Shown piece after piece: positions 1 to 64,000 of a stretch of 64,000 nt of DNA. This stretch comes from Ruminiclostridium herbifermentans (GTDB lineage Bacteria; Bacillota; Clostridia; Acetivibrionales; DSM-1351). The notes beneath the pieces were generated by a model, which was not told where the DNA came from, searched no databases, and saw only the letters and a list, made by a program, of their open reading frames with translations. The stretch covers positions 2,844,501 through 2,908,500 of the forward strand of contig NZ_CP061336.1 of the NCBI RefSeq assembly GCF_005473905.2, given 5' to 3'. Made by a program: the position numbers and the translations under genes. Within the stretch, counting starts at the first letter, position 1. Each line of letters begins with the position of its first letter.

Positions 1-2
1 GT

Positions 3-917
3 TCTATAGGTATCTTTTTAGGCTTTTTTTGTATCATAAGCATTAATGTAGTATCATTTTACTATATCCTTAAATACTATAAAATTCTAAAAACTATTAA
101 CGAGGGTGCAGAAAAAATTCGTGCAGGTGAGCTGTCATATAACATACCCCAAGAAGGAATTCCTGAATTTAAGCAGTTATCAGCTACTATTAACGGAATT
201 GCCGATGGACTCAAAACTGCTGTTAGTAGTCAAGTTAAGTCAGAGCGTATGAAGACAGAGTTAATTACAAATGTATCCCATGATTTGAAAACTCCATTGA
301 CATCAATAATAACCTATATAGATTTACTGAAAAGCGAGGGACTTAATTCTGAAAATGCAGAAAAATATTTAGGTATAATAGACAATAAAGCCCAGCGCCT
401 CAAAGCCTTAACTGAAGACTTATTTGAGGCAGCAAAAGCAAGCAGCGGCAGTATAGCTGTAAACCTAGAAAAACTAGATGTTGTATCATTAATATCTCAA
501 GGTCTTGGAGAGTTATCGGATAAAATAGAAGCGTCGGGCTTAAACTTCAAAATTAATATGCCTTCCTCCAAGTTATTTGTTTATGCTGATGGAAAGCTGC
601 TGTGGAGGGTCATAGAGAACTTGCTGTCAAATGTTTTCAAGTATGCCCTGCCCAACTCAAGAGTATATATTGATACATTTTCCACCGCTAATAATGTTAA
701 AATCGTTATAAAGAACATTTCTGCTTATGAACTAAATATTGATGAAGAAGAACTAATGGAACGTTTCAAAAGAGGAGATGCCTCTCGCCATAGCGAAGGC
801 TCTGGTTTAGGACTTTCAATTGCCAAAAGCTTAACAGAACTTCAAGGAGGAAACTTCCATATCGAAATTGACGGAGACTTGTTTAAAGCAATAATTGAGC
901 TGCCTGTGGGCTACTAA
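3..917 (+). CDS. Sensor histidine kinase, 5'-truncated by window edge
   Basis: The reading frame is open from base 3, so the N-terminus lies outside the window; 304 residues are visible. They begin in a membrane segment (SIGIFLGFFCIISINVVSFY), followed by a HAMP-like linker and a HisKA dimerisation domain with the H-box NVSHDLKTPLTSI, whose His is the phospho-acceptor. The HATPase domain has the N-box (ENLLSNVFKYA) and G-box (GSGLGLSIAKSL). It should autophosphorylate and pass the phosphate to a response regulator, which is not visible here and probably lies upstream. The signal sensed cannot be judged because the sensor domain is missing. The gene is followed by a strong hairpin terminator shared with the convergent activase gene. 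Confidence 0.93.
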   Translation, partial: SIGIFLGFFCIISINVVSFYYILKYYKILKTINEGAEKIRAGELSYNIPQEGIPEFKQLSATINGIADGLKTAVSSQVKSERMKTELITNVSHDLKTPLTSIITYIDLLKSEGLNSENAEKYLGIIDNKAQRLKALTEDLFEAAKASSGSIAVNLEKLDVVSLISQGLGELSDKIEASGLNFKINMPSSKLFVYADGKLLWRVIENLLSNVFKYALPNSRVYIDTFSTANNVKIVIKNISAYELNIDEEELMERFKRGDASRHSEGSGLGLSIAKSLTELQGGNFHIEIDGDLFKAIIELPVGY

Positions 918-990
918 CAAAACCCTATATGACTGAAGCATATTAAATTTCAGATTACCGTTCCACCCTAACAATTGATATAAAATCATT

Positions 991-1030
991 AAAACCCGCT
1001 TTAGTAAGTATTTTACCAAAGCGGGTTTTT
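991..1030. terminator. Bidirectional intrinsic terminator
   Basis: The arms AAAACCCGCTTT and AAAGCGGGTTTTT form a stem extended by AGTAA/TTAC pairing, with T-runs on both sides. It sits between the convergent histidine kinase and activase genes and can end both transcripts. Confidence 0.85.
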
Positions 1031-1071
1031 AAATATCTTTTATTGAAGAAGTTGTTGCAAAGCTCCTTTCT

Positions 1072-4000
1072 CTATTCTGCCTGCTTATTCTCTACTTGAG
1101 CCTCAACATTTTCAACCTTTTGCTCATCCTTTTCGCCCCTAATATTCTTAAAGGCTACAGACAGCATCAGCTTAATTCTGTTTAACTGATTTACTTCACT
1201 CGCACCTGGGTCGTAGTCTACAGCAACTATATTAGACTGGGGATATCTTCTGCGAAGCTCTTTTATCATACCCTTACCGGTAACATGGTTTGGCAGACAA
1301 GCAAAAGGCTGCATACAAACTATATTTCCCGCACCACTTTTTATGAGTTCAATCATTTCAGCTGTCAAGAACCAGCCCTCTCCCGTTTGGTTTCCAAGGG
1401 AAAGTATTTCAGAAGCACAATCAGCTAAATGATAAATTGAGCTTGGAGCCTCAAATCTTTTACTTTTACGCAGATATTTTTTTAAATATCTCCTATACCA
1501 TTCAATAGCAGCAATAACAGAGTTATTAATTATCAAGCTTTTAATTGTACCAGATAAATTTCTATACTTAAAATTGGCGTCATATGCACAATATAGGAAG
1601 AAGTCAATCAAATCAGGCATTACAGCCTCTGCTCCTTCTGCCTCAATAATATCAACTACATTGTTATTTGCATCAGGATGGAATTTTACCAAAATCTCAC
1701 CAACAAGCCCAACTCTAGGCTTAACAATGTCGTTAAGTTCTAATTCATCAAATTCCTTTATGATGGCCTTAATGTTCTTTTTAAAGCTGCCTCTTTTGTT
1801 CTCACAAATAGAATCTATACATATCTTAACCCACTTTTGATAAAGTTCATTAGCAGAACCTGGAATCTTTTCATATGGGCGTACTCTATACAGAACTCTC
1901 ATAAGAAGATCACCATATACAAGAGCCTTTAGAGACAAATCAATAAGCTTTAGTGATATCTTAAATCCGGGTTGACTTTCCAAGCCCGACGCATTTAGAG
2001 ATAAAACAGGTACTTGATGCATACCGGCTTCTACCAATGCTTTTCTCAAAAATCCTATATAATTTGTTGCACGACAGCCACCGCCAGTCTGCGTAATTAA
2101 TACAGTAGTATTGTTCAAATCATACTTTCCGGATTTTAGTGCATTTATTATCTGACCAACTACAATTATAGAAGGATAGCAGGCATCGTTATTAACATAC
2201 TTGAGTCCATCCTCAATTGCAGCAGTAGTAACCTCCGGAAGCACCTCAACATTATAACCTGCAGTTCTGAAGGCAGGTTCAAGGAATTGAAAATGTATTG
2301 GTGACATCTGCGGCGCAAGTATAGTATGCCTTTCCTTCATTTCTTTTGTAAATGTAATCTTTTCAAAGCTGCTGCGTTTCCTTTGATGCTTTACCTCTTT
2401 CCTATCTCTTTCCTCAATTGCAGCAACCAAAGATCTGATTCTGATTCTAGCAGCTCCTAGATTATTTCCTTCATCTATCTTTAAAACAGTATATATATTA
2501 TCATTTGCTTTTAATATTTCTTGCACCTGATCAGTTGTTACAGCATCTAAACCGCATCCAAATGAATTTAACTGAATCATCTCAAGTTCAGGATAATCGT
2601 TAACCACATTTGCAGCAGCATACAGTCTCGAATGATATTTCCACTGATCAACAACTCTAAGAGGTCTTTCAGTATTTCCTAAATGGGCTATTGAATCCTC
2701 AGTAAGCACTGCAAATCCATGAGATTTTATTATCTGAGGAATTCCATGATTAATCTCAGGGTCTATGTGGTAAGGTCTTCCAGATAGTACAATACCCTTT
2801 CTGCCATTTTCTCTGATAAACTTTAGGGTTTCCTCTCCCTTTTTCCTTATATCTCTTTTAACATTTTCGTCTTCAGCCCATGCCTTATCAACTGCAGCAT
2901 CTATTTCGGACTTAGATATATTGAATTCTTTGCCCAAAACTTGATATAGTCTGGTTTTCAGCTTAGGCTTGTTGTCATAAGGCAAGAATGGTTTAAAGAA
3001 CTTTATATTATTTTTCTTTAATACATCCATGTTATTCTTAATAACTTCAGGATATGAAGTTACTATTGGACAATTGTAATGATTGTCTGCGCCTTCATCC
3101 TCAATCATTTCATATGGTATACAAGGATAAAAAATAAAGTTTACCTTCTTGTTTATAAGACTCATTATATGACCATGAACAAGCTTTGCAGGATAGCAAA
3201 CCGATTCAGATGGCATGGTTTCAATACCCAACTCATAAATTTTCTTTGAGGATCTAGGTGAAAGTTCAACTCTAAATTTTAGTTCATTAAAAAATGTAAA
3301 CCAAAATGGATAATTTTCATACATGTTTAGAACACGTGGTAATCCTACTGTTCCTCTTGTATATTCAATATCATTTTTTTGCTTATATCCGAAAATTCTC
3401 TTATATTTGTATTCATATAAATCAGGAACATCCTCATCATTAATTTCTATTCCTGCGCCTCTTTCGCATCTATTACCAGAAACAAACCTACTTCCATCGT
3501 TAAACTGGTTTATTGTGAGCAGACAGCTATTATTACAGAATTTACATCTTTGAAGCTCAGTGGTATATTCAAAATCACCAATGTTTTCCCTAGTTAATAA
3601 AGTTGACTTTGCTCCAGTATAACGCTCCTTTGCAATAAGAGCGGCACCAAAAGCACCCATAAGTCCTGCTATATTTGGCCTAATTGCTTCTCTTCCTGAA
3701 ATCAATTCAAAACTTCTTAAAACTGCATCATTTAAGAATGTTCCACCCTGAACAATAATCTTTTCGCCCATATCCTTTGGGTCACGAATTTTAATAACCT
3801 TAAGCAGAGCATTCTTTACTACCGAATAAGATAATCCAGCGGAAATGTCACCTACCTGCGCACCTTCTTTTTGCGCTTGCTTTACTCTTGAATTCATAAA
3901 AACAGTACAACGTGAACCCAAGTCAACAGGTTTTTCAGCCAATAATGCCTGAGAAGCAAATTCTTCAACAGTTGAATTCAAAGAGTTTGCAAAGGTCTCT

Positions 4001-5358
4001 ATAAATGAACCACAGCCTGATGAGCAAGCCTCATTAAGCATTATGCTGTCAATAATACCATCCTTAATTTTTAGGCATTTCATATCCTGCCCGCCAATAT
4101 CAAGGATAAAATCTACTCCAGGCAGGAAGAAGTCAGCTGCTTTGTAGTGTGCAATTGTTTCTATTTCCCCTATATCAACGCCAAGTGCAGCTTTAATTAA
4201 GCCCTCACCATAGCCTGTAACAGTTGAGTTAACAATTCTAGCTTCTGAAGGTAATTTTGAATAAATATCCTTGAGTATTTTAATTGCTGAATTTAATGGG
4301 CTGCCTTGATTACTTCCATAATATGAATATAGCAATTCTCCTTCTGTATTAATCAAAACTGCTTTAGTAGTAGTTGAACCTGCGTCAATTCCAAAAAAGC
4401 AGTCTCCTTTGTAGTCTGCAAGAGGCTTTGTATTAATTGAAGCCTTACTATGTCTTTCTCTAAATTCATCAAGTTCCTTCTGATTATTAAACAGAGGACT
4501 AAGCCTTTCAACTTCATGAACTGAAATTGTATTTATTCTAGGTAATCTTTCCTTTAATTTCTTAAATGAAATTGGTTTACACTCTTTGGAGGAAAGAGCA
4601 GCACCAATAGCAACAAAAATTTGAGAATTGGTTGGAAAAATTACTTCCTCCGGTTTTAGATTTAGTGTAATCTCAAATCTTTTTCTGAGTTCAGATAGAA
4701 AATAAAGTGGTCCTCCCAGAAACGCAATGTTGCCCTTTATTGGCTTACCACATGCCAGACCGCTGATAGTTTGATTAACAACAGACTGAAAGACCGAAGC
4801 GGCAATGTCCTCTTTTGCTGCTCCTTCATTTAATAATGGTTGAATATCTGTTTTTGCAAATACGCCACATCTTGCCGCAATTGGATATATGACTCTGCTG
4901 CCTTTTGCAAGTTCATTAAGTCCCATTGCATCAGTCTGCAAAAGAGACGCCATCTGATCAATAAATGAACCAGTACCTCCTGCACAGGTACCATTCATTC
5001 TCTGCTCAAGACCTCCTTTAAAATAGGTTATCTTAGCGTCTTCTCCACCTAACTCTATAGCAACATCAGTCTTTGGAATAAGCTTTTGAACAGCTTCAGC
5101 TCCAGCAATAACCTCTTGAATAAAATCTAGGTCAAGCCACTGAGAGACAAGTAATCCTCCCGAACCTGTTATCATGACAGTACATTCGTCTTCAATAAAC
5201 TGTTCACAAGTTTCATTCATCACTTCAAATATGGTTTTCCTTATATCAGAATAATGCCTTTGATATTTTGAATAAAGGATATTTTTATTATTGTCAATAA
5301 CCACTATTTTTACAGTAGTCGAACCTACATCTAACCCAACATGATAGAACTTTTTCAT
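1072..5358 (-). CDS. Fused acyl-CoA dehydratase activase (double BcrAD/BadFG ATPase + DUF2229)
   Basis: This 1428-aa protein has two ASKHA-fold ATPase modules of the 2-hydroxyacyl-CoA dehydratase activator type. The first opens with [10 protein letters not shown] and has [12 protein letters not shown]. The second opens near residue 325 with [14 protein letters not shown] and has the [10 protein letters not shown] cluster-ligand motif. After these come a DUF2229 region and a C-terminal HgdB-like part rich in Cys and Gly. Activators of this family hold a [4Fe-4S] cluster at a dimer interface and use ATP to drive an electron into a dehydratase or reductase. This long fused form is common in Clostridia and its substrate is unknown. 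No dehydratase subunits lie nearby. I chose the ATG at 5358 because the upstream extension begins with TTG; GGTTAGGTAAG lies before the ATG. Confidence 0.88.
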
Positions 5359-5597
5359 TTTCTTACCTAACCCCAAACTATATTTTGTGATTGCATTATA
5401 TTGTTTACTATTATATTACTTAAACGCTTAACTTAAGATGAATTATTACTCCATCTGAAGAATGGTTATCCAAAGTCAATATCTGTCTAAACTCCACTTA
5501 CTCAAGCGGGAGGTCAGCATTAGTGACATGAATAAAGCATACTGCGTTTACCAAACATAACTATATTTATATTTTGTATTCATTAACATTATAACAT

Positions 5598-7379
5598 TTA
5601 ATCTTTTGTAATTCTTATGTGAAGTTCTTCCAACTGGCCTTCATCAACAATATCAGGCGCATTATCCATAGGTGATGATGAATTTTGTACTTTAGGAAAT
5701 GCTATTACATCTCTGATACTATCAGTCTTTGCCATTAGCATAATCATTCTATCCAAACCAAAGGCCATTCCGCCATGTGGAGGAGTTCCATATTTAAAGG
5801 CATTGAGAAGGAATCCGAACTTTCTATTAGCATCTTCCTCAGTAAATCCAAGCATTTCCAGCATTTTAGCCTGCAAATCCTGTATATGAATTCTAATACT
5901 TCCTCCGCCCAACTCGACACCATTTAATACTATATCATAAGCCTTTGCACGTACTTTACCAGGATCTGTATCAAGTAATTCCAAATCTTCATCCATTGGG
6001 CAAGTAAAAGGATGATGCTTAGCTACATAACGCTTTTCCTCTTCATCATATTCAAAGAGAGGGAATTCAGTTACCCACAAGAATTTAAATTCATCTGGAT
6101 TCAATATATTGAGTCTTCTTGCCACTTCAAGCCTCAACTGTCCCAAAGCATCAAAAACAATATCATTTTTATCGGCAACAAAGCAAATTAAGTCTCCTGG
6201 CTGTGCATCAGCTCTTTCAAGCAATGCTTTCATCTCTTCTTCAGTCATAAACTTTGCAAAGGAGGACTTAATCTCATTATCAGCACTTATTGAAACCCAA
6301 GCCATTCCTTTTGCCTTATATGTTTTAACAACCTCTACTAATGCATCAATTTCTTTTCTGCTGAATTTTGAACAACCTTTTGCATTAATAGCTCTTACAC
6401 TTCCACCTGAAGCAATCGCATCGGTAAACACTTTAAATCCACAGTTTGCAACTAAATCAGACATGTTTACAAGTTCCATTCCAAAACGAATGTCTGGCTT
6501 ATCCGATCCAAATCTCTCCATAGCTTCTGCATATGGCATCCTTATAAATGGCGTTTCAAGTTCAACTCCTAAGGCTTCCTTAAATGCTCTTTTTATAAAG
6601 CCCTCATTACAAGTAATGACATCATCAACATTTACAAAGGACATTTCGATATCTATTTGTGTAAATTCAGGCTGCCTGTCTGCTCTAAGGTCTTCATCTC
6701 TAAAGCATTTAGCTATTTGGAAGTACCTGTCAAAGCCAGAAACCATAAGAAGCTGTTTATAAAGCTGTGGTGACTGTGGCAGCGCGAAGAACTTTCCTTG
6801 GTGAACTCTGCTTGGAACAAGATAATCTCTTGCTCCTTCAGGGGTACTCTTAATTAGAATAGGTGTCTCTACCTCTAAGAAACCATTTTCATCATAATAG
6901 TCACGTGCAACCTTTGCAACTCTGTGTCTTAATATGAAATTCCTCTGCATATCAGGTCTTCTTAAATCCAGATATCTGTACTTCAATCTTGTCATTTCAT
7001 TAGCATCTAAGTTCTCCTCAATATAAATTGGAGGAGTTTCAGCAGTACTAAGTATTCTTAGTTCCTTTGCAGTAATTTCTATAGCACCAGTTGCCATTTT
7101 TTTATTAACAGCTTCAGGTGCTCTTGCAGAAACTGTACCTACAACGGCAAGAACAAATTCACTTCTAATAGTTTTTGCTCTTTCAAACATTTCCCCATCT
7201 TTATCTGTAAATACAATCTGCAATATACCAGATATATCTCTCAAATCCACAAATACAAGACTTCCTAAATCTCTTTGTTTTTGAACCCATCCCATTACTG
7301 TTACTGTTTCACCGATATTTTCTACACCAAGTTCAGTACATTTGTGACTTCTTTTGAGTCCATAAATTGATTCACCCAT
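5598..7379 (-). CDS. aspS: Aspartyl-tRNA synthetase
   Basis: This class II synthetase (593 aa) charges tRNA-Asp. It has an N-terminal OB-fold anticodon domain (VMGWVQKQRDLGSLVFVDLR), a catalytic core with motif 2 (FRDEDLRADRQPEFTQ), a bacterial GAD insertion in the middle, and motif 3 (GMAFGLDRMIMLM). I chose the ATG at 7379 because GGAGG is eight bases upstream; the two further upstream ATGs overlap or precede that site. It lies 82 bases after hisS on the same strand and is probably the second gene of the T-box-controlled hisS-aspS operon. The length is usual for the bacterial type. Confidence 0.97.
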   Translation of the reverse strand: MGESIYGLKRSHKCTELGVENIGETVTVMGWVQKQRDLGSLVFVDLRDISGILQIVFTDKDGEMFERAKTIRSEFVLAVVGTVSARAPEAVNKKMATGAIEITAKELRILSTAETPPIYIEENLDANEMTRLKYRYLDLRRPDMQRNFILRHRVAKVARDYYDENGFLEVETPILIKSTPEGARDYLVPSRVHQGKFFALPQSPQLYKQLLMVSGFDRYFQIAKCFRDEDLRADRQPEFTQIDIEMSFVNVDDVITCNEGFIKRAFKEALGVELETPFIRMPYAEAMERFGSDKPDIRFGMELVNMSDLVANCGFKVFTDAIASGGSVRAINAKGCSKFSRKEIDALVEVVKTYKAKGMAWVSISADNEIKSSFAKFMTEEEMKALLERADAQPGDLICFVADKNDIVFDALGQLRLEVARRLNILNPDEFKFLWVTEFPLFEYDEEEKRYVAKHHPFTCPMDEDLELLDTDPGKVRAKAYDIVLNGVELGGGSIRIHIQDLQAKMLEMLGFTEEDANRKFGFLLNAFKYGTPPHGGMAFGLDRMIMLMAKTDSIRDVIAFPKVQNSSSPMDNAPDIVDEGQLEELHIRITKD

Positions 7380-7461
7380 TTTCATTACCTCCATATCCGC
7401 AATTTTGCGGTTTATTTAATATACTCAACATATGCTAATTAATTTTGTAATTATATTTTTA

Positions 7462-8778
7462 TCAGCTTTTCAGCTTTTCAATAATCTGTTCTAATTCAAG
7501 TTCAATTTGTTCTCCTGTTTCCATATTCTTTAGTTTAAACTTGCCTGCCTTCACTTCATCCTCACCAACAACTATTACGTAAGGAATACCCAGCTTGTCT
7601 GCATAAGAGAATTTCTTTCCCATTTTTCCTTCATTAAAGTATATCTCTGTAGGAATATCAGCTTCTCTAAGTTTTGTTGAAAGTTCCAATGATTGAGCCA
7701 TGGTTTCCTGCATTGGAATTACAAGAATCTTTGAGGTTGTTGCTTTTTTTGTTCCACCTACCACACCAGCAGCCCTTAACTGATAGAACAGCCTTGTAAG
7801 TCCGATAGATATACCAACGCCTGGCAACTTTTTGTTTGTATAATTCTGCGCCAAATTATCATATCTTCCACCTGAACAAACACTTCCAATTGAAGGATAT
7901 TGGTTTAATATCGTTTCATAAATTGTACCAGTATAGTAATCCAATCCTCTTGCTATAGTCAAGTCCACAGTATAATTAGCTACTGGCACTTTGAAAGCTG
8001 CAATATAGTTAAGCACTTCTTCAAGTTCTTTCACACCTTCAGCAAAGGTATCATTTTCTATTCCTAATTCTTTTAAGCTTTTTAAAATCTCATTGCAACT
8101 GCCTTTAATACCAACAAATCTTAAGACACTATTGGCATCTTTATCTGAAAGACCAATTGTTTTAAGTTCTGCCGCTACCGCTTCATTTCCTATCTTCTCT
8201 AGCTTATCAATTGTCCTTAATACCTCTGTTTTATCAGAAACTTTTATACTCTCAAAAAAGCCATTTAAAATCTTTCTATTATTAATTCTTATAGTAAAAT
8301 CGTCAAAACCAAGTGCTTTAAAGGTAGAATAAATAACACTTAATATCTCTGCATCATTTATAACACTTAAGCTTTCATTTCCTATTATGTCTATATCACA
8401 TTGATAAAATTCTCTAAATCTGCCTTTTTGCGGCTTTTCACCTCTAAATACTTTGCCTATATGATATCTTTTAAAAGGAAAGGTCAATTCGCCGAAATGC
8501 TGTGCAACAAATCTTGCCAAAGGCACAGTTAAATCGAATCTTAAGGATAAATCATTATCACCTTTATTAAACCTATAAATTTGCTTCTCAGTCTCTCCGC
8601 CTCCCTTTGCTAACAGTACTTCTGATTTTTCAATCATAGGCGTATCAACAGGGATAAACCCGTATTTTTCATAGTTCTTCTTGATTGTATCAAGCATATT
8701 ATTAAATACAATCTGGTCTGCAGGTAAAAGTTCCATAAAGCCCGGTAGTATTGAAGGCGTAACTATCTGCTTTGTCAT
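7462..8778 (-). CDS. hisS: Histidyl-tRNA synthetase
   Basis: This 438-aa class II synthetase charges tRNA-His. Motif 2 (FRGEKPQKGRFREFYQCD), the HisA histidine-binding motif (GLDYYTGTIYE) and the C-terminal anticodon-binding domain (about 345-430) are all present. TAGGAG precedes the ATG. A long leader with a T-box lies directly upstream, so expression should rise when the cognate tRNA is uncharged. It is the first gene of the hisS-aspS pair. Confidence 0.97.
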   Translation of the reverse strand: MTKQIVTPSILPGFMELLPADQIVFNNMLDTIKKNYEKYGFIPVDTPMIEKSEVLLAKGGGETEKQIYRFNKGDNDLSLRFDLTVPLARFVAQHFGELTFPFKRYHIGKVFRGEKPQKGRFREFYQCDIDIIGNESLSVINDAEILSVIYSTFKALGFDDFTIRINNRKILNGFFESIKVSDKTEVLRTIDKLEKIGNEAVAAELKTIGLSDKDANSVLRFVGIKGSCNEILKSLKELGIENDTFAEGVKELEEVLNYIAAFKVPVANYTVDLTIARGLDYYTGTIYETILNQYPSIGSVCSGGRYDNLAQNYTNKKLPGVGISIGLTRLFYQLRAAGVVGGTKKATTSKILVIPMQETMAQSLELSTKLREADIPTEIYFNEGKMGKKFSYADKLGIPYVIVVGEDEVKAGKFKLKNMETGEQIELELEQIIEKLKS

Positions 8779-8869
8779 TTAATACAACTCCTATCATATA
8801 TAAAATTTTAATAATTTCAAAGGAACAATGTTAAGATACATCAACATAAAAAATAAATTCCCATACGTT

Positions 8870-9130
8870 AAAAAATTCCCCTAATCCCAGCAAGGGACGA
8901 GAGGAAACTTCCCGCGGTGCCACCCTAATTACTCTACTAAATATAGAACCTTCTTAAAATCTTTAACGCAGAAAACGGATGAGTTTTTGCTCATCAACCA
9001 CGGAGAAATATCTCCTAGAGGGTGTCTTTCCTCAGCTTAGCTATAAGCTGCTCACAGTCTAAGGCAGCCTTCCCTGAAATAGCAATTACTGAATACTCTT
9101 CCTTTTAAGGTCTTTTGCAGTATTTAACAT
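8870..9130 (-). promoter_or_regulatory. T-box leader of hisS-aspS, overlapping His/Asp specifier
   Basis: Read on the minus strand, the leader has the diagnostic T-box AGGGTGGCACCGCGG (about 8913-8927), which can pair with the CGTCCCT segment to form the antiterminator. The competing terminator pairs TTCCTC with GGGGAA and is followed by six Ts (8870-8908). Stem I starts near 9110 (GGAAGAGTA). Its 3' side carries GAAAGACACCC, where the likely specifier triplets GAC (Asp, 9024-9026) and CAC (His, 9022-9024) overlap by one base. T-boxes bind uncharged tRNA and allow read-through. Stem boundaries were judged by eye. Confidence 0.92.
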
Positions 9131-9137
9131 ATAATAT

Positions 9138-9166
9138 ATTTTAAAATTAGCTTTAACTATTGTCAA
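9138..9166 (-). promoter_or_regulatory. Sigma-A-type promoter of the hisS T-box leader
   Basis: The minus strand reads TTGACA (9161-9166), 17 bases, then TAAAAT (9138-9143). It overlaps the last codons of hemZ and starts the T-box transcript. Confidence 0.8.
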
Positions 9167-10659
9167 TATTTATTATTTTTTAATTGATTACACAGTTTAG
9201 CTTTTCTTTCAATCATCTCATCAACTCTGCCAATATACTCTTCAACAGTCTTGACATTATAAGCCCTCTCTATTCTATTTTGTGGAAAAACAAATTTAGA
9301 AGCTGCTCCTGCCCCGCATGCAAAAATAGACTGTCTCTCCTCCATTATCTGTATGTTATATAAACATTCTTTATTTTTTCTGCTGTAGCCCACATTCTCT
9401 AAATTACCCAAAATATTTTTTTGTCTGTAGAGATAGTAGGGACTAAGCCCCATTTCTTTTGCATATTCTTCTGAAATATCTACCATTTCGGATACTTGTC
9501 TATATTGGGCTTCTAAATTATATTTCTCCCTTTCTTCTGTTAGGCGGGACGCTCTTTTTATGGACATTGTATGAACTGTTAAACTATCCGGTTTCATAGG
9601 CTTTATTTTCTCTAGTGTTTCTCGAAACATAGCCACATCCTCTCCTGGAAGGCCGCAAATTATGTCCATGTTTATATTATCAAAGCCTAGATCACGAGCC
9701 ATATAAAATGCCTTTTCGATATCTTCGGGAGAATGCTTCCTCCCTATCTTTTCTAAGGTTACTGAATTCATAGTCTGAGGATTTATGCTTATTCTAGAAG
9801 CCAAACTTTCTTTAATAACCTTTAATTTATCTGCATCAATTGTATCAGGCCGTCCTGCTTCAACAGTATATTCTTTCAAATCTGCCAAATCTAAGTATTC
9901 CTCAATACCTTCTAAAAGCCTTGACAATTGATAAGCTTGTAATGATGTTGGCGTGCCTCCGCCTATGTAGATATTTTCAATATAATAATTACAATCTTTA
10001 ATTAGTTCTCCTGTATGCTTAATTTCTTTAAGCAAGGTTTCCACATATAAATCTACTGTTTTTTTATATTGTCCGATTGTGCTAGAACTAAAAGAGCAAT
10101 AAAGGCATCTTGTTGGACAAAAAGGAATTCCTATATATAATGAGATGCTGTTCTCCTTGGAATTTAAAAATAAATCTCGTTGATTTTCTGCCACCTCATA
10201 TAGAAGCTTTGCTTTATTATCAGTAACAAAATAGTCATTTTTCAAAGTAGAGATAATATCATCTTTGCCCATACCATTGTCAATGAACTCATTTACCAAT
10301 TTAGTTGGTCTGATTCCTGTTAATACTCCCCAAGGAATAGTTTTGCCTGTATATAGGGTCAATAGTGAGAACAATTTTCTTTTGAATATACGTTTAAAAC
10401 TCTTAAGCTGTTGCCTATCCTCAGATTCAAATACATTATTGCATGGCAGACTGATAACTTCGTCAAATTCTCCGTCTTTTAATCTAAGCTTAATACATTC
10501 AATGCCATCTGATTCTATTTTGCTGCATAAAATAAATGCCCCGGAACATTTCTCCCTAGGCTCATCTAAAAGCTTGATTTCATCAGGTAAAAAAAACAAT
10601 TTTATAATATCTTCAAATTCATAGTTAACACTGCTGCATTCATTTCTATAAAATAACAT
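9163..10659 (-). CDS. hemZ: Coproporphyrinogen III oxidase-like radical SAM protein HemZ
   Basis: This 498-aa radical SAM protein carries the cluster motif CPTRCLYC in the context IPFCPTRCLYCSFSS (about residues 175-190), then GGGTPTS, as in oxygen-independent coproporphyrinogen oxidases. The N-terminal part of about 160 residues (EDIIKLFFLPDEI) and the C-terminal YNIQIMEERQSIFACGAGAAS match the HemZ subgroup. HemZ is linked to anaerobic haem synthesis in Bacillus, but several HemN-like relatives have other roles and no other haem gene is in the window. AGAGGAATAAA precedes the ATG. The stop overlaps the hisS promoter. Confidence 0.88.
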   Translation of the reverse strand: MLFYRNECSSVNYEFEDIIKLFFLPDEIKLLDEPREKCSGAFILCSKIESDGIECIKLRLKDGEFDEVISLPCNNVFESEDRQQLKSFKRIFKRKLFSLLTLYTGKTIPWGVLTGIRPTKLVNEFIDNGMGKDDIISTLKNDYFVTDNKAKLLYEVAENQRDLFLNSKENSISLYIGIPFCPTRCLYCSFSSSTIGQYKKTVDLYVETLLKEIKHTGELIKDCNYYIENIYIGGGTPTSLQAYQLSRLLEGIEEYLDLADLKEYTVEAGRPDTIDADKLKVIKESLASRISINPQTMNSVTLEKIGRKHSPEDIEKAFYMARDLGFDNINMDIICGLPGEDVAMFRETLEKIKPMKPDSLTVHTMSIKRASRLTEEREKYNLEAQYRQVSEMVDISEEYAKEMGLSPYYLYRQKNILGNLENVGYSRKNKECLYNIQIMEERQSIFACGAGAASKFVFPQNRIERAYNVKTVEEYIGRVDEMIERKAKLCNQLKNNKY

Positions 10660-10743
10660 TTTATTCCTCTTCTAATTTAGAATTTGTAAAATTCAGCCTT
10701 ATAAAATTAACTTTGTTTATTGGTGTACATACTCCTTTTTTGT

Positions 10744-11509
10744 GAAAAGACACTTGTGGCTTTTCTTAACCTGAAAAGCACCATGTTTGCACCAATTGGG
10801 CTTTCAGGTTGTACACACCCGTCTTACATAATCTTTTATATATGAAAAGACACTTGTGGCTTTTCTTGACCTGAAAAGCACCATGTTTGCACCAATTGGG
10901 CTTTCAGGTTGTACACACCCGTCTTACATAATCTTTTATATATGAAAAGACACTTGTGGCTTTTCTTGACCTGAAAAGCACCATGTTTGCACCAATTGGG
11001 CTTTCAGGTTGTACACACCCGTCTTACATAATCTTTTATATATGAAAAGACACTTGTGGCTTTTCTTGACCTGAAAGGTACCATGTTTGCACCAATTGGG
11101 CTTTCAGGTTGTACACACCCGTCTTACATAATCTTTTATATATGAAAAGACACTTGTGGCTTTTCTTGACCTGAAAGGTACCATGTTTGCACCAATTGGG
11201 CTTTCAGGTTGTACACACCCGTCTTACATAATCTTTTATTATGAAAAGACACTTGTGGCTTTTCTTAACCTGAAAAGCACCATGTTTGCACTAATTGGGC
11301 TTTCAGGTTGTACACACCCGTCTTACATAATCTTTTATTATGAAAAGACACTTGTGGCTTTTCTTAACCTAAAAAGCACCATGTTTGCACCAATTGGGCT
11401 TTCAGGTTGTACACACCCGTCTTACATAATCTTTTATATATGAAAAGACACTTGTGGCTTTTCTTAACCTGAAAAGCACCATGTTTGCACAAATTTAAAT
11501 TTCAGGTTG
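10744..11509. repeat. Array of eight ~100-bp tandem repeats with internal hairpins
   Basis: Units start at 10744, 10844, 10944, 11044, 11144, 11243, 11342 and 11442 (period 100 or 99). The last is truncated and diverges near 11490. The central units are almost identical. Each holds a small hairpin (GAAAAGaCAC-TT-GTGgCTTTTC) and a second one (ACCTGAAAAGC paired with GCTTTCAGGT around CACCATGTTTGCACCAATT). The array fills the gap between hemZ and the MBL-fold gene, both on the minus strand. A 95-codon reading frame across units 5 to 8 comes from the repeat and is not taken as a gene. Confidence 0.95.
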
Positions 11510-12136
11510 TTACCACTGACCAGAACTCCTTATAGGATTGGCTCTTTTCTCCATCTCAATTGTTGTACTATTCCCATGCCCTGGATATACAACCATATCA
11601 TCTGGTAGTACAAACAGCTTATTAACAATTGAATTATATATCTCCTCAAAGCTGCCATTTGGAAAATCCACTCTTCCATATCCTTGCTTAAATAGCGTAT
11701 CTCCCGAAAACAGAGTATTATTAACTTCAACACAAATAGAGCCTAGCGTATGCCCCGGTGTATGGATAACTTTTAATTCCAAGCTCTCTAATTGAATTAT
11801 GCTGCCATCTCTAAGCACTTCATAGCTTCCATCATATGATGTAGCCATTCCTGTAAATGCAGATAAATTATGTCTAGCATCTGTCAAAGCAATTATATCA
11901 TCAACATGAATATATACTGTTGCATTTGTACTTTTTACTATTTCATTTATTTCTACAATATGGTCTACATGTCCATGAGTAAGTATAACTTTTTCAATTG
12001 TTAAATCTAATTCCTTTGCAGCTGCTAGAACCTTTTCGCATTTAACACCGGCGTCAATTAAAACAGCCTTTTTATTATCTCCAACTAAATAGGAAATTGA
12101 ATCATACATTCCGCCATAAATTGGTTTTACAATCAT
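11510..12136 (-). CDS. MBL-fold metallo-hydrolase (glyoxalase II-like)
   Basis: This 208-aa protein is a complete metallo-beta-lactamase-fold hydrolase. The metal motif THGHVDHI is near residue 53, followed by HTPGHTLGSI, SGDTLF and PGHGNST, which supply the remaining metal ligands. Small stand-alone proteins of this kind act on thioesters such as S-lactoylglutathione or related compounds; the substrate here is unknown. GGAGG precedes the ATG. The stop codon lies at the edge of the 100-bp repeat array, so the repeat ends almost at the gene's last codon. Confidence 0.9.
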   Translation of the reverse strand: MIVKPIYGGMYDSISYLVGDNKKAVLIDAGVKCEKVLAAAKELDLTIEKVILTHGHVDHIVEINEIVKSTNATVYIHVDDIIALTDARHNLSAFTGMATSYDGSYEVLRDGSIIQLESLELKVIHTPGHTLGSICVEVNNTLFSGDTLFKQGYGRVDFPNGSFEEIYNSIVNKLFVLPDDMVVYPGHGNSTTIEMEKRANPIRSSGQW

Positions 12137-12320
12137 ATTAACCTCCTACGCCCCATTGGAGCATGAACATTATTAAAGCTATAAGCGACGAGCCTCTGCT
12201 TCGCAGTCATACGCCTCAATCATTATAACATTGTATTCATTACATAATTTATATATACAATTTGTGAGTATAATAAACCATTGATATTCAACAATAGACT
12301 TTTTTGTGAGTAAATTTGAA

Positions 12321-12770
12321 TTAAAATTCCTTTTTACTATCTAGCATAAGTGTAACTGGTCCATCATTGCTTATATCTACAAGCATATGTGCTTGAAATA
12401 CTCCCTTTTGAACTATTATACCATATTGATTGCATTTATCTAAAAAATACTCATAAAGTTCATTTGCTTTTTCAGGTCTTGCAGCCTTATCAAAACTAGG
12501 TCTTTTACCTTTTCTGCAATCTCCATATAGTGTAAACTGAGAAACAACTAATATTTCTCCACCAATGTCCAACAAGGATCTATTCATTTTTCCATCATTG
12601 TCTTCAAAAATACGCAAATTAAGAATTTTATCTGCTAGGTAGTCAGCATCGGAAAAAGAGTCTTCAAGACCAACCCCTAACAGCACCATAAGTCCCTTCT
12701 GTATTTGGCCTACAACATTATCCTCCACTGTAACCTTTGAATTTATTACCCTTTGCACAATGGCCCTCAT
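12321..12770 (-). CDS. dtd: D-aminoacyl-tRNA deacylase
   Basis: This 149-aa protein begins [16 protein letters not shown] and has [17 protein letters not shown], the DTD active-site motif, and a cross-subunit motif ([12 protein letters not shown]) at the C-terminus. DTD removes D-amino acids, and Gly from tRNA-Ala, from mischarged tRNAs. I chose the ATG at 12770, which has GGAGG seven bases upstream; the longer frame runs back into a repeat hairpin. It lies downstream of rel in the usual Firmicutes order rel-dtd-MBL hydrolase. Confidence 0.96.
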
Positions 12771-12786
12771 TCTTACCTCCCATACC

Positions 12787-13128
12787 AACAAAAACCGCTT
12801 GCGGTTTTTGTTGCTCGAAAACGCATCATGTTCACACAAACTATGTTTTGAGCTTATTCCACAACTATACATTCAAAAATCAAACATTTTTAGTAGTTCA
12901 AAATTATTTGATGCTTGAACAAAAATAATTCAAGCTGCTAACCTTCTATTTACCAGTAACGTCGGCGACACCAATGGTAAATATGAATGTATGGTCATAG
13001 CTTGATTGCTCGAAAATGCATCATGTTTGCATTAATTATAATTTTCAAACTTACTTCCCAAACCTTCAAAAACCGCTTGTGGTTTTTGAAGCTCGAAAAT
13101 ACACCACGTTCGTACAATGCTTCGAGTT
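12787..13128. repeat. Three degenerate copies of a dispersed two-hairpin intergenic repeat
   Basis: This gap between dtd and rel holds AAAAACCGCTTGCGGTTTTT (from 12787) followed by a GCTCGAAAAC...GTTTTGAGC hairpin. A second GCTCGAAAATGCATCATG copy starts near 13011. A third unit starts near 13069 (AAAAACCGCTTGTGGTTTTT, then GCTCGAAAATACACCACG and CTTCGAG). The TCGAAAATGCAYCATGTT core matches copies at 49.5 and 51.9 kb and resembles the unit of the 100-bp array. Confidence 0.75.
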
Positions 13129-13164
13129 AATAATATACACAAAATACAATCTTTAATTTTAAAA

Positions 13165-15369
13165 TTACTGCTTATTTCTCGTTACATCAAACACACTGTC
13201 TATCTTTTGTATTTTTTTAATTATTTTTTCTAATTGCTCTGTATTAGATATTTCCAAAGTAAGGTTAATTATAGTCACCTGCTCCTTTGTTGTTCTCGCA
13301 TTCAAAGCCTTAATTGGTATTTTCAATTCAGTAACGCTATTTGTCACATCTAACAATAATGAAGACCTGTCATGAGCCATTACCGTTATATCTGTCTTAT
13401 AAGCTACATCAACTGTTGAATACCATTTTACATCTATCAGCCTGCCTTCTTGTTCAAGACCTGCCTTTACATTTATACAATCACTTCTGTGTACCGAAAC
13501 TCCTCTTCCTCGTGTTATATAGCCAATTATTTCATCACCGGGAACAGGATTGCAGCACCTAGAAAGTCTAACTAAACAATTGTCAATTCCTTTAACAACA
13601 ATTCCGCTTTCGGGAATACGCTTTTTCTTCTTTTCATTTTTGGACTGGGCAATATTTTCAAGAATTTGCTCTAATTCTTCAGGTTTAAGTGTCTTTTTAA
13701 ACTCTTCCTTCAGCTTGGTCAACACTTTATTTGTAGTCATTGCACCATAGCCAATTCCAGCATATAAGTCCTCTAAAGATGAAAAATTATATCTTCGAAG
13801 AACTAATTCAACCCATTCAGGCTTAAATAATTGATTGTAGGTAAAGCCTTGCTTTTTAAGCTCCTTTTCAATCATTTCTTTGCCTCTGATGATATTCTCT
13901 TCTCTTTTTTCCTTTTTAAACCACTGATTAATTTTGTTTCTTGCTTGGCTGCTCTTTACTATTTTCAGCCAATCTCTGCTAGGTCCATGTATAGTGGAAG
14001 AGGTCAAGATTTCAATAATATCACCATTTTGAAGTTTATAGTCAATTGGTACCATTTTACCATTAACCTTAGCTCCAATCATTTTGTTACCAATTGCACT
14101 ATGAATATAATATGCAAAGTCAATCGGTGTTGAATCAACAGGAAGGTTTAAAACATCTCCCTTTGGCGTAAATATAAATACCTCATCAGTAAACAAATCT
14201 ATTTTGAGTGTTTCCATAAATTCGTTTTCGTCTTTGGTATCCTTTTGCCATTCTAAAAGCTGCCTAAGCCATGCAAATTTGTTTTCGGTGTCCTTAGCCG
14301 CAACTTCCTTTCCTCCTGAACCGTCTTTTCCAACCTCTTTATATTTCCAATGAGCAGCAATACCTACCTCTGCTACTCTATGCATCTCCCAAGTTCTTAT
14401 TTGAACCTCAAAAGGCTTTCCTTCAGGTCCTATAAGAGTAGTGTGTAAAGACTGATACATATTTGGCTTAGGCATTGCAATAAAGTCTTTAAACCTGCCA
14501 GGAATAGGCTTATATAGTTCATGGACAAGACCAAGCAAAGCATAACAATCTGGAACAGTATTTACAATTATGCGAAATGCAAACAAGTCGTAAATCTGTT
14601 CTATTGTTTTACCCTGGTCAACCATCTTTCTGTATATACTATAAAAGTGTTTTGGTCTTCCGTCTACCTGTACATTTTCAAGTCCAAGTTCAGCTGTCTT
14701 TTCTTTAAGCGTTTTTACTATTTCATTTATATATGCTTCTCTTTCTTTTCTCTTATAAGCTACTTTTTGAACTAAATCATAGTAACCTTTGGGATCTAAA
14801 TATCTCAGACATAAATCCTCAAGTTCCCATTTTATTTTTGAAATACCAAGTCTGTGCGCCAAGGGAGCATATATTTCTAAGGTTTCTCTTGCTTTCTCAA
14901 TCTGTTTACCCTCAGTCATATATTTTAAGGTACGCATGTTGTGAAGTCTGTCTGCAAGCTTAATCATAATTACTCGAATATCTTTAGCCATAGCCACAAA
15001 CATTTTTCTAAGATTTTCAACCTGCTGCTCTTCCTTTGAAGTAAACGGAATCTTACCCAGCTTTGTGACTCCATCAACAAGTTCAGCTACTGCTGTTCCA
15101 AACTCAGCTTTTAACGCTTCATATGTACATGTTGTGTCCTCAATAGTATCATGGAGAAGTGCCGCTACAAGCGCAGTAACATCCAGCTCCATATCAGCTA
15201 AAATTATTGCAACTTCAACTGGATGAATAATATATGGCTCTCCAGAATTTCTTTGTTGACCCTCATGTGCTTTACTTGATACATTATATGCCTTCTCCAG
15301 CAAATCAAAATTAGCATTAGGATCGTACTTTTTAACTTTTTCAACAAGTAATAAAAAGCGTTCTGTCAA
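13165..15369 (-). CDS. rel: Bifunctional (p)ppGpp synthetase/hydrolase
   Basis: This 734-aa long RSH enzyme makes and degrades (p)ppGpp in the stringent response. In order it has an HD hydrolase domain (IIHPVEVA, LLHDTIEDT), a synthetase domain (GRPKHFYSIYRKM) with the RFKD motif typical of bifunctional enzymes, a TGS domain (VFIFTPKGDVLNLP), a conserved-Cys region (RCCNPVPGDEIIGYI) and a C-terminal ACT domain. I chose the TTG at 15369 because GGAGGG lies eight bases upstream; a longer TTG frame from 15393 would put that site inside the gene. It follows apt on the same strand. Confidence 0.96.
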   Translation of the reverse strand: MTERFLLLVEKVKKYDPNANFDLLEKAYNVSSKAHEGQQRNSGEPYIIHPVEVAIILADMELDVTALVAALLHDTIEDTTCTYEALKAEFGTAVAELVDGVTKLGKIPFTSKEEQQVENLRKMFVAMAKDIRVIMIKLADRLHNMRTLKYMTEGKQIEKARETLEIYAPLAHRLGISKIKWELEDLCLRYLDPKGYYDLVQKVAYKRKEREAYINEIVKTLKEKTAELGLENVQVDGRPKHFYSIYRKMVDQGKTIEQIYDLFAFRIIVNTVPDCYALLGLVHELYKPIPGRFKDFIAMPKPNMYQSLHTTLIGPEGKPFEVQIRTWEMHRVAEVGIAAHWKYKEVGKDGSGGKEVAAKDTENKFAWLRQLLEWQKDTKDENEFMETLKIDLFTDEVFIFTPKGDVLNLPVDSTPIDFAYYIHSAIGNKMIGAKVNGKMVPIDYKLQNGDIIEILTSSTIHGPSRDWLKIVKSSQARNKINQWFKKEKREENIIRGKEMIEKELKKQGFTYNQLFKPEWVELVLRRYNFSSLEDLYAGIGYGAMTTNKVLTKLKEEFKKTLKPEELEQILENIAQSKNEKKKKRIPESGIVVKGIDNCLVRLSRCCNPVPGDEIIGYITRGRGVSVHRSDCINVKAGLEQEGRLIDVKWYSTVDVAYKTDITVMAHDRSSLLLDVTNSVTELKIPIKALNARTTKEQVTIINLTLEISNTEQLEKIIKKIQKIDSVFDVTRNKQ

Positions 15370-15469
15370 AATATAATGCCCTCCATTGGTCAATATGAAT
15401 TAACTACTCAACTTTCCATTGATATCCCCATACCGGCAACTATCAATTTAAAAAATTGGGCTTGATTAC

Positions 15470-15988
15470 TTAAAACTCTACTATAGAACTTACCTTGTAA
15501 CCATTTAATTTTTCTCTGCCATTAAGCATTTTAAGTTCAATAAAATATATAAGTCCAACAACCTTTCCTCCAAGCTGTTCAATCAACCTGATATTAGCCT
15601 GAGAAGTTCCACCCGTTGCAAGAAGATCATCTACTATTAAAACATTCTGTCCGGGTTTTATAGCATCTGCATGTATTTCTAAAATGTCCGTTCCGTACTC
15701 TAAATCATACTCTGCGCTAATAGTCTTGTAGGGAAGTTTTCCTTTCTTTCTTACTGGGACAAACCCTTTTCCCATTTTGTAAGCAAGAGGTGCTCCAAAA
15801 ATAAATCCCCTAGACTCAGAACCAACAATCATATCAAAATCGCCTATCTGATCAGCAAGTTCTTTGAAAGAATCCATACAACATTGAAACGCCTCTGGAT
15901 CCTGTAATACTGTAGTAATATCAATAAAATCAATGCCTTCTTTTGGAAAATCCATAACATGTCTGAGTTTTGACTTTAAATCCATCAT
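15470..15988 (-). CDS. apt: Adenine phosphoribosyltransferase
   Basis: This 172-aa enzyme joins adenine and PRPP to give AMP in purine salvage. The PRPP-binding loop VLIVDDLLATGGTSQAN is near residues 115-131, and FDMIVGSESRGFIFG and GKGFVPVRKKGKLP are also family motifs. AGGAG lies five bases before the first of two adjacent ATGs. It sits between recJ and rel, the common Firmicutes order recJ-apt-rel, but about 600 AT-rich bases separate it from recJ, so it probably has its own promoter. Confidence 0.96.
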   Translation of the reverse strand: MMDLKSKLRHVMDFPKEGIDFIDITTVLQDPEAFQCCMDSFKELADQIGDFDMIVGSESRGFIFGAPLAYKMGKGFVPVRKKGKLPYKTISAEYDLEYGTDILEIHADAIKPGQNVLIVDDLLATGGTSQANIRLIEQLGGKVVGLIYFIELKMLNGREKLNGYKVSSIVEF

Positions 15989-16597
15989 TAATACTCCTCT
16001 TCGATAATTATTTATATAGTATCAAGCTATATATATTGTAATTTAAGAATTTGCTATAACTATATCCATACCTAAGGCATGGACTAATTTAAAATAATGT
16101 TTAATATTACTAATACTCTATTTTATGTTACTGTATTTATATCATACAATTACCGTACAATCATTTAAATAATTTTTTATTTAGTATTTTTTTATTTTTA
16201 TTATTATTTTATTACAAATATCTATATTAATGGTCAATATTTTCTAATGTATATATATTAAACTCAGAATTGCTAATATTAACGTAACACCACTAAATAT
16301 ATAAAATTCATATAAAATCAATAAAGGATATAACTATTATAATGAAATATTTACATACTTACAAGTAATTTGATACATAACTATTTGAATTAACTTTCAT
16401 ATATTTACTATTACTTTCATATATTTACTATTAGCCTAATAATATTTTTAGCTGAGTCTATGAATTTTAATTTTTATCAATATTTTGTTGTCAAAACAAC
16501 TCGAAAGTATAGTTATGCTTACATGATACACTATGTTATTGTCTCTATTATAACTATCCCTGTTACCAAATATCAACAGTAAAGTTTTGTATATATA
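15989..16597. other. AT-rich intergenic gap with a 20-bp tandem duplication
   Basis: No reading frame is supported in these roughly 610 bases. The only structure I see is a perfect direct tandem repeat of CTTTCATATATTTACTATTA at 16394-16413 and 16414-16433. The apt promoter should lie near 16000-16100, but I could not fix a convincing -35/-10 pair. Confidence 0.6.
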
Positions 16598-18358
16598 TTA
16601 TCTATAATTTTGCATAATAATCTGAGCATTTCTATTTCCATTATATTCATTTACATCAATATGAAAAGTCATATCTAGCTTAACATTATTATTTTGTCCT
16701 GAGTACATCTTATTTAACTCTTGTTCTCCGAATTTACATTTTATATAGCAATCAAATTCTTGTATATCTCCAAAATAAATACAATCAGTGTATCTATTAT
16801 TAGACAGCAATCTAAGTTTTAAAACATTCCTGTTTGCACCTAAAACAGAAGCTCTGATTACTGATATATTTTTATCGGCAAAAAGAGGCTTTGAATTTCC
16901 CTTTCCATAAGGTTCAAGCAGCTTTAGTTCCTCAGCTAATTGAAGATTAACTGTATCAATAGGAATTTGCGCATCAATATATATCCTTGCAATCAAGTCA
17001 TCCTCTGTCAATGTAGAACAAAAATTTAACTTAAGCCTTAAAGCGTCTACTTTATCAGGTTCAAGACTAAATCCGGCTGCTAACGGATGACCTCCGAATT
17101 TTGTCAACAACTCCTTACATTTTTGTAGTTCTTCAAACATATTATATGCATCAATAGATCTCCCTGAACCCTTTACACAATTTTCACTATCTGTAAGAAT
17201 AAATGTTGGAACATTATATTTTTCTCTGATCTTTCCAGCTATTATACCAGCTATACTTTCATGGATATCTGGCCTATATACCACAAGCACTCTGTCATTT
17301 TTCAAGTCACTATTTTCAACAGTGGCAACAACTTCTTCCACTCCAGCAAGTGTCATATTCTTTCTTTCGTTATTTAAGCTATACAACTCCTGAGCCATTT
17401 GAACAGCTTTTTCCCTATCATCGCATAACAGAAGTTCTAGTCCCTTGATAGCACAATCCAATCTTCCCGATGCATTTATACAAGGTCCTATGATAAATCC
17501 TAAATGATAAACGCCTATCTCCTTACCCATTATTCCTGTCTGTTCAATAAGTGCATTTAGCCCTATATTTTTACTATTGCCTATAGCCTCTAAGCCATTT
17601 TTAACAAGTATTCTGTTCTCTCCTGTCAAATCAACAACATCACATACAGTTGCAATAGCTAGAAATTCATAAAAATATTTTTCTTCATGCTTCGGAACAT
17701 TCATATATTGATACAGCACCTGTATGAATTTAAACGCTACCCCTGCACCGCACAACAGCTTAAAAGGATATTCACAATCACCTTGCTTCATATCAATAAC
17801 TGCATCAGCCTCTGGGGTTACTTGTATTCTATTTAAATTGGCATCCTCTATAAAAGGAACATCATGATGATCTGTAACAATGACCGTAATTCCTAATTCC
17901 TTTGCATATTTAATTTGTTCTAGGGCAGATATTCCATTATCACATGTGATAATAGTATCAATGCCATCTTTTTTTGCAATTTCAATTATGCTATTGTTAA
18001 TGCCATATCCATCATATATTCTGTGAGGAATTACATAGTCAACTTTAGCACCGCATCTATTAAGTGCCTTATATAGTATATATGTACTTATTACACCATC
18101 CACATCATAATCGCCAATGATTCGAATTTTTTTATTACCAGCTATTTTATCCTTGATTATTAAAGTTCCCTTTTCTAAGTCCTTCATTAATCTGCCATCA
18201 TACAAACCTTCTATATCTGGTTGTATGAAGCGTTTAGCCGTCTCATAGTCATCAATACACCTATTAACTAAAATTCTGCAAATAAGTTCACTAACTCCCA
18301 ATGACTGAGACATCTTCTTAAAATCCCTTTTAGGATTCTTTAAAATCCACTTTTCCAA
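16598..18358 (-). CDS. recJ: Single-stranded-DNA-specific 5'-3' exonuclease RecJ
   Basis: This 586-aa DHH-family nuclease has IIGDYDVDGVIST, TCDNGI and VTDHHDVP in the first 200 residues. These are the metal-binding motifs, including DHH. GSGRSIDAYN and FGGHPLAAGFS of the DHHA1 domain and a C-terminal OB-like region follow. RecJ degrades single strands in recombination and repair. The start is TTG with GGGGG seven bases upstream. The length is typical of the short Firmicutes form. Confidence 0.95.
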   Translation of the reverse strand: MEKWILKNPKRDFKKMSQSLGVSELICRILVNRCIDDYETAKRFIQPDIEGLYDGRLMKDLEKGTLIIKDKIAGNKKIRIIGDYDVDGVISTYILYKALNRCGAKVDYVIPHRIYDGYGINNSIIEIAKKDGIDTIITCDNGISALEQIKYAKELGITVIVTDHHDVPFIEDANLNRIQVTPEADAVIDMKQGDCEYPFKLLCGAGVAFKFIQVLYQYMNVPKHEEKYFYEFLAIATVCDVVDLTGENRILVKNGLEAIGNSKNIGLNALIEQTGIMGKEIGVYHLGFIIGPCINASGRLDCAIKGLELLLCDDREKAVQMAQELYSLNNERKNMTLAGVEEVVATVENSDLKNDRVLVVYRPDIHESIAGIIAGKIREKYNVPTFILTDSENCVKGSGRSIDAYNMFEELQKCKELLTKFGGHPLAAGFSLEPDKVDALRLKLNFCSTLTEDDLIARIYIDAQIPIDTVNLQLAEELKLLEPYGKGNSKPLFADKNISVIRASVLGANRNVLKLRLLSNNRYTDCIYFGDIQEFDCYIKCKFGEQELNKMYSGQNNNVKLDMTFHIDVNEYNGNRNAQIIMQNYR

Positions 18359-18452
18359 TTTTTAACCCCCGATTTTTTCGTTTTCCGATATTAAACTTCT
18401 ATTAGTAAACTTCTATAAAATCTTAAAATAACAACTTAAAATCTGCAATGGT

Positions 18453-19475
18453 TTATTGACCCATAGCTGCAATCAGCAATTCAACCGCTACTCTATCGGT
18501 TATTTTTCCTGTTTTTATAGACTCATCCAGCTCTAAGCTGTAACTCATAGCTTTTTCGAGGATACTTAAACTTAGTCCTTTGCTAATCTTCATTACCTTT
18601 TCTGCAACATATGGTGTAAGACCTAATTGCTTTTTTACCATTTCTTCACTCACACCTTTTTGCTTCAAAAGCTTAATCCTGTACAACATCCTTATTTGAC
18701 GAATTATCATAAATAGAATTTTTTGCATAGGTTCTTTGAGGGCTGCCATATCATTTAGCAAATTAAGGGCTTTTGACACATCACCACCTGAAATAGCATC
18801 TGTTAGGTCAAATATTTTGCTTTTAATTGATTTGCTGCATACGCTTTCAATATCATTCATTGTTATTTGAGGCTTTTCACCCACATAATTAACTATTTTA
18901 TCAATTTCGTTAAGCAGCTCAGTCATAGAATAATCGCTATTTTCAACCAAATACGAAGCAGTCAGCTGATCTATCTTCTTGTTGTGACTTTCAAATGCCT
19001 TAATAACCCATTTAACTAAAACCATTGGCTTTTGAAAAGGGAATTCAACAACAAGACCAGCACTACTTATGGTTTTATACAGCTTAAGCCTTTTATCAGC
19101 CTCAGCTTCAACCATAATCAGACAGGTATATGACGGCATATTCTTTAAGTAATCAGATAATTTGTCATTACCAGTTTTTTTTGAGGAACTTCCTGCAGCA
19201 TCACCTTTTTTTGACTTAAACAAGCCTGAATTCTTTACAATAACCAGCTTCTTTTCACTGAAAATAGGCAGGGTTTCACAGCTGGCTATAATTGATTCTT
19301 CATCTATTTTTCCTTCATAGGTAATAAAATTAAGTTCACTATTTTCTTCATTAACTGTTAATTTCTGAATAGCATTAATATAATATTTTATTAAATACTC
19401 TTCAGCACCATAAAATAAATAAACATTTTGTAATTTATTTTCTTTGATCTGTTTTTTTAATATATCTATACTCAT
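18453..19475 (-). CDS. holA: DNA polymerase III delta subunit (clamp loader)
   Basis: This 340-aa protein has the HolA layout: an N-terminal AAA+-like domain without a functional Walker motif (NVYLFYGAEEYLIKYYI), then LTDAISGGDVSKALNLL and ILFMIIRQIRMLYRIKLL in the C-terminal helical collar domain. It opens the sliding clamp inside the clamp-loader complex. GAGGAAAATAT precedes the ATG. It lies downstream of comEC on the same strand, the usual Firmicutes order comEC-holA. Confidence 0.93.
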   Translation of the reverse strand: MSIDILKKQIKENKLQNVYLFYGAEEYLIKYYINAIQKLTVNEENSELNFITYEGKIDEESIIASCETLPIFSEKKLVIVKNSGLFKSKKGDAAGSSSKKTGNDKLSDYLKNMPSYTCLIMVEAEADKRLKLYKTISSAGLVVEFPFQKPMVLVKWVIKAFESHNKKIDQLTASYLVENSDYSMTELLNEIDKIVNYVGEKPQITMNDIESVCSKSIKSKIFDLTDAISGGDVSKALNLLNDMAALKEPMQKILFMIIRQIRMLYRIKLLKQKGVSEEMVKKQLGLTPYVAEKVMKISKGLSLSILEKAMSYSLELDESIKTGKITDRVAVELLIAAMGQ

Positions 19476-19762
19476 ATATTTTCCTCTTTCACCTTTTATA
19501 AATGAAATGGTAACAAAACTAATTCATTCAAATTTTAATTTTATTCAAGTTAATTTTATTCAAATTATTCAAGCCTGGCACATAAAAATGGTAAGGTAGA
19601 CTTTATAACACAACTAATTCTTGCAACTATTTCTAATCAAACTTCTGGACAAAAAACAGAACCACACTTACTTTCCATTACAAATATCATTAACCATAAT
19701 TCTGCAACATTGACTTACAATTGCAAAATAATTTTACTGGCAATAGCAGACATTGTCTAAAA

Positions 19763-22168
19763 TCAGCTATTTCCGCTATAAAGCATGGTTTTAATGCTAG
19801 CGCCTTCACCATAGCTAGTTACAATGACTGCGCCTCTTTCATCAGTTCTAAGGGGTAATATCCCACTCTCTGTAAGTCTATCAACAACAAATTGAGAAGG
19901 ATGTCCAAAATTATTTTTTCCTACAGAAATAACTGCATATTTAGATTTTAATTGCTTAACAAACTCTTCACTTGTTGAACTATATGACCCATGATGTCCA
20001 ACCTTCAGAATATCAGTACTCAAATCCAAGCCTTGTTCTATCATTCTCTGTTCTATTGGAACTTCTGCATCGCCTTGGAATAAAGCCTTAAAATTCTTGT
20101 ATTTCAATTTTAACACTAATGAACTGTTATTCAAAGACTGTTGAGACAAAACATCTTGCTCAAATTTCATAGGGCTAAGAACATCAAATACAGTGTCTTC
20201 ATCCAATCTTATTATATCTCCTTTTTTGCACTCAACAATATTAATTTTCTTTTGATTACACAAATTGATTAATCTTTCAAAGCCTTTGCCATCAGTATCA
20301 GGCAATATAACCATTCCAACGCTCATCTCTTTTAGTATTGCCTCTAAGCCCTCAGTATGGTCAGAATGTCCATGAGTTGCAATTACAATGTCTATTTTTT
20401 TAGTTCCTTGGTCCAAAATATACGGTACCACAACTGATTCCCCTACATCATATGTTGATTTCGAGCCTGCAGACTTACCACCACCGTCAATAAATACTTT
20501 CGTACCGTGAGCAGTTCTTATAAAGGTGCAGTCCCCTTGACCTACATCTAAATAAGTAATTTCCAGGGGCTTAGGAATTATATTTTTTATGATAATAATT
20601 ATAATTGTTAATGCTAAACAAATATATTTCACATATCTAAACCATTGTTTGTTTTTTATAAAATATCTCCATTTAAAAATATATAGTACAGCAATATAGT
20701 AAAATACAATTATCCATAAAGGTGGTGTAGGAAGCTTTAAAGAAGCATAAGAAAGCTTTGCCGTGCTTTCAGTTATAAATAGTACAAAAGATAAAAATGT
20801 ATTATTTATGTAACCTATCAAGACGGCAAGATTTATATTTACAATGCCTGCAAATACCATAATAAAGCCAATAATTGTAATCATCTGAACCACAGGCACT
20901 ACCAAAAGATTTGATATTATTGATATTGTTGAAAGATTATTAAAATAATAAAGCGTAATTGGTATAACCCCAATCTGTGCTGCAAGAGTCGCTGCAAGTG
21001 TGTCCGATATAATATTGGGTAAATACTTATTATCAATACATTCCTTAATTTTTTGATAAAACATTACCAGTGAAATTGTTGCAGCAAATGAAAGCTGAAA
21101 TCCTATATCAAATAATGTATATGGATTTATAAATAACAAAATAATTGCAGCAGCTGAAATACTGGTAAATATATCGGTTTCCCTCATAACTAATTTTCCA
21201 ACCAATATTATAATTCCCATTATTACAGCACGAACTACAGAGGCTGAAAATCCAGCAACAAAAACAAAAAGAATTAAAACAGCTATTATCAGTATACTTG
21301 ACACAGCATTTCCAATACGCATTTTTTTAAATATGTACGTAAGAGGCAATATAATAAAAGCAACATTCATACCAGAGGCAACCATTATGTGCGTTAAGCC
21401 GGCTTTGCTAAAAGCATTATATGCATTTTCATCAAGTCCGTCTTTATATCCTATAATCATTCCCGCTAGCAATCCTGCTTGGTTCTTGTCTAAACAAAAC
21501 TCAACTATTCCCAGCACATAATTCTTTATGCTAAATCCCAGCTTGTTAATCCATCCACCGCCTTTATTTCCAATTAAATCTATATCTGAAATATTTCTTA
21601 AATACACTGCCCCCGATACACCTAAACCGGCTAAATAGCGTTTATAATTAAATCCTCCAGGATTGACAGCTGGTTTTGGCTTTTCTATGTTTCCAGTAAA
21701 TGATATAGCAGCTCTATAGACAAATGCGTTATTTTTCTCAAAATACTCGCTATTATTTGAAGTATTAATAAGCAGCTTTCCAATAACTTCTTTCTCATTT
21801 TGTTCATAGATAATTTTATTTGTTTTCATAAAAAATTTTATTTTTCCATCTGATGAACTTTCAATTTCACTGTCCACATAGCCCTCAATAGTCACCGTCT
21901 GATTGTAAAATCCATCAAATGTGTTTGAATAGTTTTTCTCCGCATTATAAAAACTAATACCACCATAGGCTAAAAAAGCAAGGGATGCTATTACAATAAA
22001 CATAGCTTTCTTAATTTTATTGAAAAAGAGGAAAATAAAAAATAAGCTTAAGGCTATAAATGTTAAAACAAATAACATTCCAAAATAAGAGCATAACAAA
22101 ATGCCTAAAATAAATGATACACAAAAAAAGCAAAGCGGCCTCTTTATGTAAACGTTAAATTTTTTCAA
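19763..22168 (-). CDS. comEC: DNA uptake channel protein ComEC/Rec2
   Basis: This protein of about 800 aa has several N-terminal membrane segments, a DUF4131-type soluble region, the polytopic Competence domain (from about 220 to 500, with GLTHIMVASGMNVAFI) and a C-terminal MBL-fold domain (ATHGHSDHTEG, VGHHGSYSSTSEEF) thought to degrade the non-transported strand. It forms the membrane pore for transforming single-stranded DNA. The annotated start is TTG at 22168, five bases after GGTGG; a GTG at 22177 is an alternative. No other late competence genes are in the window, so competence itself is not shown. Confidence 0.93.
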   Translation of the reverse strand: MKKFNVYIKRPLCFFCVSFILGILLCSYFGMLFVLTFIALSLFFIFLFFNKIKKAMFIVIASLAFLAYGGISFYNAEKNYSNTFDGFYNQTVTIEGYVDSEIESSSDGKIKFFMKTNKIIYEQNEKEVIGKLLINTSNNSEYFEKNNAFVYRAAISFTGNIEKPKPAVNPGGFNYKRYLAGLGVSGAVYLRNISDIDLIGNKGGGWINKLGFSIKNYVLGIVEFCLDKNQAGLLAGMIIGYKDGLDENAYNAFSKAGLTHIMVASGMNVAFIILPLTYIFKKMRIGNAVSSILIIAVLILFVFVAGFSASVVRAVIMGIIILVGKLVMRETDIFTSISAAAIILLFINPYTLFDIGFQLSFAATISLVMFYQKIKECIDNKYLPNIISDTLAATLAAQIGVIPITLYYFNNLSTISIISNLLVVPVVQMITIIGFIMVFAGIVNINLAVLIGYINNTFLSFVLFITESTAKLSYASLKLPTPPLWIIVFYYIAVLYIFKWRYFIKNKQWFRYVKYICLALTIIIIIIKNIIPKPLEITYLDVGQGDCTFIRTAHGTKVFIDGGGKSAGSKSTYDVGESVVVPYILDQGTKKIDIVIATHGHSDHTEGLEAILKEMSVGMVILPDTDGKGFERLINLCNQKKINIVECKKGDIIRLDEDTVFDVLSPMKFEQDVLSQQSLNNSSLVLKLKYKNFKALFQGDAEVPIEQRMIEQGLDLSTDILKVGHHGSYSSTSEEFVKQLKSKYAVISVGKNNFGHPSQFVVDRLTESGILPLRTDERGAVIVTSYGEGASIKTMLYSGNS

Positions 22169-22177
22169 ATTAACCAC

Positions 22178-22820
22178 CCTTTGAGTAATATTGGTTTACA
22201 ATACAATATCTATTTTAATTTCATTTCTTTATTTCATTTTTTAAGTAATGTGCAGATAAGTACGATAATTCAGCTTTCCAATGAAAGGTATATTTAAAGA
22301 TTATTAATAGCTGCTTCCTAGTAAACCAACTTTTTAAGTGATTTGTTCGTTAGGGTTCTGATTTGTTTTATTATTGTCAAATAAACTAATTTTTTTAAGT
22401 GAGAAAGTTGATTTTTTTATTTATGAATTTCTAAATTTTGCGAACATGCACCTGTGAAAAGATTAATCTAAAGTTTAATAATCAACTTGCGTATATAGAG
22501 TTCATCGGTACGAAAGGAAAGAACCAAATCTCTTTTGGATATGAAGTACCCATTCCTTAACCATGATTATAACTTTGATAGAACAATAAGATTTGTTAAC
22601 TAAAGAAAGTTTAAAGATTGGTAAATCTGTGAATTGTTAATCTAAAAATAAAGAACTTAGTTATATCATTACTTGATATTTTATAAAAACAAGAGTTTTT
22701 AGAAGTAAATATTACCTTTGGAATTGCTGAATGAAATTTAGTATCAATAAAAAATCTTGAAATAAAAATGATTACTTATCACAAAATAAAAATAACAAAA
22801 TAAAAACTGCCAAAAACATC
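22178..22820. other. Intergenic gap between comEC and the NlpC/P60 gene
   Basis: These roughly 640 AT-rich bases hold no gene I can support. A plus-strand stretch of about 35 codons ending at 22559 (with IEFIGTKGKNQISFGYEVPIP) looks coding-like but has no start or ribosome site, and may be a remnant. The comEC promoter must lie here. Confidence 0.4.
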
Positions 22821-22863
22821 ATAGAACGTAAAATCAGCTAATACTAGAGATTTTACGTTCTAT
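22821..22863 (-). terminator. Intrinsic terminator of the NlpC/P60 gene
   Basis: The 14- to 15-bp arms ATAGAACGTAAAATC and GATTTTACGTTCTAT form a perfect stem just past the stop codon. On the minus strand it is followed by a T-rich tail. Confidence 0.8.
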
Positions 22864-22879
22864 ATAGTATTACATAATA

Positions 22880-23767
22880 TTACATAACTCTTTTAGCACC
22901 AATATATGTTCCTCTATACTCTGATAATTTCTGAATAATAACTGAATTATTCGTAGATGAAGCATGAATAAATTTGTCATTACCCATATAAATACCAACA
23001 TGATCTATAGAGCCTGCTTTCCCTCTGCGAGATGCATCAAAAAATAAAATATCTCCAGGTCTTAATGCACTCTTAGAAACTTTGGTACCATTTGAATACA
23101 TATCTGATGCTGAACTACTTAGACTAACTCCGAAATGCTTGTAAACATAACTTACAAAGCCCGAGCAGTCAAAACCATTTGGACTTTTACCTCCAGCTAC
23201 ATAACGTACACCAACGTATTGCTTTGCAAAAGCTATAACATCACTGAGATCAGAATTATCAGACTCAGTAATAGTAACTGCAGTTGTTGAACGTGATGTT
23301 TTTGCTGAAGCAGTAGTAGAATCTACAAATTTGGTAGCAACATATCCTTCCTTTGAATCTACTTTAACTTTGTGCCAGCCTGATTGAGTATCAAGAATAA
23401 CAACACTTTTTCCATTATTCAAAGTACCAATTATATTGCTTTCTGTACTAGCACTAGATCTAAAATTAACACCATTAGCATTAATTTTCCCTGCTGTCTG
23501 CAGTGGTTTTATGTAGTCACTGCTTACCCAACCTGTCTTTCCACTAAAGGAAATCTTGTACCAGCCATTAGACTTATCAATAATTGAAACCTTTGAATTG
23601 GATAACTTTGTGATAACATCGGAAGATGTATTAGGTGCCTTTCTCATATTTACATTTGTTCCATCAATTTGTCCTGACTGACTAGCAGCCATTACAGCTG
23701 AACAAACAAGAACCAGAGAAAAAGCAAAAATACATGCAACGAGTATCTTGTTAATCTTACCTATCAT
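22880..23767 (-). CDS. Secreted cell-wall hydrolase, two SH3b domains + NlpC/P60
   Basis: This 295-aa protein starts with a signal peptide (KINKILVACIFAFSLVLVCS, cleavage after AMAA-type residues near 28). Two bacterial SH3 domains follow (about 33-95 and 95-150; both have the N[VM/F]R and GWVSSDYI/GYVATKFV patterns). The NlpC/P60 peptidase domain has catalytic Cys in NGFDCSGFVSYVY and His in SIDHVGIYMG. Such enzymes cut the stem peptide of peptidoglycan, and the SH3b domains bind wall. The leader is a c-di-AMP riboswitch, a common arrangement linking wall turnover to c-di-AMP. GGAGGAG lies just before the ATG. Confidence 0.95.
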   Translation of the reverse strand: MIGKINKILVACIFAFSLVLVCSAVMAASQSGQIDGTNVNMRKAPNTSSDVITKLSNSKVSIIDKSNGWYKISFSGKTGWVSSDYIKPLQTAGKINANGVNFRSSASTESNIIGTLNNGKSVVILDTQSGWHKVKVDSKEGYVATKFVDSTTASAKTSRSTTAVTITESDNSDLSDVIAFAKQYVGVRYVAGGKSPNGFDCSGFVSYVYKHFGVSLSSSASDMYSNGTKVSKSALRPGDILFFDASRRGKAGSIDHVGIYMGNDKFIHASSTNNSVIIQKLSEYRGTYIGAKRVM

Positions 23768-23782
23768 TAGCTCCTCCTATAA

Positions 23783-23902
23783 TAACGCTTCCGAAGTTAG
23801 CTGTCGGGCTCGGGCAATAGGATCGCCCTACTATTTTCATAGATTCACCCCAAATATTTTGGTTCCTCCGTACCCGTATAACGGGATTCAGCTATTTTTA
23901 TG
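23783..23902 (-). promoter_or_regulatory. c-di-AMP riboswitch (ydaO/yuaA class)
   Basis: The minus strand reads GCTGAATCCC..GGGTACGGAGGAACC..TTGGGGTGAAT..GTAGGGCG..CCCGAGCCCGACAGCTAAC and ends TTCGGAAGC at 23787. These are the conserved blocks of the ydaO-yuaA aptamer in the right order and spacing. This class usually turns expression off when c-di-AMP binds. The aptamer ends only about 9 bases before the GGAGGAGCT ribosome site, and I see no separate terminator. Confidence 0.95.
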
Positions 23903-23912
23903 CTACAAAGCT

Positions 23913-23941
23913 ATTATATTCATTTTGTAACAGTTTGTCAA
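23913..23941 (-). promoter_or_regulatory. Consensus sigma-A promoter of the riboswitch transcript
   Basis: A perfect TTGACA (23936-23941), 17-base spacer and perfect TATAAT (23913-23918) on the minus strand place the start of transcription just before the c-di-AMP aptamer. Confidence 0.9.
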
Positions 23942-24029
23942 ACTTTTCGCAACATTTGCGCAATTTTTTGGTAATATTTTTGTAATCTTCTTTTAAATAC
24001 TGATACATATGGATTAGTTTTCCAATCAG

Positions 24030-24557
24030 TTATTGATTTCTTATATCTTTATACATGAATGTAACTAATTTACTTGATGAATCTGAACATAATTCAGAGA
24101 GCTGATTACATTCTTTATATCCACATTTTTTCCAAAACCTTATCCCAGTAATATTTTTCTTATATACCGAAATATAACTTTTCTCCATACCAAATTGCTG
24201 CATCAAAAAATTTTCTAATAAATTCATTACTTGAACTCCATGTCCTTTTCTTTGATATGGCTTGTTTATTGCCAGAGAGTTAATCCATATAATTTTTTCA
24301 TTTTTAATTATTATGCCTTTAATAAAACCAATAACTTCTCTTGATGGTACTAAATAAATATCAAGAAAAAATACATTTTGTCTTGTAATAAACTGAGAAA
24401 TTTGATGTGAAAACTGTTTGTAATCTATAGTGTTAAATATACCTGTAGCATAACTATAATCGTATGTATTTTTATATATTGAATAAATATTGCTTATACT
24501 TTCTTTATTAATATTTCTTATATTGAACGTATCATTTGTTATATTTATATTTAACAT
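24030..24557 (-). CDS. GNAT-family N-acetyltransferase
   Basis: These 175 residues fit one GNAT domain. INSLAINKPYQRKGHGVQVM matches motif A, with the acetyl-CoA loop Q-R-K-G-H-G, and FWKKCGYKE is the usual C-terminal motif. The acceptor is unknown; resemblance to RimI-type enzymes is loose. I chose the ATG at 24557, preceded by AGGAAGG. A longer frame from a TTG at 24647 would add a hydrophobic helix (FALYFFVIIILSIILF) and make a membrane-anchored form, but it lacks a ribosome site. Confidence 0.75.
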   Translation of the reverse strand: MLNINITNDTFNIRNINKESISNIYSIYKNTYDYSYATGIFNTIDYKQFSHQISQFITRQNVFFLDIYLVPSREVIGFIKGIIIKNEKIIWINSLAINKPYQRKGHGVQVMNLLENFLMQQFGMEKSYISVYKKNITGIRFWKKCGYKECNQLSELCSDSSSKLVTFMYKDIRNQ

Positions 24558-24690
24558 AATTAAAATAGCCTTCCTCTTGTTGAATAAAATAATAGACAAA
24601 ATTATTATAACAAAAAAATATAGTGCAAACTCTAATTTAATTTCCAAAGATATTTTTCATAAAAAATTACTATATAAAAGTTCTCTAATA

Positions 24691-24850
24691 AAAATTCTCT
24701 ATTAAAAATTCTCTATTAAAAATTCTTTCATTAAATTTTCTTAATTTTCTTTATTTTTCTTTATTTAATTTTCTCTTTGGAACTTTTCCTTGATATTTCT
24801 ATTTATACTTTGATATTTCTATTTATACTTTGATATTTCTATTTATACTT
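24691..24850. repeat. Short perfect tandem repeats in an AT-rich gap
   Basis: AAAATTCTCTATTA is repeated twice (24691-24718). TGATATTTCTATTTATACTT is repeated three times without a mismatch (24791-24850). Between them are CTTTATTT-type low-complexity runs. They look like replication slippage products, just upstream of the promoter of the 87-aa gene. Confidence 0.85.
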
Positions 24851-24887
24851 TTTCATCGCAATTACTTTAGTTTATATAAGGAAATAA

Positions 24888-24916
24888 TTGACATACTTTA
24901 ATTTTCATTGTATTTT
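24888..24916 (+). promoter_or_regulatory. Likely promoter of the 87-aa gene
   Basis: TTGACA (24888-24893), a 17-base spacer and TATTTT (24911-24916). About 120 bases of leader follow, with a small hairpin (ATAGGCTTACGCCTA) and a TTTCAG/CTGAAA hairpin just before the ribosome site. Confidence 0.6.
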
Positions 24917-25039
24917 TTATATATCAATAAATTAATTGCAGGTATAGCCATAATAAAAATTTGTCAAAAATTAAAGATAGATAGGCTTACGCCTAACAAT
25001 CACAGATATTTTCAGTTTCGCTGAAAGAAGGAGGAACAA

Positions 25040-25303
25040 ATGCAATTTGAAACGAACTATACAGGAAGTGACGATGTTTTATTGGAATGCTCATACTTGT
25101 TAATATCAATTTTATTAAAACAGTATAAAGAAAACGTAATTGACTTAGATTGTTTTAAAAGTAACTCTATAAATAAAATACAATACATCTTGAATAACTT
25201 CCATAAAATACAAGATGAGTCACATAAAGAAAAAATAAAAAAACTTATAAACGAATGTATTGAAATAAATAATAGTAATAATGCAAAAACCGCACAAAAG
25301 TAA
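25040..25303 (+). CDS. Small acidic/helical protein of unknown function
   Basis: This 87-aa protein starts MQFETNYTGSDDVLLEC and is predicted by eye to be mostly helical, with many Lys, Asn and Ile. I do not recognise a family. A strong GGAGG ribosome site seven bases before the ATG and a fair promoter argue that it is real. It faces the Spo0E-like gene, with stop codons only six bases apart, so the two transcripts overlap or share a terminator. A sporulation-linked role is only a guess from that neighbour. Confidence 0.7.
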   Translation: MQFETNYTGSDDVLLECSYLLISILLKQYKENVIDLDCFKSNSINKIQYILNNFHKIQDESHKEKIKKLINECIEINNSNNAKTAQK

Positions 25304-25309
25304 TACTCA

Positions 25310-25465
25310 TTAGTCAATATTATAAAACTCTAATATCAGACTATCCAAGCGTTTACTTAGCAGAAGAATATCATGTTTTGCCCATGGCTCATTTTCTAAT
25401 AATTTGTAGAGTTCGCTTTTTAACAACTCTACTTCCTTATTAAGCATAATATTTTTATCTTCCAT
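25310..25465 (-). CDS. Spo0E-like aspartyl-phosphate phosphatase
   Basis: The 51-aa protein begins MEDKNIMLNKEVELLKSEL and has a C-terminal ILLLSKRLDSLILEFYN, which matches the Spo0E-family signature (L-S-x-x-L-D-x-L-I-x-x-Y/F). Members are helical hairpins that dephosphorylate Spo0A~P and so delay sporulation. GGTGG precedes the ATG by seven bases. It is shorter than usual gene-calling limits. The family match rests on the signature only. Confidence 0.8.
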   Translation of the reverse strand: MEDKNIMLNKEVELLKSELYKLLENEPWAKHDILLLSKRLDSLILEFYNID

Positions 25466-26058
25466 TATATACCACCATTCTCTTCATTTGTGGAGTAATA
25501 TACTACATAATTTTACCATCATATAATTCAAAAGTAAATATATCTCAACATGTTATAATATCAAAAAATCATATTTTATAACGTTAATAAATTATAATTT
25601 ATCAAACATTGTAATCAAATTCAATATATAGAAATTACACATTTAATAATACTAAATATTGTGTATTATGTAAATTATTTCAATAGAATTTTTTCTAAAA
25701 TTTTCGTTTCCTATTATTAGCATTCAAGATTTAAAAACATATTCAAAACTATATATTGTAGCCAAAAAAACTAATAGCACTATATGAATAAATTTCCATA
25801 TTTACATTAATATTACTATAAATATTATAATTTAATATTTACAGCCTTTTGTAACATTAATTTCCCCTAAAAAAACAAAAATATTTTATTCTATTTTTGG
25901 TCTTTATAGAATAAAATTCATGTTACAGTTCAAATATATTAATCCACAAAACATCATATATTGTTTAAAGGATAATTTATTATTTTATAGAATTAGTATA
26001 CTATACCATAAATTTACTTTTGACATTAAATATTTTATTGTGAAAGGATGTGTAAAAA
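25466..26058. other. AT-rich intergenic gap upstream of hppA
   Basis: Almost 600 bases of very AT-rich sequence separate the divergent Spo0E-like and hppA genes. I see no gene or stable hairpin. Promoters for both genes must lie here, but the A/T runs give many weak -10 candidates and none stands out. Confidence 0.5.
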
Positions 26059-28320
26059 TTGTCTAGCCTTAGTAATGCTACAACTTTTGAAACTGTTTCG
26101 GTTTGGTGTGTTCTCATAATCGCCTTTTTGGGATTAGGCTACGCATTATTACTTCGCAGTCAGGTACTAAAGTTTGATAAAGGTACCCAACAAATGCAGG
26201 AAATATGGAGTTCAATTAAAGGTGGAGCTGATGCATATTTACGCCGTCAGCTGAAAACAATTCTTCCACTTATTGCTATCCTTACGGTTTTGTTATTTTT
26301 CTCAGTATATATTGTTCCACCAAGTGATGAAGCTGTAGAGAGATTTTCAAATCTGAGTGAAGATAAAATAAAGCTTGTTATTGGCTTTGCAAGAGCTATT
26401 GCTTTTATTATGGGAGCTGGTTTTTCACTTATTGTAGGACAGTTTGGAATGAGAATGGCTGTAGAAGGTAATGTACGTGTGTCATCTGCTTCTAGAAGAA
26501 GTTTTGGTGAGGCTTTAAGGATTGCCTATCGTACAGGAACAATTACAGGTATGCTAACAGATGGTTTAGGTCTTCTAGGCGGAACCGTTATCTTTATAGC
26601 TTTGGGTGTTGCTGCTCCTGATGCTTTGTTAGGTTTTGGTTTTGGTGGTACCTTACTTGCTTTATTTATGAGAGTGGGCGGCGGTATCTATACGAAAGCT
26701 GCCGATGTGGGTGCTGATTTGGTAGGAAAAGTAGAAGCAGGAATTCCAGAAGATGATCCAAGAAATGCAGCTGTAATTGCAGATTTAGTGGGTGATAACG
26801 TAGGTGATTGCGCCGGAATGGCTGCTGATATATTTGAGTCCTATGAGGTTACAATTGTATCAGGCTTAATATTAGGTCTCTCCCTTTACGCTGCAACAGG
26901 TCAATTAAAGTGGATAATATTTCCATTGTTAGTAAGAGGTATTGGCGTGTTCTCATCAATAATTGGTACATACTTAGTTAGAGATTCTAAAAAAGGTAAT
27001 GCTCTGACCTCAATCAATAAAGGCTTCTATACATCTGCTGCAATTAGTTTAGGCTCATTTGCCCTTTTAGCTGCTTTCTACATGAATGAATGGAGAGCTT
27101 TCCTCTCTGTAGCAGTTGGTATTTTACTTGCTGTAGCACTGGACGAGGTTACAAAGCACTTTACAGATACTAAGCATAGACCAGTAAAAGATATTGCGTC
27201 TGCTTCTAAATCAGGTTCAGCCACATTGATTCTGCGTGGTATAGCAGAAGGTTATGAAAGTGCTGTTTGGCAAACTTTAGTAATAGCTGTCACAATTATG
27301 AGTTCTATTCTAATTTATTGGGGTCAAGGTGTATCATTTGTTTTATACGGAGTTGCAATGACAGGTATTGGTATGTTAACTCTTACTGGTAACAATGTTG
27401 CAATGGATTCTTTTGGCCCTATTGCTGATAATGCAAACGGAATTGCTGAGTTATCAGGTCTTGATAAGGATTCCAGAAAGGTTTTAGACAGCCTTGATGC
27501 CACTGGTAACACAACGAAAGCAATTACAAAAGGTGTTGCAATTGGTTCAGCTGTAATAGCTGCGGTTTCTCTATTTGGTTCCTTCCTTACTGATGTAACT
27601 AAGATACAATTAGGAATGGGCGCGAGTGAAACACTTTTTGATACAGGTATCAGAATATCAAGCCCAATAGTTTTCGTTGGTATGCTGATAGGTGCATGTA
27701 TTCCATGGCTATTTTCTTCATTAATTATAAATGCTGTAACTAGAGCAGCTTCTCTTATTGTTAATGAAGTACGCAGACAATTTAAAATACCTGGCTTGCT
27801 TGAAGGAAAAGTTAAACCTGATTATCAGAATGCAGTTGATATTTGTACAATTGCTGCCCAAAGAGAATTACTACCTTTAGCAGTAATATCTGTTGTAGCT
27901 CCATTAATTGTCGGCATATTATTAGGTGTTGAGGCGTTAGGTGGTTTATTAGGAGGAGTTATTGTATCAGGTCAATTGTTGGCAGTATTTATGGCCACTT
28001 CTGGTGGTGCTTGGGATAACGCAAAGAAAACCATCGAAGATGGTGCTCATGGCGGAAAGGGTTCTGATTGCCATAAAGCAGCCGTTGTTGGAGATACCGT
28101 TGGAGATCCTCTAAAAGATACTGCAGGTCCAGCCTTAAATCCAATGATTAAAGTAATAAATCTAGTTTCGCTTCTTGCTGCTCCTATTCTCATACAGTAT
28201 AAAAGTACTGATACTGGTATGATTGTAACACTTACTATTTGTGCCGCATTAATTATAGGTGCAATACTGTATTCAAAAAAGGGTGGCTTCAGAAAAGCTA
28301 AACAAACTAAATCACTGTAA
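26059..28320 (+). CDS. hppA: Membrane-bound H+-translocating pyrophosphatase, K+-independent type
   Basis: This polytopic protein has about 16 membrane segments. Most of the pyrophosphate-binding signatures are visible: GGGIYTKAADVGADLVGKVE and DDPRNAAVIADLVGDNVGD near 215-255, and a mirrored block near 665-700 (GDTVGDPLKDTAGP). The GNTTKAITKG segment has Lys where K+-dependent enzymes have Ala, which by family rules indicates K+ independence and H+ pumping. It couples pyrophosphate hydrolysis to proton export, useful for energy saving in anaerobes. The start is TTG, with AAAGGATG upstream. It is a single-gene unit. Confidence 0.95.
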   Translation: MSSLSNATTFETVSVWCVLIIAFLGLGYALLLRSQVLKFDKGTQQMQEIWSSIKGGADAYLRRQLKTILPLIAILTVLLFFSVYIVPPSDEAVERFSNLSEDKIKLVIGFARAIAFIMGAGFSLIVGQFGMRMAVEGNVRVSSASRRSFGEALRIAYRTGTITGMLTDGLGLLGGTVIFIALGVAAPDALLGFGFGGTLLALFMRVGGGIYTKAADVGADLVGKVEAGIPEDDPRNAAVIADLVGDNVGDCAGMAADIFESYEVTIVSGLILGLSLYAATGQLKWIIFPLLVRGIGVFSSIIGTYLVRDSKKGNALTSINKGFYTSAAISLGSFALLAAFYMNEWRAFLSVAVGILLAVALDEVTKHFTDTKHRPVKDIASASKSGSATLILRGIAEGYESAVWQTLVIAVTIMSSILIYWGQGVSFVLYGVAMTGIGMLTLTGNNVAMDSFGPIADNANGIAELSGLDKDSRKVLDSLDATGNTTKAITKGVAIGSAVIAAVSLFGSFLTDVTKIQLGMGASETLFDTGIRISSPIVFVGMLIGACIPWLFSSLIINAVTRAASLIVNEVRRQFKIPGLLEGKVKPDYQNAVDICTIAAQRELLPLAVISVVAPLIVGILLGVEALGGLLGGVIVSGQLLAVFMATSGGAWDNAKKTIEDGAHGGKGSDCHKAAVVGDTVGDPLKDTAGPALNPMIKVINLVSLLAAPILIQYKSTDTGMIVTLTICAALIIGAILYSKKGGFRKAKQTKSL

Positions 28321-28474
28321 ATTATGATTATTTAACTTCGTACATAAATATAATCACCTAAAATATGTTCATGATATTTATTTCTTTTAATATGATACTA
28401 CTGCTATTTGATATTATTAAGCGTTAAGCAATATATTCAACTGCACTGCTAAATTTAAATTAATAAAAAACATA

Positions 28475-28525
28475 AAAGTTCCAGTATTTTGATATCAAAA
28501 CAACTTGTCAAAATACTGGAACTTT
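28475..28525 (+). terminator. Intrinsic terminator after hppA
   Basis: An 18-bp stem (AAAGTTCCAGTATTTTGA with TCAAAATACTGGAACTTT) followed by ATTTTAT. It sits about 155 bases past the hppA stop and could also work on the other strand. Confidence 0.8.
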
Positions 28526-28732
28526 ATTTTATGGCTAAATAAGCTGACTTTTTTAACAAAATTTATGATACTATTCGGTCTAATAAATTATCTTTGTCTA
28601 TGAGTGTTCAAATATATTAAAATAATATTTTAATATTTTATAATATTATAGTATGTAATTTTGTTTTTTAGTATAATATGAAATTATATAAAGACAGTAA
28701 AATATTCTGTTACCTTGAAAGGATGATTTAAA

Positions 28733-29998
28733 ATGACATGGAAAATAGAAACCAAGTGCTTGCAGGAGGGCTATAAACCTGGAAATGGTGAACCTCGTGT
28801 CCTTCCTATTTATCAAAGCACAACCTATAAATACAGTTCCACTGAGCATGTGGCTCAATTATTTGACTTGACAGTTCCTGGACATATGTATTCTAGAATA
28901 AGTAATCCTACTGTTGAATGTGTTGAAAATAAAATTGCTGCACTAGAAGGCGGTGTTGCTGCACTTTGTACTTCGTCAGGACAAGCAGCCTCAATGATTG
29001 CCCTCTTAAATATATGTAATGCTGGAGATCACATTGTTTCCTCTTCTACTATTTACGGAGGTACCTTTAATCTTTTTGATAAAAGGTTCAGAGAAATGGG
29101 AATAAGTATTACCTTTGTGGATCAGGACTCAACTGAAGAAGAAATTCAAAAGGCTTTTTTGCCAAATACAAAGGCAGTATTTGCTGAAACAATAGCCAAT
29201 CCAAAAATAAGTATACTTGACATAGAAAAGTTTTCAAGAATAGCACATAAAAATAATGTTCCACTAATTGTAGATAATACTTTTGCTACTCCAATTTTGT
29301 TAAGACCCATTGAATATGGCGCTGATATTGTAACACACTCTACTACAAAATACATGGATGGTCATGCTGTCAGCATTGGAGGAGTAATAGTTGATTCGGG
29401 CAACTTTAACTGGGATAACGGAAAGTTTCCTGGCTTATCTGAACCTGATGAATCATATCATGGCATGGTTTATACAAGAGATTGCGGAAAAGCTGCATAC
29501 ATTACTAAAGCTAGAGTTCAGCTTATGCGAGACTATGGCACACCAATGACTCCTAACAACGCCTTTTTGTTAAACTTAGGCTTAGAAACTTTACATTTAA
29601 GAATGGAACGCCATTGCAGGAATGCAGAAAAAGTTGCAGAATTCTTGTCTGAAAATGATAAAGTTATATCAGTAAGCTACCCTACACTTAAAAGTGATAA
29701 ATACTATGATTTGGCACAGAAATACCTTCCTAATGGATGCAGTGGTGTTATTTCTTTTAAAATTAAGGGCGGCAGAGAAGCAGCTGTCAAATTTATGGAT
29801 AAACTAAAGCTTGCTGCTATAGTGGTTCATGTGGCTGACTGCAGGACTGCAGTTCTCCATCCTGCTAGTTCAACTCATAGGCAAATGACAGACGAACAGT
29901 TGCTGCAAGCAGGAATAGATCCTGGACTTATACGCTTTTCAGTAGGTATAGAAAATGTTGAAGACATTATCGATGATATACGTCAAGCATTAGAATAA
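28733..29998 (+). CDS. metY: O-acetylhomoserine sulfhydrylase / Cys-Met metabolism PLP enzyme
   Basis: This 421-aa PLP enzyme belongs to the Cys/Met metabolism family (fold type I). The PLP lysine is in HSTTKYMDGHAV near residue 208, with YSRISNPTV and SSGQAASMIALL ahead of it. Length and the extended segment FPGLSEPDESYHGMVYTRDC fit O-acetylhomoserine sulfhydrylases, which make homocysteine from O-acetylhomoserine and sulfide. A methionine gamma-lyase role cannot be excluded. GAAAGGATG is upstream of the ATG. I found no SAM riboswitch. An Lrp/AsnC regulator follows and may control it. Confidence 0.9.
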   Translation: MTWKIETKCLQEGYKPGNGEPRVLPIYQSTTYKYSSTEHVAQLFDLTVPGHMYSRISNPTVECVENKIAALEGGVAALCTSSGQAASMIALLNICNAGDHIVSSSTIYGGTFNLFDKRFREMGISITFVDQDSTEEEIQKAFLPNTKAVFAETIANPKISILDIEKFSRIAHKNNVPLIVDNTFATPILLRPIEYGADIVTHSTTKYMDGHAVSIGGVIVDSGNFNWDNGKFPGLSEPDESYHGMVYTRDCGKAAYITKARVQLMRDYGTPMTPNNAFLLNLGLETLHLRMERHCRNAEKVAEFLSENDKVISVSYPTLKSDKYYDLAQKYLPNGCSGVISFKIKGGREAAVKFMDKLKLAAIVVHVADCRTAVLHPASSTHRQMTDEQLLQAGIDPGLIRFSVGIENVEDIIDDIRQALE

Positions 29999-30000
29999 CT

Positions 30001-30281
30001 CGAAAATCAAATACTACTAACATAGTTCCTTTTCGAGTTTTTGAGTGTGACTCCTCTCATTATGAGAGAGTCACACTCAACATTTAAATTTATTATAATG
30101 CAACAATTTAGTGTAGGAGGTCCGTAGCTCGAAAATCTACTCTGTACTTACATTGTTCCTTTTCGGGCCTAAAAAACCATGCATGGGTTTTTGCAGTTTG
30201 AGTGGACATACTAACCTCTTATTAGCAGAGGTCAGCCACTCAACATCTTGAAAAAATTTTAATGCTATAATTCAGCGTAGA
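30001..30281 (+). repeat. Two paralogous leader repeats with hairpins ahead of the Lrp gene
   Basis: Two related blocks start at 30001 and 30127. Each has CTCGAAAATC, then TTCCTTTTCG, then a long hairpin (GTGTGACTC..GAGTCACAC at 30045-30079; TTGAGTGG..CCACTCAA at 30198-30243), then TATAAT and TAGGAGG. The first hairpin CTCGAAAA/TTTTCGAG plus TTTTTG can end metY transcription. The second block ends in the ribosome site of the Lrp gene, while the first ends in a TAGGAGG with no gene behind it. Confidence 0.75.
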
Positions 30282-30297
30282 TAGGAGGTTAGTATGT
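30206..30297 (+). promoter_or_regulatory. Inverted repeat that can mask the Lrp gene ribosome site
   Basis: ACATACTAACCTC (30206-30218) is a perfect 13-base complement of GAGGTTAGTATGT (30285-30297), which contains the Shine-Dalgarno bases and the ATG at 30294. The ACCTCT part of the upstream arm can instead pair locally with AGAGGT (30227-30232), so two exclusive folds are possible. Confidence 0.6.
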
Positions 30298-30785
30298 CTT
30301 TTACATTCGACGAACTAGATAAACAATTAATTGATTTATTGCAAGCCGATTCTTCTATATCAAATAAGGATTTAGCTGAAAAGGTTGGGCTATCCCCTTC
30401 TGCTTGTTTAAGCCGTACAAAACGTCTTAAAGAAATGGGCGTTATTAAGAAATTCGCTGCTATTGTTGACGAAAAAATGATAGGCTATGAGGTAATTGCA
30501 TTTACTTTTATAACCCTGTCTCCTCATAACAGAGATATTACTAATGCTTTTCTAGCAAAAATTAAGGAGACACCTCAAATACTAGAATGCTATAATATAA
30601 GTGGAAGCTGGGACTATTTAATAAAAATTGCTGCACATGATCTTGCACATTGTCGTGATTTCTTAATAGATACACTATTAACATTTCCTGGGGTAAACAA
30701 AATAGAAACAAGCATGGTTCTAAGTACTGATAAGAGAAGCTTTAGCCTGCCCTTTGGTTTGGACAAATCACAGGATACGGTTTAA
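30294..30785 (+). CDS. Lrp/AsnC-family transcriptional regulator
   Basis: This 163-aa protein has an N-terminal winged helix-turn-helix (LDKQLIDLLQADSSISNKDL, VGLSPSACLSRTKRL) and a C-terminal RAM/AsnC ligand-binding domain (about 68-145, with ILECYNISGSWDYLIKI). Such regulators respond to amino acids and commonly control amino-acid metabolism. The neighbouring sulfhydrylase gene is a reasonable but unproven target. GGAGG is five bases before the ATG and is part of an inverted repeat described separately. Confidence 0.92.
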   Translation: MSFTFDELDKQLIDLLQADSSISNKDLAEKVGLSPSACLSRTKRLKEMGVIKKFAAIVDEKMIGYEVIAFTFITLSPHNRDITNAFLAKIKETPQILECYNISGSWDYLIKIAAHDLAHCRDFLIDTLLTFPGVNKIETSMVLSTDKRSFSLPFGLDKSQDTV

Positions 30786-31191
30786 CTTATTTTTGAATAA
30801 CGCTCTTCTGGAGAGACCTGAGTATAAACCATTGTGAAAAAGTTTAACTTATTTTTGAAATAACTAGGATGTTAGCGGCTATAGTGGTATAATCAAAATA
30901 TTCAAAGCAAGAAGAATTTTATGGTTTTACTTATAACTTGCTGTATTACTAAATCAAACCATAATATAGCTAAATAATATATTTGATAAAAAATATATAA
31001 TAAATCTTCCGCAGTTAAAATTATATTTGTGGAAGACCTTATCATATAAAAAGTAATATAATTGCTTAAAATAAGCTTAGTCTACTTTGTATAACTATTG
31101 ATAAAAATTTGAGCACAAATAGAATTTTTTATGTGAGATATTTAATTTAATGTTGGATTAGAAACAAATAGTTTAATAGGAGCACAAAAAA
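30786..31191. other. Intergenic gap with a short direct repeat
   Basis: GTTTAACTTATTTTTGAA occurs at the Lrp stop codon (about 30780) and again near 30842, with an 18-base identity. The rest of these 400 bases is AT-rich with no gene I can support; it should contain the rqcH promoter. Confidence 0.5.
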
Positions 31192-32949
31192 ATGCCATTC
31201 GATGGAATAGTCACTAAATGTATCGTAAACGAACTAAACCTATTACTTTCAGGAGGAAGAGTAGAAAAAGTTTTTCAACCAGAAAATGATGAAATAATAT
31301 TACTAATACGCTCAAATGGTCATAATTATAGGCTTGTAGCTAGTGCAAATGCCAGCTATCCTCGCCTTCACATAACCTCTGCTCAAAAAGAAAATCCTCA
31401 GACTCCGCCAGTATTTTGTATGCTTATGCGTAAGCATATTGCTGGTGGGAAATTACTCAATATTAGCTTTCATGATTATGAAAGAGTTATTTCACTAAAT
31501 GTGGAATCTGTTAACGAACTGGGTGATTTATCAGTTAAAAGAGTAGTTATAGAAATTATGGGCAAGTACAGTAATATAATTTTGCTTAACAGCGAAAATA
31601 AAATAATTGATGCTATTAAGCACATTGACAGTGATATCAGCAGTGTAAGAGAGATTATGCCTGCAAGGCAATATTCCCTGCCTCCTGCACAGGACAAGCA
31701 ACAGCCTGAAAACATATCCCCATCTACTCTACTAGAAAGCGACATAAGTGCTGCTAAAAATATTGAAAGCTTACTTTTAAACTCTATTAAAGGGTTTAGC
31801 CCATATACCTGCAGAGATATTTGTGCTAGCGCAGGTGTAAATCCCAAAACTCCACTGTCTGAATTGCTTAATACAGACAAAGTAAATATTGCTTCAGCAC
31901 TTAGCAATTATATAGATAAAATTAAAAACAATGACTTTAAGCCTTGCATTATTTATCAAGATAAAAATTACTTGCATCCAATCGATTTCTATTGCTTCTT
32001 GCCATCACAACATGAGTATATCCAGCAATATGACCTTCTTTCATCTGCTCTTGATGATTATTATGCTCAACGTGACACCTCTGAAAGGCTTGGGCAAAAA
32101 AAAGGCGATGTAGCCAAAATTGTAAAAAATAGTATTGAACGTTTAGAAAAAAAGATATCCATATTTACAGATACACTGAGAGATGTTGCTGATAGAGAAA
32201 AATTAAAGCTGTATGGTGAACTGATTACTGCAAATATTTACTGTATTCCAAGTGGAGCAAGTTCGGTTAGAGTTTTAAACTATTACAGCGAAAATGAGGA
32301 ATATATAGATATCCCATTAAATGAGTACAGGTCAGCTCAGGACAATGCACAAAGATATTTCAAACAGTATTCCAAGGCTAAAAGCACTTATATAAATGTA
32401 ACAGAACAGCTTCAAGATGCACTTTCTGAACTCCAGTATTTTGAAAGTGTTAAAGCAATGCTAGATAACTGCAGTACAAAACAGGAAATCGATGAAATCC
32501 GGCAAGAGTTGATAGACCAAGGCTATATGAGGTCATCTGTCAAAAATGCCAGAAAAAAATTAGACAAGCCTTCTTCACCTTTAGAATTCACTTCAGTTGA
32601 TGGTTTCCAAATTTTAGTCGGAAAGAACAATAAACAAAATGATTTACTAACATTGAAAATTGCTAGTACTTATGATATATGGCTTCATACAAAGAATATT
32701 CCTGGTTCTCATGTAATTATCAGAACCCAGCGACAAAATGTACCTTATTCCACTCTGTTAGAAGCAGCCATTTTAGCAGCATACCACAGCAGTGCGAAAA
32801 TGTCCTATAATGTACCTGTAGACTATACTACTATTAAAAATGTTAAAAAACCAAGTGGTGCAAAGCCAGGTATGGTCATATATGATAATTTTAAAACTAT
32901 AAATGTTACACCAGATGAATCCAAAGTACTTGCTATAAAGTCAAGATAA
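31192..32949 (+). CDS. rqcH: NFACT-family ribosome quality-control factor RqcH (Rqc2 homologue)
   Basis: This 585-aa protein has the complete NFACT layout: NFACT-N (MPFDGIVTKCIVNELNLLL), helix-hairpin-helix and coiled-coil regions (about 280-440), and the C-terminal NFACT-R domain (FQILVGKNNKQNDLLTLKIA, DIWLHTKNIPGSHVIIR). RqcH binds stalled 50S subunits and adds C-terminal alanine tails to the nascent chain. Older annotations call it fibronectin-binding. AGGAG precedes the ATG by seven bases. Confidence 0.95.
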   Translation: MPFDGIVTKCIVNELNLLLSGGRVEKVFQPENDEIILLIRSNGHNYRLVASANASYPRLHITSAQKENPQTPPVFCMLMRKHIAGGKLLNISFHDYERVISLNVESVNELGDLSVKRVVIEIMGKYSNIILLNSENKIIDAIKHIDSDISSVREIMPARQYSLPPAQDKQQPENISPSTLLESDISAAKNIESLLLNSIKGFSPYTCRDICASAGVNPKTPLSELLNTDKVNIASALSNYIDKIKNNDFKPCIIYQDKNYLHPIDFYCFLPSQHEYIQQYDLLSSALDDYYAQRDTSERLGQKKGDVAKIVKNSIERLEKKISIFTDTLRDVADREKLKLYGELITANIYCIPSGASSVRVLNYYSENEEYIDIPLNEYRSAQDNAQRYFKQYSKAKSTYINVTEQLQDALSELQYFESVKAMLDNCSTKQEIDEIRQELIDQGYMRSSVKNARKKLDKPSSPLEFTSVDGFQILVGKNNKQNDLLTLKIASTYDIWLHTKNIPGSHVIIRTQRQNVPYSTLLEAAILAAYHSSAKMSYNVPVDYTTIKNVKKPSGAKPGMVIYDNFKTINVTPDESKVLAIKSR

Positions 32950-33001
32950 AAGTATTAAATTATTATAATTTTATAAATTAACATATAGGAGGAAATATGC
33001 A

Positions 33002-34180
33002 ATGATATCTAATAAAATTAATTACAATATTCAAAACTCGTCTATGATAAGGGCTATGTTTGAAGAAGGAGAGAAGTTAAAAAAGCTTTATGGTAATGAT
33101 AAGGTCTATGACTTTTCTCTAGGAAATCCAGATCCCGAACCACCTGCTGAAGTTAAGGCAGCATTGCGTGAGTTTGCAAATTCAGAAGAGTTAAAAATGC
33201 ATGCATATATGAATAATGCTGGTTATCCTGAAACACGAGACATCATAGCTCAAAAAATTAATCAAGAAACAGGATTAAAACTCACTCTTGATAACATTGT
33301 TATGACAGTTGGAGCCGGCGGCGCTTTGAATGTTGTTTTAAAGACTCTTCTAAATCCAGGTGAAGAAGTTATTGTTTTTTCTCCATATTTTGTAGAGTAT
33401 AACTCCTATATTGACAATCACGGCGGAAAAATAAAAATCATTGATACCGACCACAGTACATTTTTGCCTGATACCGAACTTTTGGAAAAGAACATAACTG
33501 CAAATACAAAGGCTGTACTTATTAACACTCCAAATAATCCTACTGGTGTAGTTTATAGTAGAGAAATATTAAACAGTATTGCAAATGTATTAGAGAAGAA
33601 AAGTAAAGAGTTTGGACATACAATTTATATCATCTCTGATGAGCCCTATAGGAAATTAACCTATGATGTAGAAGTTCCAAACATATTAACAATATACAGA
33701 AATGCAATTATGATTGATTGCTTTAGTAAATCTCTATCTCTTCCTGGTGAACGTATGGGCTATATAGCTACAAATCCCGATGCTGAAGATATAGATACGC
33801 TAATGGGTGGTCTGATTTATTGCAACAGAATTTTAGGATTTGTAAATGCACCAGCACTTTTCCAAAAGATAATTGCAAAAACAATTAATTCTTCTGTAGA
33901 TATAAATATTTACAAAGAAAGAAGAGATTTACTTTACAATAGTCTTATTAGCTTCGGTTATGAATGCGTAAAACCTGATGGAGCCTTCTACCTTTTCCCT
34001 AAGGCATTAATTGCAGATGATGTTGAATTTAAAAATAGAGCCTTAAAGTATAATCTCCTCATTGTTCCAGGTTCAGGTTTTGGAGGCCCAGGTTATTTCA
34101 GATTAGCATATTGCTGCAGTCTGGAAACTATAAAGAATTCACTGCCAGCATTTGAGGCATTAGCCAAAGAATTTAAATAA
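33002..34180 (+). CDS. PLP-dependent aminotransferase, class I/II
   Basis: This 392-aa fold-type-I aminotransferase has DFSLGNPDPEPP at the N-terminus, NTPNNPTGVVYS, DEPYRKLTYD, and SFSKSLSLPGERMGYI-like sequence (CFSKSLSLPGERMGYI), with the PLP lysine near residue 244. It transfers amino groups between an amino acid and a 2-oxoacid; aspartate or aromatic substrates are typical, and the sequence alone does not decide. AGGAGG lies ten bases before the ATG. It is 52 bases after rqcH and may be co-transcribed with it. Confidence 0.9.
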   Translation: MISNKINYNIQNSSMIRAMFEEGEKLKKLYGNDKVYDFSLGNPDPEPPAEVKAALREFANSEELKMHAYMNNAGYPETRDIIAQKINQETGLKLTLDNIVMTVGAGGALNVVLKTLLNPGEEVIVFSPYFVEYNSYIDNHGGKIKIIDTDHSTFLPDTELLEKNITANTKAVLINTPNNPTGVVYSREILNSIANVLEKKSKEFGHTIYIISDEPYRKLTYDVEVPNILTIYRNAIMIDCFSKSLSLPGERMGYIATNPDAEDIDTLMGGLIYCNRILGFVNAPALFQKIIAKTINSSVDINIYKERRDLLYNSLISFGYECVKPDGAFYLFPKALIADDVEFKNRALKYNLLIVPGSGFGGPGYFRLAYCCSLETIKNSLPAFEALAKEFK

Positions 34181-34190
34181 TAAAAGACTT

Positions 34191-34240
34191 TTCTAAAGTT
34201 GAGTTAATAAATAATTTCTAAAGTTGAGTTAATAAATAAT
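34191..34240. repeat. Perfect 25-bp tandem duplication after the aminotransferase
   Basis: The unit starting TTCTAAAGTTGAGTTAATAA occurs at 34191-34215 and again at 34216-34240 without a mismatch. Confidence 0.9.
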
Positions 34241-34247
34241 TCTATAT

Positions 34248-34297
34248 AAAAGGTAGCTGCTCTAAGTTCAAGATTATTAGAGACAGCTACCTTTTAT
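34248..34297. terminator. Bidirectional intrinsic terminator
   Basis: AAAAGGTAGCTG-CTCTAA pairs with TTAGAG-CAGCTACCTTTT, with T- and A-runs outside. It lies between the convergent aminotransferase and ABC exporter genes. Confidence 0.85.
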
Positions 34298-34348
34298 TTT
34301 ACACTTACGCTCTTTGAATTTATTAATTTTAATGAACTTTTTGCAGAC

Positions 34349-36238
34349 TTACGACAACTCAAACTGTCCAGTGTACAGCTGATAGTACTTTCCATGTTCG
34401 GCAATCAGTTCTTCGTGATTTCCGCGTTCTATAATTTCACCGTTTTCCAACACAATAATTATGTCTGCGTTACGCACAGTAGAAAGCCTGTGAGCTATAA
34501 CAAATACTGTACGTCCCTTCATAAGTTTGTCCATACCTTTTTCGATAAGGGCTTCTGTTCTGGTATCAATGGAACTTGTCGCCTCATCTAGTATCAATAC
34601 AGGTGGATTTGCTACAGCTGCTCGTGCAATGGCAATTAACTGGCGCTGTCCTTGACTCAGATTCGCACCGTCTGAAACAAGCATTGTATCATATCCTTGG
34701 GGTAAATGCTTAATAAAGCTATCTGCATTTGCAAGCTTTGCAGCAGCCAAAATTTCCTCATCAGTAGCATCAAGCCTGCCATAACGAATATTATCCTTTA
34801 TAGTACCGGTAAATAGGTGTGTGTCCTGTAATACCATAGCAAGTGTGCTTCTTAAATCATCTTTCTTTATCTTGTTAATATTTATTCCATCATAGAGTAT
34901 TTCTCCGTTTGATACATCATAAAAGCGATTTATTAGATTAGTAATGGTAGTTTTTCCAGCACCTGTTGAACCGACAAAAGCAATTTTTTGACCTGCTTTT
35001 GCATAAAGGCTTAAATTATTTAATACCAATTTATTATTATCATATCCAAAATCCACACCAGAGAACTGAACATCACCCTTAAGTTTTGTATATGTCGCTG
35101 TTCCGTTTTGATGAGGGTACTTCCATGCCATAATATTAGTAGGTGTATCACTTTCAATTAATGTCCCATCCTGATTTTCATTCACATTAACCAAAGTCAC
35201 ATAACCATTATCTTGTTCAGGCTTTTCATCAATAATCTCAAAAATTCTCTCAGCACCAGCAAGAGCTGCAAGTATTGAATTAAATTGTTGACTTATTTGA
35301 GTTATTGGCTGAGAAAATGAACGTGTATATTGTAAAAACGATGCTATTGAGCCAATATCTATACGTCCTGCAATAACCAGCATTGCTCCTGCCGCAGCCG
35401 TAAATGCATAATTTGCATATGTTAGATTTCCCATAATAGGCATCATAATATTTGCATATGTATGAGCATTTGTTGCTGCAAGGCGAAGGTTTTCATTTAA
35501 TGCAGAAAATTCATTTTTAGTAGTATCCTCATGGCAAAAAACTTTAACAACCTTTTGCCCTTCAATCATTTCCTCTATATAACCATTTGCTGCACCAACA
35601 GCTTTCTGCTGCTTCTTAAAATATTCAGCACTTTTACTTCCAATCTTTTTTATAATGGCAAACATTACAAAAAGCATGATAATAATAAAGAGCGTCAAAA
35701 TAGGACTAAGTATCAGCATCATTATAAATGTACCAATAACAGTAATTGTTGAAGTTATAAACTGCGTAACACCATTGCTGATTGCCTCACGAAGAGTATC
35801 AACATCGCTGGTATAACGACTCATAAGTTCTCCATGAGTATGAGTATCAAAATACTTAATCGGCAAATCTTGCATACTATTAAATAAATCCCTACGTATG
35901 GAATTAAGTGCATCGTTTGATATTTTCACCATAATACGGCTGTATATATATGTCGACAATGCTCCAGTCAAATAAATAGCACCCAATAACATAATCATGT
36001 GAATAAATGGAGCTAAATCAGCTTTTGAAGGATTTTTTCCAATAAGCGGCATAATATAGTCATTAATAAGAGGCTTTAAAAAGTAAGTGCCTGCCACGCC
36101 TGCTCCTGAACTAACTATTACAAAAATGGTTACTAGAATAAGCAGCCATTTTTTATTTAGCATATATCCAAAAACACGTGCAAGAGTTCTTCCCGCGCTT
36201 TTAGGCTTTTGAAAATTATGTTTAGCTGGTCCTGCCAT
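34349..36238 (-). CDS. ABC exporter half-transporter with canonical ATP site
   Basis: The 629 residues comprise six membrane segments (about 30-330) and a nucleotide-binding domain with Walker A GSTGAGKT, signature LSQGQ and Walker B LILDEATS with the catalytic Glu, followed by the switch His (IAHRLS). An extra segment of about 45 residues (NENQDGTLIESDTPTNIMAW) links the two domains. Its start codon overlaps the stop of the partner gene (TAATG), so both are translated together. The pair resembles heterodimeric multidrug exporters such as BmrCD/LmrCD. The substrate is unknown. Confidence 0.93.
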   Translation of the reverse strand: MAGPAKHNFQKPKSAGRTLARVFGYMLNKKWLLILVTIFVIVSSGAGVAGTYFLKPLINDYIMPLIGKNPSKADLAPFIHMIMLLGAIYLTGALSTYIYSRIMVKISNDALNSIRRDLFNSMQDLPIKYFDTHTHGELMSRYTSDVDTLREAISNGVTQFITSTITVIGTFIMMLILSPILTLFIIIMLFVMFAIIKKIGSKSAEYFKKQQKAVGAANGYIEEMIEGQKVVKVFCHEDTTKNEFSALNENLRLAATNAHTYANIMMPIMGNLTYANYAFTAAAGAMLVIAGRIDIGSIASFLQYTRSFSQPITQISQQFNSILAALAGAERIFEIIDEKPEQDNGYVTLVNVNENQDGTLIESDTPTNIMAWKYPHQNGTATYTKLKGDVQFSGVDFGYDNNKLVLNNLSLYAKAGQKIAFVGSTGAGKTTITNLINRFYDVSNGEILYDGININKIKKDDLRSTLAMVLQDTHLFTGTIKDNIRYGRLDATDEEILAAAKLANADSFIKHLPQGYDTMLVSDGANLSQGQRQLIAIARAAVANPPVLILDEATSSIDTRTEALIEKGMDKLMKGRTVFVIAHRLSTVRNADIIIVLENGEIIERGNHEELIAEHGKYYQLYTGQFELS

Positions 36239-37968
36239 TATGCGCTCACTCCTTCCTGCTGTGAATAATATACTTCCTTATAAATCTGGTTATTTTGCAG
36301 TAATTCATCATGTGTGCCAATTGCGTTTACTTTACCATCGTCTAGTACAATTATTTCATCTGCATCACACACAGAGCTGATTCTCTGAGCAATAATAATA
36401 GTTGTAATTTCGCTGCTATACTTACGTAATTCTTCACGAATTTTTGAGTCTGTTGCTGTATCCACAGCACTTGTACTGTCATCAAGAATCAAAATCTTAG
36501 GATTTTTTAGCAATGCTCTTGCAATACAAAGGCGTTGCTTTTGACCGCCTGAAACATTTACACCGCCTTGCCCCAGTTCAGTTTCATAGCCATTTGGAAA
36601 ACTCATTATAAAATCATGTGCTTGAGCTGCTTTACAGGCTGCAACAATTTGTTCATCAGTGGCATTTTCATTTCCCCAAAGTAAGTTTTCCTTGATGGTT
36701 CCTGAAAACAATATATTCTTTTGAAGCACCATTGCAACTGATTCTCTTAATGCATTTAATTTATAATCACGTACATCTACACCACCTACAAGAACCTTTC
36801 CTTGTGTTGCATCATACAATCTAGGAATTAGCTGAACCAAGGATGTTTTTGAAGAACCTGTACCGCCAATTATTCCAATTGTTTGCCCTGAATTTATATG
36901 AAGGTTTATATTCTCAAGGATATTTGTTTCAGCTTTAGAATTGTACCTAAAGGATACATCTTCAAAATCAATCGAACCATTCTTTACTATGGTCTCCCCT
37001 CTGCCCTGTGCATCTGATATATCTGACTCTTCTTCAAGTACTTCTATAATTCTGTTAACCGAAGCACGAGATAGTATTACTGTAATAAGTACCATTGATA
37101 TCATCATAAGTGACACCAATATATGTGAAACATAGCTTATAAAGCTTATTAATTCTCCTGTAAGCATATCCCCTGCAATTATCATATTTCCTCCAAACCA
37201 CAGGATGGCAACAATACAAGAGTATATTGTAATTTGCATAAAAGGCATATTAAAGATAACGATTTTTTCAGCCTTAATTGACGCATTCATCAGTTCATCA
37301 TTAGCTGCCTTAAATTTAAGCTTTTCATATTTTGAACGTACAAAAGCTTTTACAACTCGTATAGCTATTAAATTCTCTTGAACGGAGGAATTTAACGCAT
37401 CATATTTTTTTAGCAACTTAGAAAAACGCGGATAAGCCAGTCCTGCAATTGCTACAAAGGCAATTGCTAGAACTGGAATGGCAAATAAGAATACTTTCAC
37501 AAGATTTTTATTTATTGTGTATGCCATAATAGTTGCACTAACCAGCATAACAGGTGCACGTACCAACACTCTAATAATCATCATAAAAGCATTCTGTGTG
37601 TTATTAACATCTGTAGTCAGTCGAGTAATCAATGATGCTGTACTAAATTTGTCTATATTAGAAAATGAAAAATCCTGAACCTTGTTAAACAAAGCTTTTC
37701 TAAGTTCGCTGCCAAGTCCCATGCTTGCAGTTGCTCCGAGTTTTGAACCAAGTGCCCCAAAAAGTAGCGAAATTAATGCCATTACCACCATTAGCACACC
37801 TGTTTGCAATACGTAAGCTATATCCTTTGACGGAATACCTTTATCAACTATTTTAGCCATAAGAAATGGTATTCGTATCTCCAAAAGCACTTCACCTACA
37901 ATGGCTAATGGACAAAGTATTGCATATATTAAATATTTAGATAAATAAGGTACTATTTTTTTAATCAA
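36238..37968 (-). CDS. ABC exporter half-transporter with degenerate ATP site
   Basis: This 576-aa partner subunit has six membrane segments and a nucleotide-binding domain in which the Walker A reads GGTGSSKT (Ser for the last Gly) and the Walker B reads LILDDSTS, so Asp replaces the catalytic Glu. Signature VSGGQ is intact. One degenerate and one complete site is the hallmark of heterodimeric exporters. I chose the TTG at 37968, nine bases after GGAGG and overlapping the end of the MarR gene; a longer frame from 38052 would run far into that gene. Confidence 0.92.
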   Translation of the reverse strand: MIKKIVPYLSKYLIYAILCPLAIVGEVLLEIRIPFLMAKIVDKGIPSKDIAYVLQTGVLMVVMALISLLFGALGSKLGATASMGLGSELRKALFNKVQDFSFSNIDKFSTASLITRLTTDVNNTQNAFMMIIRVLVRAPVMLVSATIMAYTINKNLVKVFLFAIPVLAIAFVAIAGLAYPRFSKLLKKYDALNSSVQENLIAIRVVKAFVRSKYEKLKFKAANDELMNASIKAEKIVIFNMPFMQITIYSCIVAILWFGGNMIIAGDMLTGELISFISYVSHILVSLMMISMVLITVILSRASVNRIIEVLEEESDISDAQGRGETIVKNGSIDFEDVSFRYNSKAETNILENINLHINSGQTIGIIGGTGSSKTSLVQLIPRLYDATQGKVLVGGVDVRDYKLNALRESVAMVLQKNILFSGTIKENLLWGNENATDEQIVAACKAAQAHDFIMSFPNGYETELGQGGVNVSGGQKQRLCIARALLKNPKILILDDSTSAVDTATDSKIREELRKYSSEITTIIIAQRISSVCDADEIIVLDDGKVNAIGTHDELLQNNQIYKEVYYSQQEGVSA

Positions 37969-38515
37969 TATCAATTTCCTCCTTATTTTGATTGCCAAAT
38001 AGCTTTTTCCCCTCAGCAATAAGAGAAAAAATTGAATTTTCCTCAAATTCATCTGTAGACAGATTTTTTATCATTCTTTCATAATAGCCATAAAGCTGCT
38101 GACATTCCTCATCAGAAAAACCCGCAAACATTTGTGCGTCAACCTTATCAAAGTCCTTCCGACATTTATCTGTGAGTTCTTTGCCCTTTTCTGTAATCTT
38201 AAGTCGGTTATATCTCAAATCACTATCATCCACCAGTTTTTCAATCAGACCAGCTTTTTGCATGCGCTTTACAGATGTAGATATAGAAGCTGGAGATACC
38301 TTCATAAAGTCAGCAACCTCTCTCTGGGTACAGTAGTTATGACTTGCAACATATTCTAGTATTGGTGGCTGTCCAAAGTATAATCCATTTTTCGAAGCTT
38401 GTTTTTGAATATTAATTCTATGAAGTATACTAAGCGTGTTCATCTTTCTAGCTATATCTAAAAAAGATATATTCATATCAATACCTAAATTGGACAATAT
38501 AGATAAAAAGTCCAA
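37961..38515 (-). CDS. MarR-family transcriptional regulator
   Basis: This 184-aa protein has a winged helix-turn-helix (CTQREVADFMKVSPASISTS, VKRMQKAGLIEKLVDDSDLR) in the usual MarR position, flanked by dimerisation helices. It is the first gene of a three-gene operon with the two ABC exporter halves and overlaps the first of them, so it probably represses the operon until a drug or metabolite binds. The start is TTG with AAAGGAG six bases upstream. The C-terminal tail of about 35 residues is longer than in the shortest members. Confidence 0.93.
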   Translation of the reverse strand: MDFLSILSNLGIDMNISFLDIARKMNTLSILHRINIQKQASKNGLYFGQPPILEYVASHNYCTQREVADFMKVSPASISTSVKRMQKAGLIEKLVDDSDLRYNRLKITEKGKELTDKCRKDFDKVDAQMFAGFSDEECQQLYGYYERMIKNLSTDEFEENSIFSLIAEGKKLFGNQNKEEIDID

Positions 38516-38576
38516 TAAATGCTCCTTTCTTTATATTACTCAATTTGTGTTTTTCAGTATATTTATTAATTTATCT

Positions 38577-38604
38577 ATTATTAGTTCAACTTTCCACTAA
38601 TAAT
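38577..38604. promoter_or_regulatory. 9-bp inverted repeat in the MarR operon leader
   Basis: ATTATTAGT and ACTAATAAT form a perfect inverted repeat around TCAACTTTCC... 60-90 bases before the MarR start. It may be an operator or a leader hairpin. Confidence 0.4.
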
Positions 38605-38719
38605 TTAACAGCTATTTTTAACTGTGAAATAAAATAATAATCATATCTGAAAAACTTTTATCCCTTGTATATTATATTTTCACATGGCTATAAGCTGTAA
38701 AATTTTAATCAACCAATTA

Positions 38720-38739
38720 ATAGTTAACCGATTTACTAT
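38720..38739. promoter_or_regulatory. Candidate MarR operator palindrome
   Basis: ATAGTTAACCGATTTACTAT has half-sites matching at 8 of 10 positions and lies directly downstream of the -10 box, where a bound MarR dimer would block transcription. Confidence 0.5.
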
Positions 38740-38744
38740 TCTAT

Positions 38745-38773
38745 AATATAATTCTTATCATTTTGATTGTCAA
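38745..38773 (-). promoter_or_regulatory. Promoter of the MarR-ABC exporter operon
   Basis: TTGACA (38768-38773), 17 bases, TATATT (38745-38750) on the minus strand. Confidence 0.75.
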
Positions 38774-38943
38774 TAAGCATTTTTGCTTATTTTTACAATA
38801 TTATACTCAAGCTTCGCAGGATAATATACTGATTATAGTCTAATATATCAGGTGTGGTATGCAAGTTTGGTTAGAAATATTTGCATTAGTTAATTCATAG
38901 CGTGCTAGAGCAAAAAATAATATATATCAACAGTAAACTGCTT

Positions 38944-39187
38944 AAATAGTACGACGTAGCAATATATATCTATTGCTTGCTCACGAAATTGATGCTGAAA
39001 TAATTACGGTGAAGAACAAGCACTTCCGCCGATCGTATAACACTCGATAACCTGTCTCGGGTTAATACTCACAGCTACATCCTTGTAGCTGTGTCGGCTT
39101 CAATACTTGTTCTTCACCTATTATTTCTAGCATCAATTTCTAACCGGGCATCGCAAGTAGATATATATTACACTCGCGTACTATTTA
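38944..39187. other. Long imperfect inverted repeat, candidate structured RNA or MITE
   Basis: Two arms of about 76-80 bases (38944-39020 and 39106-39187) pair over blocks of 10, 12, 12, 8 and 13 bases: AAATAGTACG, AATATATATCTA, GAAATTGATGCT, GAAATAAT and GGTGAAGAACAAG. Inside, a five-base GCCGA/TCGGC stem closes a region with three hairpins: ATCG/CGAT, AACC/GGTT, and a 10-bp CACAGCTACA/TGTAGCTGTG with a TCCT loop. It lies in a gene-free stretch. I know no family that fits. Confidence 0.85.
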
Positions 39188-39322
39188 TTTTATTTCAATA
39201 AAGCATCGGTATACAGAAAATGTTGTTTTAGCAGCCCCTTCAGCAAAAGTACTTATCATTTCTAACCCAACTTTAGGATGAAAAATAGTGCCGTATACCG
39301 CAAAAACACCCAAACAAATCAT
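39185..39322 (-). CDS. Doubtful 45-codon reading frame or gene remnant
   Basis: The frame MICLGVFAVYGTIFHPKVGL... ends exactly at the outer edge of the long inverted repeat. It has balanced codon use but no ribosome site before the ATG, and I recognise no family. It may be the tail of a broken gene. A CGGTATAC/GTATACCG inverted repeat lies within it (39206-39213 and 39293-39300). Confidence 0.2.
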   Translation of the reverse strand: MICLGVFAVYGTIFHPKVGLEMISTFAEGAAKTTFSVYRCFIEIK

Positions 39323-39431
39323 TACTAATTTAAGCTATTATTTTGGTAACAAGCTATTTATAATTCTATCGCACCAATAATTTTTTATAAGAGGAATTTG
39401 AGTTTATCATTTTACTTCCATATAATTAAAT

Positions 39432-40334
39432 TTAATTAGGCTTATCCACAGCAATACCATCTCCATAGGCAGCCTTGCTGAAAATGTTCTCAGCTTCAAC
39501 TAAGGGTATTCCCTCTATACTTATTTTTTCAACATCACTTTCACCTATTTTTTTGTTGGCACATTCAAATAAATATCTTACCCCCTGTGGTCTGAAGCCC
39601 AAAAGTCTTGCAGCTACTGTATCAGCAGCGACAGGATCACAGCCAACAATCACCAAACCAGTATGCCGGGCAATGCCCTTTGAAGGTCCTGTACCAATCA
39701 TAGCTGGGCTTGCACTTATAATGGATAAATCAATAGGAATTTGCTCTGCCATAGCTGAGATAAAGCTATGCAGTTCCTTATGGATTCCTGTTTGTTTCTT
39801 GGGGAATCCGTGTTCTTCCGCAGGAGGCCACCCCATAGCTATGTTTTTGATAGCAGCTGAAACAGTTGCTTCCTCATGATATTTTAGTTGCGTAAAAGAA
39901 ACTAAGACTGTCATTTCATTTAAAATCTTATTTATATTTGTTGCGGATACAATTGAATGATTTAGATTAATCCTTTCAAAAGGTCCGTGATTTAAATCAA
40001 TAAATTCAACACCTTCTTCCGAAATAATTCTGCTATATCCAACTGCATCCATTACATTTCTTGTCTCGTCATCTGCTGAACCTACTGCTATCACTAGCCT
40101 TTTTGGATTTTTTTCTTTAAATAGCCTTATTATTTGTCTTAAACTTTCCTGTCCAACAACTATCGCTGAATTAGGATTTTGATTTTTAACCCAATTTGGT
40201 GTTATAACAACTACATCATTGCTATTTATAGCTGGAGTTACTTGCAATAGGTCAATTGCATCTTTTATTGCAATTGCTTCGTTTTGATTATAAGTAATTG
40301 CTACTTTTGAATTTCTCCATCGTCTTTGTCTCAT
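39432..40334 (-). CDS. DUF362 domain protein
   Basis: The 300 residues match the DUF362 fold: VVVITPNWVKNQNP, LVSFTQLKYHEEATVSAAIKNIAMG, and the C-terminal GCDPVAADTVAARLLGF. Family members often carry ferredoxin-like clusters, but no CxxCxxC motif is present here. The function is unknown. AGAGAGGT lies eight bases before the ATG. It is separated from thiN by a strong terminator, so it has its own promoter. Confidence 0.85.
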   Translation of the reverse strand: MRQRRWRNSKVAITYNQNEAIAIKDAIDLLQVTPAINSNDVVVITPNWVKNQNPNSAIVVGQESLRQIIRLFKEKNPKRLVIAVGSADDETRNVMDAVGYSRIISEEGVEFIDLNHGPFERINLNHSIVSATNINKILNEMTVLVSFTQLKYHEEATVSAAIKNIAMGWPPAEEHGFPKKQTGIHKELHSFISAMAEQIPIDLSIISASPAMIGTGPSKGIARHTGLVIVGCDPVAADTVAARLLGFRPQGVRYLFECANKKIGESDVEKISIEGIPLVEAENIFSKAAYGDGIAVDKPN

Positions 40335-40446
40335 AGTCTATACCTCTCTATATTATCTATATTTTCTAGTAAATACTTTATAAAATTCTTCTATAATTTT
40401 TTTACTATAACATTCTTACCATTATATTCTTTCCAAAAAAGGGCAC

Positions 40447-40474
40447 AAAAAAACCTCTATCAGTGTAGAGGTTT
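40447..40474 (-). terminator. Intrinsic terminator of thiN
   Basis: AAACCTCTA and TAGAGGTTT form a stem with a short loop, followed on the minus strand by seven Ts. Confidence 0.9.
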
Positions 40475-40609
40475 AATATATACATTTTCTATGTAATTTT
40501 CATCCTTGGTTTTAAGATTTCTAAAAACCCTTTATAATTTTTTCAATTTTTCAAACTCTCATACTCATTCTAGTATGATAACGTATGCAAACATTACTCG
40601 TTCAAATCA

Positions 40610-41245
40610 TTAGTCTCGAGAAACACAAACCAGTAATAATCCTTCATCGATGGTTACAGCAGCTTCATCCTCTAAAAATTCATTACTCACGCCCCAGGAT
40701 GTAGAAAAAAGCATTGTGGCATTATCAAGTCTATATTTTAGTCCATAAGTTGTAACTCCAGTAACCCTTTCAGATACAGGAATCAATGACAGCTTATAGC
40801 CCTCCTGTTTTTTTATTTTAATAGTTGAATTAATAATAAATATTGTGTTGTGCTCATCAACAATACATGCCTTAATCCCAATATCCATACACTTTTTGAG
40901 CAAAAAAACATTAGCTAAAGAATGGTCTATTCTAGAACCCATTGCACCTATAAAAAGCAATTCATCGGCGCCTATTTCTGCAGCCTTCTCAATTGCAAGT
41001 TCAGAATCAGTCATATCCTTTTCTTCCGGAAATTTATTTTTCTCAATTCCCATGTCAACAAAATATTGTAAATCACAAGATATTGCAGAATCAAAATCAC
41101 CAATAAGAATATTAGGAATAATTCCCATATTTCTTAAATGCCTTGCCCCACCATCAACAGATATTATAAAATCATCCATAGTAATATATTTTTTTATTAT
41201 ATTATAATCATTAATTGAACCATTACAAACTAAAACTGCTCTCAT
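40610..41245 (-). CDS. thiN: Thiamine diphosphokinase
   Basis: This 211-aa enzyme makes thiamine diphosphate from thiamine and ATP. ISVDGGARHLRNMGIIPNIL, IGDFDS and FPEEKDMTDSELAI are catalytic-domain motifs; the C-terminal beta domain has VTTYGLKY and SWGVSNEFL. I chose the ATG at 41245 over a TTG 21 bases upstream. In Clostridia thiN ends the prkC-rsgA-rpe-thiN run, as here. No TPP riboswitch is visible in its 320-base leader. Confidence 0.95.
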   Translation of the reverse strand: MRAVLVCNGSINDYNIIKKYITMDDFIISVDGGARHLRNMGIIPNILIGDFDSAISCDLQYFVDMGIEKNKFPEEKDMTDSELAIEKAAEIGADELLFIGAMGSRIDHSLANVFLLKKCMDIGIKACIVDEHNTIFIINSTIKIKKQEGYKLSLIPVSERVTGVTTYGLKYRLDNATMLFSTSWGVSNEFLEDEAAVTIDEGLLLVCVSRD

Positions 41246-41381
41246 TATTCCACAATCGCCCTTCAAATATGATCTTAATATCAGTATTTATTATATTTAA
41301 TATTATCTTTAATCAAATTTCGTACATAAAAAGCTATCATCGCGAAGGCTTATCAATAGTTATAGCTAAGTAATCACAAAA

Positions 41382-41445
41382 CATGGCAATTGCTAGAACT
41401 AGTATGGTTCATTCTGGTGTTTGAACCATCAACACAATTGCCATG
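41382..41445. other. Two-step hairpin between rpe and thiN
   Basis: CATGGCAATTG (41382-41392) pairs with CAATTGCCATG (41435-41445), and ATGGTTCA (41404-41411) pairs with TGAACCAT (41422-41429). Both stems are perfect. It lies in a gene-free gap of about 320 bases (41246-41568). Confidence 0.8.
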
Positions 41446-41568
41446 ATGATGCATAGTTACTAATAATCCATAATAATTTGCTAAAGTCAATTTTCGTTAA
41501 AGCCTTCTCGGGAATATAGTTATTAATTACCTTAAGTAAATTTTTTAACTAAAACTAACACCTATATT

Positions 41569-42231
41569 TTAAATAGTTTTTTTAAAAGCATTCATTCTCA
41601 GTTGCTTTATAGACTCAACAGGGTCAGGTGAATTATATACTGCAGAACCTGTAACAATAATATTTGCACCGGCTCCAACAACTACATCAATATTTCCTGC
41701 ATTTATTCCACCATCAACCTCTATATCTATATTAAGATTGTTTCGATTTATCATTTCTTTCAAGTTTCTAATTTTCTGAGTTGAAAACTCAATATACTTT
41801 TGTCCTCCAAAACCAGGATTAACACTCATTATTAAAACCATGTCTACCTCATGCAAAACATATTCCAGCGTAGTTAATGGAGTAGCAGGGTTGAGAGCTA
41901 ATCCAACCTTCTTTCCACAGTCCTTTATAATTTGAATAGCTCTATGCAAATGTATATCAGCTTCCACATGAACAGTTATAATATCTGCTCCTGCTTCCGC
42001 AAATTTTTCTATTTGTTTACTTGGATCTTTTACCATCAAATGAACATCAAATGGCTTATTTGTGACTTTCCTTATAGATTTAACAACTTCATGTCCTATT
42101 GTAATATTGGGAACAAATTGCCCGTCCATAACATCAATATGAATTAAATCAGCGCTGCTATCTACTTTTTTAATTTCATCATCAAGACAAGAGAAATCTG
42201 CAGACAATATTGAAGGTGCAAGCTTAAGCAT
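41569..42231 (-). CDS. rpe: Ribulose-phosphate 3-epimerase
   Basis: This 220-aa TIM-barrel enzyme interconverts ribulose- and xylulose-5-phosphate. [26 protein letters not shown] (metal-binding His and Asp), [16 protein letters not shown] and VDGGI are all intact. It follows rsgA by four bases and is surely co-transcribed with it. Confidence 0.97.
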
Positions 42232-42235
42232 TTTA

Positions 42236-43144
42236 TCATCTCCTTGAATCCGACTTTTTGTTTTTGTATTGCGGAATATCTTTTAATGCATTATATATAT
42301 TTATATATCTCTGAAATCTCCCAATATCTATTTCACCACGTTCTACAGCCTCTCTTATAGAGCATTTAGGCTCTGTTATATGACTACAGGATGTAAATTT
42401 ACAAGTATTTAAATATTTCGAAAATTCAGGATAATAATTTTCAATTTCATTATATCTGATACTTTCTAATTCAAAGGAACTAAAGCCAGGAGTATCAGCA
42501 ACATATCCTCCATGCTTAAGTTCAAGTATTTCGGCATGTCTTGTAGTGTGTTTACCTCTCTCAATTTTATTACTGACGCTACCTGTTTCCATAACCCATG
42601 AATCCATTATATGGTTGAGTATTGTTGACTTTCCTACACCTGATTGTCCCGCTAAGCATGAAATATGGTCCTTCAATTTTTCTTTTAAAATATCATATCC
42701 TACATTAAGAACAGAACTTAACTCAATACAATCATACCCAACTTTTGAATAAATTCCACTTATATTTTTAGCTACTTCATTTTCTAAATCAATTTTATTA
42801 ATGCAAATTATAACATTAAGCTTTTTCTTCTCTGCTGTAATAAGCAGCTTGTCCAATAGCATATAATCAGTATTTGGAGCCTTCGTTGAAACTACAATAA
42901 CCATCTGATCTATATTTGCTATTGAAGGTCTAACCAATTCAGAAAAACGCGGGAGAATGTGATCTATAGAACCAATTCTCCCTTGTTCATCAAGTATACA
43001 AAAATCCACCTTATCACCTGGAAGAGGTATAACAGAATCTTTCCTAAAAATACCTCTTGGTTTACATTCATATACTATATTATTTTTTTCATCTTTAACA
43101 TAATAAAAACCACCAATTCCCTTTAGAATAATACCAAGCGGCAA
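42236..43144 (-). CDS. rsgA: Ribosome small-subunit-dependent GTPase A
   Basis: This 302-aa circularly permuted GTPase helps mature the 30S subunit. After an N-terminal OB fold the motifs run G4 (INKID), G1 (GQSGVGKST), G3 (DTPGF), then a C-terminal zinc knuckle ([21 protein letters not shown]). I chose the TTG at 43144, seven bases after GGAGG; a TTG 15 bases upstream would place that site within the gene. It lies downstream of the kinase gene prkC. Confidence 0.96.
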
Positions 43145-43315
43145 GAAACTACCTCCCAAAATATTTTAATATCCATTTCTATTAGTTTATTACTCCACTA
43201 TATCTGTATATTAAGTATTAAACTTATAGTTGAGTAAGAAATAATTGCATGAACTAGTTAGTAAAAAAGTTTCTAATAGAATAATAAAATTTCACAAAAT
43301 CAGTATTAATTAAAG

Positions 43316-45115
43316 TTACGGAATGGTTTCCGCATCTGTAACAGGTGGAGTCTGCGTTTCTACCGAAGACTCATCAGCTGGTTTTTGCCCTGTTTCTTCT
43401 GTATTAGTAGTTGTATCTGATGGTGGTACAACATCTGTTGGTGGTGCAGTATCCTGAGGAGTGAGAAAAATAGTTACTGAATCTCCCTCTGTTACATCCT
43501 CAAATGCAGCAGGTAATTGCCTGTCAACAATACCCTTTGTAACACCTGCTGGAATTATTTTTCCAAGCACCAGCTTTGATTCTGCTAAAAGCTTTTCAGC
43601 CTCGGTTTCAGTCTTACCAACTAAATTTGGAACTTTTACTGTTTTTAGCTCTGTTCCATTACTTACATATATTACCACTTCAGACCCTACCTTTAATTCC
43701 TTATCTGCAGCAGGTTCTGTTTTTATAACATAACCAGCTGGTATATCATCATTATATTCATTTACAAACTTTGAAGTTAATCCAGCTGTTTTAATTTCGT
43801 TTTCAGCCTCTCTTTTTTCTCTTTCCACAACATCAGGAACTTTTGCCATTTGAGGTCCCTTACTAATTATCAATTCTAAATTTGTATATTTACCATCTCT
43901 ATATGTTGTGCCTGCCGGTAAGCTTTGTTCTAAAATAATTCCTTTTTCATAATCATCATTTTCCTGCCATATCTCAGTATAATTTATACCTTTAGCAATT
44001 AATTCTTCCTCCACTAAAGAAAAATTCTTACCTTTATAATTTCCTATTTCATAAGTCTCCTTATTACCTTTTGATAATAAGCTAATTGTGAAAAACAGAG
44101 CAATTGCTATAACTAATACACTTGTTATTCCCGCAAGCCAATATGCAGTTGTATTTTTCTTATTTTGCTTTTTAGCTTCCATATAATTATTTGTCGTATT
44201 GTTTCTGTTATGATTCGGTATATTTGAGTTATTTAATGGTTGCATCCTTATAGTTGCCTGATTAGAAGCAACATTCTGTCCAACAAAGCCACCCTGCGGA
44301 CGAACTAATACTTTATTCAAATCAACTATCATTGCTGTAGCAGACTGATATCTAAGGCTTTGATCCTTTTGAACCGCCTTATTAATTATTTCATTAACTC
44401 CATAAGGTAAGCTTGGCATAAATTTTCGTGGCTCAGGTGGAATTTCTTGTATATGTTTAAGAGCAACAGCTACAGGAGAATCTCCATCAAATGGAACTCT
44501 GCCAGTAACCATTTCGTACATTACAATTCCAAGAGAGTATAAATCTGACTTATCATCAATAAAACCTCCCCTTGCCTGTTCAGGAGAAAAATAGTGCACA
44601 GAGCCTATTGTACTGCCAACCATGGTTATTGTTGAAGAAGTAACAGCTCTTGCTATACCGAAATCAGTTACTTTCGCAATACCCTCTTTTGTCATCAAAA
44701 TATTATGAGGTTTAATATCCCTATGTACAATATTGTTCTTATGGGCATGTTCAATAGCAGAGCAAATCTGTATGCTAATTTTAATAGCTTCTTGCCAATC
44801 AAGCGCTCCGTTTTTATTAATATATTCTTTTAAGGTCAATCCATCTACATATTCCATAACAATATAATGGATATTATTTTGATAACCAACATCATATATT
44901 GATACAACATTAGGATGAGACAAACTAGCTACCGATTGTGCTTCAACATTAAAGCGCTTAACAAATTCTTCATCAGTTGAAAATTCAGCACGAAGTACCT
45001 TAATAGCAACAAACCTATTTAGCAATGTATCCTTAGACTTATATACAACAGCCATACCTCCGCCGCCAATTTTCTCCAACAAAGTATATCTATTTCCTAA
45101 TACTTGACCTTCCAT
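43316..45115 (-). CDS. prkC: PASTA-domain Ser/Thr protein kinase
   Basis: The 599 residues comprise a cytoplasmic Hanks kinase domain (GGGGMAVVYK, HRDIKPHNIL, DFGIARA), a linker rich in Asn and Gln (about 275-320), a membrane segment (WLAGITSVLVIAIALFFTI), then three PASTA repeats that bind muropeptides, and a Pro/Thr-rich tail. PrkC-type kinases sense wall fragments and control germination, growth and division. I chose the ATG at 45115, shortly after GAGGTGG. The cognate phosphatase gene is next upstream. Confidence 0.96.
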   Translation of the reverse strand: MEGQVLGNRYTLLEKIGGGGMAVVYKSKDTLLNRFVAIKVLRAEFSTDEEFVKRFNVEAQSVASLSHPNVVSIYDVGYQNNIHYIVMEYVDGLTLKEYINKNGALDWQEAIKISIQICSAIEHAHKNNIVHRDIKPHNILMTKEGIAKVTDFGIARAVTSSTITMVGSTIGSVHYFSPEQARGGFIDDKSDLYSLGIVMYEMVTGRVPFDGDSPVAVALKHIQEIPPEPRKFMPSLPYGVNEIINKAVQKDQSLRYQSATAMIVDLNKVLVRPQGGFVGQNVASNQATIRMQPLNNSNIPNHNRNNTTNNYMEAKKQNKKNTTAYWLAGITSVLVIAIALFFTISLLSKGNKETYEIGNYKGKNFSLVEEELIAKGINYTEIWQENDDYEKGIILEQSLPAGTTYRDGKYTNLELIISKGPQMAKVPDVVEREKREAENEIKTAGLTSKFVNEYNDDIPAGYVIKTEPAADKELKVGSEVVIYVSNGTELKTVKVPNLVGKTETEAEKLLAESKLVLGKIIPAGVTKGIVDRQLPAAFEDVTEGDSVTIFLTPQDTAPPTDVVPPSDTTTNTEETGQKPADESSVETQTPPVTDAETIP

Positions 45116-45263
45116 AATCCACCTCAATCTATATTCTGCCTACCATACAAATAACACTTTTTTACGCTGTTCCTATAACATTATGTCTTTTAAATACTTT
45201 CATAATATTATATTTTTCCCACGATTACTATAATATTACACCTTTCTCACTATTGCCATAATG

Positions 45264-45989
45264 TTATATCTTCCCAACTATTACTGTAATATTATCCTCT
45301 CCACCCTTATTATTTGCATTTTCTATTAAAGTATCACATGCAACTTGCGGATTTTCAGCATTTATTATTATTTCCAGTATTTCTTCTTCTGACAGCATAT
45401 TTGTTAGACCATCAGTGCATACAAGTATCTCATCATTTTCTAATACATCTATTTCATATGTATCCACTTGTAAATCATGCTCATATCCAACAGCACGAGT
45501 AATTACATTTCTTTTTGGATGGTTAATGGCTTCGTCCTTTGTTATTGTTCCATTTTTTATTAGTTCTTCAATAAACGAATGATCACTGGTCATTTTTTGA
45601 ATTGAGTTATCTCTAATAAGATAAACTCTGCTATCTCCTACATGTCCAATATACAGCTTATTATTTTTCAAAGCAGTAATAATAAGTGTTGTTCCCATTC
45701 CTTGTGTGGATTCATCTAGCATAGAATATTGATATAGTTCCTTATTTACATCTATAATTATATTCTTTAACAACTCTGATATTTCTGAGGTTTCCCAATC
45801 AGCTATCAACAAATGTTTGCAAACCGAATCAACCGCTTGCTTACTTGCCACATCTCCACATTTATGGCCTCCCATTCCATCAGCAATAACAAAACAGGGT
45901 GGAACACCTGAATATCCAACCAACACATTGCAATGATCTTCATTTAATTGCCGTTTTAATCCCCTATCTGTCCTAAAGCCATACCTCAA
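45264..45989 (-). CDS. prpC: PP2C-family protein phosphatase
   Basis: This 241-aa metal-dependent Ser/Thr phosphatase has NEDHCNV, FVIADGMGGH, GTTLIITAL, GHVGDSRVYLI, SDHSFIEEL and GGEDNITVIV, which cover the metal-binding Asp residues. It reverses PrkC-type phosphorylation. The start is probably TTG at 45989 (MRYGFRTDRG), eight bases after AGGAG; the frame also has an upstream GTG and ATG. Gene order rlmN-prpC-prkC matches other Firmicutes. Confidence 0.95.
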   Translation of the reverse strand: MRYGFRTDRGLKRQLNEDHCNVLVGYSGVPPCFVIADGMGGHKCGDVASKQAVDSVCKHLLIADWETSEISELLKNIIIDVNKELYQYSMLDESTQGMGTTLIITALKNNKLYIGHVGDSRVYLIRDNSIQKMTSDHSFIEELIKNGTITKDEAINHPKRNVITRAVGYEHDLQVDTYEIDVLENDEILVCTDGLTNMLSEEEILEIIINAENPQVACDTLIENANNKGGEDNITVIVGKI

Positions 45990-46035
45990 TCTAATCACTC
46001 CTGATACAAACATTGAAATCCAAAGAATTCTTTTA

Positions 46036-47061
46036 TTACTGCATTAGTCTGTTTTTTCGCAGTTGCCCGCAAGCAGCATTAATATCACTGCCTAATTCTC
46101 TTCTAACAGTTGTCTCAATGCCTCTAGATTCCAAAATGTTTTTAAATTTATCTATCTGAATTCGTGAACTTTTTTTATAACCATTGCCTTGAACTATATT
46201 TACAGGTATTAAATTCACATGACACAACATTCCTTTTAAAAGCCCTGCAAGTTCTTTGGCATCCTGCTCAGAATCATTTTCTCCTGATATCATCGCATAT
46301 TCAAATGAAATCCTTCGTTTCGTTCTCTCTGTATATATCTTACATGCTGAAATTAATTTGTCAATACAAAACGACCTGTTTATTGGCATCATTTCTGAGC
46401 GTTTGTCATCTCTCGCACTATGCAAAGATATTGAAAGAGTAATAGGAATATTCTCTTCTGATAGCTGTAATATCTTTGGTACTATGCCGCAAGTGGAAAG
46501 AGAAATATTTCTAAAACCTATCTTCAGTCCATCTGGATGATTAACAATCCTTAAAAACTTAATTACATTATCATAATTATCCAAAGGCTCACCAATTCCC
46601 ATTAAAACAATATGGCCTATTCTATTGCCAGAATCCTGCTGCATTGTCATAACTTGATCAAGCATTTCACCAGCCGTCAAATTCCTTGAAAAGTTTGCTC
46701 CTGTTGAAGCACAAAAAGTACAACCCATTTTACAACCAGCCTGTGAAGATATACATGCAGTAAAACCGTACTTGTACTCCATTAATACACTTTCAATTAT
46801 ATTCCCGTCCTCAAGCTCAAACAAGTATTTTGCAGTAGAGTCTATCTTTGATTTAAGTTTACTGACTAGCTTAATTCTGCTAATTTTGCAAACCTCACTA
46901 AGTTCTTGCCTAAGCTGTTTAGATATGTTAGTCATATCGTCAATGGAATTAATTCCACTGTTTACCCATTTGAATATCTGCTTTGCTCTAAAACGCTGCT
47001 GTCCCATATCTACAAGCATTTGCTCTAGTTCTTCTATAGTCATATCCATTAAATTCTTCAT
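46036..47061 (-). CDS. rlmN: 23S rRNA (adenine-2503-C2)-methyltransferase
   Basis: This 341-aa radical SAM methylase has the cluster motif [19 protein letters not shown], and the catalytic Cys near the C-terminus (AACGQLR). It also methylates tRNA A37. The length is normal. It lies 32 bases after rsmB and 22 before prpC (or 46 to the chosen prpC start), so it is part of one operon. Confidence 0.97.
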
Positions 47062-47093
47062 TTATACTATCTCACTTATCATTATATAGTTTA

Positions 47094-48443
47094 TTATCTC
47101 TCTCTTATCATTTTACTGATAAAAAAGCCGTCTGTCTGATTTATATTAGGATATAGCTGTATATATCCATCTTTTGCACTGTTAATTTTCATGTTATTAG
47201 GAAGAAGTTCTTCGAATCCTATTAATTTAAAATGCTCATTTTCTTCTAAGAAAGCTTTAACATTTTCAATATTTTCTTCAGGTTGTATTGTACAAGTACT
47301 ATAAACCAAATAGCCTCCAACTTTTACATATTTTGCTGCGTTAGATAATATTCTTCTCTGTAATTCAACTATTTCTTTTATATCGTTTAAATTCTTAGAA
47401 TATTTAATATCCGGTTTTTTCCTTATTATACCAAATCCAGTACAAGGAGCATCTACTAAAACTCTATCTGCCTTTCCTATCAAATTTTCATCTAGCTGAC
47501 AACCATCTGCTAATTCCGTTTTTATAATATTTATTCCTAATCTTTCAGCTGTATTCTCTATAAGCTTCAGTTTATGAGGATGAACATCCCTTGCTAATAC
47601 TGTCCCAATATTATTCATAAGCTGTGCACAATGTGTTGCTTTACCACCTGGAGCACTGCACATATCAATAATAAATTCATTTTCTTTAGGCTCTAATATT
47701 CTGCTTACTAGCATTGAACTTTCATCCTGTACTTGAAAAAGTCCATTTTTATATGCCTTCAATTTAGTAATAGAAGATGGATTTTCAAGTATAATTGCTT
47801 CCTCCACATATTTCCACTTACGTGTCTTAATGCCCTCTTTATGTAATGCTTGAACAAGTTCATTTCTAGTAGTTTTAATAGTATTTACCCTAATTGTAAA
47901 GTCAGGAACTTGGTTATTACTTTTTAATAGTTCCTCTGTAAACTCTTGTCCAAAGATGGAAAGCCATTTTTCAACCATCCACTTGGGATACGAATATATT
48001 ATGCTAAAATACTCAGCAACGTCGCTCATATCAGGATATGGAAGATTTGGAGTACTCTTTGCAACATTTCTTAAAACGGCATTTACAAATCTGCTAGATG
48101 ACTGGTGACCATATCTTTTAGCTAAATCAACACTGGTATTGCAGGCAGCTGAAACAGGTATTTTATCAGTATGTAATAATTGATAAATTCCTATTCTCAA
48201 TATATTAATAATCCAAGGTGAAAGCTTTTTCATTTTTACACTTGAAAACTTTTCAATAATATAATCTATTTGCAATAACCACTTAACAGTTCCGTATACA
48301 AGGTCAGTTACAAAAGCCCTGTCAATTTCTTTAAGATTGCTTTTCTCTAAATATTTATTAATTGAAATATTTGAGTAAGCAGCCTTTTCATTAATATCAA
48401 ATAAAATCTTTAGTGCTGTCTCTCTAGCTATATCTATTGCCAT
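47094..48443 (-). CDS. rsmB: 16S rRNA (cytosine-967-C5)-methyltransferase
   Basis: This 449-aa protein has an N-terminal NusB-like RNA-binding domain (about 5-130) and a Rossmann methylase domain with DMCSAPGGKATH, VDAPCTGFG and VYSTCTIQPEEN (both catalytic Cys). It methylates C967 of 16S rRNA. I chose the ATG at 48443, preceded by GGAGGTTAAT. Confidence 0.96.
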   Translation of the reverse strand: MAIDIARETALKILFDINEKAAYSNISINKYLEKSNLKEIDRAFVTDLVYGTVKWLLQIDYIIEKFSSVKMKKLSPWIINILRIGIYQLLHTDKIPVSAACNTSVDLAKRYGHQSSSRFVNAVLRNVAKSTPNLPYPDMSDVAEYFSIIYSYPKWMVEKWLSIFGQEFTEELLKSNNQVPDFTIRVNTIKTTRNELVQALHKEGIKTRKWKYVEEAIILENPSSITKLKAYKNGLFQVQDESSMLVSRILEPKENEFIIDMCSAPGGKATHCAQLMNNIGTVLARDVHPHKLKLIENTAERLGINIIKTELADGCQLDENLIGKADRVLVDAPCTGFGIIRKKPDIKYSKNLNDIKEIVELQRRILSNAAKYVKVGGYLVYSTCTIQPEENIENVKAFLEENEHFKLIGFEELLPNNMKINSAKDGYIQLYPNINQTDGFFISKMIRER

Positions 48444-48653
48444 ATTAACCTCCACGACACTTTAGGCATAAAATCAGGCGAAATATTCGGTGGAGAACCT
48501 CAGCTTCGCAGAGGTACACTTTCTTTTTTGTTACCTTAAATCCACTTTCTTTCGAGTTCCTCCGATAATCTCTTTTTTTTTAAGTTCTATTTCTCTAATC
48601 TTTATTTACTTAATCCCTATTTTATTAATCTGTATTTTTTTAATCTCTATTTT

Positions 48654-49352
48654 TTAATCTCTATTTTTTCTTTGTCCTGCTATTAGCAATAATCTTATAA
48701 AACTTGCCACCGCTACTAGAGCAGATGCAACATAAGTCATTGCTGCAGCATTTAGTACTTTCTTTGCAGATTTTAATTCCTTACCAACAAGAAATCCAGA
48801 ACTGTCCAAAGCAGCTATTGCTCTGCTACTTGCATTAAACTCTACAGGAAGAGTAATTAAATAAAACAATATAGCTGCAGCAAACATTAGTAAACCTATA
48901 TTAATTATAACCGGCATTCCAAGAAATAAACCCAGTACAGCAATATATGGTCCAGCAGATGAACCAATATTAGCAACTGGTACAAGAGAACTGCGAAGTA
49001 CCAAAGGCCCATATTTCACATCATGCTGTATTGCATGACCAGTTTCATGGGCTGCAACACCTATTGCTGCCACTGATGTACTTGAGTAGGTAGCATCAGA
49101 TAATCGAAGCACCTTATTTTTCGGATCATAATGATCAGTTAAATTACCTGCAACCTGCATTACCTGAACATCAATTATACCATTTGCTCTTAACAGATGT
49201 CTTGCGACCTCAGCACCGGTCATATTTTTTGAACTGCCTATTCTGCTATATTTATTAAATGTACTTTTGACTAGAAATTGAGCCAGCAATGATATTAATA
49301 AAGCTGGTACAACTAGTATTATATAATATTCATCCATATAAAAATATCCCAT
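48654..49352 (-). CDS. Membrane zinc metallopeptidase (DUF2265/YugP type)
   Basis: The 232 residues contain an N-terminal membrane segment (YYIILVVPALLISLLAQF), the zinc motif HETGHAIQH near residue 102, and three further membrane segments. This matches the small neutral zinc metallopeptidases found in many Firmicutes; the substrate is unknown. It lies in the usual spot between DUF116 and rsmB genes. AT-rich TTTTTAATCTCTA repeats occur right after the stop. Confidence 0.92.
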   Translation of the reverse strand: MGYFYMDEYYIILVVPALLISLLAQFLVKSTFNKYSRIGSSKNMTGAEVARHLLRANGIIDVQVMQVAGNLTDHYDPKNKVLRLSDATYSSTSVAAIGVAAHETGHAIQHDVKYGPLVLRSSLVPVANIGSSAGPYIAVLGLFLGMPVIINIGLLMFAAAILFYLITLPVEFNASSRAIAALDSSGFLVGKELKSAKKVLNAAAMTYVASALVAVASFIRLLLIAGQRKNRD

Positions 49353-49530
49353 AATTATCTCCCCACTTTAACAAGTCAAGAATTCTTGTACAATTCTACG
49401 CTCCAAATTTCATCTTAAATCCAGGCGTTATAACGAGGTATTAAATATCCTCCACTTAAATAATGCAAGAATCCACTTTAATTTTCAACATTTATAATAT
49501 TTCCCGCCTCGATGAAACGCCGCCATATAG

Positions 49531-49600
49531 CTCGAAAATATAGTATGTGCAAACAAGGTGCATTTTCGAGCCACAAATACCACAATTGGTTTTTAACGGT
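49531..49600. repeat. Dispersed two-hairpin repeat copy
   Basis: GCTCGAAAATATAGTATGTG pairs in part with GGTGCATTTTCGAGC (arms GCTCGAAAAT and ATTTTCGAGC); ACCACAATTGGT-like sequence follows. It has the same core as copies at 12.8-13.1, 30.0 and 51.9 kb. Confidence 0.75.
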
Positions 49601-49644
49601 ATATAAATTTTCGTACATCGAAAATTTCATTTTTTATCTAGGCG

Positions 49645-50409
49645 TTATAAGCTTAGCTGCTCTACTCTTTTTTTAATTGCATCTATATCTACATCAGTAT
49701 TAAAGCACGGTCCATTTGGAGTTTTATTTACAACACCCACAACTGGAATTCCTCTAACATCAGCAATTCCACTCATTAAATCTCTTTCACAAGCAACTGA
49801 AATAATTAGCTTTGGCTTGATTTTCTTTATAATATTGCGAGCAACCGTTCCGCCAGTAGCAATAAAAATACTAATATTTTTTTGCTCGGCAAATTCCAAA
49901 AGTGCTCCAATCTTACATCTTCCACAATGTTTACACAGTTTTGAGTCATTTGTAACTTTGATATTACATTCATTGTTTTGCAAACAATGTGGTAAAAGCA
50001 GCATTATATCCTGTGCCCTATACCTTTTGTTATCAGAATCCACTAGAATATTATTTAATTCAATATAAAAGTGTTGTATATTTCTTTTGGTATTGTTATT
50101 TGCCTTTTCAAGTAACAATACCAATGGAAGCAATACCAGCATTCCCAATTTAGTAAGCACAAGAAAAATACCGTCAGTCTTCTTCCTCTTGTAGGTATAT
50201 GCAATAGCAACAGACATTAAAACAGCTAAAAACATACAAATACTTATTGCTGCTATAAGCAAAATTAATATTTTATTGTAATCATTAATAGACGCATTAC
50301 GATACGCCAAACAAAATAATACTAGTAAAGCCGTAAATGCTGCTAATATTATTAGCGTTGCCCGAATAAAGGCTTTAATATTACTTTGTTCCAAATTTCT
50401 CACCTGCAT
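49645..50409 (-). CDS. DUF116 membrane protein
   Basis: The 254 residues hold three hydrophobic segments in the first 110 residues and then a soluble domain with four Cys in CLQNNECNIK and CKHCGRCKIG, a likely metal or cluster site, and PVVGVVNKTPNGPCFN. This is the DUF116 family, of unknown function, which in Clostridia lies next to fmt. The ATG is inside the end of fmt (29-base overlap). A GTG or TTG a few codons later is also possible. Confidence 0.88.
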   Translation of the reverse strand: MQVRNLEQSNIKAFIRATLIILAAFTALLVLFCLAYRNASINDYNKILILLIAAISICMFLAVLMSVAIAYTYKRKKTDGIFLVLTKLGMLVLLPLVLLLEKANNNTKRNIQHFYIELNNILVDSDNKRYRAQDIMLLLPHCLQNNECNIKVTNDSKLCKHCGRCKIGALLEFAEQKNISIFIATGGTVARNIIKKIKPKLIISVACERDLMSGIADVRGIPVVGVVNKTPNGPCFNTDVDIDAIKKRVEQLSL

Positions 50410-51325
50410 CTATTTGATGTCCTCTAATATAACAATCAACCGTCATTCTCTTACTGCTATCACGCTGAATTTCTTTTACTAAAATACAGCCATCTCCACA
50501 TTTAACTAAAATTCCGTCACATCCAACCTCTACTATAATACCTGCTTCTGCATTTGTATCAATTTGCTTATCAGGAACAAGACTTGTACGCCAAATCCTT
50601 ATTCTTTCACCATTCAAAAACGTATATGCCCCTGGCCAAGGATCTGTTCCTCTAACTAAATTGTGTATTTCCTGTGCAGATTTGTTCCAGTCTATAAGTC
50701 CCAATTCCTTTGTCATTATTGGAGCATATGAAGACAAAGCATCATCCTGTGGTTGTCTTTTTAGCACTCCATTTTTTAGTTCTATTAATGTATCTTTTAA
50801 TACCTCTGCTCCAAGTATAGCCATTTTGTCATGCAATTCACCAACAGTCATATCCGGCTCTATGTTAATCTCTTTTTTAAGCAGCATATCACCTGTATCT
50901 AGTCCCACATCGGTAAACATAGTAGTAATACCTGTGGTTTTCTCTCCATTTATTACTGCCCAATTTATTGGTGCAGCCCCTCTATATGCTGGTAATAATG
51001 AGCCATGTACATTAATACATCCTTTTGGCGGAACATCTAATAATTCCTTTGATAATATTTTCCCATATGCAGCAGTAACAAGCAAATCAGGTTTGAGCGC
51101 TTTTATCTCCTCAACAAATTCATCTGTTTTAATCTTGTTGGGTTGTAAAACCTCAATACCATGCAAGATGGCAAACTCCTTTACTGGAGGGGCACACATT
51201 TTGTTTCCTCTCCCTTTAGGCTTATCTGGTTGAGTAACAACTGCAACTACTTCATAACCTTCATTTACCAACATCTCAAGGCTGGGCACTGCAAATTCAG
51301 GTGTTCCCATAAAAACAATTCTCAA
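50381..51325 (-). CDS. fmt: Methionyl-tRNA formyltransferase
   Basis: This 314-aa enzyme formylates the initiator Met-tRNA with 10-formyl-THF. FMGTPEFAVPSLE, SLLPAYRGAAPINWAVINGE and TDVGLDTGDML are the catalytic-domain motifs, and the C-terminal OB domain starts near residue 205. It follows def by about 54 bases and is part of the priA-def-fmt cluster. Confidence 0.97.
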   Translation of the reverse strand: MRIVFMGTPEFAVPSLEMLVNEGYEVVAVVTQPDKPKGRGNKMCAPPVKEFAILHGIEVLQPNKIKTDEFVEEIKALKPDLLVTAAYGKILSKELLDVPPKGCINVHGSLLPAYRGAAPINWAVINGEKTTGITTMFTDVGLDTGDMLLKKEINIEPDMTVGELHDKMAILGAEVLKDTLIELKNGVLKRQPQDDALSSYAPIMTKELGLIDWNKSAQEIHNLVRGTDPWPGAYTFLNGERIRIWRTSLVPDKQIDTNAEAGIIVEVGCDGILVKCGDGCILVKEIQRDSSKRMTVDCYIRGHQIDAGEKFGTK

Positions 51326-51379
51326 AAAGCTTCACTCCCTAAGTTAATCTTTATCTTTTTAAGGATATTCTTATAAATA

Positions 51380-51853
51380 TTACTTCATATTTTCAAGTTC
51401 TTCTTTTGTGTACATTTTGTGAGCTCTATCCTTGTATAAAATTCCGTCAAGATGATCAATCTCATGACACACACACCTAGCAAACAATCCCTCAGCTTCA
51501 GCAATTACTGTATCGCCACTGGTATTCATGTATTTAACTTTAACGTACATAGGTCTTTTTACCTCTCCAGATGTACCCGGCAAACTCAGACAGCCTTCAG
51601 CTCCATCCTGCTCACCTCTTTGTTCAATTATTTCAGGATTAATCATTTCAATAAGACCGTCTCCAACATCTATTGTAACAATTCTCTTCAGTACTCCAAT
51701 TTGAGGAGCTGCTAGGCCTACTCCATCTGCCTTATACATAGTATCCACCATATCCTCAATAAGAGTAAGTATTCTGTCATCAATTTTATCAACAGGTCTG
51801 CTCTTCTTTCTTAAAACCTCGTCACCATCTAATCTTATCTGTCTATAAGCCAT
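51380..51853 (-). CDS. def: Peptide deformylase
   Basis: This 157-aa metalloenzyme removes the N-terminal formyl group from new proteins. All three motifs are present: GVGLAAPQIG, EGCLSLP and HEIDHLDG. I chose the ATG at 51853, with GGGAGG upstream; the longer frame would include that site. It works with Fmt, encoded next to it. Confidence 0.97.
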   Translation of the reverse strand: MAYRQIRLDGDEVLRKKSRPVDKIDDRILTLIEDMVDTMYKADGVGLAAPQIGVLKRIVTIDVGDGLIEMINPEIIEQRGEQDGAEGCLSLPGTSGEVKRPMYVKVKYMNTSGDTVIAEAEGLFARCVCHEIDHLDGILYKDRAHKMYTKEELENMK

Positions 51854-51915
51854 AATAACCTCCCACACCTAATTTGGTATAATAATTTTTCAAATACAGT
51901 TTCAAATATTCTAGC

Positions 51916-52010
51916 AAAAAACACTTGTGGTTTTTTTAGTTCGAAAATGCACCATGTGCTCAAATCGGCAAAAAGCTGCTCACAGCTTTTTGATATTCAA
52001 AGAAAACCAT
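51916..52010. repeat. Dispersed two-hairpin repeat copy between priA and def
   Basis: AAAAAACACTTGTGGTTTTTTT (arms AAAAAC.CAC/GTGGTTTTT) is followed by TTCGAAAATGCACCATGTG and an AAAAAGCTG..CAGCTTTTT hairpin. The ACACTTGTGG and GCACCATGT parts match the 100-bp array unit. Confidence 0.75.
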
Positions 52011-52197
52011 TTATATATGAAATGCTAACTTCTCATTTTAGATTTGGTAATCTTCATTGCTCCATTTGAGGTACAAAATATAATACATATATATTATTCC
52101 CATTCATATTATAAAGCTAACATTAATTATGTCTATAATTATTTACTTACTATGTTTTACTCACCAATACTGTGTTTTCTTTCGACAATCGCATATA

Positions 52198-54657
52198 TTA
52201 TAGCATATTATATGGATTAATATCTATGCTCATCATAACATCATCATCCTTTGATTTTTTCCATATCCCATCTGACATTTTAGTTAACTCATCAATAAGA
52301 ATATCTAAATCCATTGCTTTTACAACTAGTCTCCAGCGATATTTATTTGCTATTTTAGGCATAGGGCATCTTGATGGACCTAAAATAACAATATCAGAAG
52401 AGCCTTGTTCTATAACTTCTTGCTTTATATTTTTTGCAGCATCAAAAACTGCTCTATCCTTACGCCCGTTAAAAACAACTATTGCAATATTTGAAAATGG
52501 CGGATAACCCAATCTTTTTCTAATAAGTATTTCTTGATTATAAAATTTAACATAATCCTGATTTCTGGCAGCAATAATACTATAATCTTCAGTGTTATAG
52601 GTTTGAATAATAACTCTTCCGCCTATTTCACCTCTCCCAGCCCTTCCAGCCACTTGTGTCAATAGCTGAAAGGTTCTTTCTGACGACCTAAAGTCACTTA
52701 CATTCAGCATACTATCAGCTGCTAATACTCCAACCAAAGTAACATTAGGAAAGTCATGGCCTTTAGCAATCATTTGCGTGCCCACCATTACATTTATATT
52801 TTCTTCTTTAAAACGATTAAGTATTTCTTCATGTGAATTTTTGTAGCCTATTGTATCGGCATCCATTCTAATGACTGTGCTATTAGGAAGCCTTTGTTTT
52901 ACTTCCTCCTCAATCTTCTGAGTGCCAATACCAAAATATCTTATATTACCACTTTCACAAGAAGGGCATTTTGCAGGATTCATTACTGTAAAACCGCAGT
53001 AATGACATATTAACCTATTGCTCTTTGTATGATAAGTCATTGCAATATTACAGTTTGGACATCTTATAGTATATCCGCAATTTCTGCAAAACACAAAAGT
53101 TGAAAACCCTCGCCTGTTAAGGAATAGTATACTTTGTTGATTGTTATCAATATTTTTTTTAAGCTCCTCCATCAGTCGGAAGCTAAACGGAGTTCTATTT
53201 CCGTTTTCAAGTTCTAGCCTCATATCTACCAATTCAACACTTGGAAGTTCTGCTGACTTTGGGCGGTTTTTCATTTCTATAAGATCAATTTCCCCCTCAA
53301 CAGCCCTATAATACGTTTCTACTGAAGGAGTAGCTGAACCATATAACAGGAGTGTACTGTTTATTTCACATCTTTTCTGAGCAACTTCTTTTGCACTGTA
53401 TTTAGGCGTAGACTCTGATTTATAGGAGCCCTCATGTTCCTCATCAATAATAATAAGGCCTAAATTACTTATTGGGGCAAATATGGCAGAGCGAGCGCCT
53501 ACTACAACATCCACCTTTCCCTCACTTATCAGTCTCCATTGGTCAAATCTTTCTCCTAGTGACAATCTACTGTGCATAACCGCTACTCTTTTGCCAAATC
53601 TAGATACAAATCTCCCTACCATCTGAGGAGTTAACGATATTTCTGGCACAAGCATTATAGCTTTTTTTCCCATTTCGAAGCAGTGAGATATCAACTGTAA
53701 ATACACCTCAGTTTTTCCGCTGCCTGTTATTCCATGTATTAAGCATTCTTTGTATGCTTTGCTGTCCAGCTTTTGTTTTAACAGCAATAAAGCATTTTCC
53801 TGTTCTGCTGTAGGAGGAAGTGGCTCTGTCTTTTCATAGTGCTTACTGCTTAATGGATTTCTTTGCACCTCTATATCAAAGTATTTTATATAGCCATACT
53901 TGCTCAGCGTATCCAATACAGATGCTGTTACGCCAGCAAATCTTTTAATATCAGCAACTGACACTATTTCATTGTCCAGTAATATTTCCAGTACTCTAAC
54001 CTGTTGTATTTTTTTTACTGCATTATTTTCAAGTTCATCTATAACTTCTTCTCTTGGCCTTGCTAAAGAGACACCCTTTATATACTTTGCATTGACCTTT
54101 TGCTCATAACTCTCTACTATACTTATTGCACTCAACTCACACAACTCTTGTATATAGCCCTTGAACCCCTTGAATCCGCACATATCTCTCAGCTGTTCAT
54201 ACTCACATTCTCCTCCGACACAGTACAAATTATGAATAATTTTATTCATATTGCTTTTTTTGTAGGTTATACTTTTATCGTAATTTAATAGTTTAACCTT
54301 TTTTATAGTTTTAACACTTATTCCTGGCGGAAGCATACATTTGATTATATCTGAATAAGTACAAATATACTGTCTCTTCATCCATTCCAATAGTTTTATA
54401 TTATCTTCCTTCAGCAGTGGATATGGCTCTAATACGCTTTTAATTTTTTTATATTCTATAGACTTTTCAAGGTTATCTTGAGGATTTATTTCTAATACAA
54501 AACCTTCTTTTACCTTGCTTCCATTTCCAAAGGGGACTAAAACTCTACATCCAACACAAATTTGACCTATCAGGTCTTCAGGAACAACATATGTATATTT
54601 TTTATCAAATGCTCGCGTGGCATTAATCAGAACAATTGATGCAGTTGTAATATTCAT
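52198..54657 (-). CDS. priA: Primosomal protein N' (replication restart helicase)
   Basis: This 819-aa superfamily 2 helicase has an N-terminal DNA-binding domain, Walker A GITGSGKTEVYL near 315, the DEEH box (IIDEEHEGSYK), a zinc-binding insert with four CxxC pairs (CRNCGYTIRCPNC, CHYCG, CPSC), and VGTQMIAKGHDFP and QVAGRAGRG in the second motor domain. It restarts collapsed replication forks. I chose the ATG at 54657 (MNITTASIVL), preceded by GAGG. Confidence 0.97.
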   Translation of the reverse strand: MNITTASIVLINATRAFDKKYTYVVPEDLIGQICVGCRVLVPFGNGSKVKEGFVLEINPQDNLEKSIEYKKIKSVLEPYPLLKEDNIKLLEWMKRQYICTYSDIIKCMLPPGISVKTIKKVKLLNYDKSITYKKSNMNKIIHNLYCVGGECEYEQLRDMCGFKGFKGYIQELCELSAISIVESYEQKVNAKYIKGVSLARPREEVIDELENNAVKKIQQVRVLEILLDNEIVSVADIKRFAGVTASVLDTLSKYGYIKYFDIEVQRNPLSSKHYEKTEPLPPTAEQENALLLLKQKLDSKAYKECLIHGITGSGKTEVYLQLISHCFEMGKKAIMLVPEISLTPQMVGRFVSRFGKRVAVMHSRLSLGERFDQWRLISEGKVDVVVGARSAIFAPISNLGLIIIDEEHEGSYKSESTPKYSAKEVAQKRCEINSTLLLYGSATPSVETYYRAVEGEIDLIEMKNRPKSAELPSVELVDMRLELENGNRTPFSFRLMEELKKNIDNNQQSILFLNRRGFSTFVFCRNCGYTIRCPNCNIAMTYHTKSNRLICHYCGFTVMNPAKCPSCESGNIRYFGIGTQKIEEEVKQRLPNSTVIRMDADTIGYKNSHEEILNRFKEENINVMVGTQMIAKGHDFPNVTLVGVLAADSMLNVSDFRSSERTFQLLTQVAGRAGRGEIGGRVIIQTYNTEDYSIIAARNQDYVKFYNQEILIRKRLGYPPFSNIAIVVFNGRKDRAVFDAAKNIKQEVIEQGSSDIVILGPSRCPMPKIANKYRWRLVVKAMDLDILIDELTKMSDGIWKKSKDDDVMMSIDINPYNML

Positions 54658-54863
54658 CTCTTTTTGCCTCAAATAAAAGTTTTAGTTTATTTCAATTAGA
54701 ATACTATTATAACAGATTTATATTTAAAATAATTTATGAACGCATAATATTTTATTATTAACGTATTTTTCTCATATAAAAAGTCTCCAACGCGTGTATT
54801 CTTTTAGTTTGAGGCAATTGAAGCATTCATAATTTTTCATCTACATACTTTTACCAAAAAAAT

Positions 54864-54898
54864 AAAGCACCTCATTTAAAATAAAAATGAAGTGCTTA
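54864..54898 (-). terminator. Intrinsic terminator after the SSB-like gene
   Basis: AAGCACTTCATTT and AAATGAGGTGCTT pair on the minus strand and are followed by ATTTTTTTGG. Confidence 0.85.
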
Positions 54899-54919
54899 AC
54901 ATTCTAAATTATCTAACCT

Positions 54920-55597
54920 TTACTCTTCTGACGAGCCCCCATCGTTTTCATCAGTTTCTTTATCTTGCAGCCCACTGCAAATTTCCATCTTTGAAACTGA
55001 AACCTCATAGGCAGTCTTAGAAATAGTTTCACCTGATTCTAGCTTTTTCTGATATTCCCTGCTTTGAATCCTACCCCATATTTTGATATTATCCCCAATG
55101 GCTAAATTCTGAGAATATCTTGCATTTCTACCCCAAGCAATACAAGGTATGTAATCAGACTTGTTATAAGGCCTATTTACCGCAATAAGGATATCAGTAA
55201 TCTCTCTGCCAAAAGGTGTCATTCTATATATTGGGCTCTTGCATATGTACCCATTTAAAAAAATCTGATTAGGATTTTTAATCTTTCTATCTTCTTCAGC
55301 AAAGATAATTTCGCGAGCAAAAACAGTTAAAACAAGTTTGTTTGATTCGCTCTTGTAGCTATTGTATGATCGAAATTGACCCTCTATCTCCAATGACACT
55401 CCAACTTGAAGTTTGCTCTTTGGCACAAGGCGTTCCGAAAATGTAACAGATATTTTATCACTGCTGTCGCTCAATCTAGGCACATCTAAATAAAATGAAT
55501 AAAATCCCTCTCCATATACTTCATGACTATATTCAACATCCGATACTACTTTTCCTGAAATGGTCACCACATTATTTTCTATTATATTCCCGACCAT
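54920..55597 (-). CDS. SSB-like protein with two OB folds
   Basis: The 225 residues appear to hold two OB-fold segments: residues 8-100 (VTISGKVVSDVEYSH, VGVSLEIEGQFRSYNS) and 108-210 (NQIFLNGYICKSPIYRMTPFG, IPCIAWGRNARYSQNLAIGD, IKIWGRIQSREY). The second matches single-stranded DNA-binding proteins. The tail GLQDKETDENDGGSSEE is acidic but does not end in the usual DDxxF tip. It is a clostridial paralogue next to priA rather than the main ssb of the rpsF-ssb-rpsR operon. A role in fork restart with PriA is inferred from position only. Confidence 0.82.
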   Translation of the reverse strand: MVGNIIENNVVTISGKVVSDVEYSHEVYGEGFYSFYLDVPRLSDSSDKISVTFSERLVPKSKLQVGVSLEIEGQFRSYNSYKSESNKLVLTVFAREIIFAEEDRKIKNPNQIFLNGYICKSPIYRMTPFGREITDILIAVNRPYNKSDYIPCIAWGRNARYSQNLAIGDNIKIWGRIQSREYQKKLESGETISKTAYEVSVSKMEICSGLQDKETDENDGGSSEE

Positions 55598-56137
55598 TTT
55601 CCCTCCACTCCTCTCTTTTGCTGTTGTGTCTCTCTTTTTATTTATCTAATGTAATATGTATTCTCGTACAACACAATTTAGAATATTTCTAACTTAAATA
55701 TTTTAAATAATTTCTTTTTTTCAAGAATGAAGGTAACACAAAATTAATGCCAAAATAATACAATACTATAATATTATATTACATATTCGTTAAAATGAAA
55801 ATCTTTTATTCTACAAAAATAATATATAATTTTTGTATTTTTTTAATAAAAATTAACGCTTAATAATGATATGCAAATGCACTCTGATATTTAACGCTAT
55901 TTTTTGACTTTTTCATTTACTATCTAGCATTTTATGATATAATAATGTATATAATTGTTATTTATGTTATAAATAATTTATTTTACCATCACTTAGTTCC
56001 AGCAAACTGAATCTTTAAAACACATTTTTAATTAAGTTTAATCAACTTTCCACTAATAAGGTTTCCAACCTATATTTCAACTGCAATGGTTGAGATAATT
56101 AACTTTTTATTAATAAATGCAGTTACCTACTATACTT
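55598..56137. other. AT-rich intergenic gap between divergent genes
   Basis: No gene seen. TCAACTTTCCACTAATAA at 56042-56059 is identical to 38586-38603 in the MarR leader. The rest holds A/T runs and should contain promoters for the SSB-like gene (left) and the esterase gene (right). Confidence 0.5.
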
Positions 56138-56234
56138 ACCAAGGTTCAGCCATACTTTTCAGTTGGAAATGCTAAGTAAAAACCATAGCAAAGGAGGGTT
56201 GAGTCCGTGCTGGTAAAATAGCTGGTTATGGCTC
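56138..56234 (+). promoter_or_regulatory. Structured leader of the carboxylesterase gene, class unknown
   Basis: AGCCATA (about 56147) can pair with TATGGCT (about 56228), enclosing a TGCTA/TAGCA hairpin and a GGAGGG segment followed by GTG CTG GTA AAA TAG, a five-codon frame at 56207-56221. The strong AAAGGAGGG is not in position to serve the esterase ATG. No known riboswitch class fits the sequence by eye. Confidence 0.4.
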
Positions 56235-58274
56235 ATGATACAGAGCATGGACAAAATTATGAGAAAACTTGTTTTAGGTTTATGTATTATTTTTTCATGT
56301 TCTATGTTCTTTAGTGGAATAGCATTTCAATATGACGCTACAATAGCGCCTGGCCCAACTCAAGCACTGAATGAATTGGAGTCTGAAGTAAAAGCCTTAA
56401 CAACATCAGCATTTAAAAATCCCAAATCCTCAGCTAATCAAAAACAAACTATTTTAAAGCAAATCAAAGATGTATACAGCCTTATTCAAAAAGGCAACTT
56501 TAAAAGTGCAGTTAATAAGCTTGACAAAGATATCAAAAGTAAAATCAATACATGGATTGTCTCTTCAAATCAGTCAGTGCTTATTAAAAGCATTAATACA
56601 GGAGTTATTTCAATTGAAAATGCTTCAAAAACAACCGTAAATACATCCTTCGGAAAAGTTTCTGGTGTTGATGGCGGTCACGGCAGCTGGAAATGGGCAG
56701 GTATTCCATATGCAAAGCCTCCTGTTGGTGAACTAAGATGGAAAGCGCCTGTTGACCCAGAACCATGGACGGGGATAAGATTTTCAACAACAGACTTTTC
56801 ACGATGTACTCAACCAGTAACAAACCTGCAATGGGTTCCTCAAAATAAACTGCAAGGTTCAGAGGACTGCCTGTATCTAAATATATTCCGTCCAAAGACA
56901 GCATCAAAAAATCTGCCTGTCTTTTTCTGGATCCATGGTGGAGGTAATGTTATGGGAGGTGCTGATGAATATGATCTCTCATATTTTGCCAACAAAGCTA
57001 ACATGGTAGTTGTAGTTATACAGTATAGACTTGGGCCTTTTGGATGGTTTTATAATCCAGCACTAAATCCAAATGGAACATCTGAAGAAAAATCAGGTAA
57101 CTATGCAAATCTCGATATGATAAAAGCACTTAAATGGGTACAAAAAAACATTGTAAACTTTGGAGGAAATCCTAATAATGTTACTATTGCCGGAGAATCA
57201 GCTGGCGGCTTTCAGGTACTTAACCTAATGATTTCACCTCTTGCTAAGGGACTTTTCCATAAGGCTATAAGCCAAAGTGCTGCTGGTTCAAATGCTCCTA
57301 TACAAGCAGCAGCCTCCGTTTCAGCTTCAGCCATTGAAAGGCTTCTTGTAATGGATGGAACCTGTGAAGATTTAACTGAAGCAGCCTCATATAGTAAAAC
57401 TATGACTAATGCACAAATAGAGAATTATCTTATGAGCAAATCAGCAGAAGATATTGCTAAATCGGTAATGAATGAAGCAGGCGGAATTACAAGTATAAGT
57501 TCTATTGCTGATGGCTATGTTCTCCCAGACACTATGAGTGAAGCATTAAAGTCTGGCAATTACAATAAGATCCCAGTTATAATTGGATGTAACGGTAATG
57601 AGATGAAGCCCTTCTTCCCATTATACTTTGGAACAATACCAACATCAACTGGCTACAGCTGGGCTAATATTTACAATGTTCTCGGTTTGGAACAACCCTC
57701 TATAACATTAAATGAATTATTACCAGAAAACAGTCCTGATAGACAGCTATTTGATACTGTGACTAATTATTCATCTGATTATTGGAAAGCAGCTTTAAAC
57801 GGATATACAAGAATTATAAAAGAACATCAGGATGATGTTTATAGCTATTGGTTTAAATGGGGCGGCGAAGGCTCTGCGCCATCACCTTTTGACTATCTGT
57901 TTGGTTCGGGACACAGCTTTGAAATGGACTTTTTCTTTGGATTCAATGATAAATCCTTAGGAAATATAGCTTTCGTAGATGAAAATAAACATGGCAGAGA
58001 AGCATTACATAATGCAATGGCAGCTTACTTAAAAGCATTTGCAGAATCAGGCAATCCAAACCTTAACAACAGTAATCTTCCAACATGGGAAAAATGGTCA
58101 AATGCTGCAGATGCACCTAAGAGCATTGTTTTTGATGCCGATTATAATAATTCTAAGATTAATATGAGTAATATTGAATATTCTCGAGCAGAAATAGAAG
58201 AAGCAGTAAATAATCTTCCTTCACCAGTAAAGGAAATGACCTATGCTTTAATGTGGTATTATTATATATGGTAA
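56235..58274 (+). CDS. Secreted type-B carboxylesterase with FIMAH-like N-terminal region
   Basis: This 679-aa esterase has a signal peptide (KLVLGLCIIFSCSMFFSGIA), a helical segment at about 40-110 that resembles FIMAH domains (LKQIKDVYSLIQKGNFKSAVNKL), then an alpha/beta-hydrolase of the COesterase family. The oxyanion loop is WIHGGGNVMGG, the nucleophile is Ser in GESAGGFQV, the acid is probably Glu in GCNGNEMKPF, and the His is in GSGHSFEMDF. It should act outside the cell on ester substrates such as plant-wall esters, which is inference. ATGs at 56247 and 56259 are alternatives; the last gives a normal signal peptide. Confidence 0.9.
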   Translation: MIQSMDKIMRKLVLGLCIIFSCSMFFSGIAFQYDATIAPGPTQALNELESEVKALTTSAFKNPKSSANQKQTILKQIKDVYSLIQKGNFKSAVNKLDKDIKSKINTWIVSSNQSVLIKSINTGVISIENASKTTVNTSFGKVSGVDGGHGSWKWAGIPYAKPPVGELRWKAPVDPEPWTGIRFSTTDFSRCTQPVTNLQWVPQNKLQGSEDCLYLNIFRPKTASKNLPVFFWIHGGGNVMGGADEYDLSYFANKANMVVVVIQYRLGPFGWFYNPALNPNGTSEEKSGNYANLDMIKALKWVQKNIVNFGGNPNNVTIAGESAGGFQVLNLMISPLAKGLFHKAISQSAAGSNAPIQAAASVSASAIERLLVMDGTCEDLTEAASYSKTMTNAQIENYLMSKSAEDIAKSVMNEAGGITSISSIADGYVLPDTMSEALKSGNYNKIPVIIGCNGNEMKPFFPLYFGTIPTSTGYSWANIYNVLGLEQPSITLNELLPENSPDRQLFDTVTNYSSDYWKAALNGYTRIIKEHQDDVYSYWFKWGGEGSAPSPFDYLFGSGHSFEMDFFFGFNDKSLGNIAFVDENKHGREALHNAMAAYLKAFAESGNPNLNNSNLPTWEKWSNAADAPKSIVFDADYNNSKINMSNIEYSRAEIEEAVNNLPSPVKEMTYALMWYYYIW

Positions 58275-58290
58275 TAATTTAAAGCAGAAT

Positions 58291-58380
58291 GAGGCTGTCT
58301 TGGAGTTCAGAAGTACATTGATTCTAAGTATAAACTACTTAGTGAAAATGCATTGTGTCTGAAACTTTCGGGACAGCCTC
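58291..58380. repeat. 90-bp inverted-repeat element, IS end or MITE-like
   Basis: GAGGCTGTC (58291-58299) pairs with GACAGCCTC (58372-58380), and the pairing continues imperfectly inward (TTGGAGTTCAG with CTGAAACTTTCGG). Such ends resemble those of transposase-bearing elements with internal deletions. It may also end the esterase transcript. Confidence 0.55.
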
Positions 58381-58389
58381 TTTTGAGTG

Positions 58390-58918
58390 ATTTGCGAGTC
58401 AAGTATAAAACCACCTTCGACCATTACCACAAACTATACTATGATTCCCTCTGGAAGATTGTGATACCCATTATATCCATCCGCATGAAGATATCCGCGG
58501 AAACCTTTGAGGAATTCTGCAGGATGCTTGGCTCGTCTATCTGGTTGGTATTCATATAACACAATAGGATGCTGTTCTTCACCACTTGTCCTATACATCC
58601 ACATATAACTCTTATAAATGCCGCTTCATTAAAGTCTACAGGTACAATAACTGTAAAGCCGTTAATTTCTACTTGTATTTCAGTATCTGTTGCTAAGGAT
58701 GTCACTTCTGCCCATTTAGTTTCAACCTTTGTTTTTCTATTCCGACGAGAATTTTGCTCAGAAAGAAGACCAGCTTTCTTTAACCTACTAATCTTATCTG
58801 ACATTGTAGAAAGATTAATATTATTCTCTGCACACCACGCTTTCAGTGTTTGACCACTCATGCGTTGCTGTTCATATAATTTAATCCATTCCTCATTAGT
58901 TCGTTTAACTGAGCCCAT
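58390..58918 (-). pseudogene. Decayed IS66 element: TnpA start joined to internal TnpC
   Basis: The frame begins as IS66 TnpA (MGSVKRTNEEWIKLYEQQRM, LKAWCAENNINLSTMSDKIS) for about 100 residues. It then continues out of frame into TnpC: another frame reads YRTSGEEQHPIVLYEYQPDR and FLKGFRGYLHADGYNGYHNL before a stop. TnpB and most of TnpC are missing, so one deletion joined the two. The element cannot move on its own. Confidence 0.85.
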
Positions 58919-58960
58919 ATACTCATACCCCCTTGGGCTCAGTTTATCATCCCAATACTA

Positions 58961-59500
58961 TCATGTGTAGGTGTCAATTGGTTTGACGCTTACTACAATT
59001 TCATCTTTACCCGTCCCCTGAGTTGGCAATACAGGTCCTATAAAACCATTAGTGCTGCCGTTTCCAGTATTCCCACTATTTTTATTAGGTCTTATACTCG
59101 GATTGCTAGTAACTCTATTTGATGGCTTTTTATAAGGAAGTGTAGTAGTTGATATATTTGGAGCAGAAGCACTATTACCTGGTCTTACTGTCTGAGTAGT
59201 AAGTATTCCGTTACTGATAGTTGTATTAACGGATAATCCCTTGCTACTATCAGAAAACAAACTGTCAAAAACTTCATTATCAATTACTATTTTGTTTTCA
59301 GTACTAATATATGTACCATTTTCCCCAACCTTAATGGTCTTTTTTACACCATTTACAATTAATGTAACACTACCCTGTGGATTTTCTTTATTCTTTCCAT
59401 TCCATATAATATCCTCTTCATTAGCACCTGCAGCAAGTGCTAAATCTTTCAGATTTGCATCTACATGCCCACTCGGATCCCAATACATCACCGGAGTATT
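58961..59500 (-). pseudogene. C-terminal fragment of an Rhs-repeat protein
   Basis: The fragment opens NTPVMYWDPSGH, the end of the Rhs core (normally ...YVNNNP.MYWDPSGH). About 170 residues follow that would be the variable C-terminal region, rich in Ser, Thr, Asn and Gly (KPSNRVTSNPSIRPNKNSGN), with no toxin fold I recognise. The core was cut off at about 59500, where the recombinase-bearing element begins. The 3' end lies against the IS66 remnant, so the true C-terminus is probably lost too. Confidence 0.75.
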
Positions 59501-59528
59501 CTATTTTTAACGAGGTAACCCTCGATAT

Positions 59529-61148
59529 TTACGCAATTAACCCTACAAACCTATAGTAAATGTCAATTCTTTGCACCCGTTCGCCACGAACCTTCTCTGC
59601 GTCAAAAACTACCACCTTGTCAATCAGTTCATTGAGTATCGGCTTGGTTAATTCCTGTATATCAGTGTATTCTCGCACCAGTGCAAGGAATTTGGTTGCG
59701 TTTTCCTGCTTTTCTGCTACTTGGCTGAGGGTATCATCCAAAGCCTTTAGCCGCTCTTTTATCTGCTTTTGCTCGGTGGTAAAGTCCTTCGATAAAGCCA
59801 TAAACTGTTCATCGGAGATTTTGCCCAAGGCATTGTCCTCATACAACTTACGCAAAATGGCTTGCAGTTCAGTTTCCCTGTGTTTCAGCTTTTCTTTTTC
59901 TTTAGCTGCCGCCGATATTTGCTTTTTGAGCTTTGCTTTGCTAATGTCTGACACCATCTCCACAAAGGCGGCTTCGTTTTCTCTTGCAATAGCCGCATTT
60001 TTCCGTATGTCCTCCAAAATGATGGTATAGATGTCAAGGTAACTGATGTAATGAAAGCTGCAATATTCCTTACCCTTGCGCCGGGATTGGTTACAAGCAA
60101 AGCTGCCGCGTCCTCCTTTACCGCCGCTGTATTTGCTATTGCCGCCCCTTGCAAAAGATAGGCTTTGTCCGCAGGTGGAGCATCTGAGCAGCCCGGCAAA
60201 TATCTGATGTTCTCCTTCTTTGGTAGGACGCTTTTTTACCCGGATGATTTTTTGCGCCAGTTCAAAGGTTTCTTCATCGATTAGCGGCTCATGAGTGTTT
60301 TTGACCTCAATCCATTCATTTTCCGGCACAGCTACGACTTCTTTCGTTTTAAAGGACTTTTTGGTGTATTTATGGCTTACCATGTGCCCAAGATATACCT
60401 TGTTTTGTATGATGATTTTAATGGTCGTGGCTCCCCAATCATATGGATATTGAGGATTAAACACGTTTGCATACCGCTGGTATTCCTGTGCCACATACGC
60501 CCTTGGTGTAAGGATTTTATCCGCTCGTAGCGCCATGCTGATTTTGTAAGGGCTGTACCCCTCTACTGCCATCTGGAATATCCTTTTGACCACATGCGCC
60601 ACATTTTCATCCGGCACCAGCTTGTGCTTGTCCTGCTCGTCCTTTTTGTAGCCGTAGGGAGCGAAGGCTCCGGTATAGTCCCCGTTGAGTGCCCGCTGGC
60701 GGTAGCCGTTTTTTACTTTTCGGCTGGTGTCCCGCACAAACCACTCATTGAACAGGTTGCGCAGTTCCATGAAGTCATCTTCGCCCTTGGCAGTGTCAAT
60801 GTTTTCGCTTACTGCAATGAAACGGACATCGTGCTGCGGGAAAAACACCTGGATGCAAAGGCTGGTTTCTATCTGGTTGCGCCCTAACCGGCTTAAATCC
60901 TTCACCAGTACAATATCTATTTTCCCGTCCTCAATGTCGCTTTTCATCCGTTGGAAGTCTGGCCTGTCAAAGTTGGTACCGCTCCATCCGTCATCAATGT
61001 ACCAGTCTACCACTTCAAAGCCGTTTTCTTTAGCGTAACGGGTGAGCATACTGCGCTGGTTTTCAATACTCATGCTGTCGCCGCTTTGCTCATCGTCCCG
61101 GCTGAGCCTGCAATAGATTGCCGTTCTTGTTTGCTGCTGTTTTTTCAT
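59529..61148 (-). CDS. Large serine recombinase (TnpX/TndX-like)
   Basis: This 539-aa recombinase should excise and insert the element. The catalytic resolvase domain has AIYCRLSRDDEQSGDSMSIE (Ser nucleophile) and VKDLSRLGRNQIET. Then come a recombinase domain (APYGYKKDEQDKHKLVPDE), a zinc ribbon (LLRCSTCGQSLSFARG .. FACNQSRRKGKEYCSFHYI) and a coiled coil (about 420-480). I chose the ATG at 61148, five bases after AAGGAAGGG. The gene ends about 30 bases inside the left junction, as usual for such enzymes. Confidence 0.95.
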   Translation of the reverse strand: MKKQQQTRTAIYCRLSRDDEQSGDSMSIENQRSMLTRYAKENGFEVVDWYIDDGWSGTNFDRPDFQRMKSDIEDGKIDIVLVKDLSRLGRNQIETSLCIQVFFPQHDVRFIAVSENIDTAKGEDDFMELRNLFNEWFVRDTSRKVKNGYRQRALNGDYTGAFAPYGYKKDEQDKHKLVPDENVAHVVKRIFQMAVEGYSPYKISMALRADKILTPRAYVAQEYQRYANVFNPQYPYDWGATTIKIIIQNKVYLGHMVSHKYTKKSFKTKEVVAVPENEWIEVKNTHEPLIDEETFELAQKIIRVKKRPTKEGEHQIFAGLLRCSTCGQSLSFARGGNSKYSGGKGGRGSFACNQSRRKGKEYCSFHYISYLDIYTIILEDIRKNAAIARENEAAFVEMVSDISKAKLKKQISAAAKEKEKLKHRETELQAILRKLYEDNALGKISDEQFMALSKDFTTEQKQIKERLKALDDTLSQVAEKQENATKFLALVREYTDIQELTKPILNELIDKVVVFDAEKVRGERVQRIDIYYRFVGLIA

Positions 61149-61276
61149 AACCCTTCCTTTCCCAGCAACAAATCGGTTGGATTCATTATATAATTTTTTC
61201 CTATACATATCAACCAATTTGCGCTGCATTTACGGCTTTAGGCGGGATACGGCAACACCGTATCCCGCCTAAAAAA

Positions 61277-61519
61277 TCAGTTTTCTTTACTTTGGCTTTC
61301 CAGTTTTCTTGTAATCAGCCGCTTGAATTTGTCAATAATATTCTCTTTGCCGTTATAGCGGCTGTTTACGATATACAGGGTTTTTCCGATTTTCATTTCA
61401 CTGCGTTTGGTATCGGGTATAATCTCACCAAATTTAAGTTCTCCGCCTTTGCTGGTGAGAATCATGCACATCCGGTTCCATAAGGCTTGAAAATTATAAC
61501 GGTTTATCATCATTCTCAT
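61277..61519 (-). CDS. TnpW-family transposon protein
   Basis: The 80 residues end in KIGKTLYIVNSRYNGKENIIDKFKRLITRKLE, which matches the small TnpW family of Tn4451-like elements, of unknown role. The first 45 residues (MRMMINRYNFQALWNRMCMI) are not typical, so the true start may be the internal Met near residue 42. It lies between the relaxase and the recombinase. Confidence 0.75.
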   Translation of the reverse strand: MRMMINRYNFQALWNRMCMILTSKGGELKFGEIIPDTKRSEMKIGKTLYIVNSRYNGKENIIDKFKRLITRKLESQSKEN

Positions 61520-61534
61520 TCCATCAACCTCCCT

Positions 61535-62917
61535 TTACAGGCTTAACTCATAGTCATGGTTATGGTGTTGTTTCTTTTTCTGCTTTTTGTGGTCGCTTTT
61601 GGGTACGTATTTCTTTTTCTTTTCCCGTTCTTCCTCGGGGTTGTAAGGATTTACAATGTCGTCAACAGCTTTAGCAAGAGCCACAATATCGTCGAAGTCA
61701 ATGCCCCGACGCCTGCCCATTTGGCCTTGATTTTGAGAGGCGACATGTCCCGGTGCCGGAGCTTTTCTTCCCAATGCTCCAGTGTATTCGTCAGCTTCCA
61801 TCCAATCGTATCCGTCATCTTGTCCATATTCGTAGTCACTGTATTTGTCATCCGCTGGTGTTCCTCCCGAATGGTTTTCGACAGGAAATCCGTCTGCCTG
61901 TCGTAAACGCCCTGATAATATTTCTTCATCATCATGTTCACGTCGTCCACAGTAGGCAGGGCGGATACATGCATTGTCAACTCCTGCAATCGCTGGATGG
62001 CTGCGGTCTGACTCTCCAGCATCATGTTCCATTGGTCGGTGGGTATGGCGCTGACCAGCGGCAGGTAAGGCAGCGTGACTGTCTGTTCCGTATTTGCTGC
62101 CGATAGGCTTTCCGGCCTGTTGCGCTGTTTCAATTCCTCTAAGTTTGGCACTGAAATATCCCTCCATTTCGGCCTTTAAATACTTGGTTTCGTGGAGCTT
62201 GTTGTCCCTGCACCGTTGTCCCTCCGGGGTAGTGTAGGTGATATATTTGTGATGCGGTATCCATTTCACCTGATAGCCCATTTGCTTCATGCAGGCGATA
62301 AATTCTTCCCGTGTGCGGCTCTGTGCCATGGCCTGGTCAATGGCATTCATCAGCTTGAATTTATAGCTGCCGCCCCTTACCGCCGCCCGGTACTCACCTG
62401 CACTCATTGGCTTTTGCTGTGGCTTTTGGTAGGGCGGCAGGACTTCCAGCCCATGAGCAACACAGATTTCATCCGACAGGGTACGAAGCTGCTCCAGATT
62501 CTTTTCGTTAAACTGCAATTTCAGCCCTGTTTCACAGCTTACCGAATTGACTATGAGGTGATTATGCCAGTGATCGCGGTCGATATGGGTAGCGATTTGT
62601 ACCTCGTAGCCCTTAAAATATCTGGCAAGCTCCACGCCCATTTGATGGATTTCCTGCGGCGTGACATTGATTCCCGGCTTGAAGGACTGGAGATACTGGT
62701 AAAAGTATACGCCTTTTTCCTTCCCGTATCGCCGCTTGGTTGCCATAAATTCCTTGAAGGCAGTATCCCCGCAGCAGTTCTGCCCGGACACCAGCTTGCA
62801 CTTATGACCGTTTTCATCCTCATGCATGGTCTTTTTGTCCTGCGCCACATAGTCCATCACCTTGCGCATGGCGGTCTTGCTCTGTGTCCGTTCCCGGACT
62901 GCATAGATAATCGCCAT
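61535..62917 (-). CDS. Relaxase/mobilization nuclease (MobP type)
   Basis: This 460-aa protein begins MAIIYAVRERTQSKTAMRKV. The N-terminal 220 residues form the relaxase domain, with YVAQDKKT near the catalytic Tyr and the HUH motif HIDRDHWHNHLIVN that binds metal. It should nick oriT for transfer. The last 190 residues are of low complexity (DEEILSGRLRQADGFPVENH, a KKKKYVPKSDHKKQKKK-type tail) and overlap a second gene in another frame. I chose the ATG at 62917; AGAGG lies nine bases upstream. MobC is four bases upstream. Confidence 0.9.
   Translation of the reverse strand: MAIIYAVRERTQSKTAMRKVMDYVAQDKKTMHEDENGHKCKLVSGQNCCGDTAFKEFMATKRRYGKEKGVYFYQYLQSFKPGINVTPQEIHQMGVELARYFKGYEVQIATHIDRDHWHNHLIVNSVSCETGLKLQFNEKNLEQLRTLSDEICVAHGLEVLPPYQKPQQKPMSAGEYRAAVRGGSYKFKLMNAIDQAMAQSRTREEFIACMKQMGYQVKWIPHHKYITYTTPEGQRCRDNKLHETKYLKAEMEGYFSAKLRGIETAQQAGKPIGSKYGTDSHAALPAAGQRHTHRPMEHDAGESDRSHPAIAGVDNACIRPAYCGRREHDDEEILSGRLRQADGFPVENHSGGTPADDKYSDYEYGQDDGYDWMEADEYTGALGRKAPAPGHVASQNQGQMGRRRGIDFDDIVALAKAVDDIVNPYNPEEEREKKKKYVPKSDHKKQKKKQHHNHDYELSL
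61651..62151 (-). CDS. Small tail-anchored membrane protein, overlapping the relaxase gene
   Basis: A GTG at 62151 with GGAGGG eight bases upstream opens a 166-codon frame wholly inside the relaxase gene. The protein begins MPNLEELKQRNRPESLSAAN, has helical middle segments and ends in one hydrophobic helix (WAGVGALTSTILWLLLKLL). It looks more like a folded protein than the matching relaxase tail. Similar small membrane proteins follow relaxase genes in related elements, which I recall only loosely. I assign no function. Confidence 0.65.
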   Translation of the reverse strand: MPNLEELKQRNRPESLSAANTEQTVTLPYLPLVSAIPTDQWNMMLESQTAAIQRLQELTMHVSALPTVDDVNMMMKKYYQGVYDRQTDFLSKTIREEHQRMTNTVTTNMDKMTDTIGWKLTNTLEHWEEKLRHRDMSPLKIKAKWAGVGALTSTILWLLLKLLTTL

Positions 62918-62921
62918 GGTG

Positions 62922-63227
62922 TCAACCTCTATCCATCCGGTCATACAGGTAATCAAACACTGCGCCGAAAGAGGATTTGACTTCGGATAGGTCAAGGCAG
63001 GTAATCCTGCCCATATTACAGAGAGTGGTCAACTGGTTGAGGTTTTTGCCGATGGCTTTCAGTTCCGTAACCACCTTGTCCAGCCCGTCAACCACCACGA
63101 TATTTTTGTCCAGAGCCGATGCGGTAAGGAAGCCCGTCATACTCATGCCCGCCTGTCCCGCTTTATGCTGGATGCGATCATAATCCGGCTGGCTCATCCG
63201 CATGGCAAACATTTTTTCCTTCCTCAT
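62922..63227 (-). CDS. MobC-like relaxosome protein
   Basis: This 101-aa protein begins MRKEKMFAMRMSQPDYDRIQ and has KAGQAGMSMTGFLTASALDK and AIGKNLNQLTTLCNMG, the pattern of MobC relaxosome accessory proteins, with a ribbon-helix-helix-like start. It should bind oriT beside the relaxase. I chose the ATG at 63227, which has AAAGGAT upstream; the longer frame is inside the GC-rich non-coding region. Confidence 0.9.
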   Translation of the reverse strand: MRKEKMFAMRMSQPDYDRIQHKAGQAGMSMTGFLTASALDKNIVVVDGLDKVVTELKAIGKNLNQLTTLCNMGRITCLDLSEVKSSFGAVFDYLYDRMDRG

Positions 63228-63239
63228 ACGCTCATCCTT

Positions 63240-63400
63240 TCTTTTGCTCCCCTTTAGGGGCTGGGGGGCTTTTGGGGGTTCGGGGGTATCCCCCGACCAG
63301 TTGTTTGTATGGACGGCGGCGGAAGCCAGCCGTCTATACAAACAATATGCTGGCCTACCCTGAAAGGGTAGTTACGCGCACCCCCGACGACCGCAAAAGC
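63240..63400. other. Candidate oriT / GC-rich hairpin region
   Basis: Upstream of mobC lie a G-run cluster (GGGGCTGGGGGGCTTTTGGG from about 63255), a GGGGG/CCCCC hairpin, and a 17-bp inverted repeat: TTGTTTGTATGGACGGC at 63301-63317 and GCCGTCTATACAAACAA at 63329-63345, with a single G-T pair. CCCTGAAAGGG follows. Relaxase origins usually have such repeats next to the nick site, upstream of mobC. Confidence 0.55.
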
Positions 63401-63568
63401 TCCCCTTTGTCCACGACAGCCGGAGCGGGGATTGGCCCGCCCGTCAGGGCAGGGCCATGGCTCCAGCGCCGCTACTTAGCCGCTGATGCTCCCGTTCTCT
63501 CCAGCCCGCCTATGTGGATGCCCCCTTCAGAGATAAAATTAAAGCTCCATTCCCAAATCATTATAAAC

Positions 63569-64000
63569 TGTCAAGGAAAAATGTATAAAAAGTATTAAAT
63601 AATTATGTACAACTATTCTCCTTGCTTCATATGATCCTTTAATCTGTATGACTTTCCAGATATAGATATTACATGTGCATGGTGCAATACCCTGTCAAGT
63701 ATTGCATTGGCTACAACTGCGTCATAGAATACACCATCCCATTCGTTGAAATTCATGTTTGTTGTAAGAATGGTACTTTTTCTCTCATATCTCATATCTA
63801 TAAGCTGAAAAAACATATTAGAATCTTCTTTATCAATGGGTAAGTAGCCAAGTTCATCAATGATAAGTAGTCTGTAATGGCAGAAGTGTCTGAGTCTTAC
63901 ATCAAGTCTGTTTTCCAGTTTTGCTTTCTTTAGTTGCTGCAATAAATCATGACATTTGATAAAATATGTGCTAGTACGTTTCTTTGCTGCAGCTATTCCT
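63569..64000 (-). mobile_element. IS21-family element, right part
   Basis: The sequence drops to AT-rich after about 63540. A likely terminal repeat starts TGTCAAGGAAAAATGTA at 63569 and TGTACA follows. The istB-like gene lies directly inside it and runs off the window. Confidence 0.7.
63613..64000 (-). CDS. istB: IstB-like ATP-binding transposition helper, truncated by window edge
   Basis: The frame is open to base 64000. Read from the edge it starts GIAAAKKRTSTYFIKCHDLL and has the Walker B/sensor region LLIIDELGYLPIDKED, TILTTNMNFNEWDGVF and a C-terminal RVLHHAHVISISGKSYRLKD. It is the AAA+ helper of IS21-type transposition, which selects the target for IstA. The Walker A and the istA gene lie outside the window. 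Confidence 0.92.
   Translation of the reverse strand, partial: GIAAAKKRTSTYFIKCHDLLQQLKKAKLENRLDVRLRHFCHYRLLIIDELGYLPIDKEDSNMFFQLIDMRYERKSTILTTNMNFNEWDGVFYDAVVANAILDRVLHHAHVISISGKSYRLKDHMKQGE

Follow-up and report, generated by a model that had tools for sequence, protein, structure and literature searches.

The long inverted repeat at positions 38944–39187 of the window, the 64,000-nt stretch of Ruminiclostridium herbifermentans DNA analysed here, is very probably a TwoAYGGAY RNA (RF01731) carried by a MITE, in a worn copy, and represents neither a new RNA class nor a mere MITE. The fuller reading, in which the worn MITE carries a divergent TwoAYGGAY RNA with predicted CsrA binding, is in our opinion the probable one. 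A preliminary description of the same DNA had offered a non-coding RNA or a MITE as alternatives. Each half of that proposal is supported, but it is not a matter of either/or, as the feature is both at once. The further suggestion of novelty was wrong for the RNA: its siblings are TwoAYGGAY RNAs, although the window copy itself goes undetected by the Rfam model.

The plus strand from 38930 to 39200 folds at −110.2 kcal/mol, its 200 dinucleotide-shuffled versions at −47.3 ± 4.4 and none of them as low (0/200; z −14.5), and the minus strand of 38944–39187, folded as RNA, yielded −113.7 (z −14.4). The feature had been described as far more structured than a terminator, and folding of both strands, as had been proposed, shows it to be far beyond chance, with a z of about −14 whichever strand is used. 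The basal stem is formed by a 5′ arm at 38944–38970 and a 3′ arm at 39160–39186 (both plus strand, read from the fold). The apical junction with additional hairpins is likewise present, including the perfect 10-bp hairpin at about 39070–39093. We assign the structured core (38944–39187) to the minus strand as the RNA-like strand on the basis of the folds, the strand preference of the copies and the Rfam matches of siblings, which are on the minus strand. Within it, the conserved apex (39008–39118, minus) scored 102.6 bits on the minus and 24 bits on the plus strand with our covariance model R1, a match by construction because the window copy is among the 20 sequences of R1. Apical hairpin 2 (39070–39093, minus) has a 10-bp stem and the loop region CUACAAGGAUGUAG with the loop AAGGAU, a predicted CsrA-type site by the motif given in the accessible text of PMC7652899. 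Apical hairpin 1 (39043–39059, minus; CGAGACAGGUUAUCGAG) is worn and has the loop AGGUUA, showing GGU where 32 of the 45 source-genome copies read have GGA. Thus, one of two GGA sites is kept in the window copy.

The coordinates 38944–39187 given in the preliminary description hold for the palindrome, but this is only the core of the feature, as homology runs to about 38899 and 39238. The whole MITE-like element (38899–39238, no strand assigned) measures about 340 bp in the window; its limits are derived from the homology of 41 source-genome copies and are accurate to a few bases, the ends being degenerate. The left terminal inverted repeat (38899–38918, plus) is badly degenerate and was placed by its aligned position, the family consensus being AGGGGCTGTTGCAAAACAAG, while the right one (39222–39238, minus) is well kept and reads GTTGTTTTAGCAGCCCC on the plus strand. 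No open reading frame of at least 60 aa overlaps 38899–39238. Between 38500 and 39500 neither an own promoter (8 promoter-like sites vs 6.8 by chance) nor a terminator was recognised. The neighbouring genes are, as described before, a MarR-family gene and a DUF362 gene. Elsewhere in the window, a c-di-AMP riboswitch (RF00379) is located at 23772–23903 on the minus strand (97.1 bits).

The element is highly repeated in the source genome (4.82 Mb, one contig), where the best 40 of 143 candidates are all long matches, mostly 81–91% identical to the window copy. In 41 copies aligned together with their flanks, homology extends beyond 38944–39187 on both sides up to an inverted repeat with the consensus GGGGCTGTTGCAAAAC. 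Two conserved-block patterns were found at 50 and 21 places of this genome. In the source-genome stretches that were fetched, 61 distinct places match the family consensus over more than 180 nt and 65 match R1, the latter number being 82 matches minus 17 opposite-strand matches of the same place. The same stretches hold 31 pairs of terminal inverted repeats (overlaps and alternative ends of one copy included), all with at most 7 mismatches and spaced by 50 to 365 bp. Near ends-only elements of 50 bp (L085) and 55 bp (L084) exist, as well as an 85-bp element with a poorer right end (L094), and one end is lost in some source-genome copies. A pooled test for a common target duplication among the source-genome copies gave no clear signal. 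The source genome also holds a second repeat family (GTTGATTCTAC...), found flanking several of the element's insertions and often at one same position (L052 2371–2471, L042, L036, L083, L086 and others). Its left part holds TACTGGTACGCGAGTACAACTT, which resembles the basal arm of related cores, and this family may be a diverged subfamily of the element.

Copies visible to blastn are present in 3 of 10 other genomes of the genus, with 67–78% identity over the matched parts. When a conserved pattern was compared with 84,980 species genomes, a collection from which the source-genome records are possibly absent, 44 stretches were obtained, all of them from Ruminiclostridium cellobioparum. In the copies of this species the fold of rod and apex is unchanged, the stems are rewritten and the loops are kept. 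Many of them have other ends, TTAACCYGTTGTGCTAATT, next to what look like 9-bp duplications of a target resembling TTAAWTTAA; by eye, those of L137 and L151 are exact (TTAAATTAA / TTAATTTAA). These target duplications are suggestive, the pooled test in R. cellobioparum being confounded by the preference for TTAAWTTAA targets. At one orthologous site of two R. cellobioparum genomes different subfamilies of the element are found (L106 and L116) between flanks that are 92–99% identical, a swap by replacement, conversion or repeated insertion. In L192, L204 and L205 the bases that adjoin the GGGGCTGTCGCAAAAC-like ends on their outer side look like an inverted and not a direct repeat (AATAAG...CTTATT, AAAT...ATTT, read by eye), perhaps due to insertion into palindromic targets.

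Clear target duplications were resolved in a distant relative. In G093, whose family within the class is a different one, elements of 284–285 bp with ends like CTGYAATTCG...CGAATYRCAG enclose seven RF01731 copies; five of the seven are bordered by exact duplications of 8–10 bp (shifted from the end by one base in L256), and the remaining two by repeats matching at 7/8 and 6/8 positions. Together with the scattered copies and terminal inverted repeats of the source genome, this bears out the MITE half of the preliminary description. In G407, ends like GATTCGGGTGTCAAAAGG are paired in three of seven copies (2, 6 and 7 of the 36 positions mismatched), and the other four have no passing pair. The terminal repeats around the same RNA differ between R. 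cellobioparum, G093 and G407; thus, one RNA is carried between different sets of ends. At E ≤ 1, 48 of 60 relatives gave short matches, which were discarded as mostly chance, and the element is without match among plasmids, phages and viral contigs.

The element would be non-autonomous, and a putative transposase acting in trans would recognise the terminal repeats and spread the copies. A search for one transposase family in three genomes and a scan of the reading frames between ends in the fetched stretches revealed no autonomous partner. Four end pairs of these stretches enclose an ORF of at least 200 aa, the first 80 residues of which do not look like a transposase. The only PF13610 (IS240-type transposase) matches in the source genome are three with in-frame stops at G000:C1 4135887–4163705. 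The ends of these remnants (GGTTCTGTTGCAAAAAC-like) are similar but not identical to those of the element. IS6/IS240 was rejected as the mobiliser, as the source genome has only these three broken remnants with non-identical ends and two R. cellobioparum genomes have none. A match to a known insertion-sequence end had been named as one finding that would speak against the preliminary description; with the comparison directed at IS240-type ends, similarity in three remnants was found, but not identity.

The assignment to TwoAYGGAY is based on siblings and relatives of the window copy. The window copy itself has no RF01731 match in Rfam, either at the gathering threshold or at E ≤ 10, and its match to mir-7131 (E 0.004, 25.9 bits vs a gathering threshold of 74) was put down to chance, the hairpin being long and AT-rich. 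Its sibling L185 from the source genome reaches 52.8 bits with RF01731 (gathering threshold 43). In this genome, five RF01731 matches at E ≤ 0.01, three of them over the cut-off, were found among the best 7 of 85 candidates. Among 12 stretches scanned, four are at or above the gathering threshold (L196, L195, L206, L193). A further 12 stretches, scanned at E ≤ 1, gave ten RF01731 matches, of which three pass the threshold (L185, L115 with 45.6 bits, L187 with 43.4 bits) and seven are below it; L112, L106 and L192 are slightly under the threshold, and L098 and L186 have no match at this E-value. All five stretches that had been chosen because RF01731 matched there are at or above the threshold. 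R1 and RF01731 agree in place and strand in L193, L195, L196, L206, L185, L115 and L187. Some TwoAYGGAY copies of the source genome that the family consensus missed were found by R1 (L036 9023–9180, L262 and L261, with 55.3, 42.8 and 43.0 bits against RF01731), and judged on their folds they look like other subfamilies.

Of the 58 genomes of the order, 14 have R1 matches. At least 67 matches each were counted in the source genome, G001 and G008, and 29, 19, 18, 14, 13, 12 and 2 in other genomes of the genus, with none in G003; four genomes of other families have 35, 2, 1 and 1 (opposite-strand doubles not removed from any of these counts). Across the class, RF01731 is found in 37 of 391 genomes, in 26 of them over the cut-off. 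As 8 of the 37 positive genomes contain at least seven candidates, RF01731 is often a multi-copy RNA.

The construction of a covariance model and its search against related genomes, as suggested in the preliminary description, provided strong support for a conserved RNA. In an alignment of 20 diverse sequences (A1), 95.0% of the cells are paired vs 76.8% after shuffling, and 24 of 33 pairs show double changes. The covariation score of 0.558 compares with 0.212 for shuffled alignments and drops to at most 0.095 when the partners are slid by 1–3 columns. Similar values were obtained for 36 sequences from 14 genomes (A3, fitted to the R1 model), with 93.6% paired vs 68.7% shuffled, 29 of 33 pairs double-changed and a score of 0.629.

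The minus strand gives the better RNA fold in 97 of 101 copies (42/46 from the source genome and 55/55 others). On this strand, exactly two GGA hairpin loops are present in 52 of the 55 non-source copies and one in the other three, while the plus strand has no such loop in 54 and one in a single copy. The source-genome copies are less uniform on the minus strand, 15 of 46 having two GGA loops, 18 one and 13 none. Furthermore, G-U pairs outnumber A-C mismatches on the minus strand across subfamilies (39 vs 15 in A1, 41 vs 21 in A3). The excess is smaller within three subfamilies summed, with G-U 287 vs A-C 209 on the minus strand (plus: G-T 209, A-C 287). The sequences are related, and these strand tests are therefore not independent.

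Hairpins of IS200/IS605 elements or of attC sites matter as DNA for transposition, and the long palindrome might likewise work in transposition as single-stranded or cruciform DNA and not as RNA. The fold of 38944–39187 is equally extreme with DNA parameters (z −13.6 for the plus and −13.2 for the minus strand). In addition, most one-sided changes within subfamilies break pairs and the G-U to A-C relation is nearer to parity there, as expected of copies drifting after insertion. Nevertheless, the excess of G-U over A-C on the minus strand across species and the loops, which follow an RNA–protein motif, argue for RNA. Similar cores are found inside different terminal repeats, and the near ends-only elements (L085, L084, L094) suggest that movement may not require the core, provided that they did not shrink once inserted. 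We consider a role of the palindrome as DNA unlikely. It is quite unlikely that the copies act in cis on their neighbours as a portable 3′-UTR or leader, placing the gene next to them under CsrA control, stabilising its mRNA or terminating its transcription. Both genes flanking the window copy have the minus strand as their sense strand. Within the source genome and R. cellobioparum, 30 copies lie between convergent genes vs 11 between divergent ones (genes from a simple ORF caller), so that the copies avoid divergent promoters. Between genes of the same direction, however, the copies have no orientation preference (sense to antisense 20 to 23 in the source genome and 15 to 7 in R. cellobioparum), which speaks against a strong cis role.

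A decaying MITE without function, whose structure is left over from its origin, would be in line with the 81–91% identity of most source-genome copies to the window copy and with the loss of an end or a GGA loop in some. The core divergence between the two R. cellobioparum genomes (57/3221 = 1.8%; 13 of 16 orthologous pairs, alignment windows below 75% identity masked) is close to that of other non-coding DNA of the same genome pair (62/2812 = 2.2%) and not clearly lower. The three pairs left out are L116/L106 (different elements at the site), L142/L167 (cut off) and L147/L150 (poor synteny). The core is slower, though, than its own outer arms (47/1511 = 3.1%) and 4-fold sites (360/5028 = 7.2%), coding DNA being at 2.6%. 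Paired sites changed at 28/2422 and unpaired ones at 25/799 positions, a biased comparison, since one sequence of the two decided which sites count as paired. These rates make constraint on the copies now in place possible without proving it. For the lineages that spread, constraint follows clearly from the covariation: every helix covaries between subfamilies and the loops change little. A MITE without function is very unlikely in our judgement.

The loops of the RNA mostly switch between CAGGANG and CANGGANG, and the two apical hairpins mostly show CA(N)GGA(N)G. Both GGA loops are present in 26 of the 36 A3 sequences, the loop of hairpin 1 in 35 and that of hairpin 2 in 27, and the 9 of 36 second loops without GGA mostly read CACGAUG. 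As far as the accessible text of PMC7652899 goes, CsrB repeats read CAGGA(U/A/C)G and lie in hairpin loops or elsewhere in single-stranded RNA, SELEX yielded RUACARGGAUGU, RsmE binds ANGGAN hexaloops, and one dimer bridges sites 10–63 nt apart. By a hand count the two loops of the copy L136 are 30 nt apart, a spacing that a single CsrA dimer could span. Two csrA genes are present in the source genome (G000:C1 162408–162563 and 164863–165021), adjoined by fliW and flagellin genes. Among the 50 csrA-positive genomes of the 58 of the order, only the source genome and G051 have two csrA matches. The gene is found in 13 of 14 genomes with the RNA; this fits the requirement but discriminates little, as it is also found in 37 of 44 genomes without an R1 match. 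We see the chances that the RNA binds CsrA as about evenly balanced, and those of a role as a titrating sponge as lower.

In a minus-strand transcript the long rod would lift the two CA(N)GGA(N)G hairpins, and many copies could titrate CsrA as a dispersed sponge or tag the transcripts containing them. A MITE with a CsrA-binding RNA body would be the most economical mechanism, and either the host or the element might benefit. We counted against it that the window copy is invisible to RF01731 and has lost one GGA, and that one transposase family searched and the fetched stretches scanned yielded no transposase. That TwoAYGGAY as a whole consists of transposon-borne CsrA decoys, carried repeatedly by elements of Clostridia with lineage-specific ends and tuning or subverting the CsrA–FliW–flagellin circuit through copy number, is a doubtful though conceivable extension. 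A location of TwoAYGGAY inside high-copy elements that have terminal repeats and target duplications would go some way towards explaining why its copies are scattered, and testable systems follow, e.g. R. cellobioparum with at least 67 R1 matches in each of two genomes. If CsrA binding is true, a mobile element would be acting by way of a regulator of its host, and CsrA would have an RNA antagonist outside Gammaproteobacteria.

Bacterial MITEs and palindromic repeats such as bcr1, ERIC and BOX are short, non-coding, high-copy, palindromic and intergenic. The element is like them in all these respects, but its body belongs to a conserved family of structured RNAs whose loops are of the CsrA type. 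No link between CsrA and a MITE was found among the publications that surfaced, as far as their accessible text goes, the Rfam 12 article treating both, apart from each other. A precedent for a dispersed, self-spreading protein sponge was likewise not found in the accessible parts of the literature searched. The nearest idea concerns the IS200 5′tnpA sRNA of Salmonella, a structured mobile-element RNA for which the accessible text names titration of CsrA, among other proteins, as worth investigating (PMC12594629). Unlike our element, this RNA lies within a transposase transcript and is not the body of a non-coding element; it has three GGA by the authors' count, and its CsrA binding is hypothetical (PMC12594629). 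CsrB/CsrC and RsmX/Y/Z share the hairpin loops CAGGA(U/A/C)G or ANGGAN as CsrA/RsmE sites, according to the same accessible text as above (PMC7652899). They consist of one gene with many sites, whereas the element has two sites per copy in many dispersed mobile copies and occurs in Clostridia. Their Rfam families matched neither the window copy nor any of the 24 sibling and relative stretches scanned with Rfam.

TwoAYGGAY was first reported by Weinberg et al. 2010, whose accessible text lists it as "probably" an RNA and considers a cis-regulatory role improbable (PMC2864571), and was still termed relatively unexplored in 2025 in the accessible text of PMC11661157. It was proposed as a CsrA-binding RNA of Clostridia already in 2014, as stated in the accessible text of PMC4333381. 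A description of TwoAYGGAY as the body of transposon-like elements was not found in print, in a search that mostly covered the accessible text of non-subscription journals. The element shares with TwoAYGGAY the rod, the junction and the two apical hairpins, mostly with GGA loops, on the same strand, and some siblings of the window copy, one of them from the source genome, reach the gathering threshold. It differs in that its loops are often CAGGANG rather than AYGGAY, that the window copy is invisible to the Rfam model, and that here tens of copies per genome reside within elements bounded by terminal inverted repeats.
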